Shown here one piece after another: positions 1-64,000 of a DNA stretch of 64,000 nt; positions within the stretch are counted from its first letter, which is position 1; each line of letters begins with the position of its first letter. Under the pieces are notes generated by a model, which did no database searches, was not told where the DNA came from, and worked only from the letters and a program-made list of their open reading frames with translations. This DNA comes from Chitinophagaceae bacterium (GTDB lineage Bacteria; Bacteroidota; Bacteroidia; Chitinophagales; Chitinophagaceae), in NCBI GenBank assembly GCA_004297075.1, contig SCVK01000305.1:1-64000 (forward strand), read 5' to 3'. The translations under genes and the position numbers were made by a program.

Positions 1-53
1 TATAAACCTTATTACTTACGCCAAAAGCGTTCCGCTTCTCAGGATCTGCACCC

Positions 54-3050
54 ATGAACAAAACAGAAGCTCCTATCCGGATTTTAAGTATGGATGGAAA
101 GATCCGCTGGATACTTGCCTTTTCTGTCGTGGCTTTTACTTTGTTCCTACTTGTACTCTTACAACAGAAAAACAAACAGGATTCTTCACGCTTATTGATA
201 GACCATACCAATCTGGTGATCCGGCAGATTGATACCATTGGACTAGTATTTACCGAAGCCGAAGCTGCTACCCGCAGTTACCTGGTTGTACATGATAGCG
301 GTTGGCAGCAGCAGGTGTCTGTTTTACATCCACTTATCAGTGCATCTGTTTCCAGGCTGCTGGAACTAACCAGAGAAAATGCTACGCAGCAAATAAATGT
401 ATTAAAGCTACAGGACTGGTGTTCGCAAAAAGAAAGATTTCAAAAGAAACTACTGTCGCAGGAATTTAGCGCCGAGTCAATTGCCCGAATGATCCGCCCC
501 AATGGAGAGGGCCCTCTTATCAGCCGTACGGTTAAACAACTGCTTCGAAAACTCAGGGATGTAGAGGAACAATTATTGGCACAGCGGATGGCGCTGAACG
601 AAGAGAGTTACAAAACAAGTATTTATACGGCTTTTGCCGGAGGGGTTTTTGCCATCTTACTGGTATTGGCCATCCTCTCCCGCCTGAAGCTGGATATTAA
701 TCTTCGCAAAAAAGCCGAAGTGGAACTGGCCAGTAATGAAGAAAAATACAGAAAGCTGATCGAGAATGCAGGGGCCGTGATGTATACTACCGATGCAGAA
801 GGTAATATCAGTTTTGCCAATAACCGCATTACCGAATTAACCGGTTATACGGTTCACGAATTAAACGGCAAACATTTTTCTGTTTTGCTGGAACCTGGAT
901 GGATAGAGAAAGCGGTTTCCTTTTACCAGGATCAATTTCAAAAAGCCATACCGGCCAGTTATCTCGAATTGCAGATCAAAACAAAATCGGGTGAGTGTAA
1001 ATGGGTAGAGCAGACGGCTCAGTTATTGATAGATGAGGGACAGATCCAGGGTTTTCAGTGTATGGTAAAAGATATTACTGAGCAGAAACTGGTGCAACAG
1101 GAGCTGGACGAATCAGAAGCCAGGAGAAAAGAAAATGAATACCGGCTGAATGCCATTCTCGATAATACCAATACACTCATCTTCATCAAAGACCTGGATT
1201 TCAGGTATCTGGTGGTGAACAGGCGGTTCAAAGAAGTGTTTGAGCTGACGGATGAAATGGTACTCAATAAAAAAGACCACGACTTTAATCCGAAAGCGCT
1301 GGCAGATCATTACCTCGAAATAGACAAACAGGTAATTGCCACCGGCAAAGCCGTTCAGATAGAAGAAGCACTGGACACACCGGAAGGAAAAAGAAATTTT
1401 CTGGTAGCAAAATTTCCATTGTTCGACGACAGTCAGCAGCTGTTTGGTATCAGTGGTATCGCTACCGACATTACAGAGTCTGTTGAAAACCGCCAGCAAT
1501 TGATGGTGGCACTGAAAAAAGCAGAAACGGCCCAGCAGATCCAGGAACAGTTTCTGGCCAATATGAGCCACGAGATCCGCACCCCCATGAACGGCATACA
1601 GGGTATGACGAGGCTGCTCATGGAAACCAGCTTATCGGAAGAGCAGAAACGTTTTACCAATATCATCAACCGATCACTGAATAACCTGGTGGTGATCGTG
1701 AATAATGTACTGGATTATTCCAACCTCAAAGCCGGTAAACTTACGCTGGACAGTTTTGCGTTTGATGTATCCGAAACAATGGAAGAGCTGAGAAAACATT
1801 TTGAACATGCACTCGGCAACAAAAAACTAACATTTACCATCCAGCTGCTGGAAGGAACGCCCCGTTTTGTAAAGGGAGATGCCTTCCGGTTAAAACAGGT
1901 GCTCACCAATCTGATAGGCAATGCCATCAAGTTTACCAATGAAGGATCCATAGAACTGGTTATCCGTGTAAAAGAACAGGATGAAAAGATCTCACGCCTT
2001 TCTTTTGCTTTGCGCGATACCGGCATAGGCATTGCCAAAGACAAGCTGGAAACCATTTTTGAAAGTTTTGCGCAGGGAGATAAAAAAATAGCCAGTGGCT
2101 ATGGTGGTGCAGGTCTGGGACTTACCATCAGCAAGGGATTGATTGAACTGCAGGGTGGACAGATCTCTGTTATCAGCGAACAGGGCACCGGGGCCACATT
2201 CCTCTTCGACATACCTTTTGGCAGGGCGCACAGTAAAGATGTAGTGGCTTCGCAGGTAGATTTTGCTTCGAAGCTGGCTGGTAAAAGAATTTTAGTAGTA
2301 GAAGATAATATTGTGAACCAGCGCCTGATCGATTTTGTTTTAAAGAAAATGAGCATCACGGCCGATATTGCTGATAACGGGCAGCTGGCCATAGAGAAAT
2401 GCCAGAAGAACCCGCCGTACGATCTGATTATTATGGACCTGCAGATGCCGGTGATGGATGGCTATGAAACCACCATTTACCTGCGGCAAAAAATGGGGCT
2501 CAAAACACCGATCATTGCCATGACGGCTACTGCCTTAAAAGAGGACCAGGAAAGAAGTGCCCGCGTGGGAATGAACGATTTTATGGTGAAGCCCTTCGAT
2601 TTTAATGACCTGTATGCCCGAATGATCCGTTTATTGTTCCATGTAACCATACAGCAGGAGCTGGTACAGACAGAACAGGAACCCCCCGAAAAAGGCTATG
2701 ACCTTGCCTTGCTCGAAGAACTGGAGGATCCCAGCTATGTACTGGAAGTACTGGGCTTTTTTCTGGAACATGCCCCGGCAGATATCAAAGAGTTAAGGGT
2801 GCTGGTGCTGGAGAATAACCGCGATGCACTCTCAAAAAAAGCACATAAGCTGAAAGGAGCATCCGGTATGTTAAAGGCAGAAAAATTACAGGGTTTGCTG
2901 GCTGGTATAGAACTCGGTGCTAAAAAAGACAAACCGATGGAAGAACTGGCGAAAGATGTAACCGAAATACAGAAACTGTTTTCAGAACTTGAAAAAGCCC
3001 TGCAAAAGGAAGTGGCACAACTGAAAAAACAGGTGGCCAAAGGCAGCTAA
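54..3050 (+). CDS. Hybrid sensor histidine kinase/response regulator (CHASE3-like sensor, PAS repeats, HisKA, HATPase, REC, Hpt)
   Basis: 998 aa ORF; N-terminal TM pair, PAS segments, H-box 'FLANMSHEIRTPMNGI', 'DTGIGI' and 'GGAGLGLTISKGL' ATPase motifs, REC 'DLIIMDLQMPVMDGYE', C-terminal Hpt 'KKAHKLKGASGML'. Confidence 0.95.
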   Translation: MNKTEAPIRILSMDGKIRWILAFSVVAFTLFLLVLLQQKNKQDSSRLLIDHTNLVIRQIDTIGLVFTEAEAATRSYLVVHDSGWQQQVSVLHPLISASVSRLLELTRENATQQINVLKLQDWCSQKERFQKKLLSQEFSAESIARMIRPNGEGPLISRTVKQLLRKLRDVEEQLLAQRMALNEESYKTSIYTAFAGGVFAILLVLAILSRLKLDINLRKKAEVELASNEEKYRKLIENAGAVMYTTDAEGNISFANNRITELTGYTVHELNGKHFSVLLEPGWIEKAVSFYQDQFQKAIPASYLELQIKTKSGECKWVEQTAQLLIDEGQIQGFQCMVKDITEQKLVQQELDESEARRKENEYRLNAILDNTNTLIFIKDLDFRYLVVNRRFKEVFELTDEMVLNKKDHDFNPKALADHYLEIDKQVIATGKAVQIEEALDTPEGKRNFLVAKFPLFDDSQQLFGISGIATDITESVENRQQLMVALKKAETAQQIQEQFLANMSHEIRTPMNGIQGMTRLLMETSLSEEQKRFTNIINRSLNNLVVIVNNVLDYSNLKAGKLTLDSFAFDVSETMEELRKHFEHALGNKKLTFTIQLLEGTPRFVKGDAFRLKQVLTNLIGNAIKFTNEGSIELVIRVKEQDEKISRLSFALRDTGIGIAKDKLETIFESFAQGDKKIASGYGGAGLGLTISKGLIELQGGQISVISEQGTGATFLFDIPFGRAHSKDVVASQVDFASKLAGKRILVVEDNIVNQRLIDFVLKKMSITADIADNGQLAIEKCQKNPPYDLIIMDLQMPVMDGYETTIYLRQKMGLKTPIIAMTATALKEDQERSARVGMNDFMVKPFDFNDLYARMIRLLFHVTIQQELVQTEQEPPEKGYDLALLEELEDPSYVLEVLGFFLEHAPADIKELRVLVLENNRDALSKKAHKLKGASGMLKAEKLQGLLAGIELGAKKDKPMEELAKDVTEIQKLFSELEKALQKEVAQLKKQVAKGS

Positions 3051-3086
3051 AATGAATTAATTTCGTAAAAATCAGCGATATCAATT

Positions 3087-3455
3087 ATGAAGATTCTGGT
3101 AGCAGAAGATGAACCGATGTTATTGAAAACCATTGAACTCAAACTCAAAAAAGAGGGCTACGAAGTCATTGTAACCGCTGATGGCAGGCAGGCAGCAGAG
3201 CAGATCGAATCGGCCAATCCGGATATGGTAATCACAGATATTATGATGCCTTATGTATCGGGTCTGGAATTGATTAATTTAATAAGACAGAAGCTGAACC
3301 GAAAAACACCCGTTATCATACTCTCGGCCATGGAACAGGAGAAAGTGGTAATGGAAGCTTTTGAACTGGGTGCTGATGATTATATCACCAAACCCTTTAG
3401 TTTAAATGAACTGGTTATCCGTGTAAAAAGATTGGTAGCCCGCACAAAAAGCTAA
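3087..3455 (+). CDS. Single-domain response regulator (CheY-like)
   Basis: 122 aa; 'VAEDEPML', 'PDMVITDIMMPYVSG', 'GADDYITKPF'. Confidence 0.93.
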   Translation: MKILVAEDEPMLLKTIELKLKKEGYEVIVTADGRQAAEQIESANPDMVITDIMMPYVSGLELINLIRQKLNRKTPVIILSAMEQEKVVMEAFELGADDYITKPFSLNELVIRVKRLVARTKS

Positions 3456-3493
3456 GATCTTCTTACGTTGTTCTTATTGTTCACAAATACCCC

Positions 3494-5287
3494 GTGTGCA
3501 TGATCCGTATCGCAAAATGGAGAACCCTCGTTACCCTACTCTTCCCCTTGTTGATGGGTAATGCACTGCATGCACAGGATACCACCAGTGCTGATGGTTT
3601 ACTGGTAGCGGCCCGTAAGGCGGCATTCGATGAAAACAATTATTCCAAAGCAAAAGCCTATCTATACAAAGCCCTGCGACTCAGTCCTGACTATGCAGAT
3701 ATCCGGATCTTCCTGGGAAGGATCCATACCTGGACCAAAAACTACGATAGCGGAAGGATCTGCTTTCAACAGGTGCTGGCTGCAAAGCCTGATTACGAAG
3801 ACGCCAATATTGCTTATGCCGATCTCGAATATTTCAGCGATCATTACGAACGTTCGCTGGAGATCTGCCGTACCGGCTTAAAGAACAATCCCGGTTCAGA
3901 AGCGCTTATGTTCAGAGAAGCCAAAACCCTGAATGCACTTTCCCGTACAGAAGAAGCCGATCGGGTTTTACAGAAATTGCTGCTGCTGAATCCCGCCAAT
4001 AAAGAAGCACTGGACCTTACCAAAGCCATGCGCGAAGCCAAACAAACCGCCAAACCGGATAGTATTATCCTTGTAATCAAAGAGGAAAATATTGTTAACC
4101 AGGACAGCCTCTCGGCAGACGGCTTATTGGTACTGGCCCGCAAAGCCGCTTTTGATGATAACAATTATGAACTCGCAAAATACCGCCTGTACAAGGCCTT
4201 GCATATCAGTCCGGGTTATGCGGATATCAAAATTTTTCTCGGAAGAATACATACCTGGACAAAATCGTATGATAGTGCCCGGTATTATTTTAATGGTGTA
4301 TTAAAGAGAACTCCTGATTATGAAGATGCCTCTGTTGCATGGATAGACCTGGAATACTGGAACGATGATTATACAAAAGCCCTTGCTATTACAGAAGATG
4401 CATTGAAATATCATCCTGAATCAGAAAACCTCTGGGTAAGAAAAGCCAAAGTATTAAATGCCGCCCGCCGTTATACAGAAGCGCAAGTGGCGGTTGACCG
4501 CGCATTACGCATTAATCACAATAACAGCGAAGCCCGTTCGTTAGCCAACCGGATCAAAGAATCTTCCTATAAGAACAAGATCGGGTTAAGTTATGATTAT
4601 GTGTATTTCGACAAACAATTTGCGGATCCCTGGCATCTCGCCAGTATTGATTACACACGCACCACAGGTATTGGTTCGGTTACGGGCCGGGTTAATTTTG
4701 CCAACCGTTTTAAAGAGAATGGAGTGCAATATGAGCTGGAAGCCTATCCGCGTATATCAAATACCTTTTACTCGTATGTAAGCCTTGGTTTCTCGGATAA
4801 TATAGGGGTGTTCCCCAATTGGCGTGGCGGTTTTTCGCTCTATGCCAACCTGCCCAAAAGTTTTGAGGGAGAACTGGGATTCCGTTACCTTAAATTTTCC
4901 GGCGATCCTACCTGGATTTATACCGCATACCTCGGTAAATATTACAAGAGCTGGTTATTTGGTGTAAGAACCTATCTCACACCCAGTACTTTTACCAGTA
5001 CCGTTTCCAGTTCTTACAATGCATCGGCCAGGTATTATTTTGCTACAGCAGATGATATGATCGGGTTCAATGTGGGTTATGGTATTTCTCCCGACGACCG
5101 TTTAAACTCCATCCAGCTGGATGGTTCTATCCGTTTGGTATCCTATAAAGCAGGGCTCAGTTTTAAAAAGAAGGTTTCCCGTTTCAGTGTCATCAGCATC
5201 GATGGCAGCTGGTTTAACCAGGAGTACCGTCCGCAGGAAAAGGGCAATCAATACCAAATCAGTATAGGATGGCTACGCCGTTTTTAA
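3494..5287 (+). CDS. TPR-repeat protein with C-terminal YaiO-like outer-membrane beta-barrel
   Basis: Signal peptide, two copies of a TPR block, C-terminal aromatic-rich beta-barrel ending in '...ISIGWLRRF'. Confidence 0.8.
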   Translation: MCMIRIAKWRTLVTLLFPLLMGNALHAQDTTSADGLLVAARKAAFDENNYSKAKAYLYKALRLSPDYADIRIFLGRIHTWTKNYDSGRICFQQVLAAKPDYEDANIAYADLEYFSDHYERSLEICRTGLKNNPGSEALMFREAKTLNALSRTEEADRVLQKLLLLNPANKEALDLTKAMREAKQTAKPDSIILVIKEENIVNQDSLSADGLLVLARKAAFDDNNYELAKYRLYKALHISPGYADIKIFLGRIHTWTKSYDSARYYFNGVLKRTPDYEDASVAWIDLEYWNDDYTKALAITEDALKYHPESENLWVRKAKVLNAARRYTEAQVAVDRALRINHNNSEARSLANRIKESSYKNKIGLSYDYVYFDKQFADPWHLASIDYTRTTGIGSVTGRVNFANRFKENGVQYELEAYPRISNTFYSYVSLGFSDNIGVFPNWRGGFSLYANLPKSFEGELGFRYLKFSGDPTWIYTAYLGKYYKSWLFGVRTYLTPSTFTSTVSSSYNASARYYFATADDMIGFNVGYGISPDDRLNSIQLDGSIRLVSYKAGLSFKKKVSRFSVISIDGSWFNQEYRPQEKGNQYQISIGWLRRF

Positions 5288-6456
5288 AAGTCAGCATATC
5301 CGGTATTCTGCGCACCCTGCTGCTGTTGTTGTTGCTAACGCCTTTCTGGTTATGGCTCGCCTGGTTACTCACAGAAAAAAGAGTGCTGGTAGTAGCCATC
5401 ATCGATAAAACGGTGTTAACCACCAAGGGACAGGAACATATTTCTCTTAACTGGGTATTGAACCAGGAAAAATTTTCCAAAAAAAATACAGAACTCTATA
5501 ACCGCGAAAAAGACTATTTCGGTTTTTTCCCGCTGGATAATAATAAATACCAGCTAAAGGGTCTGGAACGTTTCTCCAACAACAGGCTGCAGCAGTTAAG
5601 TCGTGATGTAGATATTGCCTACCTAACAGATACTTACGGAATCTATAACAACGAATGGTATCACGAGGGCGATGACAAAGCCCGCTCAGGAATGGTATAT
5701 GGCGGTATGAGCCGGCAGGATCTGTATTTTATTCAGCAGATGCAGGCTACACACAAACTCATCATCACAGAATTTAACTGCCTGGCCTCACCAACCGATT
5801 CTGCTGTAAGAGCGGGATTTGAAAAAACCTTTGGTATCAAATGGACAAAATGGATTGGCCGTTATTTTGATTCTTTTGATACAAGCCGCAACAAAGAATT
5901 GCCGCGCTGGCTGGTTGATCTTTATAAAAAGCAACACAAAGGAAAATGGCCTTTCAACAAAGGCGGGATTGCTTTTGTGAATTCAGATGACAGGATCCTG
6001 ATTCTGGAAGCGGGCACCCACTTACTCCAGCCATTTCCGCAGATTATTTCGGGCAGGGAGGCGCAGCAACATTATGGATTACCGGCCACCATTCATTATT
6101 CATTCTGGTTTGATGTAATAATACCGGATAAACGGCTGAACCAGGAGATCTCCCAATTCAAAATTGATGTGAATGATGCTGGAAAATATGAAATGACGAA
6201 ATATGGCTTATCAACGGTTTTCCCGGCTATAACAGCACATGTTAACAGTGATTACCGTTTCTTTTATTTCTCTGCAGATTTTGCCGACAATCCAATCCGG
6301 TTAACGTCTTCCTATTTTCGGGGAATGCCGCACTTTAAATCCTTTCTGTATAACCGGCATGACCCACTGGACCGGAATGGTTTTTTCTGGAATGTATACC
6401 AGCCGCTGGTGACGACTATCCTGAATGATTATTATAAAACCGGCCTGCACCATTAA
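5269..6456 (+). CDS. Membrane-anchored protein of unknown function
   Basis: 395 aa ORF with one N-terminal TM; starts inside the 3' end of the YaiO-like gene (19 bp overlap). Confidence 0.75.
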   Translation: MATPFLKVSISGILRTLLLLLLLTPFWLWLAWLLTEKRVLVVAIIDKTVLTTKGQEHISLNWVLNQEKFSKKNTELYNREKDYFGFFPLDNNKYQLKGLERFSNNRLQQLSRDVDIAYLTDTYGIYNNEWYHEGDDKARSGMVYGGMSRQDLYFIQQMQATHKLIITEFNCLASPTDSAVRAGFEKTFGIKWTKWIGRYFDSFDTSRNKELPRWLVDLYKKQHKGKWPFNKGGIAFVNSDDRILILEAGTHLLQPFPQIISGREAQQHYGLPATIHYSFWFDVIIPDKRLNQEISQFKIDVNDAGKYEMTKYGLSTVFPAITAHVNSDYRFFYFSADFADNPIRLTSSYFRGMPHFKSFLYNRHDPLDRNGFFWNVYQPLVTTILNDYYKTGLHH

Positions 6457-9400
6457 CGGGGCAGATACTTTCGCAGAAGGCTGTCCGGAACCACTTTCCG
6501 GCTTTTTAAAAAGCGTTCGTTTTTTTCTTTGAACCTGTTAAATGCTGCCCGTAGTTCATTCTTTTTAGCTTCATTACCATCGGGTTCAAGATCCATATTG
6601 CTACTGATCGTGTAAAGATCATTGCCATTCAGCAGGTGGTCGCCCATCACAAAATCAATCAGGTCGGTTTTTGTCTGCATAATAGGATACGCATGAATAT
6701 TCCTGAACTGCCTCACGGTATCCAGTCCACTACCCATCCAGGCTACTGTATCCGGTAGCTGCAGGTGATAACTTTTTTTCAGCCAGGCCAGCAGGCTGGG
6801 AGCAATATCAAAATGCGTTGATACGGATGAAATCTTAGCCACCCTTGCTAATCGGGGTGAGTATACAAGCAGGGGCACATGGTAACGGTCTATTTTGGTG
6901 CTCATTGGTATTTCCGGCATGCGGTGATCTCCGGTAATGAAAAACACAGTGTTCGCAAAATCCGGTCTTCTCTTGTACTGATCCATAAAATCTCTGACGG
7001 CGTCATCGGTATACAGAATACTGGCATATTGTTTATTATACCTTCTGCTCTCTTTTTTTTGTGTTTCAGACATACCCAGTTCAATCATCCGGTTTTCCAC
7101 TCTGGCCAGGTATCTCTCCTGCTCGTTGATCTGAAACGGACTATGTGTTGAAACCGTTAACACCAAAGAAAAATAGGGCTGGCCGGTAACTTTCTGTGTG
7201 TTTAAAAAACGCCTGAACAGTTCTTTATCGCCATAGCCCCATGAAAAACCGTTCTGTGCAGGCATTTTGGTGTATCCCTGCGGAAAGTTTTTTTCGTCAT
7301 TCAGTTCATCAATCGCATTTTTTTTCAGGAAAATATCCATGTTGTCGAAATGCGAATCGCCACCGTAATAAAAAGAGGTTTTATACCCGTTATGTTTCAG
7401 CAGGTTCAGTAGAGATAAATGGGGAGGCATTTCCTCTCCCAGTTCAGAAAACCCGTTTCTGGCAAAAGGCATGGATGAAAGCACAGAGGGCAGGGCCGCA
7501 AAAGTTCTTCCCCCTTCGCTCAGCATATTTTCCCAGTACAGGCTATGCTGCGATAGGGAATCAATAAACGGTGTAAAGTTTCCTAGATAAGCACCTTTAT
7601 TGGTAAAAGCCCTACCCAACCCTTCTACCAGCAGAATTACGATATTGGGGGGTGTTTCTGCCGGGATAAAATAGGGCGATAAAACATCTTTTGAACTATC
7701 TATACTGTGCAGAAATGGATAGTTTTTTTCATCCACATAGTTGTATCCAAACTGTTTTGCATCAGCCGAACTGATGGCATAATCGCCTGAATAGCGATCT
7801 GAATAAATATCTTCTTCAGGTGCCTGCGGAAAGAAATGTTCATAAGAAGCCTGGAAAAAATGCTGCGACTTATTCAGTGAAATATTATTACTATGCTCTT
7901 TACCGGGCAGCCATTTTGTTATTTCTTTTGATCCATCTGTGGTTAGTACCAGTATAAATGCAAGGAAAAAAATAAATAGCGGCAGGCCTCTTAGTTTTAA
8001 TCTTTGGGGTAAATAAATAAATGCAGTACTCAGCAATGACAGCATGGCCAGCAATAACAGTATCATGGCCGGTTTTACACCGCCTGATGCACCCACAGTT
8101 TGCCGGATATCTGCGATGGAATATCCCCAGAGATCTGCCCCCAATGGCACCAGTGTTGTAATAAAATATTCTGACAGGAGTAATTGTATCAGTAACAACA
8201 TCACAGACAAAACAATAAAAACAATTTGTGCCAGTTTTTTATGCAGCAGATAACACAAAGCAAAAACCGGGTAAAAGAAAGCGCCTATTTGCAAAAAGAA
8301 AACCAGGTCTTTTGCCAAACCCATTAAAACAACTTTCCCAAACAGATCCGGTGTTCCGTGTTTGATCAGTTCATATACCAGCTCATAGCCCCTGGCCACC
8401 AGCAGTAATAATAAAAGAACGAGGGCATGGTTGATATAATACCTGAACGACCGGGTAAAAAACGTAGCCGCCCGGATAATTGCCGGGATAATGGTTCGCT
8501 GTACAATCCATACCGACTCTTTGTTCTCTTCGTGCGGAAGTGGCGGTGTAACTGGGTCTGGTATTGTGTTAGTAAGTGCCGCATCCGTAAGCTGTACCAA
8601 TGCCGGAGCAGGTTGCGGGGTAACAACTGTTTTTTTCTGTGCAAAACCCTGTCTGGTCATTTCGCCCCAGCCCTTTTTCTTTTTAATGAGATCAAGATAC
8701 CCCTTGATGGCACTCCATACCACAAAGGGATGGTAGTAAAAGGGTTCGGTCATACCTGTCAGCAACAGGCGGAGTATATCGATCCGTCTCTTATACTGGT
8801 TAAATGTGAGCACTTCCATCAAAATCGCAAAAGAGGAATAGAGGTACCCGAAACACACAATGAAAACCAGGAAAGAGAAAAAGAAATCCCAGTCAATATA
8901 TCCGAACCAGGCAAAAAAGACAAAAAAGATGATTCCCGAAAACTCAATAATGGGTGCCAATAATTCAAAAAAGAACCAGTACGGATAACTCAGCATACCC
9001 AATAAACCGTAGGAAGGATTAAAGAACATCCGCTTATGCAGCAGCAGTGTTTCGTAGGTTCCGCGGATCCAGCGATTGCGTTGGCGACCCAGGATCTTAA
9101 AAGTAGCCGGCGCTTCTGTCCAGCAGAGTGGATCGGGGATATAGGTTACCACATACTTCTCCTTCCGCTCTTCCATGTACCGGCGCATCCGTACTACCAG
9201 TTCCATATCTTCTCCTACCGTATTATGATTATACCCCCCGCATTTAATGGCAATCTCTTTATCAAAAGCACCAAATGCGCCCGAGATCAGCATTAAACCA
9301 TTCATCCGGCTCCAGGCCATTCTACCCAGAATAAAAGCCCGAATGTATTCGAGAATCTGAATACGGGGCAGATAGTCTTCGGCCAGCTTAACTTTAATCA

Positions 9401-10058
9401 ATCGCCCGTCTTCAATTACACAGGAGTTGGCAATCCGCACCACACCACCCGTGGCAATTACCCTTTTATTAGTTTGTTCCAGAAAGGGTTTCACCATTTT
9501 CAGCAAAGCATCCTGCTCCAGGATACAGTCCACATCAATACAAACGAGATAATTATTGGAAGACACGTTAATGCCTACATTCAACGCATCCGCTTTACCT
9601 CCATTCTCTTTGTCTACCACAATGAGCTTGTTATAAATGCTATTCCTGCTTTTATAAATACCCCGTATGCATTTGGTGGGAATCTGCTCGTGCACAAAGA
9701 TATCCGTCTTCTCCAGGTCATACGCAGCAATCAGCCGCTCCAGCGAATCATCCTTACTGCCATCATTGATAATGATCACTTCCATATTGGCGTAATAGAT
9801 CGAAAGAAGCGAGCGTACATTCTCTACCACTGTTTTCCCTTCGTTATACGCAGGTGCGAGTATACTTACCGATGGGGCATGCACAGAACTGGCCAGTACC
9901 CGGTAATCGGTAAAACTGTTCTTCCACATATACCGGCGCGTTTCGCCGATAGAATACAAGCCGATCAGTATATACGACAATAACAGCAGGAAGGAATACA
10001 GGAATATCCCGTAGGTAAGAAAATTAAACAGAAAAGTGGATATACTATCCCAGTTCAT
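6453..10058 (-). CDS. Fusion: processive GT2 glycosyltransferase + TM region + LtaS/sulfatase-like phosphotransferase domain
   Basis: 1201 aa; N-half GT2 motifs 'SILAPAYNEGKTV', 'VCIDVDCIL', 'GEDMELV', 'QRNRWIRG'; C-half 'NIVILLVEGLGR', 'GGRTFAALPS', 'FFITGDHRMPE'. Confidence 0.88.
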   Translation of the reverse strand: MNWDSISTFLFNFLTYGIFLYSFLLLLSYILIGLYSIGETRRYMWKNSFTDYRVLASSVHAPSVSILAPAYNEGKTVVENVRSLLSIYYANMEVIIINDGSKDDSLERLIAAYDLEKTDIFVHEQIPTKCIRGIYKSRNSIYNKLIVVDKENGGKADALNVGINVSSNNYLVCIDVDCILEQDALLKMVKPFLEQTNKRVIATGGVVRIANSCVIEDGRLIKVKLAEDYLPRIQILEYIRAFILGRMAWSRMNGLMLISGAFGAFDKEIAIKCGGYNHNTVGEDMELVVRMRRYMEERKEKYVVTYIPDPLCWTEAPATFKILGRQRNRWIRGTYETLLLHKRMFFNPSYGLLGMLSYPYWFFFELLAPIIEFSGIIFFVFFAWFGYIDWDFFFSFLVFIVCFGYLYSSFAILMEVLTFNQYKRRIDILRLLLTGMTEPFYYHPFVVWSAIKGYLDLIKKKKGWGEMTRQGFAQKKTVVTPQPAPALVQLTDAALTNTIPDPVTPPLPHEENKESVWIVQRTIIPAIIRAATFFTRSFRYYINHALVLLLLLLVARGYELVYELIKHGTPDLFGKVVLMGLAKDLVFFLQIGAFFYPVFALCYLLHKKLAQIVFIVLSVMLLLIQLLLSEYFITTLVPLGADLWGYSIADIRQTVGASGGVKPAMILLLLAMLSLLSTAFIYLPQRLKLRGLPLFIFFLAFILVLTTDGSKEITKWLPGKEHSNNISLNKSQHFFQASYEHFFPQAPEEDIYSDRYSGDYAISSADAKQFGYNYVDEKNYPFLHSIDSSKDVLSPYFIPAETPPNIVILLVEGLGRAFTNKGAYLGNFTPFIDSLSQHSLYWENMLSEGGRTFAALPSVLSSMPFARNGFSELGEEMPPHLSLLNLLKHNGYKTSFYYGGDSHFDNMDIFLKKNAIDELNDEKNFPQGYTKMPAQNGFSWGYGDKELFRRFLNTQKVTGQPYFSLVLTVSTHSPFQINEQERYLARVENRMIELGMSETQKKESRRYNKQYASILYTDDAVRDFMDQYKRRPDFANTVFFITGDHRMPEIPMSTKIDRYHVPLLVYSPRLARVAKISSVSTHFDIAPSLLAWLKKSYHLQLPDTVAWMGSGLDTVRQFRNIHAYPIMQTKTDLIDFVMGDHLLNGNDLYTISSNMDLEPDGNEAKKNELRAAFNRFKEKNERFLKSRKVVPDSLLRKYLPR

Positions 10059-11134
10059 GAGGCCGTTTTTATATGTCGGTAAATCCGCTCAAATGGTTCC
10101 GGTTGCAGGAGGCTTCTTTTTTCTATCACCGCCATCCCGCTATCCGAGATCGCCACCAGTACAAGGGCGGCTTTCAGTTTAATAGTGTCGTTTTCGTCAT
10201 CCAGTAAACTCTCTATAAAATTCGCATCTGCCTCTGTTGCCAACGAGCGCATTGCATCCAGTATATAGAGGCGGTTGATCAAAGATTCTTTGTTGAAATA
10301 ACCGAGCAATATATTAGGCGTTTCCTCATCGGCCAGTCTTACCAGTGTTTTCAACGCCTGTGTACGAACCTGGTTATCTGCATGCACCAAACATTGTATC
10401 ACATCATGCCGAACAGCAAATACCTGGTATTCATCGGCCAGTTTCAGCGCAAACACCACTACCGTAGTATTGGCAGCATGCAGCCAGGCAGGAATTTTGT
10501 CTGAGAGATCTTCTTTCTTCGGGTATAAACGTAACTGCTCCAGCAATTTCAACTGTTGCCATTCAGTCAGCGGGTAAGAGATCACATCCAGAAAACGAAG
10601 ACCGGGAAATCCCGTTAAATGAATCACACCCGTCTGTGCTTCCATCCGCACAAATTCATTGGTGCTGTTGGTGTTCTTATAAATCGTTTTCAGAATATCC
10701 TGCTGCTCCATCAGGTACAGCTCCTGTATACCCCTGGCTTTAATATGCCATCGGGTGGTATTACGCAGTTTGGCCAGCGAATCTTCTTTAAAGCCCAGCG
10801 CAACATACAGGGAAACGATATTATCCGTAACCCCACCCGAAAAATTTTTCTTACAGGAAATGAGCTCATTGATCGCAAACTGACGGGCATGTTTATTAAT
10901 GAGAATACGTTTGAAATTTCGGATCATGGTGGGCGTATCCACATCTTCTTCCATGATCACCTGTGTGATCCATTCTTCAATATATTTCCGGATACGCTGG
11001 GTATAAAAGAAATTACGTTTCTGGTTAAAGAGGTAAGCATATATCCCCACTACTACTATTGCAATGCCAATAGACAGAATCTCTGCGCCTTTTAACAACA
11101 TACTGGGCGACATATACTTTTCTATCGTATCCAT
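10055..11134 (-). CDS. Membrane-anchored HEAT-repeat protein
   Basis: N-terminal TM then helical repeats; start chosen at 'MDTIEKYMSPSM'; 4 bp overlap with the downstream GT2 fusion. Confidence 0.7.
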   Translation of the reverse strand: MDTIEKYMSPSMLLKGAEILSIGIAIVVVGIYAYLFNQKRNFFYTQRIRKYIEEWITQVIMEEDVDTPTMIRNFKRILINKHARQFAINELISCKKNFSGGVTDNIVSLYVALGFKEDSLAKLRNTTRWHIKARGIQELYLMEQQDILKTIYKNTNSTNEFVRMEAQTGVIHLTGFPGLRFLDVISYPLTEWQQLKLLEQLRLYPKKEDLSDKIPAWLHAANTTVVVFALKLADEYQVFAVRHDVIQCLVHADNQVRTQALKTLVRLADEETPNILLGYFNKESLINRLYILDAMRSLATEADANFIESLLDDENDTIKLKAALVLVAISDSGMAVIEKRSLLQPEPFERIYRHIKTAS

Positions 11135-11430
11135 TACGGCAGACCGTAACAGGCAGCTCTCCGGTATAAAAGAAAGATATGTTGTAGGGAGGTTCCAGAC
11201 CATTTCAGCTATCAGCAGTCAGAATTGCCGGTGCTTTAAAGTTAGGTTAAACCATGTGATTTTGGTTGATTTCTTATCGTCAGGGAGAACTTTTCGCTGC
11301 GCAGATAACTATTCACATTTACCGGCCGGCAGTTTGAAAATCGTTCTATCTGGAGTAGGTTTGCAAGTAGATACAGATTCTCAAAAAAAGACAGTTGCTG
11401 ACAGCGCCCCTGTCTGTAAAATAATCAACT

Positions 11431-12504
11431 ATGCAATTCCGGAATTTTAAGATGGTCAGTTATGTGGTGTATGGCCGAGGCAGCTTTAACCAGTTAGATG
11501 AGATCCTGGCACCCCAGCGAAAAGGAAACGCTCCCATGATTTTTCTGGTGGATCATTTTTTTGAAAACAAACCCCTTGTTAACCGCATCCCACTGCGCGG
11601 AAAAGATAAAATTGTATTCGTAGATGTTACCTACGAACCCAAAACCACACAGGTTGATGCACTGGCCCAGCTGTTGAAGAACGAGTTCGGTACCATCAGC
11701 GGTGTCATCGGTATTGGTGGCGGCTCGGCCATGGACCTGGCCAAAGCCGTTTCATTGATGATGACCAACCCCGGCTCTTCTGCCGACTACCAGGGATGGG
11801 ACCTTGTAAAACAGCCCGGTGTTTACAAAGCCGGTATACCCACCTTAAGCGGTACCGGCGCCGAAGTGAGCCGCACCACTGTATTAACCGGCCCTACCCG
11901 CAAACTGGGTATGAACAGTGATTTTACCCCTTTCGACCAGATCGTACTCGACCCCGAATTAACCAAAAATGCCCCCGTAAACCAGCGTTTTTACACGGGT
12001 ATGGATTGTTATATCCACTGTATCGAAAGCCTGGAAGGCACATTCCTGAACGAGTTCAGCAAAAGTTACGGCGAAAAAGCCCTGCAGTTATGCCAGAAAG
12101 TGTTTGTAGAAAAAGACCATTGGGATGATGCCTGCGATGACCAGCTGATGATGGCTTCTTATGCCGGAGGTATGAGCATCGCCTATTCGCAGGTGGGCGT
12201 GGCGCATGCGGTAAGTTACGGACTGAGTTACCTGCTCGGCACCAAACACGGCATTGGTAACTGTATTGTGATGAACCACCTCGAAGAATATTATCCCGCC
12301 GGCGTAAAGGAATTCAAATACATGGTGGAAAAAAACAAGATCGAGATCCCACAGGGCATCTGTAAAGGTTTGTCGGAGGAGGATTTTGATAAAATGATGA
12401 ACGTATCCCTCGGCATGAAACCCCTCTGGGAGAATGCCCTTGGCAAAGACTGGGAAAAGATCATGACCCGCGAAAAACTAAGAGCCCTCTACGCTAAACT
12501 GTAA
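11431..12504 (+). CDS. Iron-containing alcohol dehydrogenase, KdnB-like (3-deoxy-manno-octulosonate 8-oxidase)
   Basis: 357 aa; 'GVIGIGGGSAMDLAKA', 'TLSGTGAEVSRT', 'KHGIGNCIVMNHL'; N-terminus 'FKMVSYVVYGRGSFNQL' resembles KdnB from memory. Confidence 0.7.
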   Translation: MQFRNFKMVSYVVYGRGSFNQLDEILAPQRKGNAPMIFLVDHFFENKPLVNRIPLRGKDKIVFVDVTYEPKTTQVDALAQLLKNEFGTISGVIGIGGGSAMDLAKAVSLMMTNPGSSADYQGWDLVKQPGVYKAGIPTLSGTGAEVSRTTVLTGPTRKLGMNSDFTPFDQIVLDPELTKNAPVNQRFYTGMDCYIHCIESLEGTFLNEFSKSYGEKALQLCQKVFVEKDHWDDACDDQLMMASYAGGMSIAYSQVGVAHAVSYGLSYLLGTKHGIGNCIVMNHLEEYYPAGVKEFKYMVEKNKIEIPQGICKGLSEEDFDKMMNVSLGMKPLWENALGKDWEKIMTREKLRALYAKL

Positions 12505-12574
12505 GAATGCGCAACGCCGAACGCCTAACGCTAAACGCTTTTTTCTTGCGTTCCGCGTTAGGCGTTTTGCGTTC
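12505..12574. repeat. Degenerate heptanucleotide repeat (5 units forward, 7-nt T-rich spacer, 4 units inverted)
   Basis: gaatgcg|caacgcc|gaacgcc|taacgct|aaacgct|tttttct|tgcgttc|cgcgtta|ggcgttt|tgcgttc. Confidence 0.8.
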
Positions 12575-12640
12575 AGCCTCATCTCCCTCTTGCATTATTC
12601 AGAACCAATGTGTAGCTTGTGAGAAACAAAAATCTCACAC

Positions 12641-13141
12641 ATGAAAAAACTATGCTTTGTTTTGTTTTCTGCCTTTCTCTTTGCTTCCTGCGGCGATTCG
12701 GCCGGAACCAAAGAAGCCCTGGCCACTGCTTTTAACCTGGATTCTGTTAAAGCAGACATTGATGCCAACAATGCGGCATTTGTAGCAGCCATGAAAAAGG
12801 GAGACTCCGTTGCTGTAGCCGCCTCTTATACCAAAGATGCTTGTATGTTGCCGGCTAATATGCCTAAGTCCTGCGGCACACAGGCAATTATCTCCCTGTT
12901 CAATGGCTTGTACCAGATGGGTATTCAGAACCTGACACTTACTGTAACAGAAATAATCGGTAATGCCGATCTGGTTTCTGAAGAAGGCACTTACGAGATG
13001 TTCACCAACGAAGGGGCTTCTATGGAAAAAGGTAAATATATTGTTACCTGGAAAAAAGAAGATGGTAAATGGAAAAAATACCGCGATATCTTCAACAGCG
13101 ATATGCCTGCGCCACCACCGCCGCCGATGGTCAAAAAATAA
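12641..13141 (+). CDS. DUF4440/SnoaL-like (NTF2 fold) lipoprotein
   Basis: Lipobox 'LFASCGD'; 'AAFVAAMKKGDSVAVAASYTKDACMLPAN'. Confidence 0.75.
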   Translation: MKKLCFVLFSAFLFASCGDSAGTKEALATAFNLDSVKADIDANNAAFVAAMKKGDSVAVAASYTKDACMLPANMPKSCGTQAIISLFNGLYQMGIQNLTLTVTEIIGNADLVSEEGTYEMFTNEGASMEKGKYIVTWKKEDGKWKKYRDIFNSDMPAPPPPPMVKK

Positions 13142-13157
13142 AAATACCATTCCTGCC

Positions 13158-13193
13158 AGAGCCTTTGTGAACCATCACAAAGGCTCTTTTTCT
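13158..13193 (+). terminator. Rho-independent terminator
   Basis: AGAGCCTTTGTG-aaccat-CACAAAGGCTCT followed by T-rich tail. Confidence 0.88.
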
Positions 13194-13266
13194 AGCGATC
13201 GTTCTTCTCTGCGAAAACCGATCACACAAAAAAGTGTTGAAAATCGTTTCTGATTATCTTAGTACC

Positions 13267-13710
13267 ATGAAATACTTCTTCTACCTCCTGCCCGCACTGG
13301 CGGGTTTAACCATTACCACGCAGGCCGGGGTAAACAGCCAGTTACGCTTTGCCGTTAACAATCCCTGGGTGGCCGCCTTCATTTCTTTTCTCGTAGGTAC
13401 ACTGCTGTTGGGATTGATCATTGTTACCACCAAACAACCCGTTCCCTCTTTGTCAGAGCTGAAGAACATTGAACTCTATAAATATAGTGGCGGTGTGCTG
13501 GGAGCCTTTTTTGTAACGGCCATCATCTATGCCGTACCCCGCCTCGGATCGGCCAATGTATTTGCCATGGTAATTGCCGGACAGTTCATCGTGGCATTAT
13601 TGTATGATCATCTGGGCATACTGGGTTTTCCGCAAAACCAGATCAGCTGGGTAAAAGTATTCGGGGTTGTGTTGCTCGTAACGGGTGCCTACCTCGTTGT
13701 AAAAAAATAG
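13267..13710 (+). CDS. DMT-family transporter (YdcZ/DUF606-like)
   Basis: 'TTQAGVNSQLRFAVNNPWVAAFISFLVGTLLL', hydrophobic helices. Confidence 0.85.
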   Translation: MKYFFYLLPALAGLTITTQAGVNSQLRFAVNNPWVAAFISFLVGTLLLGLIIVTTKQPVPSLSELKNIELYKYSGGVLGAFFVTAIIYAVPRLGSANVFAMVIAGQFIVALLYDHLGILGFPQNQISWVKVFGVVLLVTGAYLVVKK

Positions 13711-13712
13711 CG

Positions 13713-13747
13713 AACCGCCACAGTAATTACTGTGGCGGTTTTTTTTC
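13713..13747 (+). terminator. Rho-independent terminator
   Basis: AACCGCCACAGT-aatt-ACTGTGGCGGTT followed by T-tract. Confidence 0.92.
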
Positions 13748-13798
13748 TGTCTGCGAATACTGTAATTTAACAGCCTCCCTAACCAACTTTTCCCTCTC

Positions 13799-16700
13799 AT
13801 GAAAAAACTAACTGCCCTGTTTCTTTGCCTTACTGCATTTGTATTGGCCGAAGCACAACCTTTTTCTCCATCCCTATTTAACAGCATGCAATGGCGCATG
13901 ATTGGTCCACACCGCGGTGGCCGTACCGTAGGTGCCGTTGGTGTGCCCACGCAACCCAGTGTATTTTATATTGGTGTCAATAACGGTGGCGTATGGAAAA
14001 CCAACGACTATGGCCGCACCTGGAAACCCATTTTCGACCAGATGGGTACCGGATCGGTAGGTGATATCGCTGTTGCTGAATCCAATCCCAACGTAGTATA
14101 TGTAGGTTGCGGAGAAGGCATTCAACGACCCGATCTGTCTGTAGGCGATGGGGTGTATAAATCAACCGATGCCGGTAAGACCTGGAAAAACATGGGACTG
14201 AAAGATGGCCAGCAGATCGGTGGCATCGTCATAGATCCCAAAAATGAAAACCGTGTTTTTGTAGCGGTACTGGGGCATCCCTACGGACCCAATACCGAAC
14301 GCGGTGTATACAGAAGCCTCGATGGTGGTAATACCTGGGAGCGTGTATTGTATAAAGATGAGAATACCGGTGCCGTACAGATCAGCTTCGATCCCAATAA
14401 TTCAGATATTTTGTATGCAGACCTCTGGGCGGGCAGACAGGGCCCCTGGGAGAATGGACAGTGGAACGGACCCGAAAGCGGCCTTTATAAATCTACCGAC
14501 GGTGGTAAAACATGGAAACACTTAACCAAGGGATTACCTACCCCTGCACAGGGATTGGGCCGTATCGGTTTTGGCATTGCACCTACTAACAGCAACCGCT
14601 TATACGCAACCGTAGATGCGGGCAGGTATGGCGGCATCTACCGCAGCGATGATGCGGGCGAAAGCTGGCAGCTGATGAGCAGCGATGGCCGCTACTGGGG
14701 CAGGGGCAGCGATTTTGCCGAAGTAAAAGTAGACCCCACCAATGCCGATATCGTGTACAGCGCCAACGTGGTTACCTGGAAATCCGTTGACGGGGCCAAA
14801 ACCTGGACCGGTTTCCGGGGTGCACCGGGTGGAGATGATTATCACCGTATCTGGATCAACCCGCTCAACCCAAAGATCATGCTTATTGCCCTGGACCAGG
14901 GTGGTATTGTAACGGTGAACGGTGGCGAAACCTTTTCTTCTTTTTACAACCAGCCAACGGCGCAGTTCTATCATGTGAGCACCGATAACCAGTTTCCCTA
15001 CAATGTATATGGCGGACAACAGGAGAGTGGTTCGGTGGGCATTACTTCGCGGGGTAACGACGGACAGATCAGTTTCCGCGACTGGCACCCGGTGGGCGTG
15101 GAGGAATATGGATATGTGGCGCCTGATCCGCTGGATCCGAATATTATTTATGGCGGTAAGATCACGAAATATGACAAACGCACCGGCCAGGTACAGAATA
15201 TTGCACCCGAAGCGGTACGCAGTGGTAAATACCGTTTTGTAAGAACCGCACCCGTGCTCTTCTCGCCCATCGATCCCAAAACCTTATACTTTGCCGGTAA
15301 TGTGATCTTTAAAACCCGTGATGGTGGTAACAGCTGGCAAACCATCAGTCCCGATCTTACCCGCGAAAGCTGGGACGTTCCGGCCAGTGTGGGTATTTAC
15401 ACCAGTGAAGACATGAAGAAGATGCCGAGACGTGGTGTGGTGTATACGGTGGCACCATCCTACCAGGACATCAACACCATCTGGGCCGGAACCGATGATG
15501 GTTATATACAGGTTACCCGTGATGGCGGTAAAAACTGGAAAAATGTAACACCACCCGAAATCACTTCCTGGAGTAAGATCTCTTTGATGGATGCAGGGCA
15601 TTTTGATAACAATACCGTGTATGCAGCTGTAAACCGGATCCGTTGCGATGATATGCAGCCTTATGCTTACAAAACACACGATGGTGGTAAAACCTGGCAA
15701 CGCATCACCAACGGGTTACCTGCCAACGAACCTATTAATGTAGTACGTGAAGATCCTAAACGAAAGGGATTATTGTATGCCGGTTCTGAAAATGCCGTGT
15801 ATGTGTCTTTTGATGATGGGGAACACTGGCAATCGCTGCGCCTGAATATGCCCGCCACTTCTATCCGCGATCTCGTGATCAAAGATGATGATCTCGTTCT
15901 CGGCACCCATGGCCGTGGTTTCTGGATCATGGATGATATTACACCGCTGCGACAGATCAGCGCTAACCTTGCCGCCGAAAAAGCCTTGCTATATAAACCA
16001 CAGACCGCCATCCGCGTTCGGTGGAACATGAATACGGACACGCCGATACCGCAGGAAGAACCCGGCGGACAAAACCCACCCGATGGTGCCATCATCAACT
16101 ATTATCTCGCAGAAAAAGCGCAGGGCGAAGTAAGCCTGGAGATTGTTGATGCTGCGGGTAAATCTGTACGCAGATATAGCAGCCTCGATAAACCTTATGA
16201 GATCCCTGAAGTGAATATTCCTTTGTACTGGATCCGTCCGCAACAGATCCTGTCAGCTGAAGCTGGTTCACACCGTTTTTTGTGGGACATGCATTATACG
16301 CCCATTGATGAACCGGTATCTTTCCCAATGACGGCGATTTATCAGAACACAGCTCCTGAAAAAAATTCGCCCTGGGTGTTGCCGGGAACCTACACCGTGA
16401 AGTTGACGGTGAATGGAAAAACATTTACCCAACCATTGACCGTAAAAATGGATCCGCGTGTTACAACCAGTATCGCCGGCCTGCAGCAGCAACACCGTTT
16501 ATCGGTAACCTGTTACGAAGGCAGACTGGCCGCCCGCAAAGCCAAAGAAGAAATCAGCTTAGCAGGTAAACAACTGAAGGACCTGCTGAACAAAGCCGGC
16601 ACCAACAAAGAAACCATCACTAAACTGGAACAGGAACTGGCAGCACTCGAAGGTGTTTCCCGAGGCAGAAGAGGTGGCGGCGGACCGGTAGCCACTTTCG

Positions 16701-16867
16701 GCAGTGCCGAATCCGGCTTTGCTTCTTTACTGGCCATGTTGAACGAAACAGACATGCCGCCTACCACACAAATGGTAAGCGGGGTAAGTCAGGTACAGGC
16801 GCAGTTAAAAGAACTGCAGGGCAAATGGAACGAACTAAACAAGCAAATCACCGCTTTACAGAAATAA
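13799..16867 (+). CDS. Secreted BNR/VPS10(sortilin)-like beta-propeller repeat protein
   Basis: 1022 aa; signal peptide; repeated 'YKSTDAGKTWKN', 'YRSLDGGNTWERV', 'FKTRDGGNSWQTI' BNR motifs. Confidence 0.88.
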   Translation: MKKLTALFLCLTAFVLAEAQPFSPSLFNSMQWRMIGPHRGGRTVGAVGVPTQPSVFYIGVNNGGVWKTNDYGRTWKPIFDQMGTGSVGDIAVAESNPNVVYVGCGEGIQRPDLSVGDGVYKSTDAGKTWKNMGLKDGQQIGGIVIDPKNENRVFVAVLGHPYGPNTERGVYRSLDGGNTWERVLYKDENTGAVQISFDPNNSDILYADLWAGRQGPWENGQWNGPESGLYKSTDGGKTWKHLTKGLPTPAQGLGRIGFGIAPTNSNRLYATVDAGRYGGIYRSDDAGESWQLMSSDGRYWGRGSDFAEVKVDPTNADIVYSANVVTWKSVDGAKTWTGFRGAPGGDDYHRIWINPLNPKIMLIALDQGGIVTVNGGETFSSFYNQPTAQFYHVSTDNQFPYNVYGGQQESGSVGITSRGNDGQISFRDWHPVGVEEYGYVAPDPLDPNIIYGGKITKYDKRTGQVQNIAPEAVRSGKYRFVRTAPVLFSPIDPKTLYFAGNVIFKTRDGGNSWQTISPDLTRESWDVPASVGIYTSEDMKKMPRRGVVYTVAPSYQDINTIWAGTDDGYIQVTRDGGKNWKNVTPPEITSWSKISLMDAGHFDNNTVYAAVNRIRCDDMQPYAYKTHDGGKTWQRITNGLPANEPINVVREDPKRKGLLYAGSENAVYVSFDDGEHWQSLRLNMPATSIRDLVIKDDDLVLGTHGRGFWIMDDITPLRQISANLAAEKALLYKPQTAIRVRWNMNTDTPIPQEEPGGQNPPDGAIINYYLAEKAQGEVSLEIVDAAGKSVRRYSSLDKPYEIPEVNIPLYWIRPQQILSAEAGSHRFLWDMHYTPIDEPVSFPMTAIYQNTAPEKNSPWVLPGTYTVKLTVNGKTFTQPLTVKMDPRVTTSIAGLQQQHRLSVTCYEGRLAARKAKEEISLAGKQLKDLLNKAGTNKETITKLEQELAALEGVSRGRRGGGGPVATFGSAESGFASLLAMLNETDMPPTTQMVSGVSQVQAQLKELQGKWNELNKQITALQK

Positions 16868-16900
16868 TGTATCCGCTGCCATAGGGCAGTCAGAAGAAAA

Positions 16901-16936
16901 TAAAAAAGAAATCTCCACCAAACGGAGATTTCTTTT
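16901..16936 (+). terminator. Rho-independent terminator
   Basis: GAAATCTCC-accaaac-GGAGATTTC flanked by A-run and T-run. Confidence 0.88.
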
Positions 16937-16951
16937 TTATTTTACCTCACT

Positions 16952-16975
16952 GATATTGGTCGCCAGACCAACATC
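16952..16975. repeat. Palindromic element GATATTGGTC-gcca-GACCAACATC
   Basis: 10 bp arms, one mismatch; second copy at 18239. Confidence 0.75.
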
Positions 16976-17015
16976 CATCACCAACACTTCTCATTCACAA
17001 CAACAATATCTCACT

Positions 17016-17462
17016 ATGGAAACCATCGAACTACTCAAAACAACCCGTGATAAAACATTAGCTTTTTACGATCTGCCCGAATCGGAGTTGGCTAAAACCT
17101 ATGGCCCCGGTAAATGGTCCATCCGCCAGATCCTGAACCATCTCGCCGATACAGAGATCGTATTGAATGAAAGGATCCGCAGGGCCATTGCAGAACTGCA
17201 TCCCTTTGTGGTGGTGTTTGACCAGGAACGCTGGAGTGAGCAACTGGATTACAATACCTATCCATTGGCCATCAGCAAAGCTGTTTTTGCCGCTGTCAGA
17301 ACTTCGATTATTTATCTTGCTGAAAAACACTATGCGGGTTCGGAACAGAAAACATTTTTTCATACCGCCGCCGGTATCCGCACATTACAACAGGAATTTG
17401 ATAAAGTAGCGCAGCATAATTTTGATCATATCAAACAGATAGAGATCGCGCTGGCATCCTGA
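17016..17462 (+). CDS. DinB-family protein
   Basis: 'GPGKWSIRQILNHLADTEIVLNERIRRAIAE'; conserved His residues. Confidence 0.85.
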   Translation: METIELLKTTRDKTLAFYDLPESELAKTYGPGKWSIRQILNHLADTEIVLNERIRRAIAELHPFVVVFDQERWSEQLDYNTYPLAISKAVFAAVRTSIIYLAEKHYAGSEQKTFFHTAAGIRTLQQEFDKVAQHNFDHIKQIEIALAS

Positions 17463-17561
17463 TGTAGGTTAACTTCGGCTTAAGGCCCTGATATTGTATT
17501 CTTGTATAAAGATTTTAAGAACTCCCTGAAGGACTATGTTTGTGGTTTAACTTCATACCCT

Positions 17562-18221
17562 ATGATTACCAGAAGTTTTTTAGTGACTTACCTGGTGGCT
17601 TTGACATACTTCTCTAATGCTCAACAGAACAAAGAAGTTTTTTTTGTCGAAGCTGCAGCCGGAGTGTTTAAATGGAGCACCAATTCTAATGACTTGCATT
17701 CACACCCCTTTATCGGGAATCTGAGAGTTGGTTACCTCGCTAAAAACAGGTTGGCATATGGAATTGAGTATAATCATCTCATCTATAAACAACCCTATTC
17801 CAGGCGATCACCTTTACAGCAAGGAGGAGGATCTAATCGGATGAATGTTGGAACGACTACGGACGTCTATAACTCCATTGGTGTATTTTCTGAATACCGG
17901 GCAAAAATGGGGTCCAGACTACAATTTGTACCTGGAATCTTCTTGCATTATCTTAAAAACAAATATGCCAGTAAAGGTGAAACATACCAGGACGGGGTTC
18001 CAATAGGCATTCCCTTTGAACGAGGCACAGTTTATGGATATATTGCCAGAGCAGGACTTTCATTGACTTTCAACTACACAATTAGCTCCGCTACTGTAGT
18101 TACCTTTCGATTTCTGGATTTGGAGCATCGTTTTGGAAAATATGATAACAGCTCTTTTCTTGCCATTTCACCAGCCTTGGGAATTCAATGTTACTTACCT
18201 ACCAAATCACAACAACGATAA
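17562..18221 (+). CDS. Outer-membrane beta-barrel protein, unknown function
   Basis: Signal peptide 'MITRSFLVTYLVALTYFSNAQ', alternating aromatic strands. Confidence 0.6.
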   Translation: MITRSFLVTYLVALTYFSNAQQNKEVFFVEAAAGVFKWSTNSNDLHSHPFIGNLRVGYLAKNRLAYGIEYNHLIYKQPYSRRSPLQQGGGSNRMNVGTTTDVYNSIGVFSEYRAKMGSRLQFVPGIFLHYLKNKYASKGETYQDGVPIGIPFERGTVYGYIARAGLSLTFNYTISSATVVTFRFLDLEHRFGKYDNSSFLAISPALGIQCYLPTKSQQR

Positions 18222-18238
18222 AATATATTCTGGCAGCC

Positions 18239-18262
18239 GATGTTTGTCGCCTGACCAACATC
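18239..18262. repeat. Palindromic element GATGTTTGTC-gcct-GACCAACATC
   Basis: 10 bp arms, one mismatch; pairs with the copy at 16952. Confidence 0.75.
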
Positions 18263-18269
18263 ACACCCA

Positions 18270-19223
18270 TCATTTTTTTTGCAAAAACGGAACCAGCGCC
18301 CGCGCAAAATCCCAGGGTACTTCTTCCATCGGCACATGCCCTATACCTTTTAATATGATCAGTTCGCTTCCCTTAATATCATTATGAAACTGGGTCGCAT
18401 TAGATACCGGTATCAAATGATCCTGATCGCCCCATATAATCAGTGTGGGAATCTGTATCGTTCGGATCTGTGCAGAAGCATCTTCGCCCAAACCCAGTTG
18501 CATCCGGTCTATCAGCGCCTGCCGGTTGCCTGCACGTAAGGTCATATCGGAATACAGATCTACCAATGCATCTGTAACACGGCGTTTGTCTCCATATACA
18601 TCTTCTACGCTTTTACGCACCAGCTGTATGGGGGTGATCCATTTTACCAGGTTATTCACCACCGGCATTTTAGCCAGGCGAAAACCGAGTGGCAGTTCTA
18701 TTTTGTCTTTGGGTATATAACCACCCGCATCCACCAGCACCAGTTTGTTTACTTTGGCCGGATACCGAATCGCATAATGCCAGGCAATGGCACCGCCCAG
18801 CGAGTTGCCGGCGATCACACAATGACGAACGCCCAACCGGATCAATACCGAATCTACAAAACGGGTATACATGTTCATGCTGTAATCCCTTTGTGGATGC
18901 GGGCCCGTGAGGGCAAAACCCGGCAGGTCAAAACGGATGATGCGGCGCAGCGGGCCCAGCAGTAAAGCGGTACTATCCCAGGTAAACAGGGAAGAAGATG
19001 TGCCGTGTATCAATACCAGTGGTACCGTATCGTTCCGGTTTCCTTCATCGCGGTAATGTACCCGCATGCCCATCAGGTTCATGAACTGCGAGGGGGGCTG
19101 GCCATATTTTTGCACCAGTATTTCTGCCGGAAGATCTTTTTTACCAAAAAACAGGCCGGCCAGCAATACCATTACCAGTAAGCATAACACCAGGCGAACT
19201 ATCCAACGAAACAGGAAGCGCAT
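18270..19223 (-). CDS. Alpha/beta hydrolase
   Basis: 'LVLIHGTSSSLFTWDS', 'VIAGNSLGGAIAWHYA', 'LIIWGDQDHLIPVS'. Confidence 0.92.
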   Translation of the reverse strand: MRFLFRWIVRLVLCLLVMVLLAGLFFGKKDLPAEILVQKYGQPPSQFMNLMGMRVHYRDEGNRNDTVPLVLIHGTSSSLFTWDSTALLLGPLRRIIRFDLPGFALTGPHPQRDYSMNMYTRFVDSVLIRLGVRHCVIAGNSLGGAIAWHYAIRYPAKVNKLVLVDAGGYIPKDKIELPLGFRLAKMPVVNNLVKWITPIQLVRKSVEDVYGDKRRVTDALVDLYSDMTLRAGNRQALIDRMQLGLGEDASAQIRTIQIPTLIIWGDQDHLIPVSNATQFHNDIKGSELIILKGIGHVPMEEVPWDFARALVPFLQKK

Positions 19224-19309
19224 ACGATCGGTTTGCCGGTAAGTTATAAAAATTACCGGCGAAAGCCATACAACAAAAATCCTGTTGGAAAAACCGGGTA
19301 TGCACCTTC

Positions 19310-19780
19310 TTACGCAACCGTACAAACCGGCTCATGCCGTACCGGGAAATTAACCGAGTTGGCAATAAAACAATATTGGTGTGCTTTGGTATGCAGTGCA
19401 TTGGCCGTATCAATCATAGAGGCATGGGTTACCACCACCTGCGGACGCAAAATCACTTCTGTAAAATGACCGCTTCCGTTAGATGTTTCCGCCATCGTAC
19501 CTACGGCATGATCTGTATACGCCGTAACGATCACTTCTGCTTCGGAACAAAAATGCAGGAACCATAACATATGGCAGGCCGACAAAGAAGCCAGCAGCAG
19601 GTCTTCCGGATTGTGTTTGGTTTTATCACCACGAAAGGCAGGGTCTGAAGAACCCTGTATTCCAGCTTTATTCTCTACCCTGATCTCGTGACTTCTTTCA
19701 TAAGACCGGTAAGATTGTGTACCGGTACCGGTATTGCCCGTCCACTCAGTAGTTACGGCATAATGATGTTCTCTTTCCAT
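19310..19780 (-). CDS. OsmC-family protein
   Basis: 'NPEDLLLASLSACHMLWFLHFC', 'HTKAHQYCFIANSVNFPV'. Confidence 0.9.
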   Translation of the reverse strand: MEREHHYAVTTEWTGNTGTGTQSYRSYERSHEIRVENKAGIQGSSDPAFRGDKTKHNPEDLLLASLSACHMLWFLHFCSEAEVIVTAYTDHAVGTMAETSNGSGHFTEVILRPQVVVTHASMIDTANALHTKAHQYCFIANSVNFPVRHEPVCTVA

Positions 19781-19948
19781 GCAAAGGTTTTAAAGGAAAA
19801 GGTGAAGGGGCAGGTAAAATTCCAGAAAAAACCATTCATAGCAAAACCGTTCATGTAAGGTTGCTGTATATCCTGTATTTTCTTTTATTGTCCGAAGCAA
19901 AACTTATCAGGCTATCCTTACCCTTTCCGGATATTTGGGGGAGAGCGT

Positions 19949-20293
19949 TTATGGCTTCTCCTTTTCCGGTACCAATACAAAATAACTCGCTTTAAACTTA
20001 TCCTTCACTACTTCACCCTGTACCCTGGCTTTTCGTATCGCATTACAGAACCCATCTTTCGCATGTGCATCGCCCAGCGAATCAATATGTACCCCTTCTA
20101 CAAAATAGGATTTACCATTGATGCGCACCGCCAGGTCGCAGGTTTTACCGGGCAGACCCAGTTTACACTGGCCGCAGGCGGCTTCTACGGTTTGTACGGG
20201 TTTGGTTTTATCGGGTGTGCCTTGTTTTTTTTCCTGTGCCCATAAACCGGTAGTGGTTATAACCAGGCAGAAAAGCGCGTACATGATTTTCAT
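19949..20293 (-). CDS. Small secreted DUF6370-like protein
   Basis: Signal peptide; 'CGQCKLGLPGKTCDLAVRINGKSYFV...GDAHAKDGFC'. Confidence 0.65.
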   Translation of the reverse strand: MKIMYALFCLVITTTGLWAQEKKQGTPDKTKPVQTVEAACGQCKLGLPGKTCDLAVRINGKSYFVEGVHIDSLGDAHAKDGFCNAIRKARVQGEVVKDKFKASYFVLVPEKEKP

Positions 20294-20492
20294 ATAGATC
20301 TTATTGTGTGTAAAAAAATATCGTCCGTAAAAAAAATATTTTATTCGTTGTTTTTCTTTTGATAACCAATTCGCTACTTAAAAAAACAGATTCATTTTTT
20401 GATTCTGCCACGCCACAAAAAAAAATTTCTTGCGAAACACAGCCAACCAAAACTACTCAGCAAGCGTACCTCTCTAAAAATAATACATACCA

Positions 20493-21305
20493 ATGAAAAA
20501 GATCCACCTTCTTTTTACGATGGCTGCTGCCACGTTCCTATTAATCAGTTGCAAGAAGAACACTGTTACCAACACTCCCACCGTAACCTGGTCAAAAACC
20601 GTTACCATGAGTGCAAAATACGAAGTACCGGCCATTGCCAACCGTACAGAAACTGCTGTGGCCACACTGGAACTGCTGAGTGATAACACCCTCAGGTACA
20701 ATATCGCAGTAACCGGTTTAGCAGCCGGCGATGCATTAACGGCTGCACATATCCATGCGGGTAACGCCGGATCGAATGGTGCAGTCAAAATTCCCTTCGA
20801 CGGAACCTTCAGCGCCGCTGGTGTTTCTGGTGTAACCCCTGTACTGAGAGCCGGACAGATAGACACTTTACAAAACATGGAAACCTATGTAAACATTCAT
20901 AGTACACAGGCGCCCGCTGGATTATTACGCGGGCAGGTAGACAGCAAGATCGTTTTTGCAGCAGACCTGCTCATGAGCGGTGCCAACGAAGTTCCGGCTG
21001 TTAATACAACCGCTTTCGGACTGGCCGTGATCCGTTTAACAGAAAACAAAAAAACCTATCTGAAAGTGAGCATGACCGGTCTCGAAGCCGGCGATGTAAT
21101 GAGTGCGGCCCATATTCATACTGCCGCTGCCAATGCCAACGGACCCGTATTACTGGGCTTCTATGCCGCAGAAGCTGATTTTAATACTTTAAAAGTGATC
21201 AGCGTTTCTGATGCTGTTTACAGTTCGCTGTTAAGTGATGCTATTTATATTAACGCACACTCCGTGGCACATGCTGCCGGTGTGGTAAGAGCACAGATCC
21301 GCTAA
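20493..21305 (+). CDS. Lipoprotein with two CHRD domains
   Basis: Lipobox 'LLISCKK'; two units with 'AAHIHAGNAGSNG' and 'AAHIHTAAANANG'. Confidence 0.88.
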   Translation: MKKIHLLFTMAAATFLLISCKKNTVTNTPTVTWSKTVTMSAKYEVPAIANRTETAVATLELLSDNTLRYNIAVTGLAAGDALTAAHIHAGNAGSNGAVKIPFDGTFSAAGVSGVTPVLRAGQIDTLQNMETYVNIHSTQAPAGLLRGQVDSKIVFAADLLMSGANEVPAVNTTAFGLAVIRLTENKKTYLKVSMTGLEAGDVMSAAHIHTAAANANGPVLLGFYAAEADFNTLKVISVSDAVYSSLLSDAIYINAHSVAHAAGVVRAQIR

Positions 21306-21317
21306 AAAAATGATGAC

Positions 21318-21388
21318 AAACAAGAGAGAGAGGCGTAAAAAGCACAATGTAAATGGCAGTTTATTTGGGTTTCGTCTCTCTCTTGTTT
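21318..21388 (+). terminator. Long-loop hairpin downstream of the CHRD gene
   Basis: AAACAAGAGAGAGA ... TCTCTCTCTTGTTT, 14 bp perfect arms, ~43 nt loop. Confidence 0.55.
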
Positions 21389-21823
21389 AAATCAATACTG
21401 TTTTATTTACGATCTAATCATTCCGGCAAATCCATTCTGTGGTTTTGCAGCTAATTACACTAAACATTTATCATACACATGTGCAACATTCAATGGTTGA
21501 TACAGCAGCTCTGTAAAATCAACTGTATCATTACTCCCAACCGCCCGGGAGCAGAGGGTTCCCTTTCACCGGGTATCACATTACCGCTCTGTTATTTCAG
21601 GGATTGTTTCGGGTTTAGCCTTCTGGGGGTTTGCTGTTTCCTGACATACCTCGTTCGTAAATTTTTTTTATCAAACAATGCCAGCCAGATAGATCAATAA
21701 GGGGGAAGATCGAGGTTTACAGTTGATCGCCGTGCTTTTGTATGGTTATATCCTTACCCGCAAAAGCCGGCACTCCCTTTCCCCTCTTTCTCGCTTATCC
21801 ACTCTTAGTGAACCCTGCTAATC

Positions 21824-21882
21824 ACCGTGCCCTTGTGCCTTGGTGTGAAATTTTATACCACACCAAGGCACAAGAGCACGGT
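21824..21882. repeat. Large intergenic hairpin
   Basis: ACCGTGCCCTTGTGCCTTGGTGTG - 11 nt - CACACCAAGGCACAAGAGCACGGT, 24 bp arms, one mismatch. Confidence 0.85.
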
Positions 21883-22054
21883 TGATTTCCGCAACTTTCT
21901 TTATTCCTTCTTTTCTTCGTTCTTCTCTTATTGCAACCTCCCACACTTTTAGCTATTACGCTGATAGTCGGAGGATATTTCGATAAGAGCTAAAAAAAAG
22001 AAAAAGCAAAAGAGGGACTCTCTGATGGCTTCGCCTTTGCGGGAATAAAAAATT

Positions 22055-24094
22055 TTATTGCATGGCCTGCAGCTCTTTCTGTAAGCGGAACATTTCATCG
22101 CGTAACCTTGCCGCTTCAATAAAGTCCAGGTCGCGGGCGGCTTTTTCCATTTCTTTTTTGGTCTTGCTGATCGCTTTCTCCATCTGCGGAATGGTCTGGT
22201 AACTCACCTGCTCTTCGGCCGCTTCATGTTTCACGAGTTCCTCATCTTTCTGCAACGCATAAGGATTAGACGGATCATAGCCCTTAATATCCAGCACCGA
22301 TCCCTGCGCATATACCTGCTCAATCGATTTAATAATGGTTTTAGGTGTAATACCATGTTCGGTATTATACTGCACCTGTTTCTCTCGCCTGCGGCTGGTC
22401 TCGTCAATGGTACGCTGCATGCTTTCCGTCATCTGGTCGGCATAAAAAATCACGCGGCCCTCCACATTACGTGCGGCGCGGCCCGCGGTCTGCGTCAGGC
22501 TTCTTTCGTTACGCAAAAAGCCTTCCTTATCTGCATCCAGTATGGCCACCAATGCTACTTCGGGCAGGTCCAGTCCTTCACGTAATAAATTCACACCCAC
22601 CAATACATCAATTTCTCCCAAACGTAACTGCCGCAGAATCTCTACCCGCTCCAGTGTATCCACATCGCTATGAATGTATTTGGATTTGATATTGATGCGC
22701 CCGAGGTATTTATCCATCTCTTCCGCCATACGTTTGGTTAAAGTGGTAACCAATACCCGGTAACCCTGTTTTACTGTTTTATCAATCTCTTCCAGCAGGT
22801 CATCAATCTGGTTCACACTCGGGCGGATCTCGATCGGCGGATCCAGTAATCCCGTAGGGCGCACGATCTGCTCCACCACCACACCACCCGTTTTCTCGAG
22901 CTCATAATCGCCGGGGGTGGCACTTACAAAAATGGTTTGACCAATCAGGCTCTCAAACTCATGAAAGTTCAGGGGTCGGTTATCCATCGCACTCGGCAAA
23001 CGGAAGCCATAATCCACCAGCACCATTTTACGGCTCCTGTCGCCGCCGTACATGCCGGCCACCTGGGGTATGGTCTGGTGACTCTCATCGATCACCATCA
23101 GGTAATCTTTCGGAAAATAATCCAGCAAACAGAAGGGTCGCGTACCGGGTTTGCGACGGTCGAAAAAGCGGGAGTAGTTTTCAATACCGTTACAATAGCC
23201 CAGCTCGCGGATCATTTCCATATCATATTCCACCCGCTCTTTTAAACGCTGGGCCTCAATGTATTTGCCGGTTTTCGTAAAATATTCCACCTGCGCCATC
23301 ATCTCGTCCTGGATCTCGTGCATCACTTCCACGATCATGTCTTTGGGGGCGAGGTACAGCGTAGCCGGAAAAATGGCGGCATTCTCCATAATGCCAATGC
23401 GTTTGCTGCTGCTGGTTTCAATGCTTTCGATCTCTTCAATCTCATCGCCAAAAAAAGTGATGCGGTAACCAAAGTCCACATAGGGCAGGTTAATATCCAC
23501 CGTATCGCCCTTTACCCTGAAAGTACCTCGGGTAAAATCGCCCTGCGAGCGGTTGTATAAACTGTTTACGAGTGCATGCAGAAAAGCCTGCCGGCTAATG
23601 ACCATACCTTTGTGTATGCGGATGATGCCGTTCTCGTATTCGGTAGGGTTACCCATACCATAAATACAACTCACACTGGCCACCACAATAATATCGCGCC
23701 GTCCGCTCAGCAGTTGCGATGTGGCCTGTAAGCGCAGTTTATCGAGTTCTTCGTTAATACTCAGGTCTTTTTCAATATAGGTATCGCTCACGGGCATATA
23801 GGCTTCGGGCTGGTAGTAATCGTAATAACTAACAAAATAACCCACGGCATTATCCGGGAAAAACTGTTTGAACTCGCCATACAACTGCGCCACCAGGGTT
23901 TTATTATGCGTAAGCACCAGGGTGGGGCGTTGGGTGTTCTGGATCAGGTTGGCAATGGTAAAGGTTTTACCCGAGCCGGTAACCCCCAGCAGGGTCTGGA
24001 AAGCTTCGCCCTCGTTCACTCCCTCGGTAAGTTGTTGAATAGCATTGGGTTGATCGCCGGAGGGTTGGTAGGAGGAGTGAAGTTTGAAAGGCAT
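22055..24094 (-). CDS. uvrB: Excinuclease ABC subunit B
   Basis: 679 aa; 'LLGVTGSGKTFTIANLI', 'YYDYYQPEAYMP', 'LREGLDLPEVALVAILDADKEGFLR', C-terminal UVR motif. Confidence 0.99.
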   Translation of the reverse strand: MPFKLHSSYQPSGDQPNAIQQLTEGVNEGEAFQTLLGVTGSGKTFTIANLIQNTQRPTLVLTHNKTLVAQLYGEFKQFFPDNAVGYFVSYYDYYQPEAYMPVSDTYIEKDLSINEELDKLRLQATSQLLSGRRDIIVVASVSCIYGMGNPTEYENGIIRIHKGMVISRQAFLHALVNSLYNRSQGDFTRGTFRVKGDTVDINLPYVDFGYRITFFGDEIEEIESIETSSSKRIGIMENAAIFPATLYLAPKDMIVEVMHEIQDEMMAQVEYFTKTGKYIEAQRLKERVEYDMEMIRELGYCNGIENYSRFFDRRKPGTRPFCLLDYFPKDYLMVIDESHQTIPQVAGMYGGDRSRKMVLVDYGFRLPSAMDNRPLNFHEFESLIGQTIFVSATPGDYELEKTGGVVVEQIVRPTGLLDPPIEIRPSVNQIDDLLEEIDKTVKQGYRVLVTTLTKRMAEEMDKYLGRINIKSKYIHSDVDTLERVEILRQLRLGEIDVLVGVNLLREGLDLPEVALVAILDADKEGFLRNERSLTQTAGRAARNVEGRVIFYADQMTESMQRTIDETSRRREKQVQYNTEHGITPKTIIKSIEQVYAQGSVLDIKGYDPSNPYALQKDEELVKHEAAEEQVSYQTIPQMEKAISKTKKEMEKAARDLDFIEAARLRDEMFRLQKELQAMQ

Positions 24095-24100
24095 GGGGGA

Positions 24101-24149
24101 GAGTCTGGAGTTTGGAGTTAATAGTTAAGAGTGTAAAGTTAGTAGTTGT
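24101..24149. repeat. Degenerate heptamer repeat upstream of uvrB
   Basis: gagtctg|gagtttg|gagttaa|tagttaa|gagtgta|aagttag|tagttgt. Confidence 0.7.
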
Positions 24150-24224
24150 TTAGGAACGCAGAAAGGGTATGAGGTGGTTGGGGGCATTGGGTTGGGTATG
24201 ATTTGTATGACAGGGACAAGGGGT

Positions 24225-24252
24225 GAATGCAGAATGCTTAACGCAGAACGCT
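24225..24252. repeat. Degenerate heptamer repeat (RAACGCY-like)
   Basis: gaatgca|gaatgct|taacgca|gaacgct. Confidence 0.65.
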
Positions 24253-24369
24253 TGTTGCGCTTGTGTCGATGGAAGCGGCATCGCACACTTGGGCGGCGGA
24301 TATACCAATCGGCTGGAGCTATTGCAAGTCTGCCAAATCAGTAGTATATTTTCTAGCAAATGAATCGCC

Positions 24370-24675
24370 ATGCGAAATTATTCGATTGTTGGTTGCCTGT
24401 TATTGCTGTTATTCTTTACCTCATTTAGTTCACACCCTGCCGCCATTGTTTATGGCAGGTGTGTCGGTTCCGCGTCCTGCCGGGCCTGCAGTAGCTGTTC
24501 ATCCTGCAATTATTGTCGCGGCGGCGGTACCTGCGGTGTTTGCGCGGCACCGGAAAAGCCAAAGAAAGAGCCCGCTAAAAAAAGCGGCCAGTGCCAGGCT
24601 ACCACCAAAAAGGGTAGCCAATGCAGCAGAACCGCCAAGGCAGGAAGTAGTTATTGCTGGCAGCATGCAAAATGA
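24370..24675 (+). CDS. Small secreted Cys-rich protein with C-terminal DUF5763-like Cys/His motif
   Basis: Signal peptide; CxxC ladder 'CRACSSCSSCNYC'; C-terminal 'GQCQATTKKGSQCSRTAKAGSSYCWQH'. Confidence 0.7.
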   Translation: MRNYSIVGCLLLLLFFTSFSSHPAAIVYGRCVGSASCRACSSCSSCNYCRGGGTCGVCAAPEKPKKEPAKKSGQCQATTKKGSQCSRTAKAGSSYCWQHAK

Positions 24676-24700
24676 ATGGGTTATTCTTTTCCCGCTCCCC

Positions 24701-24752
24701 AAGAGTCGCTCCAAAAAAGACAATTCCTGTAGAACACCATTCATTTATAACC
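24701..24752. repeat. 52 bp direct repeat, copy 1
   Basis: aagagtcgctccaaaaaagacaattcctgtagaacaccattcatttataacc; 51/52 identical to 24898-24949. Confidence 0.92.
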
Positions 24753-24780
24753 ACAGGCTGGGGGCTACGCTCCCATTATA

Positions 24781-24826
24781 CTTCCGGGCTTCAGCCCTGA
24801 GGTAGTAGAGGGCTGAAGCCCGGAAG
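24781..24826. repeat. Perfect 18 bp inverted repeat
   Basis: CTTCCGGGCTTCAGCCCT-gaggtagtag-AGGGCTGAAGCCCGGAAG. Confidence 0.92.
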
Positions 24827-24844
24827 CCCAACAACACGCCCAAT

Positions 24845-24864
24845 CCCCATGCTAAAGCATGGGG
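24845..24864. repeat. Palindrome CCCCATGC-taaa-GCATGGGG, copy 1
   Basis: Perfect 8 bp arms; identical copy at 28939. Confidence 0.92.
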
Positions 24865-24897
24865 TTAATAAAATCCATTGTGCTTTTCTCGATCCCT

Positions 24898-24949
24898 AAG
24901 AGTCGCTCCAAAAAAGACGATTCCTGTAGAACACCATTCATTTATAACC
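24898..24949. repeat. 52 bp direct repeat, copy 2
   Basis: 51/52 identical to 24701-24752. Confidence 0.92.
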
Positions 24950-25332
24950 CCAGCCTTCAGGCTGTCTCACCACCCCTTCAAGTGGGACTCAGGTGCCCTT
25001 CAACTCCGCTTCCGGTTCAGTCTTCCTTCAGTTCTTACCCGGTTTTCACTCAATTGTCTTGTACTGAAAAGACTTTACAGGTGTAGGTGTAAATACTGTG
25101 AGGGCTTTTCGGTAGCCAAAGGAACAGATGAACAGACGAGCCGAAAACACAGAACATAGAACCCCCTATTACCCCAACCTTCAGCCCTGCTGAAGGGTTG
25201 AAGTTCTCCGGTTTGGGCAATAAAACAATTATAGTGCTACCTCGTCATTTTGGCTACAACCAAACTCAATATGGCAACCCCGATGCTTTTTCTTCAGCTG
25301 AGATTTGTACTATAAAAAAGTAAATAAAAGAA

Positions 25333-26154
25333 ATGCAGAAAACCATTTTTATTACCGGAGCATCGGCAGGGCTCGGGAAGGCCACTGCTAAACTGTTTCA
25401 GTTGCGCGGCTGGCAGGTGATAGCTACCATGCGAAACCCCGAAAACGAAACGGAGTTAACAACACTGGCAAATGTTACCATACATAAGCTGGATGTAACA
25501 GACGAAAAACAAATCAATGATACGGTGCAGGCCATTATCAAGCAATACCCGGTTGATCTTGTACTCAATAACGCGGGTTACGGATTGGTGGGTGTATTAG
25601 AAGCTTTATCAGATGAACAAATCGTCCGGCAAATTAATACCAATTTATTGGGGGTAATCAGAACCACACGGGCGTTTTTACCTTATTTCCGGGCGCGGAA
25701 AAAGGGAATGTTCATTAATATCTCCTCCATCTTTGGCCTTACCGGTTACCCAACCTGTTCGGTATATGCCGCTACCAAATTTGCCATAGATGGCTTTTCT
25801 GAAAGTCTGGCCTATGAACTGGCACATACAGGTATTACCGTAAAAATAATAGCGCCGGGAGGCATTCAAACCGATTTTGCAGGACGTTCAATGGATGGCG
25901 GCACACATACGGCTTATAAACAGCTGGTAGAAAAAGTTAGTGCAGGTTATAGTGAAGAGCGGGTTCGCCAATTTTCCACTGCCAACAGTATTGCCGAACA
26001 GATCTATGAAGCGGCATCTGATAACAGAAACCAGCTACGCTACATTGCCGGAAAAGATGCTGTTGATATATACGAAGAAAGAATACGGCTGGGCGCAGAA
26101 GGGCAATATGTAAAAGTGAAAAAATTATTTGATAACGAAATCTTTATACAATGA
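25333..26154 (+). CDS. SDR-family oxidoreductase
   Basis: 'IFITGASAGLGKATAK', 'LVLNNAGYG', 'YAATKFAIDG'. Confidence 0.95.
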   Translation: MQKTIFITGASAGLGKATAKLFQLRGWQVIATMRNPENETELTTLANVTIHKLDVTDEKQINDTVQAIIKQYPVDLVLNNAGYGLVGVLEALSDEQIVRQINTNLLGVIRTTRAFLPYFRARKKGMFINISSIFGLTGYPTCSVYAATKFAIDGFSESLAYELAHTGITVKIIAPGGIQTDFAGRSMDGGTHTAYKQLVEKVSAGYSEERVRQFSTANSIAEQIYEAASDNRNQLRYIAGKDAVDIYEERIRLGAEGQYVKVKKLFDNEIFIQ

Positions 26155-27026
26155 TTGTTATTACAGGAGGGTCGGGTAAAATAGGTTCCAGGGTGGCCGC
26201 AGATTTATTGGCAAAACATGTAAAAGTAAAACTGATCGGCAGAAATGCGGAAACCTTAGTATCACTACAAAAAGCAGGTGCAGAAATCGCGTTAGGGCAA
26301 ATGACAGATATGCCATTTTTACGTGGCGCTTTTGCAGGTGCCAAAGCCGTTTTACTGATGTTGCCGCCCGATAAAAATACACTGGACTTTGGTGCTTTAC
26401 AGGATGAAATTGGTGAGGCGCAAGTGCAGGCAATCTTACATACGGGTGTAAAAAATGTGGTTTTTATCTCCTCGCAGGGCGCCCACGATATTGAGCATAC
26501 GGGTACTGTAAAGGGTTTGGGCAGACAAGAGATAAGATTAAACCGGCTTCCTGCCGATGTACATGTGCTGAGTCTGCGGCCAGAAGCTTTTATGGAAAAT
26601 TGCATTGAATCATTAAAGTTGTTCAATACCATCGCAAACCCATTAAGACCAGCTATACGCACAGGACTAATTGCCACCAACGATATTGCTCAATTGGCAG
26701 CATCTCAGCTGGTAAGCCTGGCTTTTCGTGGCAAAACACACCAGGATCTTTTGGGAAACAGGGATTACACACAAACAGAAATAGCGGGCATAGTGGGAAA
26801 AGCAATTGGCAACCCGGCACTTCAATATGTACAATATTCCTATGAAGCGTATAAAAACACCTTGTTGAAAACCGGCATGTCTGAAAGCAGGGCCGATATG
26901 ATTACCGAACGCTATAGGGCAATCAATGACGGATATTTCAACAACGCCGTTCGCGATCAGCTATCTACCACACCAACCACATTGGAGTATTTTGCAGAAA
27001 CGGTTCTCAGACCAATGTTTGGATAG
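26151..27026 (+). CDS. NAD(P)H-binding NmrA-like protein
   Basis: 'MIVITGGSGKIGSRVAADLL'; ATGA overlap with the SDR gene. Confidence 0.9.
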   Translation: MIVITGGSGKIGSRVAADLLAKHVKVKLIGRNAETLVSLQKAGAEIALGQMTDMPFLRGAFAGAKAVLLMLPPDKNTLDFGALQDEIGEAQVQAILHTGVKNVVFISSQGAHDIEHTGTVKGLGRQEIRLNRLPADVHVLSLRPEAFMENCIESLKLFNTIANPLRPAIRTGLIATNDIAQLAASQLVSLAFRGKTHQDLLGNRDYTQTEIAGIVGKAIGNPALQYVQYSYEAYKNTLLKTGMSESRADMITERYRAINDGYFNNAVRDQLSTTPTTLEYFAETVLRPMFG

Positions 27027-27064
27027 AAAATAACATTCAGTCTTGTTTATATAAACCTATAACA

Positions 27065-27583
27065 ATGAAACAAAAAGTGGAAAGACCCGGTAAACATCAA
27101 AAAAGCCCGGAAAGGGAAGTACAGGAAGTACTGGCGCAATATGTAAGAGCAGCTGATGCGCTGGATGGTGAAAGACTAAGCAATCTATTCATGGCCGATG
27201 GAAAAGTGGAGATCTATGATTTCAATGCCGGCAAGCCCAGACAGTTATTGGTTCTATCCGGTAAACAGGAAATTACCAATGCCATCTCCCACCTGATGAA
27301 AGCGCTCCCGGCCAAAGGCTGAAGTCATCATACTACGCATGATCCTATTATTTCTATTACTGGTGACGAAGCCGAAATGGATGCCCGGTTTATCCGGTTT
27401 GATTCGGTTGGTGCAGAGCAGCCTGAAAACGGCTGGCCCACTGGTACCGTAGGTTTACAAGGGAGTGTAACACCCACAGAATCCGGTTACTATAAGCCTA
27501 CTTTACATAAGATAAATGGTGAATGGAAAATGAGTACCCATCGGATTTACCACGACCTGACATTGGCTGTTCCTGAAAAATAA
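27065..27583 (+). pseudogene. SnoaL/NTF2-like protein interrupted by one in-frame TGA
   Basis: 27065-27322 and 27377-27583 are in the same frame; ...KALPAKG*SHHTTHDPIISITGDEAEMDARF... has no other stop between them. Confidence 0.8.
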
Positions 27584-27611
27584 ATACTAGAGGAAAGTAT
27601 ACCTTAGCAAT

Positions 27612-28529
27612 ATGGAAAGTGAAAAAAAAATACCGCTTAAACTGAATTCTATTTCTGCTTTACACAAAGTTTTAGGCTTTCCAAAACCATCCCATCCCCT
27701 GATCAGCCTGGTGAATTACGCAGACATTCAAACCCCTTACGAGGAGTGGCCCAAATCTATCCTGCTAAATTTTTATAAAATCTCTTACAAAAAAAGTTTA
27801 ACCGGAAAAATCAAATACGGTCAGGGTTATTATGATTTTGACGAAGGTGGATTGTCGTTTATTTCACCCAACCAGGTCATTGCCTGTGCTGATGATGAGC
27901 AGGATTATTCAGGTTACACGCTGCTGATTCATCCGGATTTTCTGAGAGGTTACCCGCTCGATAATAAGATCAAAACCTTTGGCTTTTTTTCCTATACAGC
28001 AAATGAGGCGCTGTTTCTTTCTGACAGGGAAAAACAGGTTATCCTTTCTGTTTTTGAGAACATCAGGGAAGAACTCGATAACACGATCGATGATTTTAGC
28101 CAGGATCTGGTTATCTCTCATATTGAAGTTCTGCTCAATTATAGTAACCGTTTCTATAAGCGGCAATTCATCACCCGAAAAGCAGTCAATCACGATCTGC
28201 TTGCCAAACTGGAACAGCTGTTGAACAACTATTTTAACAAAGAAGAGTCGCTCAGCAGGGGTCTTCCCACTGTTGAGTACCTGGCAGAGCAGCTCAATCT
28301 TTCGCCCCGTTATCTGAGCGATGTACTCCGTTCTTTAACAGGCCATAATGCACAACAGAAAATTCACGATACACTGATTGAAAAAGCCAAAGAATATCTG
28401 ACGGCAACCAATTTATCTGTTGCAGAAGTTGCCTTTCGGTTAGGATTTGAGCATCCACAGTCATTCAACAAACTGTTTAAGAAAAAAACCAACCAGACAC
28501 CAATAGAATTCAAACACTCTTCCCAGTAA
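27612..28529 (+). CDS. AraC-family transcriptional regulator
   Basis: C-terminal 'SPRYLSDVLRSLTGHNAQQKIHDTLIEKAKEYL...VAEVAFRLGFEHPQSFNKLFKKKTNQTPIEF'. Confidence 0.95.
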   Translation: MESEKKIPLKLNSISALHKVLGFPKPSHPLISLVNYADIQTPYEEWPKSILLNFYKISYKKSLTGKIKYGQGYYDFDEGGLSFISPNQVIACADDEQDYSGYTLLIHPDFLRGYPLDNKIKTFGFFSYTANEALFLSDREKQVILSVFENIREELDNTIDDFSQDLVISHIEVLLNYSNRFYKRQFITRKAVNHDLLAKLEQLLNNYFNKEESLSRGLPTVEYLAEQLNLSPRYLSDVLRSLTGHNAQQKIHDTLIEKAKEYLTATNLSVAEVAFRLGFEHPQSFNKLFKKKTNQTPIEFKHSSQ

Positions 28530-28538
28530 ACAACCCGA

Positions 28539-28874
28539 ATGGATATTCAAACATTTATACAAGACTGGTTGGCAGCAGGTAACGCCTATGACATTGATCT
28601 TTATTTGAAACAATACCATAAAGATGCTGTGCTGGATGACCCTTCGGTTGGGCGTTCTTTTGTGGGACACAAAGGGATCCGAAAATATTTTGAGGATTAT
28701 TTCATAGGGTACAAAACACAAACACGGCTTGTTACCTTAGAAATCATCAGTAAGGCCAAAGCCCATATTGAAGTGGAGTTCACCGGAGCGTTTCCTGAGG
28801 GAAAAATAGGAGGACGGTTTGATTTTACATTCAAAGAGGGGAAAATACTATCGGTCAAAGCCGATCTGCTGTAA
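28539..28874 (+). CDS. SnoaL/NTF2-like protein
   Basis: 111 aa; 'WLAAGNAYDIDLYLKQYHKDAVLDDPSVGRSFVGHKGIRKYFEDYF'. Confidence 0.85.
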   Translation: MDIQTFIQDWLAAGNAYDIDLYLKQYHKDAVLDDPSVGRSFVGHKGIRKYFEDYFIGYKTQTRLVTLEIISKAKAHIEVEFTGAFPEGKIGGRFDFTFKEGKILSVKADLL

Positions 28875-28938
28875 AAGAAACCAAGCCGCAGTCTGAAGGC
28901 TTGGGGCTAAAGCCCGACACCTTAACAAGACACCCAAT

Positions 28939-28958
28939 CCCCATGCTAAAGCATGGGG
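28939..28958. repeat. Palindrome CCCCATGC-taaa-GCATGGGG, copy 2 in a diverged ~130 bp repeat
   Basis: Perfect copy of 24845-24864; flanks also align. Confidence 0.92.
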
Positions 28959-29331
28959 TTAATATAATTTAGTTGTCTCATTCTCTTTCCCAAAGCCTTC
29001 ACCGAAAAACAACAGCTCCTTTGCAACACCTACCTATCTATAATTCCAGCCTTCATGCTAGGGCAAATTATCATGATAGATTCCCCGGGCTTCAGCCCCA
29101 ACAACAGCCCGGCACTAACGGGCCTACAATATATAAAAGGGGGTACTTATTCCACTCGCTGAAGCGCAGGGTAATAGAAAAAATAGGTTGAGATTGTCGC
29201 ACTGTCCCGCCAACCCCTAACCCCTTACTGCGCGTTTCAACGAGAGGATAACAAGGTCTGATAAAAACGAGCAGGCAGCTGTGTTCTTATGGCGGATTTG
29301 AAACAGAAAAATCAAACATACTTTACAATAC

Positions 29332-31068
29332 CTACCTCGCTGCCGCATAAAAACCGGCACCTACAATATAAGTGGTTCCCTTGTACTGTACTTTCCGCAC
29401 ATACGTGTGTTTCAGTGCCGGTATATTATCGCCGGGGCGGTACCAGTAAAATGACAGCCAGGTACTTCCTTTTTTCAACACTGCATCGCGCTGTTCTTTG
29501 ATGACCAGTTTACCCTTCAGATCGCGCAGGCTCAGCAGGTTCTGACCTTCCAGACCCGGTTGCGCAGCATTTACCAGCTCGGTACCTTTGGTATCCTGCA
29601 CAAACACATACACATTCATAAACACAAAGGGACCCGTTTTACTGCGTAGCTGGTTAAAAGCACCCGCTCCCTGACTGGCAACCAGGTTAGCGGCACGGTT
29701 TACCAGTTCTTCAATAAAGGTTCGGTCCATCTGCATATTATAAATACCGCAACCCAGCAGGTACTGCTCGCCCGAAGGGAAAGTGATGCGTTTAATATAG
29801 GTAGACTTCCAGATAGGAAAAATATCGCCCGGTTCCGGATAGAGATAATGGATCCAACCTTCACCCCCGGGGGTGGCCCCGGTTTCAATACACATCTGTC
29901 CAATAGGTCTACCCTGTACATCTTTTAAGCGGCTCACATCCATTCCTTCACCGGCCGGGTTGGCGGCGTGAAAGATCCTGGTGCCATCTAGTGTCCACAA
30001 AAAGAAATAAGTATCATCATGAAACCAACGCGATCCTTTTTCTCTGAATGCGGGCAGGGCTTTTTCTCCCTGCTGTTCCATGAGCTTTGCCGCATCGCGC
30101 ACCAGGGTCAGCAATTCGGCGGCACTCATTTTGGGGGTTGTTTTTGTTGCTTTGGGCGCATCGGCCAGGTAAACGCCGCAACCCACCAGCACCCATTGGT
30201 TACCCATTTTTGCTTTGCTTACATAAGTCGCTTTTTCTGTTGAGATGCTCTCTCCGGGTTTGGGCCACAGATAGTTTACCCAACCGGAACCACTGCTTTT
30301 CAGTTTAGCCAGCATTTCTCTTACCAGGTATTTTCCTTCCGTGTCTTTCAGGTCAAGCAGGTTTCGGCCCTCCAGATTGGGAAAAGCAGGATTTACCAGT
30401 TCTACCCCGTTGGTATCGGTTACAAAAATGTAAGCGTCTTTCATCATATACGGACCGGCAGGATCGTGAAACAACGCAAAAGCCTCTTTCCCCTTTTTCT
30501 CAATATCGGCCACTGCATCGTTCACTGCATCTACCACAAATTCGCGTTCCATGCGGTCGTTGTACATGCCACTGGCCACAATATATTCTTTGCCGGAACC
30601 GGTACTGATCCGCATGGCATAGGTACTCTTCCAGCGGGGAAGCGGCGAACCCGGAACCGGCCACTGGTAATGATACCAGCCGGCATGCTGGTGCTTGTGG
30701 TTATAGGTTACCGCCAGCAGTCCACGGATAATAGGCTTGTTGTTAATGTCTTTCAGATCCAGCGTATTATTTCCTTCCAGTGCCCGATCGGGGTGTACGA
30801 GCATATTGCCCCGGGTATCCAGCACAAAAACATAAGACTCGCCCCTTCTCCATTCACTGCCTTCTGTTCTGAAGTCTTTAAATGCCGCTTCGCCCCTGGC
30901 GAGGAGATGGGCTGCTGCATTTTTAACCAGACTCACTAACTGCCGAGTCGTATCATATTGATAATAACCGGTAGCTGCCTTGCTGCTGGTTTGCTGCGCA
31001 GAAGTTTGTGCCTTACCGGACATGGAAAAAGAAAGCACTGTCAGCATCAGCAGGATACATTTTTTCAT
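29332..31068 (-). CDS. Secreted protein with four tandem Cache-like domains
   Basis: Signal peptide 'MKKCILLMLTVLSFSMSGKAQ'; four units each ending near 'YIVASGMY/WVLVGCGVY/YLLGCGIY/YIVGAGFY'. Confidence 0.85.
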   Translation of the reverse strand: MKKCILLMLTVLSFSMSGKAQTSAQQTSSKAATGYYQYDTTRQLVSLVKNAAAHLLARGEAAFKDFRTEGSEWRRGESYVFVLDTRGNMLVHPDRALEGNNTLDLKDINNKPIIRGLLAVTYNHKHQHAGWYHYQWPVPGSPLPRWKSTYAMRISTGSGKEYIVASGMYNDRMEREFVVDAVNDAVADIEKKGKEAFALFHDPAGPYMMKDAYIFVTDTNGVELVNPAFPNLEGRNLLDLKDTEGKYLVREMLAKLKSSGSGWVNYLWPKPGESISTEKATYVSKAKMGNQWVLVGCGVYLADAPKATKTTPKMSAAELLTLVRDAAKLMEQQGEKALPAFREKGSRWFHDDTYFFLWTLDGTRIFHAANPAGEGMDVSRLKDVQGRPIGQMCIETGATPGGEGWIHYLYPEPGDIFPIWKSTYIKRITFPSGEQYLLGCGIYNMQMDRTFIEELVNRAANLVASQGAGAFNQLRSKTGPFVFMNVYVFVQDTKGTELVNAAQPGLEGQNLLSLRDLKGKLVIKEQRDAVLKKGSTWLSFYWYRPGDNIPALKHTYVRKVQYKGTTYIVGAGFYAAAR

Positions 31069-31492
31069 AACCCTGATTTTAGTATGCTTTGCAGAAGATT
31101 GGCGAACAGATAACCCATGCTGCCTCTTACAACCTAAGCAACCATGAAAAATAAATATGATTGTAGTGCAGAAAATTAACCCACGACAAAGAATTGTTGA
31201 GAGTGCCGGTTGGGTAGTTGTAGTAGTACCTGCTATAAAGTTACTCACTAATCGGCAGGATTTAGTAGAAAATATTGCTACCTAAAAGGCCGGGAATTTG
31301 TAGGGAGAGGCCTGTTGTTATACAATTGGTTATTAGCCTGTTCTGGATTTATCGTCGCCATAGTGGCCGGAAATGGGAACAGAAGAACAAGGAACAGACA
31401 AATGAAAAACCCGGAACACAGAACGCTAAACCGCAAGTTCCGGGTTGTAACCTCAACAATTCCATCCCATATTTGTAATACAATTATCTGTC

Positions 31493-31741
31493 TTGCAAAA
31501 AAACGATCAATTGGACGACGCTACCATCCGAAGCCTGATCAGGCAAAAAAAGATTCATCTCGGCGGTAACAGCAAATTGCGGATTTATGGTATTTTATCT
31601 TGCAGGTCGGGCAAAAAGATGAAACGGGAAAACCGGGTTTTCTTTGCATCGGAAGAAGATGCCATCGCAAACGGCTACCGGCCCTGCGCACATTGTATGA
31701 GGGCCGCTTATCAAAATTGGAAAAATGAATCTGTTCAGTAA
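31493..31741 (+). CDS. Stand-alone Ada metal-binding-like domain protein
   Basis: 82 aa; 'GNSKLRIYGILSCRSGKKMKRENRVFFASEEDAIANGYRPCAHC'. Confidence 0.8.
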   Translation: MQKNDQLDDATIRSLIRQKKIHLGGNSKLRIYGILSCRSGKKMKRENRVFFASEEDAIANGYRPCAHCMRAAYQNWKNESVQ

Positions 31742-32324
31742 CGAAAACACCAATCTCTTACCCAAAGACGGCACCGTACATTATTACGGCAAACTGCTGA
31801 ACCGCAGCACAGCCGATCAGTACCTGCAGGTATTGCTGAACAATATTGAATGGAAGAATGATGAAGCCATCCTCTTCGGCAAACGTATCATCACCAAACG
31901 CAAAGTGGCCTGGTATGGCGACCGCGCTTTTGAATACAGGTACTCCAACAATACCAAAAAAGCCCTGCCCTGGACGCCGGAACTGCTGCAGCTGAAACAA
32001 CTGGTGGAAGAAAAAACCGGCGAAACCTTTAATTCCTGCCTGCTCAACCTCTACCATACCGGCGAGGAAGGCATGGCCTGGCATAGCGATGGTGAAAAGG
32101 ACCTGAAAAAAGATGGCGCCATTGGCTCTTTAAGTTTTGGTGCAGAGCGTAAGTTTGCGTTTAAACACAAGACCAGTGGCGAAACCGTATCGCTGGTACT
32201 GGAGCACGGCAGTTTACTCGTAATGAAAGATACCACCCAAACCTACTGGCTGCACCGCTTACCACCCACCAAACAAACCCGCCGGCCCCGGGTAAATCTT
32301 ACATTCAGGACCATTACAGGGTAA
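31725..32324 (+). CDS. alkB: 2OG-Fe(II) dioxygenase, AlkB-type DNA repair
   Basis: 'NSCLLNLYHTGEEGMAWHSDGEKDL', 'SLSFGAERKFAFKHK', 'RPRVNLTFRTI'. Confidence 0.93.
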   Translation: MNLFSNENTNLLPKDGTVHYYGKLLNRSTADQYLQVLLNNIEWKNDEAILFGKRIITKRKVAWYGDRAFEYRYSNNTKKALPWTPELLQLKQLVEEKTGETFNSCLLNLYHTGEEGMAWHSDGEKDLKKDGAIGSLSFGAERKFAFKHKTSGETVSLVLEHGSLLVMKDTTQTYWLHRLPPTKQTRRPRVNLTFRTITG

Positions 32325-32417
32325 GTGAGGGGATGAACAGGGTTTGCACGGGTTGATGGGAGAATGGGTTATGAGCCCTCACAAAAAACCTTATCTTACT
32401 ATACCAAATCCCTTACC

Positions 32418-34550
32418 ATGCTTAAGAAAATATTACCCTTGCTTACGGGTGTGCTCTTTTTTTCCTGCAAAAACGATTCTACCGATTTTAAAATGATTGA
32501 AGTGAAATATCCGGCAACCAAAAAAGACAGTACTGTTAAAGACGATTATTTCGGAACCATCGTAGCCGACCCCTATCGCTGGCTCGAGAATGATACCAGT
32601 GCAGAAACCGCCGCCTGGGTAGCTGCAGAGAACGAAGTAACCCAGGGTTACCTGAAACAGATCCCCTTCCGCGAAGCCATTGGCAAACGGTATGAACACC
32701 TGTTTAATTATGAAAAATTTTCCGCCCCCACCCGGGAAGGAAAATATAATTACTATTCTAAAAATTCCGGCCTGCAGAATCAGTATGTATTATACCGTGA
32801 GCCTGTGGATGGTGGCGCTGCAGAACTGTTTCTGGATCCCAACAGCTTTTCAAAAGATGGTACCACATCGCTGTCCAATATCAGTTTTTCAAAAGACGGA
32901 TCCATGGCAGCTTATAATATTTCGGAAGGGGGCAGCGACTGGCAGAAGATCATTGTAATGGACGCCATCAACAAAAAACAGGTGGGCGATACCATGCAGG
33001 ATATCAAATTCAGCGGCGCTACCTGGAAAGGCAATGAAGGATTTTTTTACAGCACGTACGAACGACCCAAAGAAGGTAGTTTTCTGGCGGGTAAAACAGA
33101 CAATCACCAACTCTATTTTCACAAAGTTGGCACCGCACAAAATACGGATAAGCTGATCTATGCAGGTAAAAACGAATCTATCCGGTATATCGGTGCAACG
33201 GTTAGCGAGAACCAGAAATGGCTCTTTATCTATGCTGCCAATTCTACCTATGGCAATAGTCTATTGGTAATGGATCTTACCCAACCATCGGCACCTGTAA
33301 AAACACTGGTGGCCGACAGGAACAACCAGCACACCGTAGTAGATGTGGATGATCGTTATTTTTATATTCAGACAGACAGAAATGCACCAACCGGAAAATT
33401 AATGCTGGCACCCATCGCCACACCCGAAGAAAGCAACTGGAAAACACTGATAGAAGCCAAACCGGAAGTGTTGAGCGCATCTGCCGCAGGCGGATCCCTT
33501 TTTTGTTCTTACCTGAAAGATGCCGTTAGCAAAGTGTATCAATACGACAGAACCGGAAAACAGATCCGCGAAATCACACTACCGGGCCTGGGCAGCGCCA
33601 GTGGTTTTTCCGGAAAACAGGATGATACAGAATTGTTTTATGGCTATACCAGTTATACCACGCCTTACTCTATTTATAAAATGAATATCGCCACTGGTAA
33701 AACCAGCCTGTACAAACAGCCCAAACTTGATTTTAATCTGGATGAATATGAATCCAAACAGGTATTTTATCCTTCTAAAGACGGCACAAAAATTCCGATG
33801 ATCATTACCTACAAAAAAGGAATGGAGCTGAACGGAAAGAACCCCTGTCTGATGTATGCCTATGGTGGATTCAGTGTAAGTGTGACGCCCTTCTTCAGCA
33901 CATCGAATATGATTTTGCTGGAAAATGGTGGTGTATTTGCGGTACCCAATCTGCGCGGCGGCGGCGAATATGGTGAAGTCTGGCACGAACAGGGCATCAA
34001 AACAAAAAAGCAAAATGTGTTTGATGATTTTATCGCTGCAGCAAAATACCTCACAGATAATAAATACACATCCAGAGAAAAACTGGCCATTGAAGGGGGT
34101 AGTAACGGTGGACTGCTGATTGGTGCCTGTATTACCCAGCAACCAGACATGTGTAAAGTAGCGTTTCCGGCAGTGGGTGTGATGGATATGTTGCGTTATC
34201 ACCGCTTTACCGCAGGTGCGGGCTGGGCCTATGATTATGGTACATCGGCAGATAGTAAAGAAATGTTCAACTACCTGTACGGTTATTCGCCGGTGCACAA
34301 TGTAAAACCCGCTGCCTATCCTGCCACGCTCATTACTACCGCCGATCATGACGACCGCGTGGTACCGGCCCACTCATTCAAGTTTGCCGCCCATATGCAG
34401 GAAAACCAAACAGGCAGCAATCCGGTATTGATCAGAATAGAAACCAAAGCGGGCCACGGTGCGGGTAAAAGTACCCAACAGATCATTGCCGAAACAACGG
34501 ATAAATGGAGTTTCATGTTTTATAATATGCAGGTCCAGCCAAAATATTGA
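32418..34550 (+). CDS. Prolyl oligopeptidase family serine peptidase
   Basis: Lipobox 'LFFSCKN'; 'IEGGSNGGLLIGACITQQPDMCKVAFPAVGVMDMLRYHRFTAGAGWAYDYG'. Confidence 0.96.
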   Translation: MLKKILPLLTGVLFFSCKNDSTDFKMIEVKYPATKKDSTVKDDYFGTIVADPYRWLENDTSAETAAWVAAENEVTQGYLKQIPFREAIGKRYEHLFNYEKFSAPTREGKYNYYSKNSGLQNQYVLYREPVDGGAAELFLDPNSFSKDGTTSLSNISFSKDGSMAAYNISEGGSDWQKIIVMDAINKKQVGDTMQDIKFSGATWKGNEGFFYSTYERPKEGSFLAGKTDNHQLYFHKVGTAQNTDKLIYAGKNESIRYIGATVSENQKWLFIYAANSTYGNSLLVMDLTQPSAPVKTLVADRNNQHTVVDVDDRYFYIQTDRNAPTGKLMLAPIATPEESNWKTLIEAKPEVLSASAAGGSLFCSYLKDAVSKVYQYDRTGKQIREITLPGLGSASGFSGKQDDTELFYGYTSYTTPYSIYKMNIATGKTSLYKQPKLDFNLDEYESKQVFYPSKDGTKIPMIITYKKGMELNGKNPCLMYAYGGFSVSVTPFFSTSNMILLENGGVFAVPNLRGGGEYGEVWHEQGIKTKKQNVFDDFIAAAKYLTDNKYTSREKLAIEGGSNGGLLIGACITQQPDMCKVAFPAVGVMDMLRYHRFTAGAGWAYDYGTSADSKEMFNYLYGYSPVHNVKPAAYPATLITTADHDDRVVPAHSFKFAAHMQENQTGSNPVLIRIETKAGHGAGKSTQQIIAETTDKWSFMFYNMQVQPKY

Positions 34551-34614
34551 TACGCAGCAAACCTATAAAACGATGAAACGGCATAGTCTCTCACTCACTC
34601 CTTACATTCAACGC

Positions 34615-35082
34615 ATGAAAAAAACAATCGCCTGTATTTTGCTGATCAGTGTTGTAAGCTCCTGCACCAGCAAAACAGAAAAACAAAGCGGTCCCGAACC
34701 CCTTCCCATCATCGGAACCTGGCAATTGCTCAGTGGTACACTGATCGAAAAAGGAGATACGGTGGTAACGGATTATACAAAGGGCCGTTCCTTTATCAAG
34801 ATCATTAACGCCACCCATTTTTCATTTACCCAACATGATCTGAACAAAGGGCAGGGCAGCGACGCGTCTTTTTCTGCAGGCGCCGGAACCTATACCCTTA
34901 AGGATAGCACTTATACCGAACACCTCACTTACTGCAGCGATCGCGCCTGGGAGGGTCATGATTTCAGCTTTACCCTCACCCTGCAGAGCGATACCCTTAC
35001 CCAACGCGGCGTAGAAATAGTAGAAGCCACCGGCGTTAACCGCTTGAACATAGAAAAATATGTGCGGGTGAAAAATCAATAA
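34615..35082 (+). CDS. Lipoprotein of unknown function
   Basis: 'MKKTIACILLISVVSSCTSK' lipobox; 'PIIGTWQLLSGTLIEKGDTV'. Confidence 0.7.
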   Translation: MKKTIACILLISVVSSCTSKTEKQSGPEPLPIIGTWQLLSGTLIEKGDTVVTDYTKGRSFIKIINATHFSFTQHDLNKGQGSDASFSAGAGTYTLKDSTYTEHLTYCSDRAWEGHDFSFTLTLQSDTLTQRGVEIVEATGVNRLNIEKYVRVKNQ

Positions 35083-35083
35083 C

Positions 35084-36364
35084 TCAGACAAACTGAAAAT
35101 ATAACAAACCAACCGCCGCTGCGGTCATCACTACCAGCGTAATGACACCGAGTACATTGGAGAGTCTGGAATTGGTATGCTCGCCCATAATGCTTTTGTT
35201 ATTGGCAATATGCAGGATGATCGCGATCAGCACCGGCGCGGTTAATCCATATAAGATAGCCGTATAGATCAGCGCCTGGATCGGCGTAATACCCACAAAA
35301 TTCAGCGAGAGCCCTACCAGCAGTGAAACAACGATGGATATATAAAAGCCTTTTGCCTGCGGAAATTTTTTATCTAATCCCGCTTTCCAGCCAAAGGTTT
35401 CTGCCAGCATATACGATTGCGCACCGGCCAGCACCGGTATGGCGAGAAAGCCCGTACCAATTACGCCGATCGTAAAAATGAGGTAAGTGAGTTTACCAGC
35501 TAATGGTTCCAATGCTTTGGCGGCCTGGTCTACCGTATCTATCTGGCGGATCCCCGCTTTGTATAACACGGCACCAGCCGTAAGAATGATAAAGAACATA
35601 ACAAGGTTAGAGAGCGCCATGCCCAGGTTCACATCCAGCTTCATGTTATCGAGGATCTGTTTGTCAACCACCACTTTTTTTCTTTTGTGCGCAATATCTT
35701 CTGCTTCCATGGTGGCCTGCCAGAAAAACAAATAAGGCGAAATAGTGGTGCCCAATATACCCACCAGTATGGCGAGAAAAGCTTTGTTGAACTGGATCTG
35801 CGGAATGAATGCACCCTTCAACACTTCGCTCCAATCCTGTTCAACCATAAAGGGTACCAGTATATATAACAACAACGAAAGACATAGCCATTTGAGAATA
35901 GCGGCCAGTTTGCGGTAAGAGAACTGGATGATCACGAACATCAGTATAGCTGTAACCGACACACAATACACGGTTTCCGGAATACCGGGATACAGCATAT
36001 GCGCCACTGCCCCCATGCTCTGTATATCGGAGCCGATATTTAAGGTGATGGCAGGAAAACCAAAAAGCAGCATCAGGTACAATACCGGTTTGGGGTAATG
36101 ATTTTTCAGCGTTACCGTTAAACCCTTCGAGGTTACCAGCCCGATCCTCGCACACATGGCCTGTATGGCCGCCATCATGGGAAAAGTGAACAAGGCCGTC
36201 CACAAAGTAGCATACCCGAACTGTGCCCCCGCCTGCGAATAAGTGGCAATACCGGAAGGATCATCATCACTGGCGCCCGTTACCAGTCCCGGACCCAGCG
36301 AGCGCAGGATCTTTTTCCAGTTGGTTTTGGTTTGTCGTTTCCTTTCTGTTGGTGATAATGGCAT
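35084..36364 (-). CDS. Nramp-family divalent metal transporter
   Basis: 'GPGLVTGASDDDPSGIATYSQAGAQFGY' (DPS.G motif) and multiple TMs. Confidence 0.95.
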   Translation of the reverse strand: MPLSPTERKRQTKTNWKKILRSLGPGLVTGASDDDPSGIATYSQAGAQFGYATLWTALFTFPMMAAIQAMCARIGLVTSKGLTVTLKNHYPKPVLYLMLLFGFPAITLNIGSDIQSMGAVAHMLYPGIPETVYCVSVTAILMFVIIQFSYRKLAAILKWLCLSLLLYILVPFMVEQDWSEVLKGAFIPQIQFNKAFLAILVGILGTTISPYLFFWQATMEAEDIAHKRKKVVVDKQILDNMKLDVNLGMALSNLVMFFIILTAGAVLYKAGIRQIDTVDQAAKALEPLAGKLTYLIFTIGVIGTGFLAIPVLAGAQSYMLAETFGWKAGLDKKFPQAKGFYISIVVSLLVGLSLNFVGITPIQALIYTAILYGLTAPVLIAIILHIANNKSIMGEHTNSRLSNVLGVITLVVMTAAAVGLLYFQFV

Positions 36365-36479
36365 ATTTCCTTTTCTGAAGATCCTGGCAACGGTTATGAG
36401 GATACTCTTTTCTTTACAAACGTTATCTGCTACTAAAATTACGCATTCTTTAGGTTACGCTTACCGCTATCTAATAGAC

Positions 36480-36507
36480 GAAGGCCATACGCTATTGTAT
36501 GGCCTTC
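36480..36507 (-). terminator. Hairpin downstream of the DUF4136 gene
   Basis: GAAGGCCATAC-gctatt-GTATGGCCTTC; weak T-tract. Confidence 0.55.
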
Positions 36508-36536
36508 CGGATAATGGTAATAAAACGGGCTTGCGG

Positions 36537-37109
36537 TTACAACTTCTTTATAATGGCTTTTACATTGTCTTCAATGTCTTTATCGGTCATGCGTTTTCCG
36601 TTGATTACAGAACTGGTCCAGCCCTGCCAGATGGTTTTTTCGGTATGTGCATCCATCATAGTAAGGGTCAGTGTTCCTTCCTTGATGGTTTCTTTCCGGT
36701 TATCATATCCTAAAAACTGCGAAGGATAATAGACGGGCACATACCGCCTGCTATACGGGTTAAAAAACCAGCGGGTTGTGGGCATAGAATACACAGGATC
36801 GCTCACCGTACGGTTTTCTCTTTGAATGTCTACGTCATATACCAGCAATACATCCGGATCGGTTACCGCCAAACGCCAGCCCTTCTGCTGCAGGTTACGG
36901 TCTATGCTCTCACGGATCTTCCGGTCTACCAGGTCGTTGGTTTTAGGTTTCTGTGTAATACTGTCTTTTTGTGTACCCAGCACCCAGGCATAGGTATTGA
37001 TCCTCGTGAAATCGATGGTATTGTCTTTTTGTACATAGGCCGCTCTACTACATGCTGCCAGCACCAAAACTGCCAGCATGGCGCCCATGAACCAGGGTAT
37101 CTTTTTCAT
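36537..37109 (-). CDS. DUF4136-like lipoprotein
   Basis: Lipobox 'LVLAACSR'; 'NTYAWVLGTQ', 'DRKIRESIDRNLQQKGWRL'. Confidence 0.8.
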   Translation of the reverse strand: MKKIPWFMGAMLAVLVLAACSRAAYVQKDNTIDFTRINTYAWVLGTQKDSITQKPKTNDLVDRKIRESIDRNLQQKGWRLAVTDPDVLLVYDVDIQRENRTVSDPVYSMPTTRWFFNPYSRRYVPVYYPSQFLGYDNRKETIKEGTLTLTMMDAHTEKTIWQGWTSSVINGKRMTDKDIEDNVKAIIKKL

Positions 37110-37206
37110 AACGTGCCGATTGGGGGTTATCCAATACAACTATACCTGTTCAATCCACGTGCCGGGTGTAATAAAGGCAGTATAAAGATTTGTGAAAGCG
37201 CTGACG

Positions 37207-37812
37207 TTATTTACGCACAATATTGTAGATGGCCACGGGCGGAGAAAAATACTGGTCGCTCTCGTTCTGCCGCGAGATCTTTCGCACCACACCCATCCCT
37301 TTTACCACTTTACCAAAAGTGGCATAGCCCTGCTTGTCGGGTACATTCTCTCCGCCCAGGTCCAGTCCGGGTTGTTTGCTTAAGCAGATAAAAAATTCTG
37401 TACCGGCCGTTCCGGGTTCGGCGCGGGCCAGGGAAATCACACCTTCATCATGAAGAATGTTGGTTTGCGCCGTGTTTTCATGCGGAATACCTGGTATGCG
37501 CACGGCCAGTTTGTTATTGGTTTTCCAGATGCCGCCCTGTATCAGTTCTGTTTTGGGTGCATTAGAGGGCTGGTTATCCATGGTAAGGGCCCGGTAAAAA
37601 TTACTGTTGTAATAGTATCCCGAATCTATGTAGGATAAAAAAGCTGCCACGGTTTGCGGGGCCTGTTGCGGGTAGAGTTCTATTTCAATATCTCCTTTCG
37701 ATGTCTGTATCTGTATTCGGGGTTTGTTGGGGTCCTGGTTTTGCTGACAGGCAGATAGCGAGAGAAACAGTAGGAGAAATACAACCACTCTGCGGGATGA
37801 CGTTTTTTTCAC
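37207..37812 (-). CDS. Peptidylprolyl isomerase (cyclophilin type) lipoprotein
   Basis: 'IQTSKGDIEIELYPQQAPQTVAAF', 'FFICLSKQPGLD'; GTG start at 37812 gives 'VKKTSSRRVVVFLLLFLSLSAC'. Confidence 0.85.
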   Translation of the reverse strand: MKKTSSRRVVVFLLLFLSLSACQQNQDPNKPRIQIQTSKGDIEIELYPQQAPQTVAAFLSYIDSGYYYNSNFYRALTMDNQPSNAPKTELIQGGIWKTNNKLAVRIPGIPHENTAQTNILHDEGVISLARAEPGTAGTEFFICLSKQPGLDLGGENVPDKQGYATFGKVVKGMGVVRKISRQNESDQYFSPPVAIYNIVRK

Positions 37813-37850
37813 CGCGGAGCCGCGGAGGGCGGGGAGGGTTCGCGGAGGGG
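37810..37850. repeat. Degenerate CGCGGAG-type iterated repeat
   Basis: caccgcggagccgcggagggcggggagggttcgcggagggg. Confidence 0.6.
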
Positions 37851-37862
37851 TGTGATGATTTC

Positions 37863-39002
37863 TCATGGAATGATTTCAAACACAAAAATCTGCGTTTTCT
37901 CAAAAGCATTAAAATTATTATCCGCCACCAGTACCAGGGTTTGGTGTCCGTTGGGTAAACGGGGGCCCAGTGTCATGCCCTCCAGATTATCCACATACAC
38001 ACCCAGCGAATCCAGGTTCAGCAATAGTTTTTTGGTTAGCGGTTTGGTGGGTGCTGTTTGCCGTAAGGAAGAGTTGTTGCGGATATCGCCTGCTCTGCCC
38101 AAATCGGTCAGGTATAGTTTGATGGTGCAGGGCAGCCTTCCGGTAGAAAAAGATCGCTCCATCACGATCATTTTGTTGCCACCAAGGGCCAGTATATCCG
38201 GCACCCCATTTACCATAAATGCATTGGCCGGTGTAGCAGGATAAGCAACAGGGTCTAGCTGGTAAGCATACTGTGCCGTGTTCCTCCGGGTCCTAACATC
38301 AAAGCGGTAGATCCTGATCCAGGGGTGGTTATCGGTAAGTCCCGCCCTTGGACCATCTTCATACAAAGGCTCTTCCGCGTTTACATACAGTATTTGATAG
38401 TTGCGATCAAAACTCATTCCTTCCAGCACCCCGTTTTGCCGCGGGCCTTTTTCAGTTGCCTGCATACGCAGGTTGGCGGGCAACCGAAAACTATCGCGAT
38501 AGCGGCCCTGCAAAGAAATGATGTTGATAGAGGGATTCTGCAATACCGTATCTGTTCCCCGCAGAATCCTTTCTCCTTCACTGCTCCAGATCAACCGGTT
38601 TCGCAAAGGGTCGTAGCGCATAGCTTCGGGATCGGGCGTATGTGCGGGGTTTTGTTTGGCATTGGGATAAACAGTACCATCGGGCTGCAGTAAGCTATCC
38701 ACTTTCACCATCACCACACTATCGACTCCCTTCGCTGTAAAAAAAATTTTAGCGGTATAAAACCTGGCCGGGTTAATGGCCGAGCGGTCATCGCAGATCA
38801 GGTAATACACCCCGCGACGCCTGTCGTAATCAATCGAGGATAACCCACCCACCGTGGTTCCCTTAAAAGAAAAACCATTGGCTATTTCTTTTTCACCTAT
38901 CAGCCGCAGGCTGCTGATGGTAACGGGTCTCTGTGCCATCGAACCCGTTACCAACAACAAAGCCAGTAAACCCATGATCGTTCTGTATTGTATGTTGTTC
39001 AT
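37863..39002 (-). CDS. Esterase-like activity of phytase family protein
   Basis: 'GGLSSIDYDRRRGVYYLICDDRS', 'VLEGMSFDRNYQILYVNAEEPLYEDG'. Confidence 0.85.
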   Translation of the reverse strand: MNNIQYRTIMGLLALLLVTGSMAQRPVTISSLRLIGEKEIANGFSFKGTTVGGLSSIDYDRRRGVYYLICDDRSAINPARFYTAKIFFTAKGVDSVVMVKVDSLLQPDGTVYPNAKQNPAHTPDPEAMRYDPLRNRLIWSSEGERILRGTDTVLQNPSINIISLQGRYRDSFRLPANLRMQATEKGPRQNGVLEGMSFDRNYQILYVNAEEPLYEDGPRAGLTDNHPWIRIYRFDVRTRRNTAQYAYQLDPVAYPATPANAFMVNGVPDILALGGNKMIVMERSFSTGRLPCTIKLYLTDLGRAGDIRNNSSLRQTAPTKPLTKKLLLNLDSLGVYVDNLEGMTLGPRLPNGHQTLVLVADNNFNAFEKTQIFVFEIIP

Positions 39003-39017
39003 CTTCTGCTTACAAAT

Positions 39018-41240
39018 TTACTGACCGATCTGCTGCAGATATGCCGATAGTTTCTCCAGCGATGCAGCCACTACCCCGATCTGTTCCTGCGCCTCTTTCC
39101 AGTTGCGTTGTTCTATGGCTTCGCGCACACCGGGAATGGTTTTTACACCATAGCCTGTATAAAAACCCGGTGCATACAACGTGTGTTTGTACCAGCTTCT
39201 GCGAGGCAAGCCATTAGTGGTTAACAACTGCTGCTCTGCCCGGTACAGGGCCTGGTTCAATGCAGCAGTATTGGCACCCGTAGCAGAGGCTTTTGTCCAG
39301 ACAGCGGCCAGTTGATCGGTACTTTTCTCCAGCAATGTCAACGCATTCAGTAAAGGCGAAAAATCAAGATAGGGCACTTCTGCTTTTGCTGCCGGTGCTT
39401 TCTTTTTTTCGGTAGGATCATTGGCCAGTGCATAACCATTATTGCGGATCAGTTCATTTTCTGCGGCCGTGCTTTCGCGCAGCTGGTCGGTCTGGTTCAG
39501 CAGGTCTTTCACATAATCGCTCACGGTGCGTTGCAGACTGCGGAAATCAAAAGGCAGTGTTTCTGCATTGGCCATGCGAAGGGCCGCGCGACCGGCAGTT
39601 TGTGCCAAAGCCACGCCATAGAAAAATCCGGGGTCTTTAAACCGGCTGTAATCATCATACGAATCATAGATCGAATGGTATTCGCCGCCATCATCTTCTC
39701 CACCATACCCGATATTCAAAGAAGGAATACCGGCATGTTGGATAAAAGAAGAATAATCGGAACCCGAACCCATCGCGTTTACTTTAAAACTGGTTTTGGC
39801 CATCGCTTCTTTTTTGGCTTTGGCGTTGGATGCCTCTACCGCCGTAACCGCTTTCTTTCTTTCAAACACAGAAACACGGGTTTGCGGGTCGGTTACCTCT
39901 TTACTGATCTCAGTTATTAATGTTTCCAATGCATGCGAGCCATCCACACCCAGAAAACCCCTGCCATTACCATCTGAATTAATATACACCACCGTTTTCT
40001 GCTGCAGTTCGGTTATATGATCTTCTACCCATTCAGTAGAGCCCAGCAATCCGGGTTCTTCGGCATCCCAGGCACAATACACAAGTGTTCGTTTGGGTTT
40101 CCAGCCGGTTTTTACCAGTTCGCCAATAGACTGCGCTTCTTCCAGCAAAGCCGCCGCTCCGCTAATGGGGTCGTTAGCGCCATTTACCCAGGCATCGTGA
40201 TGGTTACCGCGTATCACCCACTGGTCGGGAAACTGTGAGCCGGCCATTTTGGCAATTACATTATAGGCGGGTTTCAGCTGCCAGTTAAAATCTACTTTCA
40301 AATGCACTTTCGCCTTACCGGGACCGATATGGTAGGTAAACGGCAAAGCGCCCCGCCAGTCGGCCGGTGCTACCGGACCTTCCAATGCCTGTAACAATGG
40401 TTGCGCATCATGGTAACTAATGGGTAATACCGGAATTTTCAGCAGGTTGGGAGCTTCCAAACGATCTAAACGTTTGGCATTTTCCGTGGCACCTATATTG
40501 GGCGTTAATGGATCGCCGGGGTAGATCACCATATCCATGATAGATCCACGCTGCACACCATACTCATTTTTGAATGCGCCTTTCGGATATACATCGCCCT
40601 GGTAGTAACCATCATCTTTGGGGTCAGAATAAATGATGCAACCAATGGCACCATGTTCCTGCGCCACCTTGGGTTTGATACCGCGCCAGCTGCGGCCATA
40701 TTTAGCGATCACAATTTTTCCTTTTACGCTAATGCCCAGGCTCTCCAGCACTTCATAGTCCTGCGGCAAACCATAATTCACAAATACCAGTTCGCCCGTC
40801 ACATCCCCATCGGCGCTCCAGGCGTTGTATGTAGGTAATTGATCATCCTGGTTCGAAGTACCGTCTTCTTTCAGCGCCGGCTCTTTCAGCAAGGCTTTGT
40901 ATACGGTAGGCGATACCATTTCCAGCACACGCGTTTTGGGTGTGGGAAACAATACCTGGTAGGTTTCTATTTTAGCGTCCCAGCCATAGGCTTTGAATTT
41001 TTGCAGGATATTTTCTGCCACAGCTTTTCCACCCACCGATCCCACATGATGCGGCACGGCAGATAGTTCCTTGATCACTTTCCCGATCCTATCGGCGCTT
41101 AACTGTGCATCAAATTTCTGTTCCAGTTGCTTTTGTGCAAGGGTCGAATTTTCGGTAAACCCGGTGATCGTTTTTTGGGCCGCTGCCTCTCCGGTAAAAC
41201 TCAGTGCGGCCAGCAGACCGCATGCAAATAATCTTCTCAT
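39018..41240 (-). CDS. M28-family metallopeptidase with PA domain (glutamate carboxypeptidase II-like)
   Basis: 'VIRGNHHDAWVNGANDPISGAAALLE', 'YCAWDAEEPGLLGSTEW', 'GSGSDYSSFIQHAGIPSLNIGYGG'. Confidence 0.95.
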   Translation of the reverse strand: MRRLFACGLLAALSFTGEAAAQKTITGFTENSTLAQKQLEQKFDAQLSADRIGKVIKELSAVPHHVGSVGGKAVAENILQKFKAYGWDAKIETYQVLFPTPKTRVLEMVSPTVYKALLKEPALKEDGTSNQDDQLPTYNAWSADGDVTGELVFVNYGLPQDYEVLESLGISVKGKIVIAKYGRSWRGIKPKVAQEHGAIGCIIYSDPKDDGYYQGDVYPKGAFKNEYGVQRGSIMDMVIYPGDPLTPNIGATENAKRLDRLEAPNLLKIPVLPISYHDAQPLLQALEGPVAPADWRGALPFTYHIGPGKAKVHLKVDFNWQLKPAYNVIAKMAGSQFPDQWVIRGNHHDAWVNGANDPISGAAALLEEAQSIGELVKTGWKPKRTLVYCAWDAEEPGLLGSTEWVEDHITELQQKTVVYINSDGNGRGFLGVDGSHALETLITEISKEVTDPQTRVSVFERKKAVTAVEASNAKAKKEAMAKTSFKVNAMGSGSDYSSFIQHAGIPSLNIGYGGEDDGGEYHSIYDSYDDYSRFKDPGFFYGVALAQTAGRAALRMANAETLPFDFRSLQRTVSDYVKDLLNQTDQLRESTAAENELIRNNGYALANDPTEKKKAPAAKAEVPYLDFSPLLNALTLLEKSTDQLAAVWTKASATGANTAALNQALYRAEQQLLTTNGLPRRSWYKHTLYAPGFYTGYGVKTIPGVREAIEQRNWKEAQEQIGVVAASLEKLSAYLQQIGQ

Positions 41241-41366
41241 GTAGGGTTGGGAATTGTTGATACAGCAATTTAAGGAATTACCATGGGTATGTTACCGGCT
41301 TTTGTATTTCATGGCATCCCGGTTGTGTCACTCACTTGTGCGGTTGGTACCACTCCGGCAACACGC

Positions 41367-41723
41367 GGGACTAAAGTCCCTGAAGAAATGTTCTTTCAAA
41401 ATTTCTTACCCACGCCCTTCAGGGCGTGGCAAAATAAAAACCAGCCGCATTTCAAGGAAGGATTCGGTAATATGCCCTTGCTATTTAAACCCATTTTATT
41501 AAGCTAATTGATTCACTATTGCCGCACCCTTCAGGGCGTGGATCGAAAGACCTCTCCTTGATTTGTTATCCGGGTTTTAGCCCGGAGATAAGTACTAACC
41601 AATATGTCCTTTTGTTTTCTTCAATCACACTATACACATCCAGCACCTCTCACTCCATTGCCGCGCCCTTCAGGGCGTGGACCTAATGGTTCCTCTCTGA
41701 TCCCATATTCGGGCTTTAGCCCG
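41367..41723. repeat. Palindrome array: three CCRCRCCCTTCAGGGCGTGG units plus related GGGACTAAAGTCCC, TCCGGGTTTTAGCCCGGA and CGGGCTTTAGCCCG
   Basis: Hairpins at 41367-41380, 41410-41429, 41522-41541, 41569-41586, 41661-41680, 41710-41723; second and third units have a 139 bp period. Confidence 0.88.
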
Positions 41724-41739
41724 GAGTATTATAAGAATT

Positions 41740-43392
41740 CTATTTAAACATAACCGGATGCATCTCATCCCACTGCGTAGCATCCTGGTAAGCTTTGGCC
41801 GCCGCCAGAATCGCGGCTTCATCATACAGTTTGCCGATCAGTGTAATGCTGGTGGGCAGGTTATTCCTTTTATCAAAACCCGTAGGCACACATACCACCG
41901 GGTGTCCGGTCAGATTCGTGATGGCACCCTGGTTACCGCTTCCCCGGGTTGGACAGATCAGCACATCAATCTCTTTCATCGCTTCATTCACCTGCTGCAT
42001 CAACAGGTAACGGTGGCGGTTGGCATTGATATATTCCACCGCCGGCACAAAACGCGACGTGCGGAAACTATTGGGCCAGTCGCCCCGGCCCTGCCTTGTC
42101 ATTTCGTCATCCAGATTGGTACGCGTAAAATCATCAAAAGCTGCGGCACATTCGGCACCGATCACAATATCCATGATGGCATAATGATACTGCACACTAT
42201 CAGGAAAATTGATCGGCACCAGTTCTACACCCATTTGTTTATACGCTTCCAGCACTTTCCATTCGCTGCGGCTGGTATCGGTAATGCGGTCGTAATAATT
42301 TTTGGCATAGGCCACCCGCATTTTTTTAACATCGGCCTTGGGCTGGTAGTTAAAGGGTTGGTTCACGGCGCTCTGGTCTAGTCCATCGGTGCCGTGTATA
42401 TAATTGAACACCACCGCTGCGTCTTCCGCACTGCGGCAAATGGGCCCTACTTTATCCAGGCTCCAGCTCAGTGTCATGGCGCCGCTGCGGCTGATGCTGC
42501 CAAATGTGGGCCGCAATCCCGTAGCACCACAGGTAGAAGAGGGAGAGGTGATCGATCCCCAGGTTTCAGTCCCAATGGCAAAAGGTACCAGTCCGGCTAC
42601 GGTTGCAGAAGCCGATCCCGCCGATGAACCCGATGATCCTGTATGCAGGTTCCAGGGGTTTTTGGTGCGGCCGCCATACCAGTAATCGCCCATGGCCAGT
42701 GCACCCAGTGTAAACTTGGCCACGAGTACAGCGCCCGCATTTTGTAATTGCGTATATACAAAAGCATCCTGTTCTATCACCTGGTTTTTATACGGTGCCG
42801 CACCCCAGGTGGTTTTGGTTCCTTTTACGGCAAAGAGATCTTTTAATCCGTAGGGAATGCCGTGCAGCGGACCGCGGTATTTACCCGCAGCTATTTCAGC
42901 ATCTGCCTGCCGGGCCTGCTGCAGGGCTATTTCTTCCGTTACTGAGATCACACATTGTAGTGTATCGCCGAAGCGGCGGATCCGGTCAATAAAAAATTTC
43001 GTGAGCTCCACCGAACTGATCTTTTTGTTTTTGATCAGCGAAGCCAGTTGCAGGATATTGTAAAAAGCGAGATCGTTTATATTAACGGGCAGTGATACTT
43101 TGGAGGAAATGTTCCAGTTGATCTTCTCCTGTTTATCGTTGAACTGCATACCGGGCAATACCGGGCTTTGCCAGAGGCTCATCGGCACATTATTGTTCAA
43201 TCGTTTTTTGTGCATAAGTCGGTAAAGCAACATATTCTCTTTTACCCCATCGTACATACTGTCGATCTCTGTTTGGGTAAAACTCAGATCCAGCAAATGA
43301 GCCGCTGCCGGCAGATCATTTTTGGTAAGCGTGTCCTGCGCCTGTGTTTGCATACTGCATAACAAGGCCAGCGCAATGATCGTTTTTCTCAT
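41740..43392 (-). CDS. Amidase (amidase signature family)
   Basis: 'LHGIPYGLKDLFAVKGTKTTWGA', 'GSSGSSAGSASATVAGLVPFAIGTETWGSI'. Confidence 0.95.
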   Translation of the reverse strand: MRKTIIALALLCSMQTQAQDTLTKNDLPAAAHLLDLSFTQTEIDSMYDGVKENMLLYRLMHKKRLNNNVPMSLWQSPVLPGMQFNDKQEKINWNISSKVSLPVNINDLAFYNILQLASLIKNKKISSVELTKFFIDRIRRFGDTLQCVISVTEEIALQQARQADAEIAAGKYRGPLHGIPYGLKDLFAVKGTKTTWGAAPYKNQVIEQDAFVYTQLQNAGAVLVAKFTLGALAMGDYWYGGRTKNPWNLHTGSSGSSAGSASATVAGLVPFAIGTETWGSITSPSSTCGATGLRPTFGSISRSGAMTLSWSLDKVGPICRSAEDAAVVFNYIHGTDGLDQSAVNQPFNYQPKADVKKMRVAYAKNYYDRITDTSRSEWKVLEAYKQMGVELVPINFPDSVQYHYAIMDIVIGAECAAAFDDFTRTNLDDEMTRQGRGDWPNSFRTSRFVPAVEYINANRHRYLLMQQVNEAMKEIDVLICPTRGSGNQGAITNLTGHPVVCVPTGFDKRNNLPTSITLIGKLYDEAAILAAAKAYQDATQWDEMHPVMFK

Positions 43393-43411
43393 GTGTATAT
43401 TTTATCTGTGT

Positions 43412-44254
43412 TTATTCTTCGTTTAAAAAAGTATTACCCTGTTTGATATCGCCGGTTTCAAATCCTTTTTTAAACCAGTACATCCGTTGTTTGGAACTGC
43501 CATGTGTAAAAGCATCAGGAACCACGGTACCCCCACTTCTTTGTTGCAAACGATCATCACCAATGGCATTGGCGGCATTCAGCGCCGATTCCAGGTCGCC
43601 GCTTTCCATGAAGTTTTTCATTTGCTGATTGCGGTTGGCCCATACGCCCGCATAAAAATCGGCCTGCAGTTCTGTTTTTACCGATAACTTATTGGATTCA
43701 GTTTTACTGAGTGTTTGCCTTTCCTGTTCCGTTTTCTCAAATACACCCATCAGCTGCTGCACATGGTGCCCCACTTCGTGTGCAATTACATAAGCCATTG
43801 CAAATTCGCCCGGTGCGCCAAAGCGGGAATCGAGTTCGGAGAAAAAAGAAAGGTCTAAATAAAGTTTTTCATCTGCCGGACAATAAAAAGGTCCCGTAGC
43901 CGCACTCGAAAATCCGCAACCGGATTGGGTTTGTTCGGTAAAGAGAACGAGTGTGGGTTTGCGATAGGTTTCGTTTCTCTCTTTAAAAATGGCCGACCAC
44001 ACATCTTCTGTATCGGCCAGCACAACTTTTGAAAAAGAAGCCAGTTTTTCTTCCGCTTCGCTTCTGGGTGAAGCAATGGTTTGCGTTTGCTGTTGTTCTA
44101 CAACATTGTTTAAGAGGGTGGAAGGGTCTCCACCCAGTAACAGGTAAATGATGCCGATCACAATCGTGCCAATGCCGCCTTTCAGTATCATTCCGCCACC
44201 AATACCCCGGCGGTCTTCCACATTGTCGCTTTCTCTTCTGCCTTGCCATCTCAT
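43412..44254 (-). CDS. Neutral zinc metallopeptidase (YpfJ-like)
   Basis: Start 'MRWQGRRESDNVEDRRG'; 'AYVIAHEVGHHVQQLMG', 'ELQADFYAGVWA'. Confidence 0.92.
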   Translation of the reverse strand: MRWQGRRESDNVEDRRGIGGGMILKGGIGTIVIGIIYLLLGGDPSTLLNNVVEQQQTQTIASPRSEAEEKLASFSKVVLADTEDVWSAIFKERNETYRKPTLVLFTEQTQSGCGFSSAATGPFYCPADEKLYLDLSFFSELDSRFGAPGEFAMAYVIAHEVGHHVQQLMGVFEKTEQERQTLSKTESNKLSVKTELQADFYAGVWANRNQQMKNFMESGDLESALNAANAIGDDRLQQRSGGTVVPDAFTHGSSKQRMYWFKKGFETGDIKQGNTFLNEE

Positions 44255-44355
44255 GGGTTTCGGATTTAAGGTTGTTCTCAATGCTGTAACAGTACCATTG
44301 GCGAATGGTTCAGATCTGAGCCATACATGATGATGCTATTGCTGCACAAAACCAG

Positions 44356-44817
44356 TTACTCTTCTTTGATCTTCCGGTTCAGGTATCCTTCATAATCAGG
44401 TATCGTGGTTTCATACTCGCCGTGCATAAAGGGAGAGGTCATGATAAAATCTGCCGTAGCCCTGTCGCAGGCCATAGGTATGTTCCAGGCAACACATAAA
44501 CGAAGCAATGCCTTTACATCACTGTCGTGAGGCTGTGCTTCCATGGGATCCCAGAAAAAAAACATCATGTCAATCTCACCATTGGCAATCATGGCACCTA
44601 TCTGCTGGTCGCCGCCCAGCGGACCACTCAGCAGTTTTTTTACAGGCCTGTCCAGCGTCTCTTCCAGCAACCTGCCGGTGGTGCCGGTAGCAAAAAGTTC
44701 GTGTTTAGCAAGAGCCGTTGCATTGTGTTTGGCCCATTCCAGCAGGTCTGTTTTTTTATGATCATGCGCCACCAGCGCTATTCTTTTCCGTTTACCGAGA
44801 ATTTTTACAGTATGCAT
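44356..44817 (-). CDS. mgsA: Methylglyoxal synthase
   Basis: 'IALVAHDHKKTDLLEWA', 'FATGTTGRLLEE', 'SGPLGGDQQIGAMIANGEIDMMFFFWDPM'. Confidence 0.97.
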   Translation of the reverse strand: MHTVKILGKRKRIALVAHDHKKTDLLEWAKHNATALAKHELFATGTTGRLLEETLDRPVKKLLSGPLGGDQQIGAMIANGEIDMMFFFWDPMEAQPHDSDVKALLRLCVAWNIPMACDRATADFIMTSPFMHGEYETTIPDYEGYLNRKIKEE

Positions 44818-44877
44818 GTTTTTATAATTAATACGCCCTATGAAGGTAAGGTAACCGTTGTTTACAAAAGGATCTTG

Positions 44878-45819
44878 TTAGCGCGTTTGCGCGTAAAAAC
44901 TTTTGCGCCAGCGAACGGCGATCCATGCAGAGAAAGGAATCAGCAAAAAAATCAGCCATGCTAGCGAGAGTGGCCCCGTCATCAATAATAAAAGATAACA
45001 CAGCAATAGAACATACAGCGGATATATAAACAGTAGTACGCCAAACAAAACAGAGTCATAAAAAACAGTGCCCCGGGTTTTTTGCTGCACCAGTTTTTTA
45101 ACTGGATAGTACAGTGGCGCATGTATACAACAGGCCGGTAAAGCAATACAGGCACAACTGATTTTTTCTGCCCACGTTAAACACTTGTTATTCGGCAGTT
45201 CTATTCTTTGGTTGATTTCATCATAGACTATTTTGTTGAAACAGATCAGGCTGCGGGCTTCCTCTTCATAAGGCAAGAGCGTTTTTGGCAACAGCGGTTT
45301 AGCAAAATGCAGATGTACTTCTTTACCAAATCGACGAAAATGATCGAATGCAATTCCCATCGGTAATACAGAAAAACCGGGCAGGTTCCGGTTTTCCCAG
45401 GTGATGCGGCCGGCACCTTTTTTAAATGGTTGCAACTGGTGTGTATTCAAACAGATCCCCTCAATAAAAATCAGCACAATTCCACCTCCCGTCAGCACTT
45501 CTTTACTTTGCCGAAAAGCCCGTTCATTCAGGTGCAGGTTTTCCTTACCCTCGCGCAAACGATAAATGGGGATCATATTCAGCAGGCGGAGCAGGGTATT
45601 GTGCCAGGGTTTGTGAAATGCATCGCCCCGGGCCAGAAAATGTACAGGCCGGTCAAACTGCGCGCCAATCACAATGGCATCCAGAAAGGAGTTGGGGTGG
45701 TTGGCCACCAACAGCATCGGACCGGCAATCGCCAGCGATTCCCTGCCCGTTACGGTGGTTTTGGTGCAGAAGATCCTCAGTGCCAGCCGGACCCATATTT
45801 TAACGAGGGAATAGAACAA
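44878..45819 (-). CDS. PlsC-like 1-acylglycerol-3-phosphate acyltransferase
   Basis: 'LLVANHPNSFLDAIVIG', 'IVLIFIEGICLN', C-terminal TMs. Confidence 0.85.
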   Translation of the reverse strand: MFYSLVKIWVRLALRIFCTKTTVTGRESLAIAGPMLLVANHPNSFLDAIVIGAQFDRPVHFLARGDAFHKPWHNTLLRLLNMIPIYRLREGKENLHLNERAFRQSKEVLTGGGIVLIFIEGICLNTHQLQPFKKGAGRITWENRNLPGFSVLPMGIAFDHFRRFGKEVHLHFAKPLLPKTLLPYEEEARSLICFNKIVYDEINQRIELPNNKCLTWAEKISCACIALPACCIHAPLYYPVKKLVQQKTRGTVFYDSVLFGVLLFIYPLYVLLLCYLLLLMTGPLSLAWLIFLLIPFSAWIAVRWRKSFYAQTR

Positions 45820-46021
45820 GGCGGATATTTATACTGCTAAATGTAACAAATCAATGTCGCCCGGAGATGTTGAAAACGAATAGGTTATTCCCATTTTATC
45901 TGTATTTTATTGTATTTTTCTATTTAGATTCAGAAAATAACTAATTCGGGGGCAAATGCCGTTTTGTTTTAGCAAAATCAGCGCATAGAGCCTGTCCAGA
46001 ATTTCTCTCCTTCCCGGGCAC

Positions 46022-46050
46022 AAAAAAACCACCGCATCCCTGCGGTGGCC
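46022..46050 (-). terminator. Rho-independent terminator of recA
   Basis: On minus strand CCACCGC-agggat-GCGGTGG followed by TTTTTTT. Confidence 0.9.
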
Positions 46051-46077
46051 TTACTAACTAACCCATCAAAAACAAGT

Positions 46078-47088
46078 TTATGCTTCAGCCGCAGCTTTTA
46101 CTTCAATGATCTTGGCCCTGATCTTGGCCTCTATTTCATTGGCCAGTTCAGGATTATCGTGTAACAGGGATTTTACCGAATCGCGACCCTGACCCAGTTT
46201 ATTGGTTTCATAACTAAACCAGGACCCGCTTTTCTGCACAATGCCCAGTTCTACTCCCATATCAATGATCTCGCCCAGTTTGCTGATGCCTTCTCCGAAA
46301 ATAATATCAAATTCTGCTGCACGGAACGGTGGTGCTACTTTGTTCTTCACCACTTTTACTTTTACGTGGTTTCCGATTGCGGAATCCCCGTCTTTTACCT
46401 GTGTCATCCGGCGGATATCCAGCCTAACTGATGCATAGAATTTCAGCGCATTACCTCCGGTGGTTGTTTCGGGGTTGCCGAACATTACACCGATCTTCTC
46501 GCGCAGCTGGTTAATGAAAATACAGATCGTATTGGTTTTATTAATGGTAGCAGTGAGTTTACGCAGCGCCTGGCTCATCAGCCTGGCGTGCAGCCCCATT
46601 TTACTATCGCCCATTTCGCCTTCCAGTTCACTTTTGGGAACCAGGGCTGCCACCGAGTCGATCACTACCACGTCCAATGCACCGGAAAGGATCAGCCTGT
46701 CGGCGATCTCCAGTGCCTGTTCACCATAATCCGGTTGCGAGATCAATAGGTTATCTACATCTACACCCAATTTCTGCGCATAAGAACTATCAAATGCGTG
46801 TTCCGCATCTATAATGGCACACATCCCGCCTTTTTTCTGTGCCTCCGCAATCACGTGAATAGCGATCGTGGTTTTACCGGATGATTCCGGTCCATATATT
46901 TCAATAATTCTTCCCTTTGGCAAACCACCCACACCTAGCGCGGCATCTAAACCAATCGATCCGGTAGAAATCACTTCCATCGGCTCCTGGCTTTTTTCAT
47001 TCATCATCATCACACTACCCTTACCATAATCTTTATCGATCTTGTCGATCGTCAGCTTTAACGCCTTCAGCTTGTCTGCATTACTCAT
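46078..47088 (-). CDS. recA: Recombinase RecA
   Basis: '[30 protein letters not shown]', '[21 protein letters not shown]'-type motifs. Confidence 0.99.
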
Positions 47089-47151
47089 TGTCGTAGAATT
47101 TAAGGATCAAAATTAATGGAGTGGTAAAAGTATCTGTTTTTTCTTATTCAC

Positions 47152-47190
47152 ACTAATTTTTTTAGTATTTTTTTTACTAACGTATTTAGT
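47152..47190. promoter_or_regulatory. Two ACTAA-N5-TTAGT dyads upstream of recA
   Basis: 47152-47166 ACTAAtttttTTAGT and 47176-47190 ACTAAcgtatTTAGT, 24 bp apart. Confidence 0.5.
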
Positions 47191-47279
47191 TTGGTCTTAT
47201 TGTGGTCTTTATTCCGTTGTAAATATAGGGGTGCGAGCCGGTCAGTAATCGGGTATTTATACTGTCTGTAACCTGTTTT

Positions 47280-47795
47280 TCAACCCTTTTGCGGGATCTC
47301 ATAGACCATATCTGCATTCCAGCCATGGTATTCAAAATAACCCAGGGTCCGGAACCCCAGTTGCTGGTAATAGTGTACGGCCCGCTGGTTGCCGGTTTGT
47401 ACCCCTCCCCATAAAATCAGCCGGGTAACTTTACCGTTACTGAGATCGTTAATCATATAAGTAAAAAGCAAGCGGCCCAGGCCACGGCCCTGCCAGTCAT
47501 CTGCCACAGAAGGTGCAAAACTGGCATCGGTATCGGGGTCTAAGTCTAAACCATAGGAAGAAAGCCTGGGTGCATCATGCTGCAGGAATCCCTGGCGGAG
47601 AATGGCATACGCAACGATCCGGTTTTCTTCGGTGGCGATATAAGCCGTATTTTTCGGGTCCTGGTAAAAAAGGATAAGCGAATTTATATCAAATGGGTGC
47701 GGACCAAAATAGGACCGGGTTTCCTTTCCGAGCGCTGCGAGATAGGTTACGAGCTGTTCCTGGTCCCCTGTGTCAAATTTTCTAATTACCGGCAA
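47280..47795 (-). CDS. GNAT-family N-acetyltransferase
   Basis: 'APSVADDWQGRGLGRLLFTYMIND', 'NQRAVHYYQQLGFRTLGYFEY'; possible TTG start at 47795, start uncertain. Confidence 0.8.
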   Translation of the reverse strand: MPVIRKFDTGDQEQLVTYLAALGKETRSYFGPHPFDINSLILFYQDPKNTAYIATEENRIVAYAILRQGFLQHDAPRLSSYGLDLDPDTDASFAPSVADDWQGRGLGRLLFTYMINDLSNGKVTRLILWGGVQTGNQRAVHYYQQLGFRTLGYFEYHGWNADMVYEIPQKG

Positions 47796-47802
47796 CTTTT
47801 TT

Positions 47803-48444
47803 ATGCATAAAAATATCTTTTTTACGGTTTTCTTATCGCTGATAGTGGTAAGCGGTACGGCACAGGACAACTGGAAACAGACAGGAGAGAAGGACGGCAT
47901 TAAAACCTACTCACAAAAAAGAAGCGATTCAAAGATCAATTCGGTAAAACTGGAAGCCGTGTTCCAGACAACACTCTCACAGCTAACCGCCGTGATTGCG
48001 GATGTGTCTGCGTATGATGACTGGATCTTTAACAGCCGCTCCACCCGATTACTGAAACAGGTTTCGCCTGCTGAATTATATTATTATTCCGAAGTGATCT
48101 TTCCCTGGCCAACTGTAAACCGTGATTTTGTTTCGCATGTGGTTATCAGCCAGAACACAGCCACCAAAGAAGTAAACATTAAAGCCAATAACGTAAGCGG
48201 ATGGGAACCGAAAAAACCAAAACTGGTTCGGATCGATTATTCGGAAGGAAACTGGCAGTTAATCCCCCTCACTAACAAAGAAATACGTGTGATCTATACT
48301 TTGCAGGTAGACCCCGGCGGCGATCTGCCCGCCTGGATCATCAACTCTTTTTCTGCCAGGGGGTTGATACAGACTTTCAAAAATCTGCGCATGCAACTTA
48401 CCAAAACAAGAGCCCTTAATAAACCTTCGTTTATTACGGATTGA
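47803..48444 (+). CDS. Secreted START/SRPBCC-like lipid-binding domain protein
   Basis: Signal peptide; 'WKQTGEKDGIKTYSQKRSDS', 'VIFPWPTVNRDFVSHVV'. Confidence 0.8.
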   Translation: MHKNIFFTVFLSLIVVSGTAQDNWKQTGEKDGIKTYSQKRSDSKINSVKLEAVFQTTLSQLTAVIADVSAYDDWIFNSRSTRLLKQVSPAELYYYSEVIFPWPTVNRDFVSHVVISQNTATKEVNIKANNVSGWEPKKPKLVRIDYSEGNWQLIPLTNKEIRVIYTLQVDPGGDLPAWIINSFSARGLIQTFKNLRMQLTKTRALNKPSFITD

Positions 48445-48560
48445 TACAGCTTCTTTCCTTCTGTACATAAGATGCTACCATCATCTACCGGCAAAACCGT
48501 TCAGCATTTGTTTGCTCCTGCTGTGGACCTTTCTTTCTATCTTGTTTTCAAACAAATACA

Positions 48561-49100
48561 ATGAAACCTATCTACGTTTTCGCCAGCCTCTTCCTGCTTG
48601 TTTGCACGGCAAAAGCACAACAGCCGAAAGTAAATCCGATTATTAAATCTTACGGATCCGTCTGGGAAATTCCCAACGCTACAGAAAAGCCGGATAAGAA
48701 AATGGAGTACAAGATCCTGGTAGATATCACCAACCAGGCAGAGAAACCCGATACCCTGAATCTGTATCTCGAAGCCATTGCCACACTCATGAATCTGCAT
48801 GGTTCAGCTGGTGTACCGGCCAATAAAATGAAAGTGGTAGTAGTGATCCATAAAATGGCCACTTTTTCCATCCTGAACCAGGAAAAATACCGGCAGAAAT
48901 TCAAGACGGATAATCACAACCTGCCGCTGATCTCGGAACTGAGTAATGCGGGGGTGCAGTTTTTTGTATGCGGACAAAACCTCATCCGCGGAAAACTCAC
49001 CGAAAACGATATCACACCTGAAGTGAAAGTGGCTACTTCCGCCTTAACAACCCTTACCACTTACCAGTTAAAAGGGTACGCGATGATCAACTTCAAATAA
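48561..49100 (+). CDS. Secreted DsrE-family protein
   Basis: 'YKILVDITNQAEKPDTLNLYLEAIATLMNLHGSAG', 'LSNAGVQFFVCGQNL'. Confidence 0.8.
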   Translation: MKPIYVFASLFLLVCTAKAQQPKVNPIIKSYGSVWEIPNATEKPDKKMEYKILVDITNQAEKPDTLNLYLEAIATLMNLHGSAGVPANKMKVVVVIHKMATFSILNQEKYRQKFKTDNHNLPLISELSNAGVQFFVCGQNLIRGKLTENDITPEVKVATSALTTLTTYQLKGYAMINFK

Positions 49101-49112
49101 AGCAATCCCGTT

Positions 49113-50114
49113 TTATCCGATCAATCCCGCTTTCCGGCTGATGTCCATCATCCGGTCCATGGATTTTTTGGCCTGCAGTCGAAGGGTTTCATCCATGATC
49201 AACTCAGGTGTCTCATACTGCATACAGATATACAGTTTCTCAAGGGTATTCAGCTTCATATGCGGACAATCGTTGCAGGCGCAGCTGTTATTAGGTGGTG
49301 CTGGTATAAATGTCTTATTGGGGCTGTTTTGCTGCATCTGGTGCAGGATGCCTGTTTCGGTGGCCACGATATATTCCTGGCAGGAATCAGTTTGAGAGTA
49401 TTTTAATAACTGGGTGGTACTGCCAATATAATCTGCAACGGCCAGTACTGCTTCTTCACATTCAGGATGGGCAATCAGTTTGGCTTTGGGATGGCGGATC
49501 TTGAGTTTGGTGATTTTTTCGAGACTGAAAATCTCGTGCACCATACAGGCCCCGTTCCACAGCACCATTTTACGGCCTGTTTTCTTATTGAGATAGGCAC
49601 CCAGGTTTTTATCGGGTGCAAAAATGATGGGTTGGTTGGCAGGGATGCTTTCGATGATCTTTTCTGCGTTTCCGCTGGTGCAGATGATGTCGCTCAAGGC
49701 TTTGATCTCGGCGCTGCAGTTGATGTAGGAAACCACCAGGTGGTCGGGATATTTTTCCTTAAACGCCCTGAACAGCGGTGCGGGTGCACTGTCGGCCAGG
49801 GAACAGCCGGCTTTCAGATCAGGCAGTAAAACCTTCCTGGTGGGGTTTAAAATCTTGGCTGTTTCGGCCATGAAGTGTACACCGGCAAATACGATAATGT
49901 CGGCATCGGTTTTACTGGCCTGTTGCGCAAGGCCCAGGCTATCACCGATATAATCTGCCACGTCCTGGATATCAGGTTCCTGGTAATAGTGGGCGAGAAT
50001 GACTGCATTTTTTTCTTTCTTTAGTCGCTCAATCTCGGCAAATAAATCCAGACGCGCATCAATTTCTATGTCTAAAAATCCTTTTTCTAAAATCGCTTCT
50101 TTGTCAATGTTCAT
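49113..50114 (-). CDS. nadA: Quinolinate synthase
   Basis: '[30 protein letters not shown]', '[11 protein letters not shown]', '[17 protein letters not shown]'. Confidence 0.98.
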
Positions 50115-50173
50115 AACGCTTGTAATAGTATTAAATAATACTTTTTATTAAAACAAACTACTACTATTAGGGC

Positions 50174-50685
50174 TGTGGATATCGGGATAACTTACTTATC
50201 CCCAAGAGCCAAAGGTAATTACCCTTGGCTTATCCACCCTAATTCACAATCTCATCCACAGGTTTTTTAGCATTCTGTACTGAATCAAGCTGTTTTATGA
50301 ACAGCTGTGGATTACCCGATTCACATACGCACTATTTCACTATCCACTTTTACGGCACTGTGAATTAACAGGGATAAAATGCAAGTGAATTCTGACTCAA
50401 CTACTTATACCATAGCCCTGAAGGGAGTTTGTTCCACCTCTTTCCACAATCCCAGGGGTAAAAAACCGATTTCTCCACCGAAAAACGGGTTTATAAACAG
50501 GGTTGTGTGAATATCCTTTTTAGCGCATTAACACCCTGAAATCGATCCATCCTTCACCCAAAACAGAAATCCGGGTTCCTGACCCGTTTTTGGATCACTA
50601 TTCGAATTTATGGTCCGGGTTAGGGATAATGTTCTCCCCCCGGCCGAAATCCTTGTGTTTCTAAGGCATAACCCTGTTATCCACA
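50174..50685. promoter_or_regulatory. Cluster of DnaA-box-like sites; candidate replication origin
   Basis: Perfect TTATCCACA 50677-50685; one-mismatch sites 50174-50182 (rc), 50230-50238, 50252-50260, 50306-50314 (rc); weaker 50340-50348, 50440-50448. Confidence 0.5.
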
Positions 50686-50686
50686 A

Positions 50687-50717
50687 TTTGTTCTAATGTT
50701 TTATTCCCCTATTTTTG
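50687..50717 (+). promoter_or_regulatory. Bacteroidota-type promoter TTTG-N19-TANNTTTG
   Basis: TTTG 50687-50690, 19 nt, TATTTTTG 50710-50717; upstream of the PpiD-like gene. Confidence 0.65.
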
Positions 50718-50758
50718 CCTCCCGTCTAAATCCGGGATAAAAAATTAATTAAAGTATT

Positions 50759-52849
50759 ATGTCTGTAATTCAACGTATTCGTGACAAAGGTGCATGGATC
50801 ATCTTCAGTATCATCGCTTTGGCTTTGATCGCTTTTATTCTGCAGGATGGTGTAGGCCGTGGCGGAAGCGCTTTTTCCAATACCAGTGTAATTGGTAAAG
50901 TAAATGGTGAAAAGATTGAAAGGGGTGCTTTTGAAGAGCAACTGGCCCTGCAGGAGCGTATGTACGGTCCGCAAGGCGCCCAGCGTGAGCAACTGATCGG
51001 CTCTACCTGGAACCAGGCTGTAGAAAAGATTGTACTGGGTCAGGAGTATAAGAAACTCGGTCTGCAGGTTTCTGCCAAGGAACTGAGCGATATCCTGTTC
51101 GGCGAAAACTCTCCCCTCAAAAATGAATTTACCGATCCGAATACCGGACAGTTCCTGGCCAACAACGCCAGAGAAGCTTTTGCCCAGTTAAAGAAGAGTA
51201 AGAACACGGAGCAGATCAAAATGATCAACAGTGTATATATAGAACCATCTATTGAGCAGACCCTCCGTAACAAATACCAGAACCTGCTGATGCAGGCTGC
51301 CTATGTACCCAAATGGTTACTCGAAAAGCAACAGGCGGATAACAATGCCATCGCTTCTTTCTCTTATGTATATGTACCTTATGCATCTGTTTCTGACAGC
51401 ACCGCTAAAGTATCCGACGATGAAATCGCTGCTTATGTAAAAAGCCATCCCAACGAATACACCAAACAGGAAGAAACACGTAATATTTCTTACGTATCAT
51501 TCAGCGCCGCACCAAGCGGTTCTGATTCCGCTGCTATCCTGAGCCAGGTAGCTGCTCTGAAAGAAGAATTTGCCGCTACAAGCGATGCAGAAGCTTTCCT
51601 GAACAAAAACACCAGCGAAATACCTTATTACAACAGCTATTTCAGCAAAACACGCATGCAGCAGACCAATAAAGATACCCTGGTGAAAATTCCTACCGGT
51701 ACGGTATATGGTCCTTATGTAGATGGTAACAATTTTATCCTCGCTAAAATGGTGGGCGTAAAACAGTGGCCCGACAGCGTTACGGTTCGTCATATCCTGG
51801 TGGCAACCGCAGATCCCAGAAGCGGACAGCAGATCCGTCCTGATACCACCGGCAAAAAACTGATCGACAGTATTGAAGCTGCGATCAAAGGTGGTGCAGA
51901 TTTTGCTGCTTTATGTACCAAGTACTCTGATGATCCGGGTAGTAAAGACAAAGGAGGTGTATACGAGTATTTCCCGCAGGGACAGATGGTGATCCCTTTC
52001 AACGATTATTGTTTTGATAAACCCGTTGGAACCAAAGGTGTGGTGAAAACCGACTATGGTTATCACTATGTAGAGATCCTGGGACAGAAGAACTTTGCGC
52101 CCGCTTACAAGCTCGCCTACTATGCCAAACCGATTATTGCGAGCAATGAAACCGTATCAGCTGCCAGCACGGCCGCTTCGCAGTTTGCGGTAGCCAGCAA
52201 AGACGGAAAGAAATTTAATGCCAATGCGCTGAAGGAAAATAAAATGATCCTGAATGCGAATGACATCAAACAAAATGATTTTGCGGTAACGGGTTTAGGC
52301 CAGAGTCGTACCATGGTACGCTGGGTATATGAACATGGCGCCGGAGATGTTTCTGAACCTTTTGAAGTGAACGATAGTTATGTGGTAGCGATTGTTACTG
52401 CAGTAAACAAAGCCGGACTGGCTTCTGTAGCAGAGGCAAGACCAACTGTTGAAACATTGGTACGTAACGAGAAAAAGGCCAAACAGATCATCGACACCAA
52501 ATTTAAGGGCACTACACTGGAAGCTCTTTCCAGCAGCACCGGAGCAATGGTTCTGCGTGCGGATAGCCTGAGTTTTACAGCCCCATTCATTACAGGTGTA
52601 GGTAGCGAACCCAAAGTAATTGGAGCCGCTTTCAACAAAAGCCTGCAGGGTAAAGTAAGTGCGCCGATTGCCGGAGCAACGGGTGTTTTTGCGATCAAAA
52701 CCGAAACAACCGGTGCCAAAGCCGAAGCAGTTGACCAGGCTTCTATTAAACAGGGCCTGATCCAGAGTGCTAAAATGGCATCTTACCGTGGACTGGATGC
52801 GCTGAAAAAAGCGGCTTCCATCAAAGACAACCGATCTAAATTCTATTGA
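50759..52849 (+). CDS. PpiD/SurA-like membrane-anchored peptidylprolyl isomerase
   Basis: N-terminal TM; SurA_N-like region; parvulin segment 'VRHILVATADPRSGQQ...FAALCTKYSDDPGSKDKGGVYEYFPQGQMV'. Confidence 0.92.
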   Translation: MSVIQRIRDKGAWIIFSIIALALIAFILQDGVGRGGSAFSNTSVIGKVNGEKIERGAFEEQLALQERMYGPQGAQREQLIGSTWNQAVEKIVLGQEYKKLGLQVSAKELSDILFGENSPLKNEFTDPNTGQFLANNAREAFAQLKKSKNTEQIKMINSVYIEPSIEQTLRNKYQNLLMQAAYVPKWLLEKQQADNNAIASFSYVYVPYASVSDSTAKVSDDEIAAYVKSHPNEYTKQEETRNISYVSFSAAPSGSDSAAILSQVAALKEEFAATSDAEAFLNKNTSEIPYYNSYFSKTRMQQTNKDTLVKIPTGTVYGPYVDGNNFILAKMVGVKQWPDSVTVRHILVATADPRSGQQIRPDTTGKKLIDSIEAAIKGGADFAALCTKYSDDPGSKDKGGVYEYFPQGQMVIPFNDYCFDKPVGTKGVVKTDYGYHYVEILGQKNFAPAYKLAYYAKPIIASNETVSAASTAASQFAVASKDGKKFNANALKENKMILNANDIKQNDFAVTGLGQSRTMVRWVYEHGAGDVSEPFEVNDSYVVAIVTAVNKAGLASVAEARPTVETLVRNEKKAKQIIDTKFKGTTLEALSSSTGAMVLRADSLSFTAPFITGVGSEPKVIGAAFNKSLQGKVSAPIAGATGVFAIKTETTGAKAEAVDQASIKQGLIQSAKMASYRGLDALKKAASIKDNRSKFY

Positions 52850-52868
52850 TAGTTACAGCTGATTAAAC

Positions 52869-52900
52869 AAAGCCCGGCCCCAGCGCCGGGCTTTTGTTTT
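52869..52900 (+). terminator. Rho-independent terminator
   Basis: AAAGCCCGGC-cccagc-GCCGGGCTTT followed by TGTTTT. Confidence 0.88.
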
Positions 52901-52960
52901 ACGGAAACCGAAAACAAAAACCCGGGGATAGCTGTAATTTTACCCTGTAAAGACATCTTT

Positions 52961-53470
52961 ATGAGCGAAGAAATGGTGAATAAGGTAGCAGAAAGCGGGT
53001 TGATCAGTTTTGACCTGGAAGAATATTATCCCAAGGGTGAGATCAAAACCTTTGACCTGAAAGAATACCTGTTCATGGGGCTGATCCTGAAAGAGAAGGA
53101 TTTCCGTGCCGCCCTGCAAACCACCGACTGGACCGTTTACCAGGATGCCAATGTGGCCATTACCTGTTCTGCAGATGCCATCATTCCTATGTGGGCCTAT
53201 ATGCTGATTGCCAGTTATCTCCAGCCCTATGCCAAAGAGATCGTTTTTGGGGACGAGAAAAAACTGGTAAGTACGCTTCTTTTTAAAAACCTCGCCAGCG
53301 TTAAGGGAGAAGAATATACCGATAAGCGGGTTGTGGTAAAAGGTTGTGGGGAAGTGGATATCCCCGAATCTGCCTATGTAGAGATCACGAACAAACTCAG
53401 ACCCTTTGTAAAAAGTATTATGTACGGTGAACCTTGTAGTACTGTACCTATCTATAAAAAGAAACCCTGA
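52961..53470 (+). CDS. DUF2480-like protein
   Basis: 169 aa; 'GLISFDLEEYYPKGEIKTFDLKEYLFMGLILKEKDFR'. Confidence 0.8.
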   Translation: MSEEMVNKVAESGLISFDLEEYYPKGEIKTFDLKEYLFMGLILKEKDFRAALQTTDWTVYQDANVAITCSADAIIPMWAYMLIASYLQPYAKEIVFGDEKKLVSTLLFKNLASVKGEEYTDKRVVVKGCGEVDIPESAYVEITNKLRPFVKSIMYGEPCSTVPIYKKKP

Positions 53471-53510
53471 CCGGTCGGGACGCTCTAGCGGCCTGACCGG
53501 TCAGGGTTTC
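53461..53510. terminator. 50 bp near-complete palindrome containing the stop codon of the DUF2480-like gene
   Basis: GAAACCCTGACCGGTC ... GACCGGTCAGGGTTTC, 16 bp perfect arms, inner CGC-tcta-GCG; followed by 'ttaatc'. Confidence 0.75.
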
Positions 53511-53735
53511 TTAATCGGTAAAAGTAATCGCTGAAATTGCGTAAACCCCTTACCCACCCCCCTCGTTACTTCTCAGATTACCTCCGTTTCCCGTTGATTT
53601 CGCAACGCTGCATTACCAGCCCCTCACCAGCCACCCATATCCCGATTTTGCCAATCATCCCCATTTAACCAGTCAAGGCAGGGGGTATTCCCTTTTTGGT
53701 ATTAGTTTTGTAGTTGTTATTAAAAAGGAGGAAAT

Positions 53736-54152
53736 ATGAAACGCAGCATTTTACCCCTGCTCTTCGTTACACTCGTAACAGCCGCTGCTGCACAGGATAG
53801 TAATAGCCTGGCACCTGATCAAAATCCGAATTATATGATCAGTCAGCAGAAATACATGAACCAGAAAGACTCTTTACTGTCGTGGGAGAATACAACGGTT
53901 CAGCAAACCTACAAAGCCTACGACTGGCGTGAAGCCAGAGAGGAGCGCAGAGCCGAAAGACGCGCCTATCGCCGTCAATCGAGCAGCTGGCTGGCGCCTT
54001 CCTTAAGCTATGGTTATCCATCTCATTACGGATGGAACAATTATGGCTACAGTCCGTATATCCGCTACAACAGCTGGAGCCGTTGGAACCGGTGGGGCAT
54101 AACAAGACCTTTCCTCGGTTTACAGCTCGGCAATTTCTGGCTGGGTTTCTGA
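53736..54152 (+). CDS. Small secreted Arg/Tyr/Trp-rich protein, unknown function
   Basis: Signal peptide 'MKRSILPLLFVTLVTAAAAQ'; 'REARERRAERRAYRR'-type segment and aromatic tail. Confidence 0.6.
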   Translation: MKRSILPLLFVTLVTAAAAQDSNSLAPDQNPNYMISQQKYMNQKDSLLSWENTTVQQTYKAYDWREAREERRAERRAYRRQSSSWLAPSLSYGYPSHYGWNNYGYSPYIRYNSWSRWNRWGITRPFLGLQLGNFWLGF

Positions 54153-54198
54153 TAACTTTTGCATCCTTACTTCATTCATCCTATAACCATATCTTCTT

Positions 54199-54783
54199 AT
54201 GAAGCGTAATATTTTACTATTAACTACTGCCAGCGTATTATTTCTCGCCTCCTGTTCCAACAGAACCGTTACACGGATCGATCCGGCTACACAGATAGAT
54301 CTGAGTGGCAGCTGGAACAACACAGACAGCCGCCTCACCGCCAAGGAAATCACCGGCCAGATCCTGAATGAAAAATGGATCGTAAACCATGTGGCCGCCA
54401 AGGGTAAAAAACCTGTTGTGATCGTAGGTATGATCACCAATAAAAGCCACGAGCATATTGAAGCGGAAACCTTCATGAAAGACCTGGAGATCGGATTTAT
54501 TGAATCTGATAAAGTGGGCCTGGTACAAAGCGGTAAAAAACGCGAAGAAATGCGCGCTGAAAAAGCCGATCAGCAAACCAACGCTTCTCAAAGCACCATG
54601 AAAAAATTTGGTCTTGAAAAAGGAGCCGATTATATACTGCAGGGTTCTATCAACTCCATTGTTGATGCGTATAAACGCGAAAAAACCGTTACGTACCAGG
54701 TAAACCTGGAGCTGACCAATATCGAAACCAACGAAGTGGTCTGGATCGGGGAGAAGAAAATTGCCAAACTCGTTAAGAACTAA
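54199..54783 (+). CDS. LpoB-like penicillin-binding protein activator lipoprotein
   Basis: Lipobox 'LFLASCSNR'; 'DLSGSWNNTDSRLTAKEI', 'GADYILQGSINSIVD'. Confidence 0.82.
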   Translation: MKRNILLLTTASVLFLASCSNRTVTRIDPATQIDLSGSWNNTDSRLTAKEITGQILNEKWIVNHVAAKGKKPVVIVGMITNKSHEHIEAETFMKDLEIGFIESDKVGLVQSGKKREEMRAEKADQQTNASQSTMKKFGLEKGADYILQGSINSIVDAYKREKTVTYQVNLELTNIETNEVVWIGEKKIAKLVKN

Positions 54784-54817
54784 TTGCGGCAAACTTCGCG
54801 GCAAGAAACCCTCTTTT

Positions 54818-56269
54818 ATGAAGAAGACCCCGAAACAGGCATGGATAGCTTGGCTATGGATGCCTGTTTTATTTTCCTGTGCTACGTATAATACCAAACT
54901 GGCCGGCTACTATAACAGCGTGGCCCAGACGGATTATTATCGTGCCAAAAGCCTGCTGGAGCAGAATGGTTTTCTGCAGCACGACCGTAACAGGCTTCTT
55001 TACCTGATGGAAAAGGGTAAGATCTATCATTTGCTGGGTTCTTACGATAGCAGTAATCTTTACCTGAATCTTGCCGATAATTTCATTGAGCAGAAACGCA
55101 AAACCACCGGTGATGTGATCGTGAGCAACCTGCTGAACCCGATGATGCAGACCTACCTTGGTGAAGATTTTGAAAGATTTCTGTTGCATTATTACAAAGC
55201 ACTGAACTACCTCTACAAAGGACAAACAGACGAAGCACTGGTAGAAGCCCGCCGGATCTCGCTGAGCACACAGGCGCAGCAGGATAAATTCAAACCCAAC
55301 GCAGACCGCTATACGGAAGATGCTTTTGCGTTGATGGTGCAGGGAATGATTTATGAAACAGCAGGCGAAACCAATAACGCATTCATTTCTTACCGTAATG
55401 CCACCGATCTGTTTCTTTCTGCCAAAGGACCCAATTATTACGGCGTAAAAATGCCCGAGCAATTAAAGAATGATCTCTTCAGAACAGCCGACAGAATGGG
55501 TTTTACCGACCAGATAGAGTTGTATCAACGTAAACTAAACAGGACGTATACCAAAATAGAAAGCACGGAAGGCGGAGAGTTGATCCTCTTTATTGAGCGG
55601 GGAATGGCACCAGAAAAAACAGAACAGAATTTTGTACTGATGCAGAACGGAAATGGCAATGGTGTTTTTCTGTTCAACAGCCAGTATGGTAGTTTTAATG
55701 TTCCTTTTGATTTTGCAGCTGCGCGTATGTCACCATCTTCTTCTTCACTGAACGAGTTCAGAACGGTTCGTGTAGCGGTTCCTGCGTATGTTCCCAAACT
55801 ATACAGCAGTACGCCGGCTGCCGTTACCTTACATGGCAATACTTATAAAGCAGAACTGGCCGAAGATATCAACACCCTTGCTCCCGAGATCCTGAAAGAA
55901 CGGATCCTGAAAGAAGTTACCGCAGCATTAACCCGTCAGCTGGTAAAAAAACTAACCGAGGCCGGCGCATCTGCCGCTGCTAAAGAACTGGTTAAGAATA
56001 ACAGTAAAGAACAGGATGAGGATAAAAAGAAACGTAATGCCGATGCCGCAGCATTAACAGCCGGGTTACTGGTGAATATTTTTAATACTGCAACAGAAAA
56101 AGCAGATACACGTAACTGGCAGTCATTACCAGCGCAGATACAATATGTAAGAATTCCACTGCAGAAAGGCGCCAATCAGATTAGCCTGCAATCAGGAAGA
56201 AACAACAAAAACATTACCATCAACGGAAACGGAAGTATACAATTTTATAATTGGGTGGTTGCCAATTGA
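54818..56269 (+). CDS. COG3014-like lipoprotein
   Basis: Lipobox 'VLFSCATYN'; 'LLYLMEKGKIYHLLGSYDSSNLYLNLAD' TPR-like segments. Confidence 0.72.
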   Translation: MKKTPKQAWIAWLWMPVLFSCATYNTKLAGYYNSVAQTDYYRAKSLLEQNGFLQHDRNRLLYLMEKGKIYHLLGSYDSSNLYLNLADNFIEQKRKTTGDVIVSNLLNPMMQTYLGEDFERFLLHYYKALNYLYKGQTDEALVEARRISLSTQAQQDKFKPNADRYTEDAFALMVQGMIYETAGETNNAFISYRNATDLFLSAKGPNYYGVKMPEQLKNDLFRTADRMGFTDQIELYQRKLNRTYTKIESTEGGELILFIERGMAPEKTEQNFVLMQNGNGNGVFLFNSQYGSFNVPFDFAAARMSPSSSSLNEFRTVRVAVPAYVPKLYSSTPAAVTLHGNTYKAELAEDINTLAPEILKERILKEVTAALTRQLVKKLTEAGASAAAKELVKNNSKEQDEDKKKRNADAAALTAGLLVNIFNTATEKADTRNWQSLPAQIQYVRIPLQKGANQISLQSGRNNKNITINGNGSIQFYNWVVAN

Positions 56270-56279
56270 GGAGGTAACC

Positions 56280-57056
56280 CTATACCCGGGCAGTAATGGT
56301 ATTTTGTCTCATTTTCACTTCTTCATATTTCGCATCATAATCTTCGCGAACGGTACCAAAAATCCGGTCCCAGAAAAGAAAATACAAACCATAGTTACCG
56401 GTAAAATACTGGTGATGCTGGTTATGATTAACCGAGGTATTGATCCATCGACCAACGGTGCTTTTGCTGAAACCCTTTGGATATAATTCATACCCGAGAT
56501 GTCCATACACATTGTAGATGATCATCATCAGGAAAAAGATCAGCAGGTGTGACTTGTGAATAGGAATGGTAAAGAGAAAGATTATTACAATACCCACTTC
56601 TACCACTGCCTCTAACGGATGAAAAGCATAGGCCGCCCAGGGAGAAGGGTTAGTAGATTTATGGTGCACCAGGTGAAACCATTTGAACAACAGTTTGTGG
56701 TGCATTAACCGGTGCGAGAAATAGAAATAGGTATCATGCATGATGAACATCAGTGGATATACCATAAAATAGTAGGTCCAGCCATAATCTGAGATCTGCA
56801 GGTAACGGGTGGTATGGGGCGCTACTTGCGGATGAACGAACAACACCACTGACACGAATGAAAAGATACAAATGGTAAGGAAGGAATAAAAGATCTCCCG
56901 GAGGTAGTCCTGGTTTTTTGGAAAACGGGTCTGTATTTTTTGGTAGAAGAAACGGTTTCGCCACACGATATAAAACAGAAGAAATGCAAGACCCGCCATC
57001 ATAAAATAGCGGCCGCCGATGAGCCAGATGCTTTTAAAAAAGAAGGACCAGTTCAT
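56280..57056 (-). CDS. Sterol desaturase/fatty acid hydroxylase family protein
   Basis: His motifs 'HDTYFYFSHRLMHH', 'HLVHHKS', 'NHNQHHQYF'. Confidence 0.94.
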   Translation of the reverse strand: MNWSFFFKSIWLIGGRYFMMAGLAFLLFYIVWRNRFFYQKIQTRFPKNQDYLREIFYSFLTICIFSFVSVVLFVHPQVAPHTTRYLQISDYGWTYYFMVYPLMFIMHDTYFYFSHRLMHHKLLFKWFHLVHHKSTNPSPWAAYAFHPLEAVVEVGIVIIFLFTIPIHKSHLLIFFLMMIIYNVYGHLGYELYPKGFSKSTVGRWINTSVNHNQHHQYFTGNYGLYFLFWDRIFGTVREDYDAKYEEVKMRQNTITARV

Positions 57057-57072
57057 TGATTAAATATAAGAA

Positions 57073-57438
57073 ATGATAGAACTGATTTCCATTTTTATTT
57101 ACCTTACCGGTATGAAAAACAGGGACTTTTTAGCGCTTTCTGCCGTGCTGGTTTCTCCGGGTGCCTTTGCCATTGCCAGTTGGTTCGTCATAGATGCGCA
57201 TAGCAAAGGAAAGAAAATGTCTGAGATGGAAAGCCTGTACTCTCATGTATTACCTGTATTCCAATCTTCTTTCGCTACACAGCGTTGGATCTTACTGGGT
57301 CTGGCACTGGCTGCTCTTTACTTTGTTCTTCGGAATCGAACACTGATCAGAGATTCTTTTTTGCGCAGACTTTTCCGCAAAACAATTCTACTGGTAGCTA
57401 TGCTTGAAGCTTTTTTTCTGCTGTTTTCAATGATGTAG
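57073..57438 (+). CDS. Small membrane protein, unknown function
   Basis: Hydrophobic segments; start may be 57112 (MKNRDFLAL). Confidence 0.5.
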   Translation: MIELISIFIYLTGMKNRDFLALSAVLVSPGAFAIASWFVIDAHSKGKKMSEMESLYSHVLPVFQSSFATQRWILLGLALAALYFVLRNRTLIRDSFLRRLFRKTILLVAMLEAFFLLFSMM

Positions 57439-57440
57439 TT

Positions 57441-57911
57441 TTAGTCACTATTATCCATGAATGTAACCAATCCTTCTTTCGCCTGGCGCTGTATCCGGCG
57501 GTTCATCCAGGGCGACCAACCGAACAGCAATCCTGGCAATCCCAATGCCTGCCTGGTCCAGCGATAAATATCAAAAGCATCCGTATGTTCAATGATCAGG
57601 CCATCCTTGAATTTCATGTGGGCGGTAATCCGGTTTACCACTCTGCGCCCGGTTTTGGAAAACAGGTAAGAAGCGGTCCAGTTGCAGGTGGTGTATTCTT
57701 CGTCCAGCAGCTGGATATTTCCATATACCAGCGAAAAATCCTTTGCCCTTTTGCATAACATTTCCCACATGGCCCGGGTTTCGGTAATATCCAGCAAACC
57801 GAATACAGGATCGTTAAAAACCGCTTCGTTGTGGTAGCAGGATTGCATGGTAGCATAATCCAGTTGCTGAAAAGCGGTGTAAAACCGGTTAATGGTTTCT
57901 TCGTTGGTCAT
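57441..57911 (-). CDS. NTF2-like/SnoaL-type protein
   Basis: 'INRFYTAFQQLDYATMQSCYHNEAVFNDPVFG'. Confidence 0.85.
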   Translation of the reverse strand: MTNEETINRFYTAFQQLDYATMQSCYHNEAVFNDPVFGLLDITETRAMWEMLCKRAKDFSLVYGNIQLLDEEYTTCNWTASYLFSKTGRRVVNRITAHMKFKDGLIIEHTDAFDIYRWTRQALGLPGLLFGWSPWMNRRIQRQAKEGLVTFMDNSD

Positions 57912-57944
57912 AATACATGTATTTACCCTTTCGGGGAGATCAGA

Positions 57945-60785
57945 TCAATGTGCTTCCAGCCAGTTGCTTCCCTCGCCCACTTCCGCTTCCACCGGTACGC
58001 CATTGGGTAGGATCATGGCGGTGGTCATATTGTCGATGATCAGTTTCTTCAGCGCTTCGGCTTCTTCTGTCACCGCATCAAACACCAACTCATCATGTAC
58101 CTGCAGGATCATTCTGGATTGCCAGTTCCCTTTTTTCATTTCCTTGTGGATCTTGATCATCGCCAGTTTGATCATATCTGCCGCTGTTCCCTGTATGGGC
58201 GAGTTAATGGCGTTTCGTTCTGCATAGCCCCTCACGGTGAAGTTGGAAGAGTTGATGTCTTTCAGCCAGCGTTTTCTCCCCATCAGTGTGGCTACATATC
58301 CGTGTTGCTGTGCAAAACGCACGGTTTCATCCATATAGGAAGTGATGCCTACAAATTCCTTTTTATAATTATCAATGATCTCCTTTGCTTCAGAGCGTGA
58401 GATGGAAAGATTTTCTGCCAGGCCAAAAGCTCCCTGGCCGTAAATGATACCGAAGTTCACGCTCTTGGCTTTGTAACGCATTTCTTTGGTTACTTCTGCC
58501 TCGGGTATATTATACACTTTGGCTGCAGTAGCGGTGTGGATGTCTTTGCCCTCCTTAAATGCCTCACACATATTCGGATCACCGCTGATAGCCGCTACAA
58601 TACGGAGTTCTATCTGCGAGTAATCCGCACTCACCAGTATCCGGCTGTTATCGCGCGGAATAAAAGCTTTGCGTATTTCCCTTCCCCTGTCGCTGCGAAT
58701 GGGGATATTCTGTAAGTTAGGGTTATTACTGCTCAATCTTCCCGTAACGGCCACGGCCTGTGCATAAGACGTGTGTACACGGCCGGTTTTACTGTTGATC
58801 ATTTCCGGCAGCGCATCTACATAAGTGCTTTTCAGTTTGGTCAGTTCCCGGAAGCCTAAAATATCAGCCACGATCGGGTTATTGGCCGCCAGTTTCTGTA
58901 ACACATCTTCGCCGGTTGCATATTGACCGGTCTTTGTTTTTTTGGCCTTGGGATCTATTTTCAGCAGATCGAACAAAACCTCTCCCAGCTGTTTGGGCGA
59001 TGCGAGGTTAAACCGCACACCAGCCTGTGCATATACATTCTCTTCAAACTGTTTGGCATCTTTCTCGAGTTCCTTGCTATAGTCTTTCAGAAAATCCACA
59101 TCGATCTTTACACCTTCAAATTCCATATCTGTTAACACCTGTACCAGCGGATTTTCCACTTCTTCAAAAACCTTCTCTACTTCTTTTTCTTTCAGCAGCG
59201 GAACAAATGCCTGCTTCAGTTGCAGGGTAATATCAGCATCTTCTGCCGCATATTCTTTGGCTTTTTCTATATCCACATCCCGCATATTGCCCTGTGTCTT
59301 TCCTTTTTTGCCAATCAGTTCATCAATATGAACGGGCTCATAGCCGAGGTATTGCGCACTCAGCAGATCCATGCTGCGCCGTCCCTCCGGCTCAATTACA
59401 TAATGTGCCAGCATGGTATCAAAGATCTTTCCCTTGAGTTCTTTGTTATACCATTTTAATACGAGCATATCGTATTTGAGGTTTTGTCCCACCCAGGTAA
59501 TGTTTGTAGATGCAAAAAGCGGATCCAGCTTATGCAGGATCGATTTTGTTTGTTGCTGATCTGCCGGACATGGTATATAAAATCCTTCTCCTTTTTTGTG
59601 CGAAAAACTCAGGCCCACCAGTTCTGCTTCATTTGCATCTATATTGGTGGTTTCTGTATCAAAACAGATTTCTGTTTGTTGTAAAAGAGTTTCCACCAAC
59701 TGCTCAATGGCTGCGGTTCCATCTACGAGTGTATATGTATGCGCAGTGTTATGAATATTTTTTTCTGCCAATAAGCCCGAACTTTCTTCTCCGTTTAACA
59801 CAGGCGTTATATCTTTTCTGGCACTGCTGTCTTTTTTATTTTGTGAGGAAACGGTATTGCCAAACAGATCCGTTTGTATGGATTGTGGCGCCGAGTGGAA
59901 AGCATTGAACTCATCACCAAGGATCCGTTTGCCGAGGGTTTTGAATTCCAATTCTGTAAACACTTCAACCAGGGCTTCTTTGTTCCATTCTTTTAAACGA
60001 TAATCTTCTTCATGAAAATCAACCGGCACATTGGTAATAATAGTGGCCAGTTTTTTACTCATGATGGCCATCTCTTTCCCATTCCGGATTTTCTCACCCA
60101 ACGCACCTTTAATATTATCTGCGTTGGCTAAAATATTCTCAATGGTATCATATTCTTTGAGAAGCTTCGCCGCTGTTTTTTCGCCCACACCCGGTATGCC
60201 CGGGATATTATCTACCGCATCGCCCATGAGCCCCAGCATATCCACAACCTGCTCCACCCGTTTGATATCCCATTTCTCACAGATCTTTTCTGCGGTCAGG
60301 ATCTCTTCGGGATTGCCGAAAGAGGGTGGTTTATAGATATATACATGCGGATGTATCAGTAACTGCCCATAGTCTTTATCGGGCGTAACCATATACACTT
60401 CGTAGCCCTTATCGGCCGCCTGCCAGGCAACCGTTCCAATCACATCATCCGCTTCATACCCATCCAGTTCAACTACGGGAATATTGAAGCCCTCGATAAT
60501 TCTTTTGATATCGGGTAGTGATGCCAGCAGATCTTCGGGTGCTTCCTGGCGGTTAGCTTTGTAATCGGTAAAATCCACATGCCTTTCTGTAGGTGCATGT
60601 GTATCAAAACAAACAGCGAGGTGTGTTGGTTTCTCTTTGTTGATGAGTTCGAACAGGGTGTTGGTAAACCCAAATTGCGCATTCGTGTTTCTTCCTTTCG
60701 AGGTAATACGCGGGTTACGGATCAGCGCATAATAAGCCCGGTAAATCAAAGCCAGCGCATCCAGCAGAAATAGTTTTTTGCCCAT
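57945..60785 (-). CDS. polA: DNA polymerase I
   Basis: 946 aa; 5'-3' exonuclease, 3'-5' exonuclease 'ICFDTETTNIDANEAELVGLSFS', polymerase 'SADYSQIELRIVAAISGD', 'QVHDELVFD'. Confidence 0.99.
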   Translation of the reverse strand: MGKKLFLLDALALIYRAYYALIRNPRITSKGRNTNAQFGFTNTLFELINKEKPTHLAVCFDTHAPTERHVDFTDYKANRQEAPEDLLASLPDIKRIIEGFNIPVVELDGYEADDVIGTVAWQAADKGYEVYMVTPDKDYGQLLIHPHVYIYKPPSFGNPEEILTAEKICEKWDIKRVEQVVDMLGLMGDAVDNIPGIPGVGEKTAAKLLKEYDTIENILANADNIKGALGEKIRNGKEMAIMSKKLATIITNVPVDFHEEDYRLKEWNKEALVEVFTELEFKTLGKRILGDEFNAFHSAPQSIQTDLFGNTVSSQNKKDSSARKDITPVLNGEESSGLLAEKNIHNTAHTYTLVDGTAAIEQLVETLLQQTEICFDTETTNIDANEAELVGLSFSHKKGEGFYIPCPADQQQTKSILHKLDPLFASTNITWVGQNLKYDMLVLKWYNKELKGKIFDTMLAHYVIEPEGRRSMDLLSAQYLGYEPVHIDELIGKKGKTQGNMRDVDIEKAKEYAAEDADITLQLKQAFVPLLKEKEVEKVFEEVENPLVQVLTDMEFEGVKIDVDFLKDYSKELEKDAKQFEENVYAQAGVRFNLASPKQLGEVLFDLLKIDPKAKKTKTGQYATGEDVLQKLAANNPIVADILGFRELTKLKSTYVDALPEMINSKTGRVHTSYAQAVAVTGRLSSNNPNLQNIPIRSDRGREIRKAFIPRDNSRILVSADYSQIELRIVAAISGDPNMCEAFKEGKDIHTATAAKVYNIPEAEVTKEMRYKAKSVNFGIIYGQGAFGLAENLSISRSEAKEIIDNYKKEFVGITSYMDETVRFAQQHGYVATLMGRKRWLKDINSSNFTVRGYAERNAINSPIQGTAADMIKLAMIKIHKEMKKGNWQSRMILQVHDELVFDAVTEEAEALKKLIIDNMTTAMILPNGVPVEAEVGEGSNWLEAH

Positions 60786-60852
60786 GGAGCTAAGGTAGGA
60801 AATGCAACTGATAGTCCATAGTGAATAGAACCAGAGCGGTTAACCTCAGAGA

Positions 60853-60879
60853 AAGGCCCCCGGATTTTCCGGGGGCCTT
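60853..60879 (-). terminator. Strong hairpin between polA and the amidohydrolase gene
   Basis: AAGGCCCCCGG-atttt-CCGGGGGCCTT; 11 bp perfect arms. Confidence 0.7.
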
Positions 60880-60905
60880 ATACAAAAGAATAACAATCAA
60901 CTACT

Positions 60906-62240
60906 TTATTTAAGACCGTATTTGTACATATATCTTTCGTACAGTTGTTTCTGTTTGTTATCGAGGCTTACTTTACGGCCCTGGATAAAAGCATCTGTTA
61001 CATTACTGCTTTTCATATCCAGAATATCGCCTTCACTGATAATGATGTTAGCGTCTTTACCAGCTTCCAGTGAACCGGTTCTCGCATCAATCCCCAGGAT
61101 TTTGGCCGCGTTCAGGGTAATGGCCTGTAATGCCTGCTCTTTGGTTAAACCATAGGTGGCGGCAGTGCCGGCATTGTAAGACAGGTTACGGTAGCGGGTA
61201 TTGGAACTTTCATCGTTCAGCGCAAATAATACGCCTGCTTTCTGTAAAGCGGCCGGTGTTTTGTAAGGTTGGTCCACATCATCATCTTCTGTGGCCGGCA
61301 GCGAATGCTCTTCGCCCAGGATCACCGCAATATTATTGGCTTTCAGCAGATCGGCAATCTGAAAACTTTCGCTTCCGCCAACGATCACCACATCAAATCC
61401 AAACTCTTTCGCAAAATCAATGGCAATCAGCATTTGTTTTACCTGGTCGGCATGCACAAAGAGTTTCTGCTTTTTGTTAAAGAGGTTTTTGAGCGATTCA
61501 AACTTCAGGTTTACGGCACTATGCGTTGGCTCCTGCAGATAGGCTTTTGCCTGGCGGAAAAAGGATTTGATCTCTTCTACCTTATCCAATGCAGCTTTTG
61601 CCGGATCTGCCGGACCGGCAGCAATTCCGAATTGCGCCAATAGTGCCGGTGGAATACCACCCCTTCTTCCAAAACGGTTGATGAAACTGGGCATGTTGAT
61701 GTGCATACCCCCGTCCATGTCATAGGCAGCGTCTTCCCAGTTCCAGGCATCCAGTTGTACCACGGTAGAAGAACCGCTAACAGAACCCCCGGCCGGAACC
61801 ACATTGGCCAACAGAATCCCGTTTGAGCGCAACACGCCGATTACACGGGAATCCGTATTATATGCTGTGATGGAACGGATATTGGAATTGTAATCGCCCA
61901 GTTCCGAAAAATCATTGCTGGCTCTTACACCGGCACCGATCTCTTTCAGACCCAGATCGCTGGAGGGAAGGATCAGTCCGGGATATACATGTTTGCCTTT
62001 GGCATCTACCACAGTAGCGCCGCTGGCAGATGGGGTAATACTGGTACCCACATTGGTGATCTTGCCACCATTGATTTCAATAGTAGCATTCTCGAGTACG
62101 GTTCCGTTACCTACATGAACGGTTCCATTGGTAATATAGATACGGCCCTTGTTTTCTTTGGCCGGGTAAATTACTTCCTGTGCCTTTGTAAAACCGGCGA
62201 CCAGCAGTAATACGCTGAGTGTGCTGAATATTTTTTTCAT
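60906..62240 (-). CDS. Secreted amidohydrolase-family protein
   Basis: Signal peptide; 'VVDAKGKHVYPGLI', 'ALQAITLNAAKILGIDARTGSLEAGKDANIIISEGD'. Confidence 0.9.
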   Translation of the reverse strand: MKKIFSTLSVLLLVAGFTKAQEVIYPAKENKGRIYITNGTVHVGNGTVLENATIEINGGKITNVGTSITPSASGATVVDAKGKHVYPGLILPSSDLGLKEIGAGVRASNDFSELGDYNSNIRSITAYNTDSRVIGVLRSNGILLANVVPAGGSVSGSSTVVQLDAWNWEDAAYDMDGGMHINMPSFINRFGRRGGIPPALLAQFGIAAGPADPAKAALDKVEEIKSFFRQAKAYLQEPTHSAVNLKFESLKNLFNKKQKLFVHADQVKQMLIAIDFAKEFGFDVVIVGGSESFQIADLLKANNIAVILGEEHSLPATEDDDVDQPYKTPAALQKAGVLFALNDESSNTRYRNLSYNAGTAATYGLTKEQALQAITLNAAKILGIDARTGSLEAGKDANIIISEGDILDMKSSNVTDAFIQGRKVSLDNKQKQLYERYMYKYGLK

Positions 62241-62253
62241 AATCTGTCGGTTT

Positions 62254-64000
62254 TTAGTTGTTGAGGTTTACTTCGTCTTCTGAATGAATGGTGAACAGAC
62301 CGTCTTTGTGGTCATGATCGCCACAGCTTAACAGGATCTGGAAGCTGGGTTCTGCGGGTCTTACAGCACCACCACCCCTTTTTTCGCCGATCATTTTCTG
62401 TGTCAGGCGGAACCTTTCGCTGCTGATTTTCTTTCTCTGCTCAGCATCTTTCTGTCTGTCGAAGTAAACAATACCATCCACGATGGTTTGTTCTGATTTT
62501 GCGTAAATGCTCAACGGATTATCACTCCAGATCACGATATCGGCATCTTTACCGGGTTTGATACTTCCTACTTTATCATCTACATGCAGGGCCTTGGCCG
62601 GATTCAGGGTTACCATTTTCAGGGCATCTTCTTCAGATACACCACCATAGCGAACCACTTTACCCGCTTCCTGGTTCAGACGGCGCGCCATTTCCGCATC
62701 GTCGGAGTTGATACATACGTTCAGTCCTACTTTATGCATGATCGCCGCATTGTAAGCGATGGCATCAGTAACTTCTACTTTATAATACCACCAGTCAGAG
62801 AAGGTGGATGCGCTCGAACCCTGTGCCTTCATTTTATCGGCCACTTTATATCCTTCGAGAATATGGGTGAACGTGTTGAAAGTGAAACCATATTTATCTG
62901 CCACGCGTAAGGCAGCAGTGATCTCACTCTGTACATATGAGTGACAGGTAATAAAACGTTTTTTATTCAGGATCTCTACCAGCGCATCCAGCTCCAGGTC
63001 GCGCTTGGTTTTGGGATCTGCTTTCATGGCTTTTTCATAATCTTTGGCACGGGCAAATGCATCGGCTAGCACTTCTTCCACACCCATCCTTGTATCAGGG
63101 AAACGGTTATTGCTGGTAGAAGTGGTTCTCTTCACGTTTTCACCGAGTGCAAACTTGATAAAGCCATCAGAACCCTTGAACTTCAGGTCCTCATCATTGG
63201 CACCCCAGCGCAGTTTGATCAGCTGGGTTTGTCCGCCAATGGTATTGGCCGAACCGTGCAGGATATGAGAAGAGGTAACACCACCACTTAACTGGCGATA
63301 GATATTAATGTCTTCCGGATTCAGGTTATCGGCAATCCTCACTTCAGAAGTAACCGACTGGCCACCCTCGTTGATAGAAGCCGCTGCAATATGTGAGTGT
63401 TCATCAATGATACCTGCGGTAACATGTTTACCGGTGCCATCAATCACTTTGGCTGTTGCGTCGGTGATGTTTTTACCAACACGGGCAATTTTGCCGTCTT
63501 TTAACAACACATCCGCATTTTCCAGTTTGCCCTCTTTTTCGTTGGTCCAAACGGTTGCGTTTTTGATCAGCAGGCTTTCCTGCTTAGGTGCTTCTTCCCA
63601 GCCATATCCATCAAACGGATAAGTTACTTTGGATAAACGCTGTGGAATGTTCGGGCGCCTTCTTGCCGAATCGGTATTGGCTGCCGCGCTTGAAACAAAA
63701 GAAGCGGTCCAGGTAATTTTATTGCCTGCCGTATCTTCTCCCAAACCATTCCAGCTGTTTCCGTTGGTAACGCCACTGAGTCGGTATTGTGCAGCAGCTG
63801 CGCCACCGCGTGCACCGCCAAATCCACCACCACCCATTCCGGCGGCAGGTGCAGCTGCACCGGCAGCGGGCCTTCTGGCAGGAACGGTTGAGAAGCTGAG
63901 TTTTACCAGTTTACCATCATGGCTGAATTTACCGGTAAGGGTATCTTTTCCAATCACATTGGCTGCTGCGGCACTTTTCACATCCAGGGTATAGTTTATA
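62254..64000 (-). CDS. Amidohydrolase-family protein (5' end beyond the window)
   Basis: 'GKHVTAGIIDEHSHIAAA', 'NPAKALHVDDKVGSIKPGKDADIVIWSDNPL'; frame stays open to 64000. Confidence 0.92.
   Translation of the reverse strand, partial: INYTLDVKSAAAANVIGKDTLTGKFSHDGKLVKLSFSTVPARRPAAGAAAPAAGMGGGGFGGARGGAAAAQYRLSGVTNGNSWNGLGEDTAGNKITWTASFVSSAAANTDSARRRPNIPQRLSKVTYPFDGYGWEEAPKQESLLIKNATVWTNEKEGKLENADVLLKDGKIARVGKNITDATAKVIDGTGKHVTAGIIDEHSHIAAASINEGGQSVTSEVRIADNLNPEDINIYRQLSGGVTSSHILHGSANTIGGQTQLIKLRWGANDEDLKFKGSDGFIKFALGENVKRTTSTSNNRFPDTRMGVEEVLADAFARAKDYEKAMKADPKTKRDLELDALVEILNKKRFITCHSYVQSEITAALRVADKYGFTFNTFTHILEGYKVADKMKAQGSSASTFSDWWYYKVEVTDAIAYNAAIMHKVGLNVCINSDDAEMARRLNQEAGKVVRYGGVSEEDALKMVTLNPAKALHVDDKVGSIKPGKDADIVIWSDNPLSIYAKSEQTIVDGIVYFDRQKDAEQRKKISSERFRLTQKMIGEKRGGGAVRPAEPSFQILLSCGDHDHKDGLFTIHSEDEVNLNN

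Follow-up and report, generated by a model that had tools for sequence, protein, structure and literature searches.

A fused GT2 synthase and LtaS/OpgB-like phosphotransferase in a Chitinophagaceae genome, and its fused and separate relatives across Bacteroidota

The stretch of DNA examined here (the window, 64,000 nucleotides from a Chitinophagaceae bacterium) bears on its minus strand a 1201 aa open reading frame with an ATG start and zero internal stops, which a preliminary description of the sequence had reported and to which we add the strand. Its start is overlapped by 4 bases by the gene for a HEAT-repeat protein, and a convergent operon holds genes for a hybrid histidine kinase, a receiver, a TPR-YaiO barrel predicted to be the likely export porin, and a 395 aa protein. 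The features of the locus are as follows:

54..3050, plus strand: hybrid histidine kinase, CHASE3-PAS-HisKA-HATPase-REC-Hpt (Pfam)
3087..3455, plus strand: stand-alone receiver domain (Pfam, neighbourhoods)
3494..5287, plus strand: TPR and YaiO outer-membrane beta-barrel (PF19413, 3.2e-70; TIGR04390)
5269..6456, plus strand: 395 aa protein without a family name (AlphaFold2, Foldseek, co-occurrence)
6453..10058, minus strand: fused GT2 synthase and LtaS/OpgB-like phosphotransferase, 1201 aa (Pfam, phmmer, AlphaFold2, Foldseek)
6780..7649, minus strand: Sulfatase (alkaline-phosphatase-superfamily) domain, residues 804-1093 (PF00884, 4.4e-38; Foldseek)
6924..6929, minus strand: D1044-H1045, aligned with LtaS Asp475-His476, metal ligands (phmmer; conservation)
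7143..7145, minus strand: H972, invariant His within VSTHSP (conservation)
7503..7505, minus strand: T852, aligned with LtaS Thr300, the nucleophile (phmmer; conservation)
7623..7625, minus strand: E812, aligned with LtaS Glu255, a metal ligand (phmmer; conservation)
7944..8450, minus strand: second transmembrane block, about five helices, residues 537-705 (hydropathy and predicted helices)
8508..8639, minus strand: Pro/Thr/Ala-rich linker between the halves, about residues 474-517 (AlphaFold2 pLDDT < 50)
9060..9875, minus strand: GT2 catalytic domain, residues 62-333, PF13641 (Pfam; catalytic residues 100% conserved)
9069..9083, minus strand: QRNRW processivity-type motif, residues 326-330 (sequence)
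10055..11203, minus strand: HEAT-repeat protein, 382 aa, conserved upstream neighbour (Pfam HEAT_2; neighbourhoods)

Pfam scans recover both halves of the protein: Glycos_transf_2 (7.1e-19), Glyco_tranf_2_3 (5.1e-17) and Chitin_synth_2 (5.5e-9) match the N-terminal half, and Sulfatase the C-terminal one, in agreement with the domain assignments of the preliminary description. The complete GT2 half with its D,D and QRNRW signatures, claimed there, is likewise borne out: the D, DxD, ED and Q(R)xRW motifs of processive GT2 synthases of the HAS/BcsA/PgaC type are all present, and E73, D99, D175, D177, E283, D284, Q326, R327, R329 and W330 are identical throughout 58 sequences (22 fused and 36 separate relatives). 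An AlphaFold2 model built on an alignment of 40 homologues (mean pLDDT 78.7, pTM 0.48) is confident in the glycosyltransferase and membrane parts, moderate in the phosphotransferase domain and low in the linker, which is also variable and gapped among homologues; low-confidence loops at about residues 816-827 and 849-852 touch the phosphotransferase active site. The confident region adopts a GT-A fold with membrane channel helices, for which Foldseek returns hyaluronan and cellulose synthases. Among E. coli proteins, the family glycosyltransferase profile scores PgaC at 117 bits and BcsA at 27 bits, and the poly-N-acetylglucosamine synthase PgaC/IcaA is the best named match, albeit well under the threshold of its equivalog model (TIGR03937, 138 bits vs a cut-off of 422). 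No PgaB-type deacetylase was found by Pfam among the neighbouring window proteins scanned.

The second half displays the features of LtaS/OpgB-type enzymes, namely the Sulfatase fold, a Thr nucleophile, Glu/Asp/His metal ligands and a preceding multi-helix membrane block, the last of which hydropathy and helix prediction place where it had been described. The active-site residues of LtaS include Glu255, Asp475 and His476 (PMC7576196). In phmmer alignments the motifs VEGLG (from residue 811), GGRTF (849, extending into GGRTFAALPS) and TGDHRMPE (1042) fall at LtaS-type positions, as proposed earlier, with E812, T852, D1044 and H1045 aligned with Glu255, Thr300, Asp475 and His476; T852 pairs with a position occupied by Thr in 2w5q and by Ala in 2w5r. 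These four residues, together with H972, are identical in 22/22 fused homologues and nearly so in the 36 separate ones. Metal ligands and nucleophile alike are predicted to be in place, and a genuine fusion of a GT2 synthase with an alkaline-phosphatase-superfamily domain is confirmed, both domains being recognised by Pfam, by HMM comparison and by predicted structure.

Within this superfamily, OpgB scores highest among five characterised proteins from E. coli that were compared with the phosphotransferase half (62 bits, as against 13.7 for LapC, 7 for EptA and 2.2 for BcsG), although the fused protein does not reach the OpgB cut-off of NCBIfam. Membership of the BcsG or EptA clades is excluded by these scores, and no BcsG family match to the fused protein appeared in the Pfam or NCBIfam scans. 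Foldseek retrieves 3lxq, LtaP and LtaS, as well as YejM structures. Identity with the LtaS equivalog is ruled out, the half scoring 57 bits vs a cut-off of 970, and LtaS H253, W354 and R356 are replaced by L810, D905 and M907, which implies a substrate pocket different from that of LtaS. This bears on whether the glycan receives a poly(glycerol-phosphate)-like chain, built up by the enzyme in the fashion of LtaS, rather than single headgroups: LtaS and LtaP are among the enzyme's best sequence and fold matches, but the replacement of these three residues, along with the lack of any PgsA equivalog above the cut-off in the genome that holds the window (83% complete), makes such chain growth very improbable. 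It is somewhat less far-fetched, yet still quite unlikely, that the half acts as a hydrolase, a phosphatase or a regulator akin to LapC/YejM rather than a transferase. YejM shares the fold, recurs among the structural matches and has reported phosphatase activity (PMC7576196); however, its site is described with Asp268, Asn403, Arg451 and His468 (PMC7576196), unlike the LtaS-type Glu, Thr, Asp and His set kept by every one of the 22 fused members, and the LapC score lies far under that of OpgB.

With a headgroup transferase favoured, the nature of its donor may be approached from the lipid genes of the hosts. The curated PgsA model is exceeded in 1/41 genomes, and phosphatidylserine decarboxylase is present in 40/41; weak matches to divergent CDP-alcohol transferases occur in most genomes examined. 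Additionally, phosphatidylethanolamine is the major polar lipid of a described member of the Chitinophagaceae (PMC11349053). The gene content favours a phosphatidylethanolamine donor, whereas the relatedness to OpgB points to phosphoglycerol, and in balance we lean slightly towards phosphoethanolamine.

The fusion was surveyed in related genomes and in a sample of Bacteroidota. Full-length fused homologues (52-74% identity) were recovered from over a dozen further Chitinophagaceae genomes, among them the isolates Sediminibacterium ginsengisoli DSM 22335 and S. roseum, and the phylum sample adds further fused forms from three other families of the class (loci L122-L127). The recurrence of the whole 1200-residue layout in many genomes places this architecture far beyond chance. 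In other genera the synthase and phosphotransferase are encoded by separate neighbouring genes on one strand, frequently overlapping by a few bases, with intergenic gaps of -26 to +33 bases across 13 loci. On the glycosyltransferase tree the fused/separate label requires 7 changes, 6 of which are forced by well-supported branches, so the state has switched at least 6 times on this tree, a count which does not separate fusion gains from splits; the sulfatase tree requires 6 changes, with only 2 so forced. A single clade of all fused forms is rejected on the glycosyltransferase tree (p-AU 1.8e-73), and the rejection holds at 8e-7 without L040 and the distant group L125-L127. Fusion seems to have happened several times within Bacteroidota. 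The existence of both genes as separate neighbours in other genera is what might have suggested a frameshift or assembly artefact merging the two, an eventuality raised by the preliminary description; it is ruled out for practical purposes by full-length fusions in many independent assemblies, isolates included, and by the six or more state changes.

Several variants of this arrangement were observed. In one genome (G132) the fused locus is present twice, as the divergent copies L085 and L086 on two contigs. In G125, G394 and G250 the phosphotransferase gene lies several kb away from a glycosyltransferase copy or on a different contig. Within the same genus, a synthase lacking the phosphotransferase occurs at L006/L081, where the glycosyltransferase is 77% identical; its occurrence alone makes decoration look optional, as would be expected of an accessory decoration module. 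At L094:8604-11578 two tandem synthase genes of the family, also without a phosphotransferase, precede genes for a YaiO protein and a DUF4838 protein, and tandem glycosyltransferase matches recur across several genomes of the related genus (g40). C-terminal extensions are seen on some fused or separate phosphotransferases, that of L134 being recognised as TPR by Pfam. Synthase-phosphotransferase forms of about 1266 aa with such an extension are encoded at L125:7609-11409, L126:7477-11259 and L127:7903-11715; their extension is weakly similar to the TPR-YaiO protein of the window, and Pfam finds no TPR in that of L125.

The neighbourhood is conserved beyond the fused gene itself. Among the 49 glycosyltransferase loci with enough flank, a HEAT protein is present in 44/49, a receiver in 37/49, the phosphotransferase in 38/49, the 395 aa protein in 25/49 and a YaiO-barrel or TPR relative in 45/49, frequencies that are descriptive because the loci were not randomly sampled, several having been selected for holding both parts. 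The receiver gene adjoins the HEAT gene in many relatives. Judged by its predicted components, this is a conserved Bacteroidota exopolysaccharide-type locus comprising a receiver, a HEAT protein, the synthase, the LtaS/OpgB-like enzyme, a TPR-YaiO barrel and often the probably periplasmic 395 aa protein. Within the YaiO protein of the window the N-terminal TPR segment appears to be duplicated; YaiO proteins measure 595-608 aa in the window and in L033, L034 and L035, but about 420 aa in L032, L037 and L038.

The 395 aa protein has zero Pfam or NCBIfam matches, and sequence searches gave no convincing match to solved structures. It has N-terminal hydrophobic helices and is probably periplasmic and membrane-anchored. 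The model (pLDDT 85.5), which can be termed a GATase1/flavodoxin-like fold, has GATase1-like proteins and GH42 enzymes as structural neighbours, with the deacetylase Agd3 a weaker one; given the low TM-scores, these resemblances are only a hint at the level of the fold. No Cys is among the invariant columns of its alignment, which makes amidotransferase activity unlikely. A Metabacillus homologue makes up the N-terminal portion of a larger protein of 1103 aa (L048:9346-12657), whose gene adjoins a related GT2 gene.

These observations are compatible with a bifunctional inner-membrane enzyme of a synthase-dependent exopolysaccharide system, which would build a glycan and add a phospholipid headgroup to it before export; on present evidence we regard this as probable. 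The N-terminal half would polymerise a glycan, probably GlcNAc-containing, from a nucleotide sugar on the cytoplasmic side and feed the chain through its own transmembrane helices. The second, five-helix membrane block would be reached via a flexible linker in the cytoplasm and would bear a periplasmic LtaS/OpgB-type metalloenzyme. A membrane phospholipid would donate phosphoethanolamine or phosphoglycerol to T852 of this enzyme, which would pass the group to the emerging glycan, ahead of the polymer's exit via the neighbouring TPR-YaiO porin. Both activities, the topology, their coupling, the donor and the synthase's own product as acceptor are what we infer from the fusion, the conserved catalytic residues and the operon context. 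The earlier interpretation, in which a single polypeptide makes a glycan polymer and attaches phosphoglycerol or phosphoethanolamine to it, is supported to this extent.

Phosphoethanolamine cellulose is the best-known pairing of a synthase with a phosphoform transferase, and such pairing is already known; what is real and recurrent here is its fused form, the chemistry being predicted. In E. coli the phosphoethanolamine transferase BcsG is anchored in the membrane, and three copies of it are bound by BcsA (PMC11379886). Both systems combine a processive GT2 synthase with an alkaline-phosphatase-superfamily transferase, anchored in the membrane by five transmembrane helices, and with a TPR outer-membrane porin (for E. 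coli, PMC11379886). However, BcsA-BcsG comprises two polypeptides in a 1:3 ratio as opposed to one chain, the present transferase belongs to the OpgB/LtaS rather than the BcsG clade, the glycosyltransferase is nearer to PgaC than to BcsA, and a HEAT protein and receiver stand where Bcs has BcsB and other subunits. OpgB (MdoB, phosphoglycerol transferase I) too decorates a glycan, but it transfers phosphoglycerol and is unfused to a synthase. LtaS and LtaP share the fold, nucleophile, metal ligands and N-terminal membrane block, although LtaS polymerises glycerol phosphate. The operon, the repeated fusion and the BcsA-BcsG precedent together strengthen the reading as glycan decoration. The acceptor could nevertheless be another envelope glycan or lipid: enzymes of the LtaS/OpgB type use varied acceptors, and phosphotransferase relatives occur as separate proteins distant from the synthase, so that the half might act on LPS, capsule or a lipid with the fusion merely co-regulating or co-localising the two activities. 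The recurrent fusion and tight adjacency with the synthase, and the added TPR domain or TPR-YaiO-like sequence of some relatives, render this unlikely, though it is the foremost of the alternatives.

No GT2-sulfatase fusion or HEAT/YaiO exopolysaccharide system was found described in the open literature searched, which is weak evidence. It is conceivable, and offered here tentatively, that a widespread undescribed exopolysaccharide system of Bacteroidota, comprising the receiver, HEAT protein, PgaC-like synthase, TPR-YaiO porin and GATase-like subunit, makes a phosphoethanolamine-bearing non-cellulose polymer and repeatedly packs synthesis, decoration and perhaps part of export into one chain. 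If the proposal is true, the fused protein would offer a single-gene system for testing the coupling of synthesis and decoration and would point to phospho-decorated matrix polymers in Bacteroidota, and the covalent, recurrently evolved pairing, in another phylum and with a transferase of a different clade, would show decoration at translocation to be a general design.
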